A DNA stretch of 34,175 nucleotides from Pseudomonadota bacterium. GTDB taxonomy: Bacteria; Pseudomonadota; Alphaproteobacteria; GCA-2731375. Positions 1 to 34,175 of the stretch are shown in pieces; position 1 is the stretch's first letter; each line of letters opens with the position of its first letter. A program made the position numbers and the translations under genes. The notes beneath the pieces were generated by a model, which was not told where the DNA came from, did not search any database, and saw nothing but the letters and a program-made list of their open reading frames with translations. The stretch lies in assembly GCA_027623205.1 (NCBI GenBank), contig JAQBYC010000046.1:1-34175 (forward strand), written 5' to 3'.

Positions 1-102
1 ACATCGGGCAAGCCGCGCAACGCCGCACAATGGCTTGGTAACGCCATCAAATGGGTCAGATTAGCCGCGACACGCTCTCATAAACGGGGCAGCAAAGATT
101 AG
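1..102 (+). CDS. Possible 3' end of a truncated plus-strand gene
   Basis: The first forward frame is open from base 1 to a TAG at 100-102 and would encode about 33 C-terminal residues rich in Arg, Lys and Trp. I do not recognise a family, and an open frame this short can occur by chance in GC-rich DNA. It would converge on the dioxygenase operon, leaving about 56 bases between the stops. The remaining bases up to 158 hold no gene that I can see. Confidence 0.15.
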   Translation, partial: TSGKPRNAAQWLGNAIKWVRLAATRSHKRGSKD

Positions 103-158
103 GATGTGGCACCGCAATAGGTTATTCACGCCCCTGCCCCGTCGGAAACGCTCTAATT

Positions 159-653
159 TCAGATCTGATGAATATCGACCGCGCCGTCGATCACATCCTC
201 CAGCAAGACGATTTTCTTGCGTGCAATGCGCAGGCCCCTTGGCTCGCGGCGCAACTCGTACTCGTACCAGCCGCCGCGAATTTGCTTGCCCATGCGGGCA
301 TCGACGGAAAGCGCCAGCCATTTCGCCGAGGCGGACACAACCGCCGCGCCGCTGTCCAACAGGCGCACCGTATCGACCAGATGCGAGGTCCGCGACAAGG
401 GCAGTTCGGCATAGGCCTGACCGGAAGAGATGCGGTGGAGGCGGGCCGCCAGGCCTGGTTTGCCGGTGATATAGATCATGTTGACCTGCATCTCGGGATC
501 GTCACCCAGTTCGTCCTCCGACAGCCAGGCGGGCACCCAATAAACGCAGTCCTCGGCATACAGCGCCAGCCATTCATCCCAACGCCGACGGTCCAGCAGG
601 TCGGCCTCCAGATACAGCAGATCCCGGACCTCTTGGTACAGCTCAGTCTCCAT
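159..653 (-). CDS. Aromatic-ring-hydroxylating dioxygenase, beta (small) subunit
   Basis: This 164-residue protein has the length and pattern of the SnoaL/NTF2-fold small subunit of Rieske non-haem iron oxygenases. An N-terminal acidic helix (LYLEADLLDRRRWDEWLALY, about residues 13-32) is followed by the hallmark tyrosine/tryptophan-rich stretch YAEDCVYWVPAW (about 32-43). The subunit is structural in the alpha3beta3 hexamer and binds no metal itself. Its start codon lies inside the last codons of the alpha-subunit gene (11-base overlap), with no good ribosome binding site of its own visible, which suggests translational coupling. It is the last gene of a minus-strand operon with NIPSNAP, DUF2478 and alpha-subunit genes. 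Family assignment is firm; substrate is unknown. Confidence 0.9.
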   Translation of the reverse strand: METELYQEVRDLLYLEADLLDRRRWDEWLALYAEDCVYWVPAWLSEDELGDDPEMQVNMIYITGKPGLAARLHRISSGQAYAELPLSRTSHLVDTVRLLDSGAAVVSASAKWLALSVDARMGKQIRGGWYEYELRREPRGLRIARKKIVLLEDVIDGAVDIHQI

Positions 654-1962
654 GGGGGACTTTTTCAGCTTCCATCAAAGCGGCCCATTGGCGGAAATAG
701 CCATGATACAGCGTTTCATGGTCCCACCGCGCGGCGCTGCTGACCACCTCCGCCTCGAGCGCCCTGGCAAGAGCATCCGGGCCCCGGGTGAGCATTTCCA
801 GGCCGCGTTCCATATGGTTCCAACGCGCCTGACGGCCCTGGGCGCCGATCTGGCAGTCTTCCAGAGCGGCCAGATCATCCGGCGTGGCCATGCCCGTGAC
901 CATGAAGAAATCCTCGAACTTGCGCAGGCGGGCAATGCGCGCGGTCCGGCTTTCCCCCTTGGGGGCGATGCAATAGACCCGCACCTCGGTCCGGTCCGGG
1001 GCCAGGGGACGGAACACCCTGATCTGGGTCGACGACTGGTCCATCAGTTGCACGTTGGGAAACAGAAACAGGTTGCGGCCACGGCGCAGCATCCAATCCA
1101 CCTTGTCCTTTGCGAAGCGCCGCAACAACGGCCCTTCGGCCTCGAACAAGGGCGCCACGGCCGGGTTGGCCCGCCCGGCCCAGATCATGTTGTGGCCATG
1201 GCCCAGGTCATAGCAGCCACTGGCCACGGTTCCCTTGATACGGCCCGCTTCCGTGGGCCGCTTGCCGGCATCGTCGCCCAAGGCTTCGCGCCGGGCCATG
1301 GCCTGTCCAAAGATCCGATGCACCGTGCCGACGTGATAGCCATCGACGCCGTTTTCCGCCTGCATCTTCCAATTGCCGCGGATCAGGTAGGTCTGTTGGC
1401 CGGGAACCACTTCCAGACCATGGGGCGATTGGTCCGCAAGCAAATCGATGAAGGGCCGGGCCGCGCCCAAATGGTCCGCCAACCCGCCCACGCCAGGGTC
1501 GAGGCAGCCAAAGATAAAGCCGCGGTAATCGGCAACGCGGGTCACCGGCGTCAGGCCATGGTTTTCCCGTCCGATGCCATTTGGCCAGCCCTCCGCCTCG
1601 TCCTTGACCTTGATGCAGTCACCTTCCGTGTTGTAGCACCAGCCATGGAAGCGGCAGACCAAGGTCCGGGCCCGGCCCCGGCGGCGCGGCGTCAGAACGG
1701 CGCCACGATGGGAACAGGCATTGATGAAGGCGCCAATGCCGTCGTCGCGCTGGCGGATGACGAAGACCGGCTGGGCGCCGATATAGGTGGCGTAATAGTC
1801 GCCGTGGCCGGCGACCTGGCTTTCGTGACACAGATAAACCCAGGTGCGCTCAAAGATCTGGCGCAATTCACGGGCAAAAATATCCGGGTCGGAATAAATC
1901 CGCCGGTCAACGCGAAAGCCGGCCGGATCGGCGCTTTCCAAGACCATCTCCCGTGACAACAT
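643..1962 (-). CDS. Aromatic-ring-hydroxylating dioxygenase, alpha subunit (Rieske [2Fe-2S], benzoate/anthranilate-like)
   Basis: This is the 439-residue catalytic large subunit. The N-terminal Rieske domain shows the cluster ligands Cys83-x-His85 and Cys103-x2-His106 (CSHR...CRFHGWCY). The C-terminal domain has the mononuclear iron motif ENGVDGYHVGTVH, with Asp207 as bridging residue and His210 and His215 as ligands; the third ligand is probably one of the Asp residues at 362-363. The wording around the iron site (GNWKMQAENGVDGYH) resembles BenA/AntA-type subunits that act on aromatic carboxylates; that substrate class is an inference. The enzyme needs a reductase (and sometimes a ferredoxin), and none is encoded nearby. 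It sits 15 bases downstream of DUF2478 and overlaps the beta-subunit start. Confidence 0.93.
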   Translation of the reverse strand: MLSREMVLESADPAGFRVDRRIYSDPDIFARELRQIFERTWVYLCHESQVAGHGDYYATYIGAQPVFVIRQRDDGIGAFINACSHRGAVLTPRRRGRARTLVCRFHGWCYNTEGDCIKVKDEAEGWPNGIGRENHGLTPVTRVADYRGFIFGCLDPGVGGLADHLGAARPFIDLLADQSPHGLEVVPGQQTYLIRGNWKMQAENGVDGYHVGTVHRIFGQAMARREALGDDAGKRPTEAGRIKGTVASGCYDLGHGHNMIWAGRANPAVAPLFEAEGPLLRRFAKDKVDWMLRRGRNLFLFPNVQLMDQSSTQIRVFRPLAPDRTEVRVYCIAPKGESRTARIARLRKFEDFFMVTGMATPDDLAALEDCQIGAQGRQARWNHMERGLEMLTRGPDALARALEAEVVSSAARWDHETLYHGYFRQWAALMEAEKVPHGD

Positions 1963-1977
1963 CTGGTTCCGCCTGTT

Positions 1978-2556
1978 CTACCCTGCCGGTTTGTCCCGGG
2001 CCGGTTTGTCCGGGGCCAGTTTTTTCTGGGTTGATTTGTCCTGACGCGCCGTGGCCCACCACTGGCGGAACGCATCCAGGTCATAGGCCAGGGTATCGCC
2101 TAGCGCACCGGTACGTTCCTGCCACAGATCCAGGGCGAATGCGGGCACTGCGATCAACAGGGGAATTTCCTCGGCGATGGCCATGAAGATTTCATCATTC
2201 AGGCCCTGGCCTTTCTGTTCCTGCTCGCCGAACTTCTCCAGCACGATCAAATCGACGTTCTCACGTATGGCCCGGCGCAGGGCCTCGATCGATTCCGTCA
2301 GGGCGGAGGTATCCAATGAACAGGTCTTGTTTTCCAGGTTTTCCCTGGTCGGCCGGTTAATGGCGATCCGCTGCCCCGTATCCAGGGCCACCATATCGAT
2401 GCCGGTCATCTTGCCATCGGCATCCCGCAAAATTTCCTGTACCAGCCCGCCGACCCGGACGCCCGCCCCGCGCAGTTCGGCCGCGAAGTCGGACAGCGCA
2501 TCGCGGTCCTGCAAATCGCGCGCATACACGGCGGCGGCAAAGGTCGTCTCACTCAT
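1978..2556 (-). CDS. DUF2478 family protein
   Basis: The 192-residue product matches the pattern of the DUF2478 family. An N-terminal part (VYARDLQDRDALSDFAAELR, GVRVGGLVQE) is followed by the typical core VLEKFGEQEQKGQGL...IPLLIAVP. It ends with a hydrophilic Lys/Pro tail carrying repeated DKPA units (about 173-192). Some family members are annotated beside molybdenum uptake genes and resemble NTPase folds, but I see no Walker A motif here, so no NTPase activity is claimed. It lies between the NIPSNAP gene (77 bases upstream) and the dioxygenase alpha gene (15 bases downstream), so it is probably cotranscribed with them. Its role in ring hydroxylation is unknown. Confidence 0.8.
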   Translation of the reverse strand: MSETTFAAAVYARDLQDRDALSDFAAELRGAGVRVGGLVQEILRDADGKMTGIDMVALDTGQRIAINRPTRENLENKTCSLDTSALTESIEALRRAIRENVDLIVLEKFGEQEQKGQGLNDEIFMAIAEEIPLLIAVPAFALDLWQERTGALGDTLAYDLDAFRQWWATARQDKSTQKKLAPDKPARDKPAG

Positions 2557-2633
2557 GCCCGGTTCATCCGATCCATCCCATGTCGCTGGCTACAAATCCA
2601 TGCCACGGCGACGGGGCCTGCAATATGGAGCGC

Positions 2634-2960
2634 TCAGCGCATCGTGGATTTCGTGGTCGGAACGATCCGCGTCACCACGTTGTTCGGCCGGTCGAGGTAG
2701 TCCGGCACCCTTGGAGACATCTCGTTTTTCCAGTAATCCGACTCGTAGACCGCCTTGTACAGCGCTTCCCGCTGCGCCTCGCTTTCGAAGCGGCGCAGCC
2801 AGACATAGACGCTGTCGTCGTCCTCGCCCCGGAAGCTGCCGCAGATCACCATGCCCTTCGAGACCTGGAAGGGAATGATCTCTTCTTCCATGATCTTAAT
2901 CCATTCGTCCATCTTACCGGGAAGCACTTTATACTGGCGATGTTCATAGAAGGCGGTCAT
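2634..2960 (-). CDS. NIPSNAP family protein
   Basis: This 108-residue protein is a ferredoxin-like alpha/beta-barrel (NIPSNAP) domain. The markers are the opening YEHRQYKVLPGKMDEW, the middle GSFRGEDDDSVYVWLRRFES, and the basic helix and loop YESDYWKNEM. Such proteins are small, cytoplasmic, dimeric and poorly characterised; in bacteria they often sit beside aromatic or ketone catabolic enzymes. It is the first gene of the dioxygenase operon, about 550 bases from the divergent MlaC-like gene, so the operon promoter should lie just upstream. A direct catalytic role cannot be read from the sequence. Confidence 0.85.
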   Translation of the reverse strand: MTAFYEHRQYKVLPGKMDEWIKIMEEEIIPFQVSKGMVICGSFRGEDDDSVYVWLRRFESEAQREALYKAVYESDYWKNEMSPRVPDYLDRPNNVVTRIVPTTKSTMR

Positions 2961-3514
2961 GGGGATACCTCTGCTTGAGTTGACACGTAGCTGCCGAAAT
3001 TTTCAGGTCTAGTGTACGGGATATGGCAATAGCCGTGAAGCATCTATCGACATCATACCGCAACCGGGCAAGCGCCGCCGGCACAAAGGCTTGATCGGAA
3101 ACCTTAAGCGCGCCGTATGACGTCGGCGCCCGTGGGACGGGCCGAGTGCGCTGGCGCCGAACAATCCGCGGACAGCGCTCCTCCCCGGAGGAGGCAACGG
3201 ACTAAGTATATTCCGATCCTGGGCAAACGGCCCTGGCGTGCATACATAGTCAGACAAGAAGAATTGCCTGCTTTGTCTACAACCTACAAAGCAATGCCGC
3301 CTTCGCGGCAAATCGCCTTTTGCGGGGTTATGACGGTGTCCTGCCGACATGGGGGCACAGCAGACGTTGGGGTTATTAACCCACCCGGCGGGATAGCGAT
3401 CGTCCTCGCCATCGTCCTCGTACTGCTGCTGCCCGGGCGCATATAGGCCGCCTTGCTCCTCATCCGAAGGCCTGGGCCGCGACCTGTCTCAACCCAAAAC
3501 GGGAGTTATTGACC
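2961..3514. promoter_or_regulatory. Long divergent intergenic region with several short inverted repeats
   Basis: This 550-base spacer separates the divergent NIPSNAP operon and MlaC-like gene and must hold both promoters. Reading frames in it encode Arg/Pro-rich low-complexity peptides with no family resemblance, so I do not call a gene. Visible symmetry includes CTCCTCC-CC-GGAGGAG at 3178-3193 and GGGTTA-T-TAACCC at 3370-3382. ATCGTCCTCG occurs twice just after 3385. No -35/-10 pair stands out. The palindromes are candidate operators only. Confidence 0.4.
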
Positions 3515-4153
3515 ATGCTGAAGCGACATACTTTCCCTGGCCTCGCAATCCTGCTGCTCGCCGCCTTTTCCATACCCGCCGCCGTGGCCGATTCCGTCGG
3601 CACGCCGGGCACCTTTATCACGAACCTGGCGCAAACGGCGCTCGCCTCCGCCAACGACAGGACACTGTCCGCAACCGAACGCCAGCGCGGGCTCGACGCC
3701 TTGCTCGATACCGGATTCGACCTGCCGCAGATTGCCGCCCATGTCGTGGGGCCCTACTGGCTAGGCGCGGGCGCGGCTGAACGGCAGGCCTTCACAATGG
3801 TCTTTCGCGACTATGTCGGCCGCACCTATTCGCAGCGCTTTGCCGATTATGACAGTGCCTCGTTCCGGGTCGTCAGCCAGCATGCGGCGGCCGCTGCCAG
3901 CACCGTGGTGACCACCGAAATCGACAAGCCCCTCGAAGCCAAAAAAGCAGGCCAGACATCCCCGAACCAACCGCAACGGTTCGACTGGCTCGTCGTATCC
4001 AAGGGCGGGTACCGCGTCGTCGATGTCACCGCCGGCGGGGTCAGCATGGCGGCGACCATGCGCGCGGAATTCACGTCATACCTGCGGCACCACGGCGGCG
4101 ACCTGACAAGCCTGACACAGCGTCTACAGGCCACGGCGATCGCACTGAAATAG
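3515..4153 (+). CDS. MlaC/Ttg2D-like periplasmic phospholipid-binding protein
   Basis: The product is about 212 residues. It begins with a signal peptide (basic MLKRH, hydrophobic LAILLLAAF, probable cleavage after AVA near residue 25). The remainder matches the MlaC/toluene-tolerance family: FITNLAQTALASANDRTLS, a block of the type FDLPQIAAHVVGPYW, then RDYVGRTYSQRF and the C-terminal VVDVTAGGVSMAATMRAEF. MlaC shuttles phospholipids between the outer-membrane MlaA and inner-membrane MlaFEDB complexes. The ATG at 3515 is preferred over an in-frame TTG two codons upstream because GGGAG at 3501-3505 is correctly spaced only from the ATG. No other mla gene is nearby, so the partner transporter is elsewhere. 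Confidence 0.82.
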   Translation: MLKRHTFPGLAILLLAAFSIPAAVADSVGTPGTFITNLAQTALASANDRTLSATERQRGLDALLDTGFDLPQIAAHVVGPYWLGAGAAERQAFTMVFRDYVGRTYSQRFADYDSASFRVVSQHAAAAASTVVTTEIDKPLEAKKAGQTSPNQPQRFDWLVVSKGGYRVVDVTAGGVSMAATMRAEFTSYLRHHGGDLTSLTQRLQATAIALK

Positions 4154-4412
4154 CAACGGGCCGACGAACCTTCGTACTTTTTATTTGTTTAACCGGCACG
4201 GGACGCGAGACCGGACCATGAGCATACGCAAAATCCATATTACGCCTGGCGCCCAGTGGGTTGAAGTCGACAAAGTTGGGCTGCGCAGAAAAACGGGGTC
4301 GGGAGCAACGGGGTCGCGTCTTGAATTGTGAATTGACCCGAGACCTGGGCCGCAGCAAGAACCACTGCGCCCCGAAACTTTCCACACGTAGCCGAGTGGC
4401 CAGCCTTCCTTC
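4154..4412. repeat. Convergent spacer with REP-like repeated AACGGGGTCG units
   Basis: This gap separates the convergent MlaC-like and acyl-CoA dehydrogenase genes. AACGGGGTCG occurs twice, at 4292-4301 and 4307-4316, followed by an AT-rich palindrome (AATTGTGAATT, 4324-4334) and GACCC at 4335-4339, which can pair back to GGGTC at 4311-4315. This arrangement resembles REP-type intergenic elements associated with RAYT transposases, but that is recall of a pattern, not a match I could run. A weak hairpin followed by a T-rich run (ACGA/TCGT then ACTTTTTATTTG, just after 4160) may end the MlaC-like transcript. Confidence 0.35.
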
Positions 4413-5684
4413 CTAAACTGCTGTTGGCAACACATAGCGGCTTTGGCGGTAGCCCTTGGAAATGACGTTGTCGCCGCGTTCTTCCTGGGCGCGTTTGATC
4501 TCGTGATGGGCGACCGCGCGCAGGTGCACCTCGTCGGGGCCGTCGAGGATTTGCAGGGCGCGGCCCCAACTCCACAGGTACGGCAGCGGCGTATCCGGGG
4601 ACAGGCCCATGGCGCCGAACACCTGGATGGCACGATCGACGATCCTGGTCTGCAACGGCGGCACCAGGGCCGTGATCATGGAGATCTCCTTCCGCGCCGC
4701 GCGGTTGCCCTGCCCATCGATCAGCCAGGCGGTCTTCAGCACCAGCAAACGGGCCTGTTCGATGTCGATCCGGGCCTTGGCGATCCAATCGCCGATATTG
4801 CCGTATTCATGCAGATATTTGCCGAACGCCCGGCGTTCCAGGGCGCGCTGGCACATCAGATCCAGCGCCACTTCGCACTGCCCGATGGAGCGCATGCAAT
4901 GATGGATGCGGCCCGGCCCCAAACGCGCCTGGGCCAGGGCGAAACCGGCCCCCTCCTCGCCCAGCAGATTTTCCACCGGCACCCGGACGCCGCGAAACAC
5001 CACTTCGCAGGTGCCTTCGGGGGCCAGATGGTTCATGTAGCTGATGTTCCGCTCGATCTCGATACCCGGCGTATCCATGGGGAACAGCACCTGGGTGTGG
5101 CGTTTGTGCGGCGGGCCGTCCGGGTCGGTCACGCCGAGCACAATGCCAACCTTGGCGCGGGGATCAAGCGCGTTGGTGATGAACCATTTGCGCCCGTCCA
5201 GGATATAGTCCCCGCCAACCCGGCGAATGGAGAACTGGATGTTGGTGGCGTCGGACGAGCCGACGTCGGGTTCCGTCATCATGAAGCAGGAGCGGATCTC
5301 GCCCTCGAACAGCGGCTTCAGCCAGCGTTCCTTTTGCGCCGGCGTCGCGAACAGATGCAACAGCTCCATATTCCCGGTATCCGGCGCATTGCAGTTGAAC
5401 ACTTCCGAGGCCCAATAAACCCGGCCCATGATTTCCGCCAACGGCGCATAGTCCAGATTGCTGAGGCCGGTGCCGGGCGCGTCCGCGGGCAAGGCCGGCA
5501 GAAAGAAATTCCACAGCCCCTCGTCCTTGGCCAGCGCCTTCAGATCCTCCACCACTTGCGGCGGATAGATGCCATTGGAAATATCCGTGTGATAGGCGTG
5601 CTCGTGGGGCAGCACGTAGTCCTGCATGAAACGGCCCACGGCGTTCTGTAGTTCGACGGATCGATCCGAAAAAGCGAAATCCAT
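4413..5684 (-). CDS. Acyl-CoA dehydrogenase (ACAD10/11-like)
   Basis: This protein of about 423 residues is a full-length flavin acyl-CoA dehydrogenase. It shows the FAD/substrate segment MTEPDVGSSDATN, the DGRKWFITNA strand, the RRAFGKYLHEYG region, and the C-terminal helical bundle containing GPDEVHLRAVA, typical of the ACAD10/11-like subgroup. It catalyses alpha,beta-desaturation of an acyl-CoA and passes electrons to ETF. I place the start at MDFAF (5684) because the family normally begins there; an upstream in-frame ATG at 5705 adds seven non-conserved residues, and neither start has a strong ribosome binding site. It probably forms an operon with the MetX-like gene upstream. Chain-length or branched specificity is not evident. 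Confidence 0.9.
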   Translation of the reverse strand: MDFAFSDRSVELQNAVGRFMQDYVLPHEHAYHTDISNGIYPPQVVEDLKALAKDEGLWNFFLPALPADAPGTGLSNLDYAPLAEIMGRVYWASEVFNCNAPDTGNMELLHLFATPAQKERWLKPLFEGEIRSCFMMTEPDVGSSDATNIQFSIRRVGGDYILDGRKWFITNALDPRAKVGIVLGVTDPDGPPHKRHTQVLFPMDTPGIEIERNISYMNHLAPEGTCEVVFRGVRVPVENLLGEEGAGFALAQARLGPGRIHHCMRSIGQCEVALDLMCQRALERRAFGKYLHEYGNIGDWIAKARIDIEQARLLVLKTAWLIDGQGNRAARKEISMITALVPPLQTRIVDRAIQVFGAMGLSPDTPLPYLWSWGRALQILDGPDEVHLRAVAHHEIKRAQEERGDNVISKGYRQSRYVLPTAV

Positions 5685-5796
5685 AAGCCACCAGCCCTTC
5701 ATCATGGGGAAGATGGCTGCAATCTACCCAGGGAAAGGCGGGTTTACCTTGATCCTCATCAAAACCCTGTACGCCTGACACACCTTCCGAAAGCCT

Positions 5797-6837
5797 TCAG
5801 GAAGCCGCGCCATGACGGTCGAGGAAGGCTTCAAGCTCGCCGGCCCATTTCTGCCAATCCTCGGTCGGCGCCAGGTGGCCGTAGGGGCTGTCGATTTCCA
5901 CATAGCTGGCGGCGACACCGCTGGCCTGCAAATGCGCCATGGTCGGTTCGGCCAGTTCCGACGCCGGGAAGCGCTTGTCGGTGTTGCACAGGACATACAG
6001 CAGCGGCGCCTTGATGTTGGCGGCGTTGTCCCAGGCGTTGAAGCGCACCGCCGCCCGGCGCAGCACGATCAGCGCATTGGCATCGAATTGACCCGCCCAC
6101 AGACCCGCGAGTTTCTTCAGACCCTCGTTGGCCGCCGCCTCGCTGCCCAGTCGATCGGCCAGCGCCCGGTCAACCCCATAGCCCCGCAGGGTTTCAACCC
6201 GCAGACTGGCCAGCATGTCGCGCACGCCGCTTTCGCGTTCCCGGCCATAGTAGTCGCCGCCGTTCCAGCCCGGACATTGGGCGAAGCGATCCTCGATCTC
6301 GGCGATGCTCTCGGGACCGCCGCGGCTTCTATTCCAGGTGGCGACCGGAACCAGGGCGCGCATGCGGTCCGGGTGGCTGACGCCCCATTGGAAGGTCAGA
6401 TAGCCGCCATAGGAAAAGCCAACCACCGCGGCCAGCTGCCCAACGCCCAGATGCGCCAACAACAACACCTGGGCGGCCACCATGTCGCCTGTCGTTATCG
6501 GGGGAAAGCCGGGGCCATAGGGCGCGTCCGTGGCGGGATTGATGCTGCCCGGCCCCGTGCTGCCAAAGGCCGAGCCGATCATGTTGCTGCAGATGACAAA
6601 GTAGCGGCCGGTATCGATGGCCCGGCCGGGGCCGATCAGATTGTGCCACCATCCCGCCCCATCGCCGGCGGCGTGGGGGTTCGAGGTGTAGCCGTGACAC
6701 AGCAAGATGGCGTTGTCGGCGGCGGCGTTCAGCGCGCCATAGGTCTCGTAGGCAAGGGCCAGCTGGGCCAGGGCGCCACCCAATTCCAGTTCGAAATTCC
6801 GCGCCTCGAACAGCGTCGACGATGAAAGCAGCGTCAT
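5797..6837 (-). CDS. MetX-like alpha/beta hydrolase (homoserine O-acetyltransferase family)
   Basis: The 346-residue protein shows the MetX scaffold: an opening LAYETYG, the loop IDTGRYFVICSNMIG, and GSTGPGSINPAT (about 92-103). A catalytic triad is visible as Ser142 in GFSYGG, Asp287 in NTDKRF and His321 in YGHLAP. True homoserine acyltransferases usually have GGSMGG or GGSLGG at the nucleophile elbow, so the GFSYGG form suggests a relative acting on another ester, thioester or acyl acceptor. An AGAAGGA ribosome binding site lies about nine bases before the ATG. It is followed, about 110 bases downstream, by the acyl-CoA dehydrogenase gene, which hints at an acyl-CoA pathway. Methionine synthesis is not supported by any neighbour. 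Confidence 0.8.
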   Translation of the reverse strand: MTLLSSSTLFEARNFELELGGALAQLALAYETYGALNAAADNAILLCHGYTSNPHAAGDGAGWWHNLIGPGRAIDTGRYFVICSNMIGSAFGSTGPGSINPATDAPYGPGFPPITTGDMVAAQVLLLAHLGVGQLAAVVGFSYGGYLTFQWGVSHPDRMRALVPVATWNRSRGGPESIAEIEDRFAQCPGWNGGDYYGRERESGVRDMLASLRVETLRGYGVDRALADRLGSEAAANEGLKKLAGLWAGQFDANALIVLRRAAVRFNAWDNAANIKAPLLYVLCNTDKRFPASELAEPTMAHLQASGVAASYVEIDSPYGHLAPTEDWQKWAGELEAFLDRHGAAS

Positions 6838-6953
6838 GACATCCCATCCTTCTTCATAAGCCCGTCGCGGCTACCGTAGCATGCCCGAAATTGTTTCGCC
6901 TACGCCGGTCGATTTGCTAAGTATGCCGATCGGTCAACGGAAGGATCCTATGC
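6838..6953. promoter_or_regulatory. Divergent promoter region with CCGATCGG palindrome
   Basis: This 116-base spacer lies between divergent MetX-like and nitroreductase genes and must carry both promoters. Near the nitroreductase side is ATGCCGATCGGTCA, whose CCGATCGG core is a perfect palindrome, with a related CCGGTCGAT a few bases upstream. Such sites can be TetR-type operators, but no regulator is encoded nearby. AAGGA before the nitroreductase ATG is its likely ribosome binding site. Confidence 0.3.
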
Positions 6954-7691
6954 ATGACGTCAGCCATACCCGCCGCTTACGAAGCATTGATGGCGGTGGT
7001 GCGGAACCGGCGCACCTCCCGCGCCTTCGATGGTAACTTCGAAATTCCCAGAGAGCATTACGACCTGATCCTGGAGGCCGCGCGTCATGGGCCATCGGGG
7101 GCCAATGCCCAGCCGTGGCATTTCATCGTCGTGACCGAGCCGGCCCTGAAGGCGCGGCTTGGCGCGTACTTCGTGGCCGAGGCGCGGCGGCGGGGCAAAC
7201 TGAAAATGAAATTCCCAACGCCGAATTATGCCGGCATGAAGACCGCGCCGGGACTGATCGCCGTGGTCGGTGATTTCCGCTATACCCGCGCCTTCCCGGT
7301 CCTGGGCGACGGCTCGGCTCTGGACAGGATGTACCTACAGAACGCCGAACGCATCTTGCTGCAAAGCGTGGCGGCGGCCACCATGTCGGCGCACCTGGCG
7401 GCCGCGGCCCTGGGCTACGCGGTCTGGTGGGTGACCGCGATCGGCCAGGAAGAGGCGCAAAATGCCTTCAAGCCGTTACTGGGCGTGCCCGACGACCTAT
7501 CGGTGCTGGATATCATGTGTTTCGGCCCGCCGGCCCAGCCGCCCTATAAACGCTGGAAAAAGGAGCTGGACGAAATCCGCCACTGGGATCGTTTCAACAT
7601 GGCCCATTATCAATCCATCGAGCAGATCGAGGACTGGGTCCGCACCACCAGGGCCAAGGTCATGTATAGGGACGAAAGCAAGGTGGATTAG
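6954..7691 (+). CDS. Nitroreductase family FMN oxidoreductase
   Basis: The 245-residue product carries the nitroreductase-fold signatures. RNRRTSRAF (about 17-25) binds the FMN phosphate, GPSGANAQPWHFIVV (about 47-61) forms the flavin pocket, and a glycine-containing C-terminal segment (IMCFGPPAQPPYK) follows. Members use FMN and NAD(P)H to reduce nitro, quinone, enone or halogenated substrates, or perform related dehydrogenations. The extended C-terminus (EQIEDWVRTTRAKV) goes beyond minimal family members. It is 28 bases upstream of a SAM methyltransferase gene on the same strand, so the two are probably cotranscribed. Substrate cannot be assigned. Confidence 0.88.
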   Translation: MTSAIPAAYEALMAVVRNRRTSRAFDGNFEIPREHYDLILEAARHGPSGANAQPWHFIVVTEPALKARLGAYFVAEARRRGKLKMKFPTPNYAGMKTAPGLIAVVGDFRYTRAFPVLGDGSALDRMYLQNAERILLQSVAAATMSAHLAAAALGYAVWWVTAIGQEEAQNAFKPLLGVPDDLSVLDIMCFGPPAQPPYKRWKKELDEIRHWDRFNMAHYQSIEQIEDWVRTTRAKVMYRDESKVD

Positions 7692-7719
7692 TGGCGATCA
7701 AGATTTCGGGCAAGCGCCC

Positions 7720-8325
7720 ATGAGCAAGCAGGACTCCTGGGAAGACCGATACGCGGGCGAGGGCTATCTGTTTGGCACCGAGCCAAACGATTTCCTGGTC
7801 GAGCAGGCGGGCCGCCTGGCGCCGGGCGCCCGTGCGCTGGCCGTGGCCGATGGCGAGGGGCGCAACGGCGTCTGGCTCGCCGAACAAGGCCTGGATGTGC
7901 TGTCGGTCGATTTCTCCGCCAATGCCCTGGCCAAGGCGCGGGCGCTGGCCGCCGATCGAGGGGTCCCGATCGAGACCCTGCAGGCCGACCTTATGCACTG
8001 GGACTGGCCGGTCGCGGCGTTCGATCTGGTGGTGACGTTCTTCATCCAACCAGGGTCCCGCGACCAACGGCTGCTGCTCGCCAATATCTACCAGGCAGTG
8101 AAGCCCGGCGGACTGCTGCTTTTTGAAGCCCATGCCAAGGCGCAGGCCGGCAACGCGTTCGGCGGCCCGGAAGATCCGGACCACTTATATTCCAGCGCCA
8201 CGGTGCGCCAGGCCCTGGACGGGGCGGAAATCCTGCTGTTGCAGGAGAAAACCATAATCCGGCGCAGGGGACGCTTCCCCGGCAAGCCGGCCGCCGTCGT
8301 CCGCCTTGTCGCGCGGCGCCCGTAA
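7720..8325 (+). CDS. Class I SAM-dependent methyltransferase (TehB-like)
   Basis: The product is 201 residues from an ATG at 7720; the frame is open upstream but that part only shadows the nitroreductase gene. The family opening SWEDRYAGEGYLFGTEPNDFL is characteristic of small tellurite/thiopurine-type methyltransferases. Motif I is altered to LAVADGEGRNGVWLA (about 40-54), followed by the acidic strand end LSVDFS (about 61-66), DLMHWDW, and a motif like LVVTFFIQPG. The GEGRNG loop is the cofactor-binding glycine loop of this subgroup. Methyl acceptor is unknown. It follows the nitroreductase gene and converges on the luciferase-like gene with only 24 bases between the stops. Confidence 0.85.
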   Translation: MSKQDSWEDRYAGEGYLFGTEPNDFLVEQAGRLAPGARALAVADGEGRNGVWLAEQGLDVLSVDFSANALAKARALAADRGVPIETLQADLMHWDWPVAAFDLVVTFFIQPGSRDQRLLLANIYQAVKPGGLLLFEAHAKAQAGNAFGGPEDPDHLYSSATVRQALDGAEILLLQEKTIIRRRGRFPGKPAAVVRLVARRP

Positions 8326-8349
8326 CACCAATTGTCCTTGATATAAGCC

Positions 8350-9498
8350 CTAGACTTTAGGCATCACGTCCTTGGCGAACCATGCCAACTGCTCCAGCAT
8401 CACCGCCAGGGGCGTACCCATGCTGGACTGTACATTGACGTCTTCCAGGCCCGGATATTTCTCGCCCAGTTCCTGCAGAAATTCCACGAAACCCGCGGGC
8501 GGGCCGCAATACCAGGCGCCGCGCTCGCAGGAATATTCCAATGTCGCCAGGCGGCTGTCGGCGAAACCACCGCGCCGGCCCAGGGTGGCAAGCTGTTCAT
8601 CGTCCATGGGGCCCATGAAACCAAGGGGCGCGAACATCTTGGCATGCTCCTCGAAATACGGCGTGGCTTCGCGGATCGCCTGCTCCCGGGTTGGCGCCAG
8701 ATGATAGGAAATGCCGAAGCACAAATTTTCACCCAGCTTGGTCTGGTTTCCCGCCCTTTGGTGAGCCTCTTGAAAAGCCAGCACGGAACTTTCCGCCATC
8801 AGGGCGGAGCCGCCGCCGATCACTCCTTTGATGCCATGCTTGACCATGAAATCCAGGCCGCGCTCGGTGGCGCTGACCACCGGCTGCCAGCATTCCACGG
8901 GCAGACTCCGGGGCCGAGGCACCAGGGTCAGCTCCTTCAGGTCATAACCGCGGTAAGGCACTTCCGCCGGCAGGGTGTAATATTTGCCCTTGTGGGAGAA
9001 GGCCTCGTTGTTGAAGGCCTTGAAAATAATATCGACCTGTTCTTCAAAGATGTCACGGTTCGCATCCTTGTCGATCATCGGGCCGCCCAGGGATTCAACT
9101 TCGCGCGTGTGATAGCCCCGGCCGACGCCAAAGGTTACCCGCCCCTTGGTCATGTGATCCGCCATGGCGAAATCCTCGGCCAGACGCAGGGGATGCCACA
9201 TGGGCGCGATATTGAAGCCGCAGCCGATGCGCAGGTTCTTGGTCAAATGCGCCAGATGCACGCCCATCAACAGCAGATTGGGGATGCATTCATAGCCCTC
9301 GCGCTGAAAATGATGTTCGGCCAGCCATAGGGTGTTATAGCCAAGGCCATCCATGCAGTGGGCCATCGCCTCGGTCTTGTCGAAGATCGTGGCCAATTGC
9401 TTGTCGGAATAGCGCCGCTCGTTGGCCGGCGTTGCGTCCTGCCCCATGTCTCCCAGATCGATGTGACCGGCGAACAGGCTTGAAAATCTTTTTATCAT
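8350..9498 (-). CDS. LLM-class flavin-dependent oxidoreductase (bacterial luciferase-like)
   Basis: This protein of about 382 residues is a luciferase-like TIM-barrel monooxygenase. It shows the substrate/flavin segment LGYNTLWLAEHHF, PNLLLMGVHLA, IGCGFNIAPMWHPLRLAEDFAMADH and GRVTFGVGRGYHTREV, in the order expected of LLM alkanal-type enzymes. It uses reduced FMN supplied by a separate reductase. The start at ATG 9498 is chosen because AAGGAG lies eight bases before it; an in-frame GTG three codons upstream overlaps that site. It follows two NodB-type genes after about 75 bases and may share their transcript. Substrate is not evident. Confidence 0.87.
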   Translation of the reverse strand: MIKRFSSLFAGHIDLGDMGQDATPANERRYSDKQLATIFDKTEAMAHCMDGLGYNTLWLAEHHFQREGYECIPNLLLMGVHLAHLTKNLRIGCGFNIAPMWHPLRLAEDFAMADHMTKGRVTFGVGRGYHTREVESLGGPMIDKDANRDIFEEQVDIIFKAFNNEAFSHKGKYYTLPAEVPYRGYDLKELTLVPRPRSLPVECWQPVVSATERGLDFMVKHGIKGVIGGGSALMAESSVLAFQEAHQRAGNQTKLGENLCFGISYHLAPTREQAIREATPYFEEHAKMFAPLGFMGPMDDEQLATLGRRGGFADSRLATLEYSCERGAWYCGPPAGFVEFLQELGEKYPGLEDVNVQSSMGTPLAVMLEQLAWFAKDVMPKV

Positions 9499-9573
9499 GC
9501 GTGGCACTCCTTCCCCGCCCTCATTGTAGGCGCCTTCGTATCATTCTACCAAACGGCGCCTTACATCGCCAAT

Positions 9574-10512
9574 TCAACTCAAGCTGCCGGGGTAATCCCG
9601 CCAGATGCTGTCTTCCAGGCGCAAATGGCTGCTGGCCGGATAGCTTTGCAGCCAGTAATTGGCGCATTGGCCACCGGTCGGGTTCCAGACGCCTGGATAG
9701 GTGCGCAGATAACCCAGGAAATCTTCCAGCAGTTTCAGCCGGTTGCACCAGCCGATGGCATGCGGATGCAGGGTCATATTGAAATAGCGGCCGCGTTTAT
9801 ATTGCGCGTCGAACTCCGCCTTCCAGTTCGCAAACAGCGTATCGGCGTGCTCCAGACCGGTGCCCTTGTCGGGGAACAACAGGAAAAACTGATCATCGAA
9901 ATGATAAAAGTAGGGCAGCGTCAGGATGGCCCGGCGCTGTTCGAAATCGGTCACCCAATAGTGCGGGATATCGTCCGACAAGCCATTGCCCATGTATCGG
10001 TAGCCGGCTTCAATCAACAAATCCATGGTGTTGGGACTGATGGTACCGACGGCGAAGGGATCGCCCTGGCGGGGCAACGAATACCAGCCTTGCGGCGCGT
10101 GACCGATAACCTCGGTCAGGATCTCGGTCGTCAGGTCCATCCGGGCCTTTTCCTCGACCCGATCAAGGGTACTGACATCCTCGTGCTTGAAGCCATGGGC
10201 GGCAATCTCGTGACCTTCGCTGGCAAGCTCCCGAAGGGCGCCACCCAGCAGGCGCGCCATCGCCGCCGGCACCGTGAAAGTGGCCTTGATGTTAAAGCGG
10301 GCCAAGGTGGCCAGCAATTGGTCCAGTCCCTCGTGCAGGCCAAAGACCGCGCGGGAATCCCGCAGGTCGGCGGCGCGGAGACCTTCCGGCCGCCGGGCCA
10401 GGCTCAGATCCACATTGACGGCAAGGCAACAGCGGTGACCGTCGGGCCAATGCACCTCGTCATCACGCAGGCCAATCTCGTCGGTGGCGGTGTAACCTTG
10501 CTTCCAGGGCAT
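9574..10512 (-). CDS. NodB/PuuE-like polysaccharide deacetylase family protein
   Basis: The 312-residue protein has a NodB (CE4) homology fold: strand AVNVDLSLARR with Asp35, FNIKATFTVPAAMARLL, and the metal motif GHEIAAHGFKHED with His106 and His110 (and Asp112). The C-terminal LHPHAIGWCNRLKLLEDFL is typical of PuuE-like members. There is no signal peptide, so it is expected in the cytoplasm, where relatives hydrolyse small cyclic amides or ureides (allantoinase PuuE, cyclic imidases) rather than polymers. Its ATG abuts the TAA of the upstream paralogue, with GGGAGGG as ribosome binding site. It is paralogous in fold to its neighbour but clearly diverged. Confidence 0.83.
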   Translation of the reverse strand: MPWKQGYTATDEIGLRDDEVHWPDGHRCCLAVNVDLSLARRPEGLRAADLRDSRAVFGLHEGLDQLLATLARFNIKATFTVPAAMARLLGGALRELASEGHEIAAHGFKHEDVSTLDRVEEKARMDLTTEILTEVIGHAPQGWYSLPRQGDPFAVGTISPNTMDLLIEAGYRYMGNGLSDDIPHYWVTDFEQRRAILTLPYFYHFDDQFFLLFPDKGTGLEHADTLFANWKAEFDAQYKRGRYFNMTLHPHAIGWCNRLKLLEDFLGYLRTYPGVWNPTGGQCANYWLQSYPASSHLRLEDSIWRDYPGSLS

Positions 10513-11412
10513 TTATTTCCCTCCCATCGGCAGCCGTGGCGGATGGTTCGCCAGACAATGGCGGGCCATTTCCGCACAGCTTGGGAACCAGACGCCGGGC
10601 AGCGACTTCATGCGGGTAATCAGGCGGTCCAGCATTTCGATCCGTAGCGCCCGCCCGGAAACAAAGGGGTGCAGGCAGACGTTGAGATAGCCGCCCTGGC
10701 GGTATTGTTGCAGGAAGGCGTCCCACCACATCTCCATCACCCGTTCCGGTTCGGTGATCCGCTGGGCCGCGTTCGCCGAGGCCAGCCAGGCGAAACTGAA
10801 AAACATGGCATCGTCGATGGCGAAATGAAACGGCAAATTCAACAGGCAATTTTCACCATCGTTATCGCGCACGTAATAGGGAAGATGATGGGCGGCGCCA
10901 TGGGAATTGTAGATATAGCCCTCTTCGAGCAGCAGCGACTGGCTGTGCCAGCTGCGGGTACCGACCGGCCGTTTGCCGGCGGTTGCTTCCAAGGCCAGGG
11001 TGGATTTGTGCAAATGGTCCGCTTCCAGTTGCAGATCCCTGGGGACTTGATGCTCCCACATATGATCGGCAACCTCGTGACCGCTTTGGGCGACGGCGGC
11101 GACCGCCCTGGGGTACAGCTCGCAGATCCGCCCGGGCGTGAACACGGTTGTCTTGACGCCATGGCGATTGAACAGCTCGATCAAACGCCAGATACCAACC
11201 CGGCCGCCAAACTCCCCCTGGGCAAGCTGCATGGGCGGCTCGTTCAAGACCCGGCGCAACAGCATGGCATCGAAATCGCAGGTGAAATTCACCGCCATCT
11301 GGACCCCCGGAGGATAAGCAATCTCCTCGATGAATTCATGCCGCGCCGCGGCGGCCCTGGCGGCGGCTTCCAGCACTTCGATCTCGCCTGATAACTGGTC
11401 GGTCGTGGACAT
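10513..11412 (-). CDS. NodB-type polysaccharide deacetylase family protein
   Basis: The 299-residue protein begins with an Ala/Glu-rich helix and then shows NodB motifs. VNFTCDFDAM carries Asp46 and Asp48, and SGHEVADHMWEHQV carries His117 and His121 as probable metal ligands; TRSWHSQSL and YLNVCLHPFVSGRALR follow later. No signal sequence or membrane segment is visible, so a cytoplasmic small-molecule substrate is more likely than peptidoglycan or chitin. It is the first gene of a minus-strand pair with a second NodB protein and is divergent from the VOC gene, with a 113-base promoter region between. The two proteins may act as a pair, but this is inference from their gap-free arrangement. 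Confidence 0.83.
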   Translation of the reverse strand: MSTTDQLSGEIEVLEAAARAAAARHEFIEEIAYPPGVQMAVNFTCDFDAMLLRRVLNEPPMQLAQGEFGGRVGIWRLIELFNRHGVKTTVFTPGRICELYPRAVAAVAQSGHEVADHMWEHQVPRDLQLEADHLHKSTLALEATAGKRPVGTRSWHSQSLLLEEGYIYNSHGAAHHLPYYVRDNDGENCLLNLPFHFAIDDAMFFSFAWLASANAAQRITEPERVMEMWWDAFLQQYRQGGYLNVCLHPFVSGRALRIEMLDRLITRMKSLPGVWFPSCAEMARHCLANHPPRLPMGGK

Positions 11413-11525
11413 GGTCGCGCCTTTCCCATGAATGTCGTGTTGGCCCGTGCCTCATCTTACCCATCTTCCGTCCGCCGCCAAGCCGATATAGTCTGCATGA
11501 TGTCATTCAATGAAAGGCCGATATC
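11413..11525. promoter_or_regulatory. Divergent promoter region, NodB pair / VOC protein
   Basis: This 113-base spacer lies between two divergent start codons. The motif GCCGATAT occurs twice, just after 11480 and again immediately before the VOC start codon (about 11518-11525), possibly a repeated operator half-site. No clear sigma70 pair was found. The VOC gene lacks an obvious strong ribosome binding site beyond AAAGG about ten bases upstream. Confidence 0.3.
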
Positions 11526-11996
11526 ATGGCTCAAGCCAACCCGTTCGAGGCGAAACGCCGGGCCTTGCAAGATCAATTCATGGATGCCCAGGCGCCGGTT
11601 GACCGTGCGGTCGGCACCGACGGCGTGCATCATCTGGTGCTGATCTCATCCGACCTGGAGGCAACCATCCGTTTCTACACCCGGGTTTTGAATATGCGCC
11701 TGGTGAAGGTGGTGGAAAATCGCGACGACCCGACCTCGACCCACATCTTCCTGGACATGGGCGGCGGCAATATGCTGGCGTTCTTCGATTTCCCCGAACA
11801 TGGCGATGCGCCGGCCGTGCGTGGCACCGGCGCCATGCACCATGTGGCATTGAAAGCCTCGCCGGGCCAGTACAAGGCCTTGTTCGCCAGGCTCAAGGAA
11901 CAGGGCATTGCGCATTCCCGGCATGGCACGGCAGAGGCCGGTTCCGTCTACCTGCGCGATCCCGACAACGCCTTGATCGAAGTAACCTGCCGTTAG
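11526..11996 (+). CDS. VOC (glyoxalase/bleomycin-resistance/extradiol) family protein
   Basis: The 156-residue product contains paired beta-alpha-beta-beta-beta modules. The first includes DGVHHLVLISSDLEATIRFYTRVLNM; the second includes GAMHHVALKASPGQYKALFARLKEQGI and ends in YLRDPDNALIEV. Probable metal ligands are His35/His36, His105/His106 and Glu152. The FYTRVLNMRLV and DPDNALIEV phrases are diagnostic of the superfamily. Reaction cannot be set from sequence; glyoxalase, epimerase, dioxygenase and binding roles all exist. It is transcribed alone and converges on the PhyH-like gene, with only 10 bases between the stops. Confidence 0.85.
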   Translation: MAQANPFEAKRRALQDQFMDAQAPVDRAVGTDGVHHLVLISSDLEATIRFYTRVLNMRLVKVVENRDDPTSTHIFLDMGGGNMLAFFDFPEHGDAPAVRGTGAMHHVALKASPGQYKALFARLKEQGIAHSRHGTAEAGSVYLRDPDNALIEVTCR

Positions 11997-12006
11997 AGCG
12001 TGTTGG

Positions 12007-12780
12007 TTATTTTAACAGGCAGTCGTTGGGCAGGACCGATAGGGGCGTAAAATCCCTATGGGCGATGTATTCCGGGCGTTTGAACCGGCGGATGGCATTG
12101 TCGGTGCGGTTGTAGGTGACATAGACAATCAGCCGGTTCCACGGTGACATGTTGGGGGGCGAGCCGTGCACCAGCGTACCGTGGAAGAAAAACCCTGATC
12201 CGGGCGGACCTTTCGGCGCGACAATGCCGCCCTGTTCCACCAGGCCCGCCACCGTTTCCTGATCCAGGGTCCAGAGCGGATACGAAGTGGTCTCCATATC
12301 GTGGCCCGCGTCCAGCACGCCGGCCTTGTGGCTTTTCGGCACGATATAGAGGGGGCCATTGAACTCGTTCACCTCGTCCAGAAATACAGCCAAATTCATG
12401 GCGCGCGCCTCGGGCATATCGTCGTCCCGCTGCCAGACGCCATAGTCCTGATGCCATTGCCAGACATCGCCATCGAAGGCCGCCTTGCCGTTCAACTTGA
12501 ACTGATGAATATAGACATCGCCACCCAGCAATTGTTGCGCCGGTTCCAGAATACGGGGATGCGAGATGAAGCGGCGGTAAACGTCATTGTAGGTATGCGC
12601 GGCAAAGGCCGTGCGCACCACATCGCCGGTTTTCTCGCGAATGATCTCCGGCCGCCGTTGGGCGAATATCTCTGGGATTTCGCCTTTCAGAACCGCGACT
12701 TCCTCGAGCGTAAACAGATCCGGCACGAAGATAAAACCATCCTCGTCGAACCGTTTTCGTTGCGCCTCATCAAGTTTCAT
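12007..12780 (-). CDS. Phytanoyl-CoA dioxygenase (PhyH) family Fe(II)/2-oxoglutarate oxygenase, EctD-like
   Basis: The 257-residue protein shows the double-stranded beta-helix oxygenase signature. WQWHQDYGVWQRDD carries His110 and Asp112, HGTLVHGSPPN carries His205 as third iron ligand, and Arg216 is placed to bind 2-oxoglutarate. The wording from RAMNLAVFLDEVNEFNGPLYIVPKSHK is close to ectoine hydroxylase EctD, but the protein is about 40 residues shorter than typical EctD and no ectoine genes are near, so a different small substrate is likely. It follows the GMC oxidoreductase after 25 bases on the same strand and is probably cotranscribed with it. Confidence 0.87.
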   Translation of the reverse strand: MKLDEAQRKRFDEDGFIFVPDLFTLEEVAVLKGEIPEIFAQRRPEIIREKTGDVVRTAFAAHTYNDVYRRFISHPRILEPAQQLLGGDVYIHQFKLNGKAAFDGDVWQWHQDYGVWQRDDDMPEARAMNLAVFLDEVNEFNGPLYIVPKSHKAGVLDAGHDMETTSYPLWTLDQETVAGLVEQGGIVAPKGPPGSGFFFHGTLVHGSPPNMSPWNRLIVYVTYNRTDNAIRRFKRPEYIAHRDFTPLSVLPNDCLLK

Positions 12781-12805
12781 GACCCGGCCTCCCTATCAGG
12801 TCGCA

Positions 12806-14512
12806 TTACGCCCCAGCCAAAATGGCGTCGGCGATCTTCTCCGCCGTCATCAGAGTGGGAAAATTCGTATTGGCGCAGGGCACGATGGGAAAGACCGAGG
12901 CGTCGACCACCCGCAGCCCCTCCACGCCCCGAACCCGGCCGGCATTGTTGGTCACCGCCTTGGGGTCATCATCGGCGCCCATGCGGCAGGAACATGACGC
13001 ATGCCAGACACCAACGGCTGCCTTTTTGACGAAGGCCTCCAACGCCTCGTCATCTTCCATGATCTGCTGCAGGGAATATTCTTCGAGGATCAGTTTTTCC
13101 ATCAGGAAACTGCGCAGGAAATCCGGGCCGTCCAGTAATTTCGCCATCAGGCCGGTCATGAACTTATTCTTGGCATTGACCTCGCCAACCTGACGGACCT
13201 TTTCGGAATAGCTGGCGGGGAACGGATCCGAGGTCGCCGCCTGCAGGGCCGGCATGGCGTGCATGGCGGCCATCTTGCGGACGCCGTTCATCAGGCGGTC
13301 CAGATCACGCCGATCGGAAAGCAGATTGAATTCCACCGTCGGCTCGTCCTGCCAGTCACGGGAGTTCAGCTTCACCTGGCCGGTTTCGGAATAGGTCTTA
13401 TTGACGAATATGATCATCGAGGCGATCTGCTCGCCCACCGCATGCCAGGACGATTTGGAAGAAACGGCGACGAACATATCGCCTTTTGGGATGCCCTCCA
13501 GGTGCGAGGAATAACGCAAGCCGACCAACAGATGACGGCGGGTGAAATCGTTGATGCGGGCATGGGGTTTGATGAACGAGGCCACCGCGACCGAGGGATG
13601 ATCCATCAACCCCTGGCCGACACCGGGTACATCGGCGCGCACATCGATACCCAGTTCACGCAACGCCATGGGAGGGCCGATGCCGGCCCGCATCAAATGG
13701 GCCGGTGAATGGATTGCGCCCGAAGATAGAATGATTTCATTGCCGCGGAATTCCTGCTCCCGCCCCTCCACCATGGCCTTGACGCCGACGCAGCGGGTGC
13801 CTTCGAACAGCAGTTCCTTGACCTGGGTGCGGGTCGATATGGTCAGGTTTTCCCGCAACCGGGTGCCGGGATCGAGATAGCCAATGGCGGCGGAGACCCG
13901 GCGCTCGTAAGCATTCGACATCGTGACGGGGAAATAGCCGTCCTTGAATTCGCCATTCTGATCGGGCAGAAATTCGTAGCCGGCCTGGCGAAAGGCCTCG
14001 CCGGTCGCGGCGGCGTGCCCGTTCCACTGATCGGGCATGATGCGGCGCACGGGAATGCGGCCCGCCTGGCCATGATAGGGATCATCAAAATCCATGTCCC
14101 GCTCGACCTTTTTGAAGTAGGGCAGAACGGCATCCCAGTTCCAACCCGTCGCGCCCCGCTGTTGCCATTCATTGAAATCCGTCGGCGCGCCGCGGTTGGC
14201 CATTTGACCGTTGATGGAGGAGCCGCCGCCAAGCACCCTGGCCTGCTCGTATTTGCGCAAACGCGGCCGATCGGCATCGGGATTGTTGTGCGAGATCACT
14301 TCGGTCGTGACCTGCAACTCGTTCCAAAGGAACCGTTTGTCCAGATAAGCGGTGCCGGGGTAGCTATCCAGAATCTCCTCGGGCACATTGCCGTGGGGCG
14401 TATCCTGACCGGCTTCGCACAGCAGCACCTTATTGGCGCCGCGCGCCGACAGCCGATTGGCCATGACCGAACCGGCGGAACCACCGCCGACAATGATGTA
14501 TTCGTATTGCAT
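12806..14512 (-). CDS. GMC-family FAD-dependent oxidoreductase (choline dehydrogenase-like)
   Basis: The 568-residue enzyme begins with a Rossmann FAD motif (YIIVGGGSAGSVMANRL, about 5-21) and has the GMC segments ARVLGGGSSINGQMANRG and SSGAIHSPAHLMRAGIGP. The catalytic His504 lies in VWHASCSCRMG, and Asn548 in CANTNFPT stands 44 residues later, as in choline oxidase. It oxidises an alcohol to an aldehyde or acid. The start at 14512 follows GGGAG with six-base spacing; an in-frame extension to 14620 is not supported. It precedes the EctD-like gene by 25 bases and follows a PH-like membrane protein gene after 55 bases. The alcohol substrate is unknown. Confidence 0.9.
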   Translation of the reverse strand: MQYEYIIVGGGSAGSVMANRLSARGANKVLLCEAGQDTPHGNVPEEILDSYPGTAYLDKRFLWNELQVTTEVISHNNPDADRPRLRKYEQARVLGGGSSINGQMANRGAPTDFNEWQQRGATGWNWDAVLPYFKKVERDMDFDDPYHGQAGRIPVRRIMPDQWNGHAAATGEAFRQAGYEFLPDQNGEFKDGYFPVTMSNAYERRVSAAIGYLDPGTRLRENLTISTRTQVKELLFEGTRCVGVKAMVEGREQEFRGNEIILSSGAIHSPAHLMRAGIGPPMALRELGIDVRADVPGVGQGLMDHPSVAVASFIKPHARINDFTRRHLLVGLRYSSHLEGIPKGDMFVAVSSKSSWHAVGEQIASMIIFVNKTYSETGQVKLNSRDWQDEPTVEFNLLSDRRDLDRLMNGVRKMAAMHAMPALQAATSDPFPASYSEKVRQVGEVNAKNKFMTGLMAKLLDGPDFLRSFLMEKLILEEYSLQQIMEDDEALEAFVKKAAVGVWHASCSCRMGADDDPKAVTNNAGRVRGVEGLRVVDASVFPIVPCANTNFPTLMTAEKIADAILAGA

Positions 14513-14567
14513 GCCATCTCCCTTTTGTTTTTGTTTTTTGCCGCCTGGGGCGGTTAGCCAACGCCGC

Positions 14568-15158
14568 TCACTCGTCTTCCGCGACATAGTAAAGCACGAA
14601 TTCCTGGGCCAGGCGTTCAATTTCGCGCGTCGACCGCGATAGATGGGAGATCGGGATATGCACCGACGGATAACCTTTGGCCGCTTTTTGAAACTTCGAC
14701 ATTTGCGGCGAGATCAGGGGTAGAAAGCCAATCGAATTGCGGACGAAGGTGCGCGCCTTTTCATCCAATCGCCCCGGGTCCACCGCCACCATGAGCACAC
14801 GCCGCATCAGGGTCGCGTTGGCGGCCCCCATGCCGATCACGGCCGACCACGGGATCAGGCCGATGGGGGGACGCCGGCAATGGACGCCCACTTCGTCAAA
14901 CACCACCACCGGCTTGCGGTCAAAGGCCATTTGCAGCAACAGACCGGCAACGAACAACGGGATCAAAATGGCCAGTAGGTTGGTCCAGCGCATTTCCGCC
15001 AGGACAAATTCCGCGGCCTCGTCCGATTGCAGGGCCATGGCCACGCCCAACAGACAGGGCAGGATCAAGATGCCAAGCTTGAGTTTTGACGGATAGAGCT
15101 TTTCCGGTGCGGGCGGCGGCGGCGTCTTTTCGGCGGCCTGTTGCTTGCCGGCCAACAC
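14568..15158 (-). CDS. Membrane protein with bacterial PH-like domain, hypothetical
   Basis: The 196-residue product has a Pro-rich cytoplasmic start, two membrane segments (about 28-43 and 61-79) and a C-terminal soluble part with the pattern VVVFDEVGVHCRRPPIGLIPWSAVIGMGAA. That phrase is typical of bacterial PH-like (STM3941-type) modules, but I cannot assign a function. The start is GTG at 15158 (or TTG at 15155); no strong ribosome binding site is visible. An in-frame 11-codon reading frame (ATG at 15194) ends in TGA directly before the GTG. It may head the operon containing the GMC oxidase and PhyH-like genes. Confidence 0.65.
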   Translation of the reverse strand: MLAGKQQAAEKTPPPPAPEKLYPSKLKLGILILPCLLGVAMALQSDEAAEFVLAEMRWTNLLAILIPLFVAGLLLQMAFDRKPVVVFDEVGVHCRRPPIGLIPWSAVIGMGAANATLMRRVLMVAVDPGRLDEKARTFVRNSIGFLPLISPQMSKFQKAAKGYPSVHIPISHLSRSTREIERLAQEFVLYYVAEDE

Positions 15159-15181
15159 TCAACCGGCCACGTGGTTGCCCA

Positions 15182-15207
15182 AGGCGCCCTTCATGGCGCC
15201 TTTTTTT
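15182..15207 (+). terminator. Intrinsic terminator-like hairpin with T-run, orphan on plus strand
   Basis: AGGCGCC (15182-15188), loop CTTCAT, GGCGCCT (15195-15201) and a run of seven Ts form a textbook rho-independent terminator. It reads on the plus strand, yet the upstream gene is on the minus strand, so it would stop an antisense or unannotated plus-strand transcript. On the minus strand the same hairpin sits in the leader of the PH-like gene. Confidence 0.6.
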
Positions 15208-15223
15208 GCACTATCCAGATGCC

Positions 15224-15263
15224 CAAGCCCGGGCTTGTTCAGACCGGACACGATACTGTCCGG
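15224..15263. promoter_or_regulatory. Two inverted repeats in the usp upstream region
   Basis: A perfect 14-base palindrome, CAAGCCCGGGCTTG, spans 15224-15237. Just after it, CCGGACA-CGATAC-TGTCCGG spans 15244-15263 with 7-base arms. Both lie in the 299-base gap between the divergent PH-like and universal stress protein genes and could be operators or small RNA hairpins. No regulator gene is adjacent. Confidence 0.35.
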
Positions 15264-15457
15264 CATAGTCCGGCCATTGCCATTTCCCTGCTGGCAGGAT
15301 CACTCAACAACCGCCTCGCCCACCGCACCTGTTCCCACTCTCCCATGAACCATCCTTTTGTCTATGGGCGCGATCATAGCTATTCGCACAAATCACCGCT
15401 ACTCTACCATTGAAAACAAACTCGCGAGAAACATCGAACGAATAAGGTCAATGATGC

Positions 15458-16258
15458 ATGAAGCGAATCTTGATTGTTGTCGACGGCAGCGCCAACGATG
15501 CCGACTCTCTGTCCTGCGCCAGGAATATGGCCGCTCTGACAGGCGCCCAATTGACCGTTGCCCACGCGCTTGTCTCGAACCAGACACTTGTGGGGTTTGG
15601 CGAATTCATTTTCGCCGCGCCTGAAAGCGACCGCTCCAACCGGAACGAAACCCAGGCCAGGGCGGCCTTTGACTCGGTCTGTGGCGATCTTCCAGGCGCA
15701 CGGTTTCTGACCTACAATGCCAGTTGCGACACCATTACCGCCGCCCTTGGGCATGCCCATGATCTGATCATGGTGGAACGGCTGTCCGGTGAAGATGGAC
15801 CCGAAGCCAGCAATCTGAATGCTGCCTTGTTCAACACGGGACGCCTGGTGTTTCTCGTACCTCCCAGAGCAACCAATGGCCCCATCGGGCGGGCCGCAAT
15901 CGCCTGGAATGGCTCGGCACAGACCGCCAGAGCCATCAAGTCCGCCCTGCCCTTGTTGCAGATGGCTCAGGCTGTTGTGCTTTTAACAGGCAGTGGCGCA
16001 GGCCAGGTGGCGGTGGAACCCCTGTTGGAGTACCTTGCCGCCTACGATCTGTCTCCCAGCGTGCAAGGTTATGATTCTGAACGGCTAACAGCCCGCGCCC
16101 GAGGCCGCGCCCTGATCGCAGCCGCCAGTCAGGCCGGCGCCGACCTTTTGGTCATGGGCGCTTTTGGCGAAAGCCAGGCAGGCGCCCTCGCGGGACTGGG
16201 CCGTGCAACACGCAAAGTTGTCACCGCGGCACTGATCCCGGTTTTGCTGCAAAGTTAG
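15458..16258 (+). CDS. Universal stress protein, tandem Usp domains
   Basis: The 266-residue protein has two UspA-like halves, about 1-135 and 140-266. The first opens MKRILIVVDGSANDADSL, and the second opens RAAIAWNGSAQTARAIKSALPLL and ends GADLLVMGAFGESQAGALAGLGRATRKVV. The ATP motif of the second half (usually G-x2-G-x9-G-S/T) is altered, with GRAT at the end, so nucleotide binding is uncertain. Such proteins are cytoplasmic stress-related dimers. It is followed after 10 bases by an SDR gene, so they probably share a transcript. It has a long leader with two palindromes. Confidence 0.85.
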   Translation: MKRILIVVDGSANDADSLSCARNMAALTGAQLTVAHALVSNQTLVGFGEFIFAAPESDRSNRNETQARAAFDSVCGDLPGARFLTYNASCDTITAALGHAHDLIMVERLSGEDGPEASNLNAALFNTGRLVFLVPPRATNGPIGRAAIAWNGSAQTARAIKSALPLLQMAQAVVLLTGSGAGQVAVEPLLEYLAAYDLSPSVQGYDSERLTARARGRALIAAASQAGADLLVMGAFGESQAGALAGLGRATRKVVTAALIPVLLQS

Positions 16259-16268
16259 GAAAATCCGA

Positions 16269-17048
16269 ATGGTTCTTAAACATCAGGTCGTCCTGGTTAC
16301 CGGCGCGGGCGACGGCATCGGCGCCGCGATCAGCCACGCCATGGCCGGCGCCGGCGCGCATGTGGTCTGTGCGGATATCGACCTGGAAACAGCGCTGCGG
16401 ACCGCAGCCGCCGCGGCCAGCAGGGGCGTGGAAAGCCTTGCCCTGAGCGCGGACGTTGGCGCCGTCGATGCGATCGAGGCCATGCTGGATGCCACCATGG
16501 ATCGGTTCGGCCGGCTTGATGTCATCGTCAACAACGCCGGCATTACTCGAAAAGCCGATATCATGGACCTGACGGAAGCGGACTGGGACCGTATACATCG
16601 GGTCAATGCCAAGGGCGTGTTCTTTTGCCTGCAAGGCGCGGCGCGGCGCATGATCAATCAGGGTGGCGGGCGCATCATCAACATGGCATCGATCGCGGGG
16701 CGTGGCTACGCCGGCACCTCCAACGCCGCCTACGCGGCATCCAAAGGCGCGGTCATCGCCTTGACCAAAACGGCGGCACAGCAGTTGGGTCGGCACAACA
16801 TAACGGTCAATGCAATCTGCCCCGGCGTTACCCGTACCGCGTTGCTGGACCAAATCTTCACGACCCTGCAGGAGACCGAGGGCATCAGCAAGGCCGATGC
16901 GGAAGCCCGCGCCGCCCGCCCGATACCGTTGGGCCGGGTAAACGAGCCCGAGGATATCGCCGCCATGGCGGTTTTCCTGGCCTCGCCCGGCGCGCGCAAC
17001 ATTACGGGGCAGGCCTATAATGTGGATGGCGGCCTGATAACCAGTTAG
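16269..17048 (+). CDS. Short-chain dehydrogenase/reductase (SDR), NAD-preferring
   Basis: The 259-residue classical SDR carries TGAGDGIG (11-18), Asp36 after the second strand (favouring NAD over NADP), NNAG (88-91) and the tetrad Asn113, Ser141, Tyr155 and Lys159. PEDIAAMAVFLASPGARNITGQAYNVDGG closes the fold as in FabG-like 3-hydroxyacyl or sugar/polyol dehydrogenases. Substrate is unknown. It lies 10 bases downstream of the universal stress protein gene. A repeat-containing spacer separates it from the convergent EAL gene. Confidence 0.88.
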   Translation: MVLKHQVVLVTGAGDGIGAAISHAMAGAGAHVVCADIDLETALRTAAAAASRGVESLALSADVGAVDAIEAMLDATMDRFGRLDVIVNNAGITRKADIMDLTEADWDRIHRVNAKGVFFCLQGAARRMINQGGGRIINMASIAGRGYAGTSNAAYAASKGAVIALTKTAAQQLGRHNITVNAICPGVTRTALLDQIFTTLQETEGISKADAEARAARPIPLGRVNEPEDIAAMAVFLASPGARNITGQAYNVDGGLITS

Positions 17049-17368
17049 AGCAAATTTCATTCAATTGGATTCACTTTAGCGACCCAGGTGATTGATCCAA
17101 TTTCTCTTTTCTTAAGAGTCCGAGCATGTTTAGTCGAAACATGCTCTTGGCTGGACCGCTGTCGGCTGGTTGGTGGCGCTGATCTGGTCCCTGTCCGCCA
17201 CGCGCAGGTGATTTAATCATTGCTGATGGATTTATCCAGAATTTGTCAAATGAACGGCACAACCCAGGGCCGGCGCCGCCCCGGCTATCATCCAAACTCG
17301 ACAAAGGCGCGGAGTTTTCAGAGACCCGATAGCCTGACCAACCCGCCAGCGATTGGCTGACTTGGACG
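17049..17368. repeat. Convergent spacer with interspersed-repeat-like double hairpin
   Basis: This 320-base spacer holds no gene. Immediately after the SDR stop, AATTGGATTCAC (17063-17074) pairs with GTGA-TTG-ATCCAATT (17088-17102), giving an imperfect hairpin. About 20 bases later GAGCATGTTT (17122-17131), loop AGTCG, and AAACATGCTC (17137-17146) form a perfect 10-base stem. There is no T-run, so these are not classic terminators. The form recalls short interspersed palindromic repeats common in alphaproteobacterial genomes, but only this copy is present here. Confidence 0.45.
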
Positions 17369-19018
17369 CTAACTGGCGGCCGCGATGGGTCTGCTCTCGT
17401 TGGGGCGCCAACCGGCAATATCCTTGGTCGGCCGGCCAAACAAGTATCCCTGCGCGAAGTTTACGCCGGTTTCGTAGAGAAAGGTTGCGGACTCTTCATC
17501 CTCCACCATTTCGCCAACTGTTTCGATTTTCAAATCGATGCAAAGGGAGACAATGGAACGCATGAACGCCTTGCCTTTATCGGAGGCTTGCGCCTCTCTA
17601 ACATAAGCACCGTCGATCTTGACAAAATCGACTTCCAGAGCGCGCAGATATTGGAAGGCAGCGGAGCCTGAACCAAAATCATCCAAGCCGACCGCATGGC
17701 CCAGTTCGCGCAAGGCGCACAAAAAATTGTTGGTCGTTTCAAGATCATGGATGGTCGAGGATTCTGTTATTTCGAACTGCAACCAACTTCTCGGCGGCGA
17801 GAAATTACCTAGCAACTGAATCAATTTATTCAGGAATATCGGTGTCTCCAATGATCTGCCGGACAGATTGACCGCAATGCAAAGTTCGCGTTTCTGCGCC
17901 TTGATCGTTTCCAAAAACTGCATGACCCTACCGCACATGGCAAGATCAAAATCCATGATGATGCCCGCTTCCTCGGCGAAGGAAAGCAGCTCGAAAGGTG
18001 ACTCCTCCGTTTTACCGCCGAAACGTGCCAGTGCTTCATAATGATGCACATCCCGGCTGCTCAATCCGACTATAGGCTGGTAATGGGGCTGAAAATCGCC
18101 CGCCGTGATCATATTCTTGAAGGAGAGAATTTTGGCGCGGGTCTCATCCAGCAGGGATTTAGAGCCTTGCTGCAAATCATTGATGGTGAATTGGCCACGT
18201 CCTTCGGAAAATTTGTTAAGGGTATACAACAGCGCCTTGGCGTCGTCGAAATCAGACAACGTTTCGTCACCCAGATCAATCGAGGCGGTGTGAAGCTTGA
18301 TTCCCTCGCCTTCGGGGTCTGCTTGCAGCACCCGGTCGATGATCGTTTGTCCCAGCTGCGGTATATCCACATCCGGATCATGCACAACGCCAAACTTGTC
18401 TTTGCCGAGGCTCCCCGCCGTCTCGCCCCCGACGGCGCGGGCCTGAATATAGGCATTGATGTCGGACATCAGATTGGTCGCATCGCCCGCGCCCATGCGC
18501 TCCATTACCGCGCTCAAACCCTCCAAGTCCAGCATGGTCATGACCGCGGGGCGATCGCCCTGGCTCGACGCCTTGATGGCTTGGTAGGCGGCGTCGGCAA
18601 AACCTGTTGTGTCCATCAGCTTGGTCACGCCGGCAGAATTAGCCCGTCCCCGGTTCAGCGACAGGAACAGGCCGCCGCCATTGATGGGCAGATAGGTACC
18701 GCGTACTTCCAGGCGCATGGGTTTGCCGGAATTGTGTTTCAGATGCAGGCGCAACGGGCCACAGCGTCCCTGTTTCGCGGCCAGGTCACATCCCGCCACC
18801 ATGATGGGCCGGTCTTCCAGCAGGATCAGGTCGAGAAAATTCCGTCCAATCAGTGTTTTCTCATCCTTGCCCGTTAGTGATTTAATGGCACCGGTGGCAT
18901 AGCGAACTTTCTGCTTGCCATCCAATTCAACAAAGGCATCGGCGGCGGAAAACGCAAAGGCGACGAACCGATCCCGATCCTTTCGCATATCCTCGCTTGA
19001 TGTTTCAACTTTGCTCAT
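17369..19018 (-). CDS. PAS-degenerate GGDEF-EAL protein, probable c-di-GMP phosphodiesterase
   Basis: The 549-residue protein has an N-terminal PAS-like domain (about 20-125) and a GGDEF-like domain (about 155-285) whose active-site loop reads LGKDKFG in place of GGDEF; it is therefore probably not a cyclase. A C-terminal EAL domain spans about 295-535. The EAL domain keeps the metal and catalytic residues: Glu328 (YEALARF), Asn384, Glu416 or Glu419 (FEITES), Asp446-Asp447 (DDFGSG), Lys467, Glu503 and Gln523. It should hydrolyse c-di-GMP to pGpG in the cytoplasm, possibly sensing a ligand through PAS. No transmembrane segment is visible. It is a single gene between a convergent spacer and the glycosyltransferase pseudogene region. 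Confidence 0.88.
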   Translation of the reverse strand: MSKVETSSEDMRKDRDRFVAFAFSAADAFVELDGKQKVRYATGAIKSLTGKDEKTLIGRNFLDLILLEDRPIMVAGCDLAAKQGRCGPLRLHLKHNSGKPMRLEVRGTYLPINGGGLFLSLNRGRANSAGVTKLMDTTGFADAAYQAIKASSQGDRPAVMTMLDLEGLSAVMERMGAGDATNLMSDINAYIQARAVGGETAGSLGKDKFGVVHDPDVDIPQLGQTIIDRVLQADPEGEGIKLHTASIDLGDETLSDFDDAKALLYTLNKFSEGRGQFTINDLQQGSKSLLDETRAKILSFKNMITAGDFQPHYQPIVGLSSRDVHHYEALARFGGKTEESPFELLSFAEEAGIIMDFDLAMCGRVMQFLETIKAQKRELCIAVNLSGRSLETPIFLNKLIQLLGNFSPPRSWLQFEITESSTIHDLETTNNFLCALRELGHAVGLDDFGSGSAAFQYLRALEVDFVKIDGAYVREAQASDKGKAFMRSIVSLCIDLKIETVGEMVEDEESATFLYETGVNFAQGYLFGRPTKDIAGWRPNESRPIAAAS

Positions 19019-19106
19019 GATTTACCAAACTGTCGCGGTCAAACCGAAATTTTCTCTGACAGATTAATTTATTCGGGAAAAATGAAGTTGTTATTAACGG
19101 GCCGTT

Positions 19107-19146
19107 ATCTACAAATCTGCGGCTACATCTACAAATCTGCGGCTAC
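19107..19146. repeat. Perfect 20-bp tandem duplication
   Basis: ATCTACAAATCTGCGGCTAC occurs twice back to back (19107-19126 and 19127-19146) between the EAL gene and the glycosyltransferase remnant. It lies about 90 bases upstream of the EAL gene's start, so it could sit in its promoter region. The exact copies suggest a recent slippage event. Confidence 0.8.
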
Positions 19147-19202
19147 CGCCATGAAAACGCACGTAACCAAGGCACGCACGCGCCAACGATCAGGACGTTT
19201 CA

Positions 19203-19645
19203 TTGACCAGTCCGTCAGGTTCCGCCACCAGGCCGCGGCATTGGCGATGGTTTCGCATTGCCGGACGTCTGTTATGGCTGGAACTGGTCGGCGGCTATGC
19301 CCTGATCGGCCTGTATATCTTCATCCAACGTCTGGAAGGCGCGAACCCCGGCGCGGATTTTATCAATCTATTACGCGGCATCTTTGCTCGCCCTGGCCGG
19401 CGAAGCGGCGGTGATTTTTGATTGGCAAGCCCTACGCGCGGCTCAGGTCAGTGTTATCGGCGCGCCGGTTCAATATCTGCCCTGGCTTTACCCGCCGCCA
19501 TTTCTGCTGGTTGCCGCTCCGCTGTCCGCTCTACCGTATCTTCCGGCTTTTGCGATCTGGGCAACAGGGCGAATGGTTTTACTTGGCCCAAAGGGCGCTT
19601 GCCGCCACCTCGGAGGCTGCTATTCTCCCCACAAAACTCATCCTG
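19203..19645 (+). pseudogene. Decayed N-terminal fragment of a GT87 (DUF2029) glycosyltransferase
   Basis: Three consecutive frames together spell a GT87/DUF2029-like N-terminus. The first frame (TTG start 19203, AGGACG upstream) gives a membrane segment, WLELVGGYALIGLYIFI, then NPGADFIN. After one extra base near 19371 the second frame continues YYAASLLALAGEAAVIFDW...YLPWLYPPPFLLVAAPLSALPYL. A second shift near 19570 continues EWFYLAQRALAATSEAAIL. Reading then stops, so only about 140 of the usual 400 or more residues remain. The remnant runs into the leader of the acyl-CoA ligase. Two frameshifts plus truncation make an inactive gene very likely; a sequencing error could explain one shift but not the loss of the rest. 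Confidence 0.75.
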
Positions 19646-19662
19646 CAGAAGGAAATCCGAAC

Positions 19663-21201
19663 ATGGATGTGCGCGCGTTAATGCATCGGGCCGTCAAATT
19701 CAACAGCGAACGGGTGGCCGTTATTCACGGTCAACGATGTCTCACATTTCTGCAATCCTGGCAGCGCGGCCTGCGCCTGGCCAATGCCTTGCTGGGGATG
19801 GGACTAAAGCCCGGGGACCGGGTGGGATCGCTGGAAGACAACGGGATTCCGGCAGTGGACTTCTTTGTCGCTGCTGCAGCCGCCAATCTGGTGCGCGTGC
19901 CTCTCTACCCCCGCAATCAAAAAGAAACTCATGCCCATATGCTGGGCCATACCGGTTGTCGCGTGGTGCTTGCATCACACAAATATGCCGGCGAGTTGAA
20001 TGGTCTGGTGGAAGAACTGCCGGCGCTGGAACGGGTTATCATCCACGATGACGGCTATGAGAACTGGCTGGCGCAGTATCCCGACGATGATCCCGGTATA
20101 TCCGTCGATGCCGATGACTTCTTCATAATCCGCCACACGGGCGGCACAACCGGGCTGCCCAAGGGCGTTGCCTATACCCACCGGGCCTGGCTGGCGGCGG
20201 GCCGCGATTGGACTTTTTTATTCCCTCCCATAGAACCTGGCGACAAATGCCTGCACATCGCGCCCATCAGCCACGGTTCGGGCTATCTGTTCGTGCCCAT
20301 GTGGCTCAGCGGCGCCTGCAATGTCCTGCTGGACCATTTCGATGCCACCGCCGCCATGGACTGCATCGAAAAAGAGCCGATCCAATATCTCTTTATCGTA
20401 CCGGCCATGTTGAACCTCATGAACCGGGATCCGAAAGCGGAAAACCGTGATTTTTCCAAGTTGAAATGCATGCAGGTGGGCGCCGCCCCCATCGCCGACG
20501 CGACTGCCTTAAGGGCAAGGGAGATTTTTGGTGATGTACTTTGGCAGGGCTATGGCCAGACCGAAGCGGTTCCCGTCACTATGATGGGTCCACGTCAATG
20601 GTTCGCCGAGGTTGAGGGTTCAGAACCCCTGCGCTCGTGTGGCTTGCCCCTGCCCTTTGCCGATGTGGAAATTTGGGACCAAGACAACAAGCCCCTGCCC
20701 CAGGGTGAAGAAGGACAGATCGTGTTGCGTTGCGACGGTCAGATGGCCGGCTTTTGGGAGGATGCGGAAGCCACGGCGGAACGAATGGTCGATGGATGGG
20801 TCCTGACCGGTGACATCGGCATGATCGACCGCAACGGCTATGTCTATCTGCTGGACCGGGCCGGCGATATGATCGTTTCGGGGGGCTTCAACATTTATCC
20901 AGCGGAACTGGAAAACGTCCTGTGCGACCATGCCGACGTCGTGGAAGCCGCCGTATTCGCGGTGCCTGACGAACGCTGGGGCGAAACCCCCATGGCGGTA
21001 TGCGCCATGGTAGAAGGCGCCACGGTCAGCGCCGAGGCACTGGCGCAATTGTGCGCCGATCGGTTGGGTTCCTACAAACGACCGAACAAGGTTATCTTGA
21101 CCACGGAACCATTGCCGAAAAGCGCGGTTGGAAAGATACAGCGCAAAACGCTACGCGAACCCTATTGGAAAGGGCACAAACGACGGGTGGCCGGCAATTA
21201 G
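19663..21201 (+). CDS. AMP-forming acyl-CoA synthetase / ligase
   Basis: The 512-residue enzyme belongs to the ANL superfamily. It shows the adenylation loop HTGGTTGLPKG (158-168), GYGQTEA for the carboxylate/adenine pocket, LTGDIGMIDRNGYVYLLDRAGDMIVSGG (A7/A8) and the A10 lysine in PKSAVGKIQRK. It activates a carboxylic acid to acyl-AMP and then acyl-CoA. ATG 19663 is chosen because AGAAGGA stands about 10 bases upstream and the motifs start normally; the frame is open further upstream only because it reads the pseudogene. The similarity is to medium/long-chain or aryl acid ligases; the exact acid cannot be told. Confidence 0.9.
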   Translation: MDVRALMHRAVKFNSERVAVIHGQRCLTFLQSWQRGLRLANALLGMGLKPGDRVGSLEDNGIPAVDFFVAAAAANLVRVPLYPRNQKETHAHMLGHTGCRVVLASHKYAGELNGLVEELPALERVIIHDDGYENWLAQYPDDDPGISVDADDFFIIRHTGGTTGLPKGVAYTHRAWLAAGRDWTFLFPPIEPGDKCLHIAPISHGSGYLFVPMWLSGACNVLLDHFDATAAMDCIEKEPIQYLFIVPAMLNLMNRDPKAENRDFSKLKCMQVGAAPIADATALRAREIFGDVLWQGYGQTEAVPVTMMGPRQWFAEVEGSEPLRSCGLPLPFADVEIWDQDNKPLPQGEEGQIVLRCDGQMAGFWEDAEATAERMVDGWVLTGDIGMIDRNGYVYLLDRAGDMIVSGGFNIYPAELENVLCDHADVVEAAVFAVPDERWGETPMAVCAMVEGATVSAEALAQLCADRLGSYKRPNKVILTTEPLPKSAVGKIQRKTLREPYWKGHKRRVAGN

Positions 21202-21291
21202 GTCTGCGGTTAAATACGGTCCAGCGCTGATCTCGCGGTTAGTTGACCGCTTACCGGAATAGTGCATCAAGTTGGGTCTATGTTGCCTTGA
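21202..21291. other. Short spacer, convergent, no gene
   Basis: Between the ligase stop and the microprotein stop I see only GCGGT-TAGTTG-ACCGC (near 21235-21250), a weak hairpin. No T-run follows on either strand, so termination is not demonstrated. Confidence 0.3.
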
Positions 21292-21399
21292 TTACGTCAG
21301 CAAATGCCACGTATAGGCCAAACCGCAGACCGAGATAAGCCAACCTGTTGCGATCATAAAGAAAACCGGCTGTGAATGCTCGACTGTTGACGTTTCCAT
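21292..21399 (-). CDS. 35-residue single-pass membrane microprotein, unknown function
   Basis: An ATG at 21399 opens a 35-codon frame ending in TAA at 21292-21294. AAGGAG stands eight bases before the ATG, one of the best ribosome binding sites in the window. The product has a short polar start (METSTVEHSQP) and then one hydrophobic segment (VFFMIATGWLISVCGLAYTW) of about 20 residues, ending WHLLT. This is the architecture of small accessory subunits of transporters or oxidases (CydX and MetS type), but no such partner gene adjoins and I recognise no family. It is transcribed alone on the minus strand between two plus-strand genes. Confidence 0.55.
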   Translation of the reverse strand: METSTVEHSQPVFFMIATGWLISVCGLAYTWHLLT

Positions 21400-21826
21400 A
21401 TTGACTACTCCTTGATAACAGCAATCGTTGCCCCGCCCGGCGCAGGGGTCGGCGGCACACACGGCCATGATTGCATGATCCGTGCCATTTCGACAGACAT
21501 GGCTAAATGGCCGTTTACCGCCGTTATGTTTTCTCGTGAAAACACCAAGCGTGCCAATTCGGGACATTCCTGTCCAGGGCGGTTTTTGCATTGAGAACTT
21601 GACGCACAATCCGCAATCGCAATGGGTTAGGCTGCATGGCGGCAAGTTCAAGATCATGGGCCACGAACTCAGGGCAGCCCGTGGAATTTCAACTTTGCCC
21701 ACCACACGCCTTTTATAAGGTAAAAAAAATGCCCATTGCCTGTGTCACAGGATATTTTTGGTTAGGATGGATGAGAATGACACGGTGGACTTGTCGCCGG
21801 CAAACCGGTCATAGGAAAATTCTGGC
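21400..21826. promoter_or_regulatory. Spacer upstream of microprotein and Sel1 gene, with GGACA-TTCC-TGTCC hairpin
   Basis: This gap of about 430 bases lies between the divergent microprotein and Sel1-repeat genes. I see no credible gene in it. GGACATTCCTGTCC (near 21564-21577) makes a 5-base-stem hairpin. AGGAAAA about ten bases before the Sel1 gene ATG is its likely ribosome binding site. Confidence 0.3.
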
Positions 21827-23584
21827 ATGAAGAATATTGTCCTGGCCGGCCTATTGGCAACCACTCTGGCCCTGACTTCCTGGCAGGCGCCCGACGCTGC
21901 GGATGCCCGTGATTACTTGTATGGCCAGCGCCTGTATTCCCTGGGTGACTACGCCGGCGCCCTTACCGTCTGGGAGCCCCTTGCGAAACAAGGCGATGCC
22001 AGGGCGCAATTCAGCATGGCGGTTTTGTATCTGAAGGGCCGCGGTGTCCCGCGGGACGAAGCAAAGGCAATGGATTGGGCCCGCCAGGCCGCCGAACAAG
22101 GCGACAAGCCCGGCCAAAGCCTGCTACACAGATTGCAAAAAATCGCGGCCAGGGCGACGGTCACGCCCCAACCTGAACACCACCAGATCACGGAGCAGCG
22201 CGGCACCAAAATCCAAAATACCGAGTTGGAACGTATCGAAGCGGCGGTTGGGGATATTTTGCAACAAATCGCCGGCAGGATCGCCAAGGACGGCACCTTG
22301 CGCCATGGCGGCCTGCGGGCGGCGCATTTGGCCGACGCTATCGAGGTGACGATCCCCGATATCGTGATCCGAGCGGCCGACGGCGGCGCCTTCGACATTG
22401 GCGCCGTCATCGCCCATGTGCGGCGGCTGGATGCGCGGCATGATGATATTACCTTGGCCCTGCCCGATCGCATACGCTTTCGCAAAGAGGACGGATCCAA
22501 CGGCAACATCAGCATCAAAAAGCGTCTGGCGAAGCTGCGCTGGGACCGGCAGTTGGCGACCAGCACCGAGTTTGAGTTCCGCCTGGGAGAACTGGTCTTT
22601 TCATTCGAGACCGGGGGCGAGATGGGCCGCATAGGCGAGGTTCTCGTGCAAGCTGAAGTGTTGGAAGATAAGGGCCTTTGGACAGGCCCCTTGCGCTTTG
22701 CCCTGACCAGGGTGCACATGACGAACGGCGGGGATACAACGCTGCAACTGGAACGGTTCAGTCTGGTTATGGATTTGCGCGGCTTGGACCTGCCTGCCTT
22801 TCACGAAAACCCGGGCCTGTCGCGGGCGAAAAGCCAAACCCGGGTGGGCGACAATCCGTCACTACAAGGGTTATTCGGCTTGGCTAACGGTTTCGCCCTG
22901 CGGGCCAAAATCGACAAGCTTGCCATGTGGCGTCCAATGCAAGGCGAATTCCGCCTGGCAACAGCCGATTACAGTCTGGATCTATCCAGCGATGATGGTC
23001 ATATGCTGAATCTTGCGTTGTCCGCCAGCCATTTTGGCCTCGCCAACACCGGAGGTGCCGCACCCGATGGCATGGTACCACGGGATCTGGATATTGCCCT
23101 GGCGTTGGAAAAAGTGCCTAGCGAAACCGTCATCAATGTCGGTATCGGAGCGGTGATTGAAGTCGCTTTGCTTGGTAGTTTAAGCTCCGGCCCCCAGGTT
23201 TTCCAACGCCTGCGTAAGGAATTAGGCGCCGCCGAAACGGTGTTGCGCCTAAAACGCGTCAATATCTCGGCCCAGGATTACCATATCGCCATGTCGGCCA
23301 GCTTATTGGCCGACCTGACAGCGAAAGCCGGCGTCATCGGCGACGGTGAACTGCGCATCACGGGACTGCGAAAACTGCTGGCCACCGTACAACCATACTC
23401 TGAACCGGAGTCAACCGGCGACCACAAAATCCATCCTTCAAAAACCTTGACCGCAACGGGCAAACCTATCGACGGCAGTGCCGGACGGCTGTTTAACCTT
23501 AACCTGCGGCCCGACGGACAATTGACAGTAAATGGCGATCCGGTGCTATCCCTGACACCCTTTGGCGATACAGGGACGCAATAA
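21827..23584 (+). CDS. Sel1-repeat (TPR-like) envelope protein with long C-terminal domain of unknown function
   Basis: The 585-residue product has an N-terminal signal peptide (MKNIVLAGLLATTLALTSW...) and two Sel1-like repeats (about 30-100: YSLGDYAGALTVWEPLAKQGDARAQ, then VLYLKGRGVPRDEAKAMDWARQAAEQGD). A region of about 450 residues follows, built of alternating polar and hydrophobic strands with little similarity I can name. It recalls DUF945/DUF2125-like beta-rich periplasmic proteins, but this is a guess. The Sel1 part usually mediates protein interactions. It is followed after about 95 bases by the CPA1 antiporter, and a shared role in envelope or ion homeostasis is possible but unproven. 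Confidence 0.7.
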   Translation: MKNIVLAGLLATTLALTSWQAPDAADARDYLYGQRLYSLGDYAGALTVWEPLAKQGDARAQFSMAVLYLKGRGVPRDEAKAMDWARQAAEQGDKPGQSLLHRLQKIAARATVTPQPEHHQITEQRGTKIQNTELERIEAAVGDILQQIAGRIAKDGTLRHGGLRAAHLADAIEVTIPDIVIRAADGGAFDIGAVIAHVRRLDARHDDITLALPDRIRFRKEDGSNGNISIKKRLAKLRWDRQLATSTEFEFRLGELVFSFETGGEMGRIGEVLVQAEVLEDKGLWTGPLRFALTRVHMTNGGDTTLQLERFSLVMDLRGLDLPAFHENPGLSRAKSQTRVGDNPSLQGLFGLANGFALRAKIDKLAMWRPMQGEFRLATADYSLDLSSDDGHMLNLALSASHFGLANTGGAAPDGMVPRDLDIALALEKVPSETVINVGIGAVIEVALLGSLSSGPQVFQRLRKELGAAETVLRLKRVNISAQDYHIAMSASLLADLTAKAGVIGDGELRITGLRKLLATVQPYSEPESTGDHKIHPSKTLTATGKPIDGSAGRLFNLNLRPDGQLTVNGDPVLSLTPFGDTGTQ

Positions 23585-23679
23585 ACGTAATACGGTGACG
23601 ATCTGGACTGCCGGCCCTCCACGCCATCTTTTGAGGCCGTTGCGGTGGCGGCAATCGCCACACTAGATTAAGAGCAGCC

Positions 23680-24969
23680 ATGGAACATCTCTCTCGCGAT
23701 ATTGCTACACTGTTAGGCCTCGCCGCCGTGTTCGGTTATTTGAACCACCAATTCTTGCGCCTGCCCCGCACTATCGGCTTGGTGCTGATTGCCATGGCCG
23801 CCTCCTTGGGCGCTTTGGCGATTGATGCGCTGGTGCCGGGCTGGGGGGTTGGGCCCGGACTGCGTGCGGCCTTGATCGAGATTGATTTTACCGCCGCGTT
23901 GATGCACGGCATGTTGGGTTTCCTGCTATTCGCCGGCGCCCTGCACGTGGACTTGGCGTTACTGGCCCGGCGGGGCTGGCCCATCGCGGCCATGGCCACG
24001 GGCGGCTTGCTACTATCCACGTCATTGATCGGCGGCGGCATCTGGCTGATCTTTGGTCTATTCGATCTCGGGCTGCCTTTGATTTATTGCCTCCTATTCG
24101 GCGCTTTGATTTCGCCCACCGATCCGGTGGCGGTTTTGGGCATCCTTAAAACCGCCAAGGTGCCCCCCAGCCTGGAGGCGAAGATTGCCGGAGAAAGCCT
24201 GTTTAATGACGGCGTCGGCGTCGTGGTGTTTGTTATCCTGCTGGCCATGGCGACCGAAGGGGGCCAGGGGGCCGCCATTGATCCCGCCGGAATAGCCATG
24301 TTGTTTCTACGGGAAGCGCTGGGCGGCGCGGTCCTGGGCTTGGCGGCGGGCGCCATCGCCTTCTGGGCTCTGCGTTCCATCGATGAATACAATCTGGAAG
24401 TGATCATTACCCTGGCCTTGGTGACCGTCACTTATGAAGTGGCGCATCTTCTCCATACCTCCGGTCCTATTGCCGTCGTCGTGGCCGGCCTGTTGATCGG
24501 CAACCATGGCACCCGCCTGGCCATGAGCGAAACCACACGCAGCCATCTGACCAATTTCTGGACCTTAATCGATGAGATTCTTAATGCGGTGCTGTTCTTG
24601 CTGATCGGCCTGGAGGTAGCGCTGATCTCGATAAAACCGGGCCTGTTGTGGGTCGCCCTGATTGCCATACCCCTGGTGCTGGGCGCCCGTTTTATTTCCG
24701 TGGCCATTCCCATTGGCGTGCTGGGCCTGTGGCGGGATTTCACCAAGGGGGCGATTCCGGTTCTGACCTGGGGCGGTTTGCGCGGCGGCATCTCGGTCGC
24801 CCTGGCGCTGTCGTTGCCGGCATCGGTGGAAAAAGACGCCATTGTCACGGTTTGCTACACCGTGGTGGTCTTTTCGATTTTAGTTCAAGGCCTGACCATT
24901 GGCGCGCTGGTGCGGCGGGTCGTGATCGGCAATGACGGGAAGAGGAATGAAACACCGGACCATGACTGA
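23680..24969 (+). CDS. CPA1-family Na+/H+ antiporter (NhaP-like)
   Basis: The 429-residue protein contains about 12 hydrophobic segments and the CPA1 signatures SPTDPVAVLGILK (145-157) and ESLFNDGVGVVVF (172-184), with Asn176-Asp177 as the ion-binding pair. TWGGLRGGISVALALSLP occurs near the end. It exchanges Na+ or K+ for protons across the inner membrane. The short cytoplasmic tail (GNDGKRNETPDHD) lacks a regulatory domain. Its stop overlaps the NUDIX gene start, so the two are translationally coupled. Confidence 0.9.
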   Translation: MEHLSRDIATLLGLAAVFGYLNHQFLRLPRTIGLVLIAMAASLGALAIDALVPGWGVGPGLRAALIEIDFTAALMHGMLGFLLFAGALHVDLALLARRGWPIAAMATGGLLLSTSLIGGGIWLIFGLFDLGLPLIYCLLFGALISPTDPVAVLGILKTAKVPPSLEAKIAGESLFNDGVGVVVFVILLAMATEGGQGAAIDPAGIAMLFLREALGGAVLGLAAGAIAFWALRSIDEYNLEVIITLALVTVTYEVAHLLHTSGPIAVVVAGLLIGNHGTRLAMSETTRSHLTNFWTLIDEILNAVLFLLIGLEVALISIKPGLLWVALIAIPLVLGARFISVAIPIGVLGLWRDFTKGAIPVLTWGGLRGGISVALALSLPASVEKDAIVTVCYTVVVFSILVQGLTIGALVRRVVIGNDGKRNETPDHD

Positions 24970-25570
24970 TTCAGGGCGCAAAGTCGAAATACTCGAACAA
25001 CGCACGGTCTATCAAGGCTATCACCGGGTCGACGCCTTCCGTCTGCGCCACAGCCTGTACCAGGGCGGGATGGGAGCGGAGATTAAGCGCGAAGTGCTGG
25101 AACGGGGCCATGCCATCCTGGTCCTGCCCTATGATCCGGTGCGCGACGAGGTCGTTTTGATCGAACAATTCCGGATCGGACCGTTTGCCCGCGGCGATCA
25201 ACCGTGGTGCCTGGAAGTGGTTGCCGGCATCATTGAAGACGGCGAGGAATTGGAGGCCGTGGTACGCCGGGAAGCGCGGGAAGAAGCCGGCATTGAATTG
25301 CGTGATATTACCCACGCCATGGACTGCTACACTTCCCCCGGCGTCAGCAGCGAACAGATTTCGATCTTTTGCGCGCGTACAGATGCATCGTTGGCGGGCG
25401 GCATCCATGGTGTCGAGGCCGAAGGCGAAGATATCAAGGTGATTGTTCTGCCCTTTCCCGACGTGATGACCGCCTTGGTTGACGGCCGGATTAATGTCGC
25501 CCCGGTGATTGTTGCAATCCAATGGCTGGCCTTGCACAAGGCGGATATTCGCAAGCGCTGGCTGGCATGA
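24962..25570 (+). CDS. NUDIX hydrolase, ADP-ribose pyrophosphatase (NudF/TrgB-like)
   Basis: The 202-residue enzyme has the complete Nudix box starting at Gly89 (GIIEDGEELEAV...REAREEAGI, fitting G-x5-E-x7-REUxEExGU) and the ADP-ribose signature LIEQFRIG upstream of it, with PGVSSEQISIFCA after it. It splits ADP-ribose into AMP and ribose 5-phosphate. Three in-frame ATGs exist at 24932, 24947 and 24962. I chose 24962 because homologues begin MTxxxKxEILE; 24947 has GGAAGAGGA just before it and is also possible. The ATG at 24962 overlaps the antiporter stop by eight bases. Confidence 0.88.
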   Translation: MTDSGRKVEILEQRTVYQGYHRVDAFRLRHSLYQGGMGAEIKREVLERGHAILVLPYDPVRDEVVLIEQFRIGPFARGDQPWCLEVVAGIIEDGEELEAVVRREAREEAGIELRDITHAMDCYTSPGVSSEQISIFCARTDASLAGGIHGVEAEGEDIKVIVLPFPDVMTALVDGRINVAPVIVAIQWLALHKADIRKRWLA

Positions 25571-25670
25571 TTTCACAGTCAAAATTGTGATTAATACTCA
25601 TTCACTTGTCGCAGCCGGACGAAGGGCATAATCTGCGTCGAGGCACGTTATTGAGTGGTGGAGTTGGATT

Positions 25671-26684
25671 GTGGACATTCGTAAAGGTTTCATCGACAGC
25701 ATCGGCAACACCCCGTTAATCCGCCTAAAAAAAGCCTCGGACTTGACGGGTTGCGAAATATTGGGCAAGGCGGAATTTCTTAATCCCGGCGGTTCGGTCA
25801 AGGATCGGGCCGCCTTGGCCATCGTAAGCGCGGCCGAGGCCAGGGGAGAGTTGAAACCGGGCGGCATCATCGTCGAAGGCACGGCCGGCAATACGGGTAT
25901 CGGCCTGGCACTGGTGGCCAATGCACGGGGTTATAAAACCGTCATTGTGATCCCAGAGACGCAAACCCGGGAAAAAAAGGACATGTTGCGCATGTGCGGC
26001 GCCGATCTGCGGGAGGTGCCGGCGCTGCCCTATAGCAACGACAATAATTACATTAAATATTCCGGCCGTCTGGCGGCGGAGATTGCGGCCAGTCATCCGG
26101 AAGGCGCGATCTGGGCCAATCAGTTCGACAATGTGGATAATCGGCAGGGCCATTACACAACCACGGGGCCGGAAATCTGGCGGCAGACCGATGGCAAACT
26201 TGACGCCTTTATCTGCGCCGTTGGTTCAGGCGGGTCATTGGCAGGCATCGCCCAGTATCTGCGCGAACAGAACCCGGCCATTACCATCGGATTAGCCGAT
26301 CCGCCGGGTGCGGCACTGTATAATTACTATGCCAACGGTGAGTTGAAGGCGGAAGGTTCCTCGATCACCGAAGGTATTGGCCAGGGACGCATTACCGCCA
26401 ATCTGGAAGGTCTGACAGTTGATGCCCCATTCCAAATCCCCGACGAGGATGCTCTGCAAACGGCTTTTGATTTGATTATCGAGGAAGGACTGGTCCTGGG
26501 CTCCTCCAGCGGGGTGAATGTGGCCGGCGCCGTTCGCCTGGGCCGGGAATTAGGACCGGGGCACACGATTGTAACCTTGCTTTGTGATGGCGCTCAGCGC
26601 TATCAAAGCAAGATGTTCAATGTGCCGTTCCTCCGAGAGAAAGGCCTGCCTGTACCCAGTTGGATGGCGGGGGAGGGGCAGTAG
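25671..26684 (+). CDS. cysK: Cysteine synthase (O-acetylserine sulfhydrylase)
   Basis: The 337-residue PLP enzyme has the Schiff-base lysine Lys44 in NPGGSVKDR and the substrate loop EGTAGNTG (69-76; most CysK enzymes have EPTSGNTG). The phosphate loop is VGSGGSLAG (184-192; usually GTGGT). It makes cysteine from O-acetylserine and sulfide in the cytoplasm. The start is GTG at 25671, with GGAG seven bases upstream. The altered loops suggest a distinct CysK subgroup, possibly with changed acyl-serine preference, and cystathionine beta-synthase-like roles cannot be excluded. Downstream genes (alanyl-tRNA editing, mercaptopyruvate sulfurtransferase) fit sulfur amino-acid handling. Confidence 0.87.
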   Translation: MDIRKGFIDSIGNTPLIRLKKASDLTGCEILGKAEFLNPGGSVKDRAALAIVSAAEARGELKPGGIIVEGTAGNTGIGLALVANARGYKTVIVIPETQTREKKDMLRMCGADLREVPALPYSNDNNYIKYSGRLAAEIAASHPEGAIWANQFDNVDNRQGHYTTTGPEIWRQTDGKLDAFICAVGSGGSLAGIAQYLREQNPAITIGLADPPGAALYNYYANGELKAEGSSITEGIGQGRITANLEGLTVDAPFQIPDEDALQTAFDLIIEEGLVLGSSSGVNVAGAVRLGRELGPGHTIVTLLCDGAQRYQSKMFNVPFLREKGLPVPSWMAGEGQ

Positions 26685-26769
26685 CGCCAAAGAGGGCCAA
26701 TACCGCCTTTCGGTTCAGGAAAGTTCCTATGACGGTTTTGCAGGATGTCTCGGCAAGGAGAGCGGCGCG

Positions 26770-26792
26770 CCGTGATGCGGAATATATCACGG
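26770..26792. other. CCGTGAT/ATCACGG hairpin in alaX leader
   Basis: CCGTGAT (26770-26776) and ATCACGG (26786-26792) form a 7-base inverted repeat with a 9-base loop. Flanking CGCGC and GCGCG can extend it across an internal loop. It lies in the 186-base spacer between cysK and the alanyl-tRNA editing gene, and may be leader structure or processing signal. No T-run follows. Confidence 0.35.
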
Positions 26793-26870
26793 GGACTGCG
26801 CGGCACCCCATACTCAAAAGGCCCGACCAGACGATCGGACATTTTTTTCAACCCCCGCAGGAGGTACTAG

Positions 26871-27584
26871 ATGACGGATTTACTGTTCCGGGACGATCCT
26901 TATGTGAAAAGTTGCGAGGCCACGATTACGGCCGTAAATGACCGTGGCGGCATCGAATTGGACCGCACCGTGTTTTACCCAATGGGCGGCGGCCAGCCGG
27001 GCGATGCCGGCGTCTTGCGGCTACCCGATGGCGGCGAAATCGTCATCGCTACCGCCATCAAAGGAGACGGCGCCGATGATGTGATCCATGTGCCCGCCGA
27101 AGGGCAGGAAATTCCGACCGCCGGCGCAACGGTCACGGCGTCCATTGATTGGGCAAAACGGCACAGCCACATGCGCATCCATACCTGCCTGCATCTGCTT
27201 TCCTCGGTTGTGGAATATCCGGTTACAGGTGGACAGATCAGCGACGGCAAGGGCCGTCTGGACTTTGACATGCCGGAAATGACCATGGAAAAAGAGTCGA
27301 TTACCGAACGTTTGAACGAATTGATCAAACAGGCTCATCCGGTCACCGTCAACTGGATTTCCGATGCCGAGTTGGCGGCACAGCCAGATCTGGTCAAAAC
27401 CATGTCCGTGAAGCCGCCCACCGGCCAGGGGCAGGTGCGACTGGTCAACGTCGATGGCTGCGACCTGCAACCCTGCGGCGGCACCCATGTCGCCAACACA
27501 CAGGAAATTGGGCCGGTCCGGGTCCGGAAGATTGAGAAAAAGGGCCGACAGAATCGCCGCATATCAATCGAGTTTTCTGATTAA
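26871..27584 (+). CDS. Alanyl-tRNA editing protein, AlaX type
   Basis: The 237-residue protein is a stand-alone second-additional-domain editing enzyme. PMGGGQPGD (38-46) opens the domain. The zinc ligands are His104 and His108 (HMRIHTCLHLL), and Cys202 and His206 (LQPCGGTHVANT). It deacylates Ser- or Gly-mischarged tRNA(Ala) in trans. The ribosome binding site AGGAGGT six bases before the ATG is nearly perfect. It has no AlaRS body, as in AlaX-M type proteins. It is placed between cysK and sseA; an AT-rich 35-base spacer with AATTACA twice separates it from the latter. Confidence 0.9.
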   Translation: MTDLLFRDDPYVKSCEATITAVNDRGGIELDRTVFYPMGGGQPGDAGVLRLPDGGEIVIATAIKGDGADDVIHVPAEGQEIPTAGATVTASIDWAKRHSHMRIHTCLHLLSSVVEYPVTGGQISDGKGRLDFDMPEMTMEKESITERLNELIKQAHPVTVNWISDAELAAQPDLVKTMSVKPPTGQGQVRLVNVDGCDLQPCGGTHVANTQEIGPVRVRKIEKKGRQNRRISIEFSD

Positions 27585-27619
27585 TTACAAATAATTACAT
27601 AATATTATTGAGGAATAAG

Positions 27620-28504
27620 ATGAGTAATTCTCACATAGTTTCGACCACCTGGCTGGCTGAACATCTCGGTGCCGGCGACATGAAGATTCTGGACGGCTCT
27701 TTCTATCTACCGGCTGAACAACGGGACGCGGATGCGGAATATGCCGCCGCGCATATACCCGGCGCCCAACGTTTCAACATCGATGTGGTTTGCGCGCCCA
27801 ACAGCAGCGCCCCGCACATGTTTCCCAGCGCGGGAGACTTCGCCCATGCCGTGGGCGCCATGGGCATTAGCGACGGCGATACAGTCATAACCTATGACGG
27901 CGGCAAATTGACCGGGGCCTGCCGGGTCTGGTGGATGTTCCGCGCCTTTGGCCACGATAAAGTCGCCGTTTTGGATGGCGGCATGGACAAATGGCGGGCG
28001 GAAGACCGCCCCGTGGAAAGCATCATTACCACGCCAAGCCCCGCTAAATACCATGCCACCTACAACGCGGACATGATCCGCTCCATCGATCAGGTTCTGA
28101 CCCTGATCGAGCAAGGCGGTACGGAGCAAATTCTGGATGCCCGCGCGGCCGGCCGATTTGACGGTTCGGTGCCAGAGCCGCGGGCAGGCATGCGGTCGGG
28201 TCATATGCCCGGCGCTCTTAATCTGCCGTACGATAAACTACTGCAAGCGGATGGCACCTTGCGGGATGCGGCGCAATTGCGCACCTTGTTCACCAAGGCC
28301 GGCGTCAATCTGGACCAGCCGGTCGTTACGTCCTGCGGCTCTGGTGTATCGGCGGCTGTTCTGTTGCTGGGACTTCGCAGCCTGGGCCATGAGGCGAACC
28401 GGTTATATGATGGCAGCTGGTCCGAATGGGGCAGCCGCGATGACACGCCCGTCGTAACCCGATGTGAGCAACACTGCCGTGAAACTGCGGAATTATCAGA
28501 ATGA
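27620..28504 (+). CDS. sseA: 3-mercaptopyruvate sulfurtransferase (two-domain rhodanese)
   Basis: The 294-residue protein has two rhodanese domains. The N-terminal one contains TYDGGKLTGACRVWWMFRAFGHDKVAVLDGGMDKW; the C-terminal catalytic one carries Cys239 in CGSGVSA, the mercaptopyruvate-type active-site loop, and ends YDGSWSEWGSRDDTPV. It transfers sulfur from 3-mercaptopyruvate to thiols or cyanide. ATG 27620 is used because AGGA lies about six bases upstream; an in-frame TTG at 27608 is not needed. Its 3' end overlaps the next gene by 41 bases. Confidence 0.92.
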   Translation: MSNSHIVSTTWLAEHLGAGDMKILDGSFYLPAEQRDADAEYAAAHIPGAQRFNIDVVCAPNSSAPHMFPSAGDFAHAVGAMGISDGDTVITYDGGKLTGACRVWWMFRAFGHDKVAVLDGGMDKWRAEDRPVESIITTPSPAKYHATYNADMIRSIDQVLTLIEQGGTEQILDARAAGRFDGSVPEPRAGMRSGHMPGALNLPYDKLLQADGTLRDAAQLRTLFTKAGVNLDQPVVTSCGSGVSAAVLLLGLRSLGHEANRLYDGSWSEWGSRDDTPVVTRCEQHCRETAELSE

Positions 28505-29456
28505 CGACGAGACGGCCGTGGTTAGCCTGTGGCGGCGCTGCGGCCTGCTGCAAAATCCACTGAACGATCCGCGCAAGGATATTGCCTTTTGCCTGGCGGG
28601 GGGACACGGCGAAATCCTGGTCCTTGAGGACGATGGCATGGTGCTGGCAACGGCCATGGTGGGTCAGGACGGTCACCGCGGCTGGATCTACTATGTTGCG
28701 GTTGAACCTGACCGCCGGGGCCAGGATCTGGGCCGCCGCATCGTGGCGGCAGCCCAGGCGCGCTTGAAAGCCGCCGGCGTGCCGAAACTTCACCTGATGG
28801 TGCGGGGCAGCAACACCCGGGTCGTCGGCTTTTATCAGCGGCTGGGATACATGGTGGAACCCGTCACCACCATGAGCCGCCGCCTTGATGGCGTCCCCCT
28901 GCCCCTTGGCCACCAAATGGACGACGAAAAGGTCGTCGTTACCTATTTGGAGATGACGGAACGCCCGTCCCTACGGCGCCTGGTGCCGAAAGTTCCCAGG
29001 CACGCCCTGTTGCGGACCTACGACATGACCGTGGCATTTTACCGTTATCTTTATGACGCCGTGGGACAGCCCTGGTATTGGACGGACCGCAAGAAATTAT
29101 CGGATCCGGAATTGGCCGCAATCATCCAGGCAGAGGCCGTGGAAATCTATGTGCTGTATGTAGGTGGTGTCCCGGCCGGCTTTTACGAATTGGATGCCCG
29201 GAATATGCCCGACATGGAACTGGCTTATTTCGGTATCGTGCCCGAATTTATCGGCCATGGGCTGGGTTCCTATTTATTATCCCAAGCCCTCGAGACCATG
29301 TGGCACCACGATCCTGAACGCGTGCTGGTCAATACCTGCACCCTGGATCATCCCAAGGCGCTGCCGATGTATCAACGTTTTGGTTTCCGCCCCTATGACC
29401 GGCGGGAAATCCCTGCGCCCTGGCAAACAGCCGACAATGTGCTGGATTTTGCCTGA
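28464..29456 (+). CDS. Fusion of two GNAT acetyltransferase domains
   Basis: The 330-residue product joins two GNAT domains. The N-terminal one (about 5-145) has the acetyl-CoA loop VAVEPDRRGQDLGRRIV (a glycine of the usual RGxGxG is Asp) and NTRVVGFYQRLGY. The C-terminal one (about 175-325) has YVLYVGGVPAGFYELD, FGIVPEFIGHGLGSYLL and PKALPMYQRFGF. The first half resembles small YpeA-type acetyltransferases and the second a separate family usually encoded alone. GTG at 28464 is the likely start, lying inside sseA; GTG 28479 is possible. Acetyl acceptor is unknown. It converges on aapP with 24 bases between the stops. Confidence 0.85.
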   Translation: MSNTAVKLRNYQNDDETAVVSLWRRCGLLQNPLNDPRKDIAFCLAGGHGEILVLEDDGMVLATAMVGQDGHRGWIYYVAVEPDRRGQDLGRRIVAAAQARLKAAGVPKLHLMVRGSNTRVVGFYQRLGYMVEPVTTMSRRLDGVPLPLGHQMDDEKVVVTYLEMTERPSLRRLVPKVPRHALLRTYDMTVAFYRYLYDAVGQPWYWTDRKKLSDPELAAIIQAEAVEIYVLYVGGVPAGFYELDARNMPDMELAYFGIVPEFIGHGLGSYLLSQALETMWHHDPERVLVNTCTLDHPKALPMYQRFGFRPYDRREIPAPWQTADNVLDFA

Positions 29457-29480
29457 TCGCCACGCTGCCATCGATATGGC

Positions 29481-30272
29481 TTAATGGCTGAGGATCTGGC
29501 TTAGGAACAACTTTGTGCGTTCAGATTGCGGGTTGTTGAAGAATTCGAAGGGCTCGTTCTGCTCGACAATATCGCCCTCGTCCATAAAAATCACACGGTC
29601 GGCGATGGTTTTGGCAAAGCCCATTTCATGGGTCACCACGATCATGGTCATGCCGGTTTCGGCAAGTTCGACCATGACATCGAGGACTTCCTTGATCATC
29701 TCGGGGTCAAGCGCCGAGGTCGGTTCGTCGAACAACATGATTTTCGGATTCATGCAGAGCGAACGGGCGATGGCCACGCGCTGCTGTTGGCCACCCGAGA
29801 GTTGACCCGGGTATTTGTCCGCCTGTTCGGGGATCTTGACCCGTTCAAGATATTCCATGGCCAGTTTTCGAGCCTCGATCTTGGGCGTCTTACGAACCCA
29901 GATCGGGCCCAGGGTGAGATTTTCAAGAATGGAAAGGTGTGGAAACAGGTTGAAGCTCTGAAATACCATGCCCACTTCGCTGCGAATATGGTCGATATTC
30001 TTGAGGTTTTTGTCCAGCAATATGCCATCGACGATAATGTCACCCTGCTGATGTTCTTCCAGGCGGTTGATACAGCGGATCAGCGTCGATTTTCCGGATC
30101 CCGAAGGACCGCAGACGACGATGCGCTCACCTTTGTGCACGACCAGGTCGATATCCTTCAGGACGTGGAACTGACCGTACCATTTATTGACCTTGTTAAG
30201 CTCGATGATGACTTCCGACGAAGCGGCGGATGCCAATTGGCCCTGGGCGTCCTGTGCCTCCGTGGCTGTCAT
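29481..30272 (-). CDS. aapP: General L-amino acid ABC transporter, ATP-binding protein
   Basis: The 263-residue ATPase has Walker [10 protein letters not shown] (55-63), the polar amino-acid family insert [13 protein letters not shown], signature LSGGQQQR, Walker [13 protein letters not shown] and H-loop VVTHEMG. It energises uptake of amino acids by the AapQM permease. ATG 30272 is preferred, since GGGGGAG lies six bases before it; the ATG at 30287 adds five residues and has no ribosome binding site. It is the last gene of the aap operon, 25 bases after aapM. Confidence 0.93.
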
Positions 30273-30297
30273 ATTTATCTCCCCCATTCTTCCCGGA

Positions 30298-31626
30298 TCA
30301 ACGATTGGCGCCGGCTGAAAGTTTCACTTCCAGGTGCCGGCTGTACTTCGACATGATGAAGCAGATGATGAAGAACAGCATGGCCCCGAATATTAACGGC
30401 TCCTTGTGCAAACCGCGCCATGGTACGTCCTGACTGATCGAACGCAGCATGCCCAGAATATCGAAAAGTCCGATGATCGATACCAGGGTGGTGTCCTTCA
30501 ACAATCCGATGAAGCTACCAACGATATTTGGAATCATATGCTTCAGGGCCTGCGGCATGACGACTAATCCCATCATGCCCCAATAACCCAAACCAATGCT
30601 GTGGGCGCCTTCATACTGGCCCCTGGGAATGGCCTGCAGGCCCGCGCGAACGGTCTCGGCCATATAGCAGGCGGAGAACAGGCAAACCGCGATAATGACC
30701 TGAACCAGCTTGTTGAGGACAAAACCCTCGGGCATGAACAGCGGGAACATGGTCGTCGCCATGAAGAGCACGGTAATCAATGGCACGGAACGGAACAATT
30801 CAATGAACGATGTGCTTAGCACCCGGATCACCGGCAGCTTCGATCGCCGGCCGAGAGCCAGGATGATGCCCCCCGGAAGCGCGGTGGTGATGCCAATACC
30901 CGATATGACGAGCGTCAGGAACATCCCGCCCCATTTGGTCCAAGGCACGACCTCGACAGTCCAGCTCATTTGCAGGGCATAAACCGCGACAAAGGTAACC
31001 GCCAGAATGGCGAGCAGCGTGTTGCGCTGGTTCCCGTCCGAAGCGTCTTTCTTGCCCAATAGCCCGAGCAGAAATTCCGGCAAACCGCCACCACTGAATA
31101 CGCCGATGAGTGAATGCAGGGTATTACCCATCAGGCAAACAATCCCACCGGTGATCATGAGCTGCATGAAGATGCCCTTGTCGCCGCCCGCGAAGAGATA
31201 ACCGGCGAGGAAGGGATAGAGGAATATTGTGGACAAGCCGATGAAGATCTTATCCTTGACCCGGGGTAGCCAAAGCGGCGCCATCCACAGGATCAATAAC
31301 AAGCCGCCAAGATTGACCCGCCACAACTCGCCTCTCGGGTAGCGGCCATAGAAGATGTTGTCGAGCCACAGAATAACGCCGGCCCAGCAGGCCCCATCCT
31401 TGCTGATGTCGAAGCATTCACGCCGGTTCTCGGCGACCCACACGGCATCCGCGACGCCCCAGATCCACAGGCTCTTCACCACCACATAGATGATGTAAAG
31501 CGATACCAGGGTAAGAATGGCGTTGATCCAGGAACTAAAGAGGTTTTTGTGCAGCCACCCGATGAACGACGATTCTATCAGGGGGGCGCTTCTGGCGGCC
31601 GTTTTTTCAGCCTTCACCATACTCAT
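30298..31626 (-). CDS. aapM: General L-amino acid ABC transporter, permease
   Basis: The 442-residue inner-membrane permease contains several hydrophobic segments. The long N-terminal part holds a Cys-containing loop ([19 protein letters not shown]), and the C-terminal half holds the amino-acid permease EAA-type segment [26 protein letters not shown]. The start at 31626 is favoured: GGAG stands eight bases before it, and it lies two bases after the aapQ stop. AapM pairs with AapQ to form the translocation channel. Confidence 0.92.
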
Positions 31627-31628
31627 GA

Positions 31629-32846
31629 TCAACGCTCCACCAGTTGGACGCGTTTGTTGTAAATATTCAACAGGCCGGAAATAGAGAGACTGATGAACAT
31701 ATAGAAAGCCATGGTCATGCCAACCATTTCGACCGCGTAACCGGCCTGGTTCAGGGCCGTCTGCATGAACAACGCGACCACGTCCGAATAGCCGATGGCG
31801 ATGGCCAGAGAGGAATTCTTGACCACGTTCATCCACAGGCTGATCATTGGCGGCACGATGGCGCGCATAGCCTGGGGAATGATGATCAAGCTCATGGCCC
31901 GCGCGGGTCTGAGGCCAATCGCCAATGCCGCTTCGGTCTGCCCTTTGTTCACCGAAAGAATGCCGGCGCGCACTGATTCAGCCAAATGCGCCCCGTGATA
32001 GATGGTCAAGGCGATGAGCAGCGCCAGGAAAGCCGGCGGCAGGCTGGCGCCGCCGCTAAAGTTAAACCCTTGGAGCGTCGGCAGATCCCAGTCAAGCGGC
32101 GATCCCGTCACCAGATAGACCGCGCCCGGCAGAACGATAAGCAGCGCCAAAGAGGCAGAGAAGGTCGGGAATTGCTGGCCGGTGCTGTCCTGACGCCTAT
32201 GCGCCCAGCGTTTGAGAATGACCACGCCGATAACAGCGATGACAAATGCGGCGATGGTCATCCAGAACAGATCGCCCGGGATTGGCCAAGCCGTATACAG
32301 ACCACGATTGTTGAGGAATACGACCTCTGCGCCAACGGAAAGATCAATGCTGTTCTTCACCCTGGGCAGGATTGCGAAGACCCCGACATACCAGAAAATA
32401 ATCTGCAACAGCAGCGGCGTGTTGCGAATGATCTCAACATAGGCCAGCGCCAACCTGGCCACCAGCCAATTGGAAGAAAGCCTTAATATGCCAACGAAGA
32501 AGCCCAATATTGTGCTTGCAATAATCGCCAGAAACGATACGAGAAGGGTGTTGATACAGCCGATGAGGAAGATGCGGCCGTACGTCCCGACGCCGGGCTT
32601 ATATTCGATAAGCTTAAAATCCGTGTCGAAGCCGGCGGTAGCGGAGAGGAAACCGAATCCGGTGTTCATCCCGCGCACTTCGAGGTTATGGGCCGTATTG
32701 GTGATCAAATACCAGGCAAGCCAGCCGACGACGCAGGCTGTAAGAATCTGATAGAAAACCGAACGGACGCGCTCGTCGTGAAAAAAGTCGAAACTTTCTT
32801 TCGGCTTTACGCGCGCCGACAGCTTGCCGCTATCATGAATGGCCAT
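31629..32846 (-). CDS. aapQ: General L-amino acid ABC transporter, permease
   Basis: The 405-residue permease has several membrane segments. It carries the channel-lining and ATPase-contact motif AESVRAGILSVNKGQTEAALAIGLRPARAM followed by PQAMRAIVPPMISLWMNVVKNSSLAIAIGYSDV, typical of AapQ/BztB. Its N-terminus (KPKESFDFFHDERVRSVFYQ) matches the family start. It follows aapJ, with a 10-base-stem hairpin in the 89-base spacer, and its stop lies two bases from the aapM ATG. Confidence 0.92.
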   Translation of the reverse strand: MAIHDSGKLSARVKPKESFDFFHDERVRSVFYQILTACVVGWLAWYLITNTAHNLEVRGMNTGFGFLSATAGFDTDFKLIEYKPGVGTYGRIFLIGCINTLLVSFLAIIASTILGFFVGILRLSSNWLVARLALAYVEIIRNTPLLLQIIFWYVGVFAILPRVKNSIDLSVGAEVVFLNNRGLYTAWPIPGDLFWMTIAAFVIAVIGVVILKRWAHRRQDSTGQQFPTFSASLALLIVLPGAVYLVTGSPLDWDLPTLQGFNFSGGASLPPAFLALLIALTIYHGAHLAESVRAGILSVNKGQTEAALAIGLRPARAMSLIIIPQAMRAIVPPMISLWMNVVKNSSLAIAIGYSDVVALFMQTALNQAGYAVEMVGMTMAFYMFISLSISGLLNIYNKRVQLVER

Positions 32847-32896
32847 GATGTATGGACCCCGATATTACGCACAGGCTCAACAAATAACGGAAGACA

Positions 32897-32920
32897 CCCA
32901 GCCCCGTTTCCGGGGCTGGG
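32897..32920 (-). promoter_or_regulatory. Strong intercistronic hairpin between aapJ and aapQ
   Basis: CCCAGCCCCG and CGGGGCTGGG form a perfect 10-base GC stem with a TTTC loop. There is no T-run on the minus strand, so it is more likely an mRNA stabiliser or partial attenuator, raising the binding-protein message over the permease messages, as known for other ABC operons. That role is inferred. Confidence 0.6.
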
Positions 32921-32935
32921 GCCGTTCAGATGATC

Positions 32936-33985
32936 CTAGCGGAACGGCGGGGCGTACATCAGTCCACCCTTGGTCCAAAGGTCGTTCGCCGACCCGGACC
33001 GGCCGATGCCGATGCCTAATTTTCCACCACCCATATAGGCTTCATAAATTTCGCCGTAATTGCCGACTTCCTTGAGAATGTTATAGGCCCAGTCCTTGCT
33101 GAGGCCCAAACCTTCATGCAGGTTACCCTCGGCACCGAGCAAACGGCGTACGGAGGCGTTGGTCGATTTGGCCCGCATTTCATCGACATTGGCCTTGTTG
33201 ATGCCAAGTTCCTCGGCGCCGATCAAGGCATAAACCGTCCATCTGACAATGTTGAACCATTGAGGGTCGCCCTGCCGCACAGCCGGAGCCAGAGGCTCCT
33301 TGGAGATGGTTTCAGGGAGCACAATATGGTCACCTGGATTGGGGAACGCCGCCTTGTTTGAGGCCAGCCCCGACTTGTCATTGGTCAGCGCGTCGCAACC
33401 ACCTTGAAGATAAGTATCGTTGCGGACGTTCTGGTCCTCGAAGGTAACCGGCTTGATATTCAGATTATTGACCCGGCTGAAATCGGCCAAATTCAATTCG
33501 GTCGTGGTGCCGGTCAACACGCATACCGTGGCGCCCTTGAGATCATGCGCACTGGTGATGCCGCTACTCTTGGGCACCATGAAACCCTGACCGTCGTAAA
33601 AATTGACGGCCGTGAAGTCAAGACCGAGTTGGGTGTCGCGAAGCAAGGTCCAGGTGGCTGTCCGCGACAGAAGATCGGACTCGCCATTGGCCAATGCCGT
33701 GAAGCGAACCTGACTGCTGACCGATTGAATTTCCAGCTTCTTCTTGCTTCCGAAGATGGCGGCGGCAACGGCTTGGCAAATCGAAACGTCGCTGCCATAC
33801 CATTCGCCACTGGCATCCAGGTTATAGAAACCCGGCGATGGCTGGCCAACCTGACAGCGCAGATGGCCGCGTTCCTTCACGATCTCGAGTGTGGTTTTCG
33901 CCGAAGCGACGGTCGCTCCGGCAAAGGCCATAGCGGCAATTGCACTAACCGCTGCTACCGACGCGGTGAATAACGTTGATTTCAT
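32936..33985 (-). CDS. aapJ: General L-amino acid ABC transporter, periplasmic binding protein
   Basis: The 349-residue secreted protein begins with a signal peptide, probably cut after ATVASA (residue 29). The mature part opens TLEIVKERGHLRCQVGQPSPGFY and contains SDVSICQAVAAAIFG and WTVYALIGAEELGIN, as in AapJ/BztA. It delivers L-amino acids such as glutamate, aspartate and branched-chain residues to AapQM. AGGGAG lies nine bases before the ATG. It heads the operon, and its promoter is expected in 33986-34115. Confidence 0.93.
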   Translation of the reverse strand: MKSTLFTASVAAVSAIAAMAFAGATVASAKTTLEIVKERGHLRCQVGQPSPGFYNLDASGEWYGSDVSICQAVAAAIFGSKKKLEIQSVSSQVRFTALANGESDLLSRTATWTLLRDTQLGLDFTAVNFYDGQGFMVPKSSGITSAHDLKGATVCVLTGTTTELNLADFSRVNNLNIKPVTFEDQNVRNDTYLQGGCDALTNDKSGLASNKAAFPNPGDHIVLPETISKEPLAPAVRQGDPQWFNIVRWTVYALIGAEELGINKANVDEMRAKSTNASVRRLLGAEGNLHEGLGLSKDWAYNILKEVGNYGEIYEAYMGGGKLGIGIGRSGSANDLWTKGGLMYAPPFR

Positions 33986-34056
33986 TTTGTTATCTCCCTG
34001 TTGACTTCATGCAGCAATGTACAAGGATAAGCCTCGGCCATGCGGCATCTCGACGC

Positions 34057-34085
34057 ACGTTAGCCGTTCATTTTCCATATCGCAA
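34057..34085 (-). promoter_or_regulatory. Candidate sigma70 promoter for the aap operon
   Basis: On the minus strand TTGCGA (34085-34080) and TAACGT (34062-34057) stand 17 bases apart, about 70 bases before the aapJ ATG. The -10 is a moderate match. It is a pattern call only; other AT-rich hexamers lie nearer to aapJ. Confidence 0.3.
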
Positions 34086-34115
34086 GACTTGGGGAAAAGA
34101 ATGTCAGTAGCGAAT

Positions 34116-34169
34116 GATATGTCCGGATTTTGTAGCAGACGATATGTCCGGTCTTTGGAAGCGTTCCAA
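34116..34169. repeat. Right-edge direct repeats and palindrome, possible mobile-element end
   Basis: GATATGTCCGG occurs at 34116-34126 and again at 34141-34151, followed by the palindrome TTGGAA-GCG-TTCCAA (34155-34169). Repeated short motifs beside inverted ends are seen at the termini of IS21/IS481-like elements, but no transposase is visible before the window ends. They may instead be operators for aapJ. Confidence 0.35.
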
Positions 34170-34175
34170 GGGCTT

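Follow-up and report, generated by a model that had tools for sequence, protein, structure and literature searches.

The contig JAQBYC010000046.1, which comes from a marine bacterium, comprises 34,175 bases, and the window analysed here is the entire contig. Close to its start, four genes lie on the minus strand, i.e., a NIPSNAP-family protein (2634..2960; 108 aa; PF07978 with 31.9 bits, gathering score 22.3), a DUF2478 protein (1978..2556; 192 aa), and the alpha (643..1962; 439 aa) and beta (159..653; 164 aa) subunits of a putative benzoate-dioxygenase-type Rieske oxygenase. In this order they are spaced by 77, 15 and -11 bases, i.e., alpha and beta overlap by 11. The preliminary description had reported four minus-strand genes with short gaps or overlaps, and the open reading frames are found at exactly those coordinates, with all Pfam domains above their gathering scores. 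Only a terminal stretch of 158 bases (1..158, no strand assigned) separates the beta stop from the contig end, and comparison with the corresponding loci in nine relatives gave no significant match for it. Within positions 1-3500, a promoter scan revealed no sigma-70-like site (1.3 expected) and six terminator-like sites (2.7 expected), none of them on the minus strand between DUF2478 and alpha; the scan is uninformative. DUF2478, alpha and beta are probably carried on one message.

With regard to the oxygenase, alpha shows the Rieske (PF00355, 69.1 bits, cut-off 20.3) and Ring_hydroxyl_A (PF00848, 60.8 bits, cut-off 24.9) domains, while Ring_hydroxyl_B (PF00866, 109.7 bits, cut-off 27) identifies a separate beta subunit. 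The Rieske ligands of alpha (C-x-H ... C-x2-H, i.e., C83, H85, C103 and H106; 1645..1716, minus strand) are invariant in all eight genus sequences aligned. This also holds for D207, H210 and H215 (1318..1344, minus strand) and for D362/D363 (874-879, minus strand), which align with naphthalene dioxygenase and which we assign to the 2-His-1-Asp mononuclear iron site, with H210 and H215 as ligands and D362 or D363 as the third one. Among curated models, BenA (TIGR03229, 450.9 bits) is the best for alpha and BenB (TIGR03232, 102.6 bits) for beta, and benzoate 1,2-dioxygenase (BenAB) is likewise a two-subunit Rieske oxygenase. Both scores are, however, far below the curated equivalog cut-offs of 780.95 and 225.55, respectively, and none of the seven relatives with downstream sequence has a BenC-like gene beside alpha-beta, in contrast to BenABC. 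Among the 30 matches listed, plasmid proteins annotated as benA are about 43-45% identical to alpha. An alpha with 51-53% identity is found in the RHO cluster of family f104 (loci L112-L115), which has the order alpha-beta-(Zn-ADH)-BenC-like reductase. Three of its four clusters carry the Zn-ADH type that is also found 3' of beta in G002 and G003, but f104 differs in having the BenC-like reductase within the cluster (4/4) and in lacking DUF2478. By sequence, we regard the gene pair as the oxygenase part of a benzoate-dioxygenase-type Rieske ring-hydroxylating oxygenase (RHO). With its Rieske cluster and iron site, alpha would be the hydroxylating subunit, and its putative substrate is found among the small aromatic or cyclic carboxylates.

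The DUF2478 protein matches PF10649 with 129 bits (gathering score 22.3) over positions 2-159 of the 159-position profile. It also exceeds the cut-off of NTPase_1 (PF03266, 38.7 bits) in an alignment that begins at profile position 19. Its predicted model (mean pLDDT 81.8) resembles the THEP1 structures 1ye8 (Z 14.5, 153 residues, rmsd 3.0) and 2i3b (Z 13.7), with the next row at 8.0, such that the fold spans nearly the whole chain. The THEP1 match stems from a second structural comparison and holds relative to the fold families listed therein; plain Foldseek gave KdpD as the sole match below E 1e-3, and a sequence search of solved structures returned one chance-level match (E 0.2). In contrast to the THEP1 NTPases, the Walker A motif GxxxxGK[ST] is absent from all 48 DUF2478 sequences (a set that leaves out L178, which has no DUF2478 ORF) and likewise from 10 plasmid members. 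The motif EKFGEQE (residues 107-113; 2218..2238, minus strand), invariant in the 23 sequences of A3, appears to lie where NTPases have their Walker B stretch. According to the model, DUF2478 thus has the THEP1 fold but no working loop for nucleotide binding, which sets it apart from an ordinary NTPase. In the parts of the open literature covered by our search, DUF2478 is named once, apparently in a table row, and the accession PF10649 was not found; the pairing of RHO and DUF2478 occurs in no title or abstract start among the results listed.

Within the genus, DUF2478 sequence is located 3-36 bases upstream of alpha in all nine alpha-bearing genomes (about 5 bases in G009), where one of the nine has a truncated DUF2478 and another an alpha cut by the contig end. 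The order DUF2478-alpha-beta and its short spacing are thus kept across the genus, as in a conserved operon. Downstream of beta we find Zn-ADH (G002, G003), MFS (G010), a ParB-like gene with an enoyl-CoA hydratase (G005), or acetamidase and LigAB on the opposite strand (G006). NIPSNAP adjoins DUF2478 in only three of 11 genus genomes (G000, G006 and G002; 768 bases off in one), such that the order NIPSNAP-DUF2478-alpha-beta is not kept, and its orthologs occur in 11/11 (one partial match), including two genomes without this RHO. We therefore rejected NIPSNAP as the operon member it had been described as; it is an independent neighbour. We also compared pairwise distances over eight taxa. DUF2478 and alpha correlate with r=0.72, as do alpha and beta, but the unlinked controls reach 0.78 both for alpha vs. 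gentisate dioxygenase and for DUF2478 vs. MarR. Since the DUF2478-alpha value is no higher than that of unlinked pairs, it reflects shared descent only, and we rejected it as proof of a tie between DUF2478 and the RHO. The tight 9/9 linkage could by itself point to an importance of DUF2478 for the RHO.

Outside the genus, the partners occur apart. None of 14 non-genus alpha loci (flanks of 5.5-6.4 kb, except for one side of L109 with 1.2 kb and of L119 with 2.4 kb) contains DUF2478 at E 1e-3, and at the same threshold none of 45 non-genus DUF2478 loci matches this alpha or beta. The latter set leaves out the genus member L047; L026-L033 and L047 duplicate the records of genus loci L012-L020 and were counted once. 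Among the EKFGE-subgroup loci read outside the genus, no consistent neighbour was observed. In the count of 129 neighbour ORFs, DUF2478 (10 members for 20 loci) and other genes are underrepresented, as antisense frames were picked at several loci. Conservation of the neighbourhood, on which the proposed four-gene unit was to be judged, is thus found for DUF2478-alpha-beta in the genus (9/9), but neither for NIPSNAP (3/11) nor beyond the genus (0/14 and 0/45). That is, the DUF2478-alpha-beta arrangement is real but genus-local, and it is no general new oxygenase system.

This separation is also reflected in individual relatives, which are nearly all metagenome-assembled, such that a truncated or absent gene may result from faulty assembly. 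G013 has alpha at 65% identity and lacks DUF2478, while G012 has DUF2478 at 72% and lacks an alpha ortholog. In G001, DUF2478 is intact and alpha-beta is gone between DUF2478 and the ParB-like gene, with about 23 bases remaining; in G007, alpha-beta is intact and half of DUF2478 is missing. Pairwise comparison of the G001 DUF2478 with that of G005 yields dN 0.038 and dS 0.64, and the omega of its branch is about 0.08 vs. 0.04 in its sisters, i.e., it looks to be under purifying selection without the RHO. DUF2478 would accordingly be expected to have a role of its own, independent of this RHO, and would at most be an optional accessory here.

A metal or cofactor role for the DUF2478 family has some contextual support, which comes from other loci and mostly from another subgroup. 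Molybdenum-related genes are near DUF2478 in nine of the ten plasmid loci read (of 33 records with a match), and L042 and L043 show a fusion of DUF2478 with DUF4213/DUF364, which is described as putative heavy-metal chelation (PMC2954201). The members linked to molybdenum enzymes (NarGHJI, MoeA/Glp, MoaA, ModA, NifQ) share the family PF10649 but represent another sequence subgroup, with 27-35% identity along a part of the chain, and their loci have no similar RHO. The motif is [NS][KR]FG in all nine plasmid members linked to molybdenum vs. EKFGE in the subgroup studied here. For one branch of the family, the genomic context thus points to metal or pterin cofactors.

With regard to electron supply, neither a BenC-like nor a C53-type reductase has a match within the window at E 1e-3. 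Since the contig stops 158 bases past beta, the relatives serve as proxy for what follows: both reductase types are absent downstream of beta in 7/7 genus relatives (4.3-8.0 kb each, E 1e-3), i.e., the suggestion that no reductase follows beta and that electrons come from elsewhere holds for the relatives examined. The genes for the electron supply are probably located at another place in the genome. A candidate donor is the BenC-like ferredoxin/FAD/NAD reductase beside a gentisate 1,2-dioxygenase on another contig, C53 of G000 (for the gentisate and reductase topic, see PMC2358900). Seven genomes of the class sample have a close alpha and no BenC-like gene in the cluster; six of them possess a C53-type reductase of at least 280 bits, compared with 36 of 374 others. 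Here, close means E 1e-140 or better, both this and the 280-bit threshold were set after seeing the lists, and the 6/7 count rests on two clades. The seventh genome, G005, has only the ferredoxin part, and altogether the C53-type reductase is reduced to its ferredoxin in two relatives. In G001, which lost alpha-beta, this ferredoxin is a 41-residue remnant with one conserved cysteine replaced, next to an intact gentisate dioxygenase and with MarR present. Conversely, all four f104 relatives of alpha have the BenC-like reductase in their cluster. Counter-examples exist: three genomes without this alpha possess the C53-type reductase, i.e., G014 as well as G004 and G012, where it lies beside the gentisate dioxygenase. 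In G013, alpha is present and a C53-type reductase is lacking (best 31%), with a 41% identical BenC-like reductase on another contig. Of six more distant alphas of the class sample (41-45%), those of G242, G325 and G334 are not accompanied by a reductase within the sequence read, and these genomes have no C53-type reductase at E 1e-50. Among 27 other loci of the C53-type reductase, none holds an RHO alpha (two types were tried) and one holds a gentisate dioxygenase. Some neighbours at these 27 loci resemble, by eye, diiron-oxygenase pathway genes. We consider the C53 reductase the best electron-donor candidate, on evidence that is suggestive and has the counter-examples given; electrons would reach alpha-beta from this reductase encoded elsewhere.

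Alternatively, another reductase than the gentisate-linked one may supply the electrons, i.e., the ferredoxin-reductase on C74 or a house reductase acting through a shared ferredoxin; we see just under an even chance for this. G000 indeed holds two further class matches, on C74 and on C60, the latter with a length like that of NqrF, and the gentisate-linked reductase occurs in three family genomes without this alpha (G004, G012, G014) with G013 showing the reverse. On the other hand, the gentisate-linked ferredoxin is decayed in the sole genome that lost alpha-beta beside an intact DUF2478, and among close alphas of the class sample the occurrence of the reductase is complementary to that of an in-cluster BenC-like gene. 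That an ordinary complete benzoate-type system, with its reductase or a dehydrogenase, is hidden by the contig end, which follows 158 bases after beta, would fit the Zn-ADH 3' of beta in G002 and G003 as well as the ADH and/or BenC-like reductase of f104. Zn-ADH was tried as the missing downstream gene of this genome and rejected, since no ortholog was found (best-scoring match 30% identical). We consider a hidden complete system very unlikely, given that the rest of the 97% complete genome has neither this ortholog nor one of BenC (best 29%), where a missing contig piece may hold both, and that no reductase is found downstream in any of the seven relatives read.

For DUF2478, the question is how closely it is tied to the oxygenase. 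A dedicated assembly or cofactor helper, e.g., for iron or Fe-S insertion or protection, would imply that DUF2478 and the RHO stay adjacent in the genus, and they do so in 9/9 cases with 3-36 bases in between despite differing flanks; the molybdenum neighbourhood (9/10 plasmid loci read) and the DUF4213/DUF364 fusions in L042 and L043 also point to such a function. However, alpha occurs without DUF2478 in G013 and 13 other non-genus loci, alpha-beta stays intact in G007 with half of DUF2478 gone, an intact DUF2478 is found in G001, G012 and others that lack alpha-beta, and the nine molybdenum-linked members read [NS][KR]FG and not EKFGE. The helper needed by the RHO, as raised in the preliminary description, is thus not upheld, and a dedicated one appears unlikely to us. 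A more far-reaching version is similarly doubtful and, in our estimate, a long shot: DUF2478 proteins would be hydrolysis-dead THEP1 cofactor loaders or guards, for molybdenum cofactor in the [NS][KR]FG branch and for iron or its carrier in the EKFGE branch, recruited in this genus as a private maturation partner, useful though non-essential, of a benzoate-type Rieske oxygenase with electrons borrowed from the gentisate-pathway reductase. A serious possibility, if somewhat below an even chance, is a pure bystander, i.e., an older gene whose promoter happens to serve alpha-beta without functional tie. Both partners are found apart, the EKFGE-subgroup loci read outside the genus share no consistent neighbour, and the G001 DUF2478 shows signs of purifying selection without the RHO (omega about 0.08 vs. 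0.04 in sisters); against this, the adjacency is kept in all alpha-bearing genus genomes examined while other neighbours change. Overall, we give an even chance to a benzoate-type RHO oxygenase part with its donor elsewhere (C53 being the best candidate), an optional DUF2478 and an independent NIPSNAP. This reading builds on the gene identities, the linkage in the genus, the partners occurring apart, the predicted fold and the missing Walker A.

Dedicated maturation proteins are not known to be required by Rieske oxygenases, and a conserved accessory gene would therefore be worth testing. The genus offers natural experiments in this respect, i.e., a genome that lost alpha-beta but retains DUF2478, another in which DUF2478 is truncated next to an intact alpha-beta, and a ferredoxin that has decayed where the oxygenase is missing. 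Provided that the link to the donor is correct, this orphan oxygenase would be an example of how unlinked loci share electron partners.

The window is one complete contig (34,175 bases) of a 5.0 Mb genome (97% complete, 228 contigs), whose genus relatives are alphaproteobacterial MAGs and presumably marine, given isolate names such as 'Arabian'. The four minus-strand genes named in the preliminary description, i.e., NIPSNAP, DUF2478 and the alpha and beta subunits of a Rieske ring-hydroxylating oxygenase (RHO), are present at 2960-159 and spaced by 77, 15 and -11 bases. The contig ends 158 bases past beta, so the window sequence itself does not establish the reported absence of a reductase. 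An MlaC-family gene (3509-4153, plus strand) adjoins NIPSNAP; of the four genes scanned beyond it, up to 7691, none is an mla gene.

We compared the neighbourhood across 11 genomes of the genus. DUF2478 is found in ten (missing from G004) and an alpha ortholog in nine (missing from G001 and G004), counting G008, whose alpha is cut by a contig end. For all nine alpha-bearing genomes, DUF2478 sequence lies immediately upstream of alpha with a gap of 3-36 bases (about 5 in G009). NIPSNAP adjoins DUF2478 in 3/11 genomes, is located elsewhere in the remaining eight (one partial match) and is also present in both genomes without alpha. The proposed operon is thus conserved with respect to DUF2478-alpha-beta, which forms the unit, but not to NIPSNAP, which is a neighbour gene.

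The surroundings of this unit vary. Downstream of beta we observe a Zn-ADH (G002, G003), an MFS transporter (G010) or a ParB-like gene with an enoyl-CoA hydratase (G005). For G006, the closest relative, convergent genes for an acetamidase/formamidase and a LigA/LigB-type extradiol dioxygenase follow directly behind beta on the opposite strand (L017:11722-13860). Within the window, a cluster at 8350-14620, partly kept together with the RHO region across the genus, encodes a luciferase-like oxidoreductase, a VOC protein, an ectoine-hydroxylase-like protein, a GMC oxidoreductase and two tandem polysaccharide-deacetylase/PuuE-like genes. According to distance correlations, DUF2478, alpha, beta and gentisate dioxygenase share their descent (the correlation is weak for NIPSNAP, r 0.17 to 0.41); showing no more than this, the correlations were rejected as evidence of a physical DUF2478-RHO tie.

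In the alpha subunit, all four Rieske ligands and the residues of the iron site are present, and none of them varies in an alignment of eight genus sequences. Its top curated model is BenA (450.9 bits, cut-off 780.95), and beta reaches 102.6 bits for BenB (cut-off 225.55). Since both scores are below their cut-offs, the oxygenase is, as judged from sequence, benzoate-type, yet it does not qualify as a benzoate dioxygenase on the curated standard. Among the 30 of 113 plasmid records listed, proteins with the annotation benA show about 43-45% identity to alpha, and four more Rieske alpha matches in the window genome reach 31-33%.

Beyond the genus, the partners are found apart. Two members of the same family each hold one of them, i.e., G013 has alpha (65% identity) without DUF2478 and G012 has DUF2478 (72% identity) without an alpha ortholog. 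None of 14 non-genus alpha loci shows a DUF2478 match (E 1e-3, 5.5-6.4 kb per side, except for one side of two loci, where 1.2 kb and 2.4 kb were read), and none of 45 non-genus DUF2478 loci matches the window alpha or beta. In a sample of 385 genomes of the class, 17 have alpha relatives (E 1e-90 or better) and 32 have DUF2478; five have both, i.e., four of the genus plus G057, where alpha (contig C41) and DUF2478 (C48, C115) are on separate contigs. The linkage of DUF2478 and oxygenase is real, but genus-bound as far as searched.

Separation is also seen within the genus. For G001, DUF2478 is intact and alpha-beta is missing; about 23 bases separate DUF2478 from the ParB-like gene, which in the sister genome G005 comes after beta. 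The pairwise dN/dS of DUF2478 between G001 and G005 is about 0.06 (three-taxon split: about 0.08 on the G001 branch, 0.04 on the sisters); DUF2478 therefore seems to be kept by selection without the RHO, provided that the loss of alpha-beta is not very recent. Conversely, DUF2478 of G007 carries the start of a neighbouring luciferase-like gene in place of its N-terminal half, and this chimera (L047:759-1133, contig C376), due to either deletion or misassembly, lies directly upstream of intact alpha and beta.

We also modelled DUF2478 with AlphaFold (23 sequences, mean pLDDT 81.8). A second-look aligner relates the model to Aquifex THEP1 (1ye8; Z 14.5, 153 residues, rmsd 3.0) and a human NTPase (2i3b; Z 13.7), with the next row at Z 8.0; neither is among the best 50 Foldseek rows. 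The Pfam NTPase_1 match starts at profile position 19, and all 48 collected sequences lack a Walker A motif. An EKFGEQE motif is invariant (23/23). At this site, 25 class-level non-genus sequences show N[KR]FG[KR] (14), EKFGE (five), other letters (five) or no pattern match (one).

The preliminary description had considered DUF2478 a possible metal or cofactor helper. Molybdenum-related genes (nitrate reductase, MoeA/Glp, MoaA, ModA or NifQ) lie within 5 kb of DUF2478 in 9/10 plasmid loci read (of 33 records); these nine carry [NS][KR]FG at the motif and none EKFGE. Near class-level DUF2478 (129 ORFs, 20 loci), nitrate reductase gamma (5), MoCF_biosynth (4) and MoeA_N (2) stand out among the 25 of 93 neighbour families listed. 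Two Rhodospirillales MAGs encode DUF2478 fused to DUF4213 and DUF364 (L042:3745-4968, L043:7974-9212), domains that a structure paper (PMC2954201) proposes to act in heavy-metal chelation, with a role related to pterin or flavin. Given these neighbours and fusions, a cofactor role is plausible for the family. It does not by itself carry over to the subgroup in the window; the other EKFGE members read show no consistent neighbour. A helper role of DUF2478 for the RHO is hypothetical and unlikely to be essential. Some class-level loci hold ORFs of 379-450 aa, and the Azospirillum lipoferum DUF2478 gene encodes about 408 aa.

With regard to electron supply, alpha relatives of another family share their cluster with a BenC-like reductase in 4/4 loci (L112-L115), and none was found beside beta in seven readable genus genomes. 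The L112 cluster, perhaps an undescribed catabolic one, combines alpha-beta and this reductase with a Zn-ADH, an amidohydrolase, an EutA/arylmalonate-decarboxylase-like protein and an aminotransferase; L113 resembles it by eye, but without Zn-ADH. The window genome has no close BenC, its matches being on contigs C53 (29% identity), C74 and C60 (one). The C53 protein scores 220 bits against the BenC model (cut-off 430); this ferredoxin/FAD/NAD reductase adjoins a MarR gene, named by eye from its sequence, and a gentisate 1,2-dioxygenase (561, above the cut-off of 442).

This gentisate-linked cluster occurs in G000 (the window genome), G002, G003, G004, G006, G007, G008 and G009. For the sister genomes G005 (L168:4100-4456) and G010 (L167:3205-3507), only the ferredoxin domain of the reductase is left. 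In G001, which lost alpha-beta, a ferredoxin remnant of 41 residues is left (L234:1357-1479, contig C22), in which one conserved cysteine is replaced; MarR lies on one side of it and an intact gentisate dioxygenase on the other. In the class sample, a C53-type reductase (at least 280 bits) is found in 6/7 genomes whose alpha is close (E 1e-140 or better) and whose cluster has no BenC-like gene, in 0/4 with such a gene in the cluster and in 36/374 others (Fisher p 8e-6 for the 6/7, with thresholds set afterwards and two clades only). On the other hand, G004 and G012, both without this alpha, have the reductase next to gentisate dioxygenase, and G014 of the same family has it too. Alpha-bearing G013 has no such reductase (best match 31%) but a BenC-like one (41%) on another contig. 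Six alphas of the class sample are more distant; for three of them (G242, G325 and G334), no reductase was found in the stretch read and none of the C53 type at E 1e-50, and RHO genes of two types tried are beside C53-reductase relatives elsewhere in 0/27 cases. The C53 reductase is the best candidate for the electron donor of alpha-beta.

The finding is a benzoate-type oxygenase that stands as an orphan in a local arrangement that is new, whose partner DUF2478 is understudied and dead-NTPase-like, and which comes with a testable candidate electron donor, the C53 reductase.
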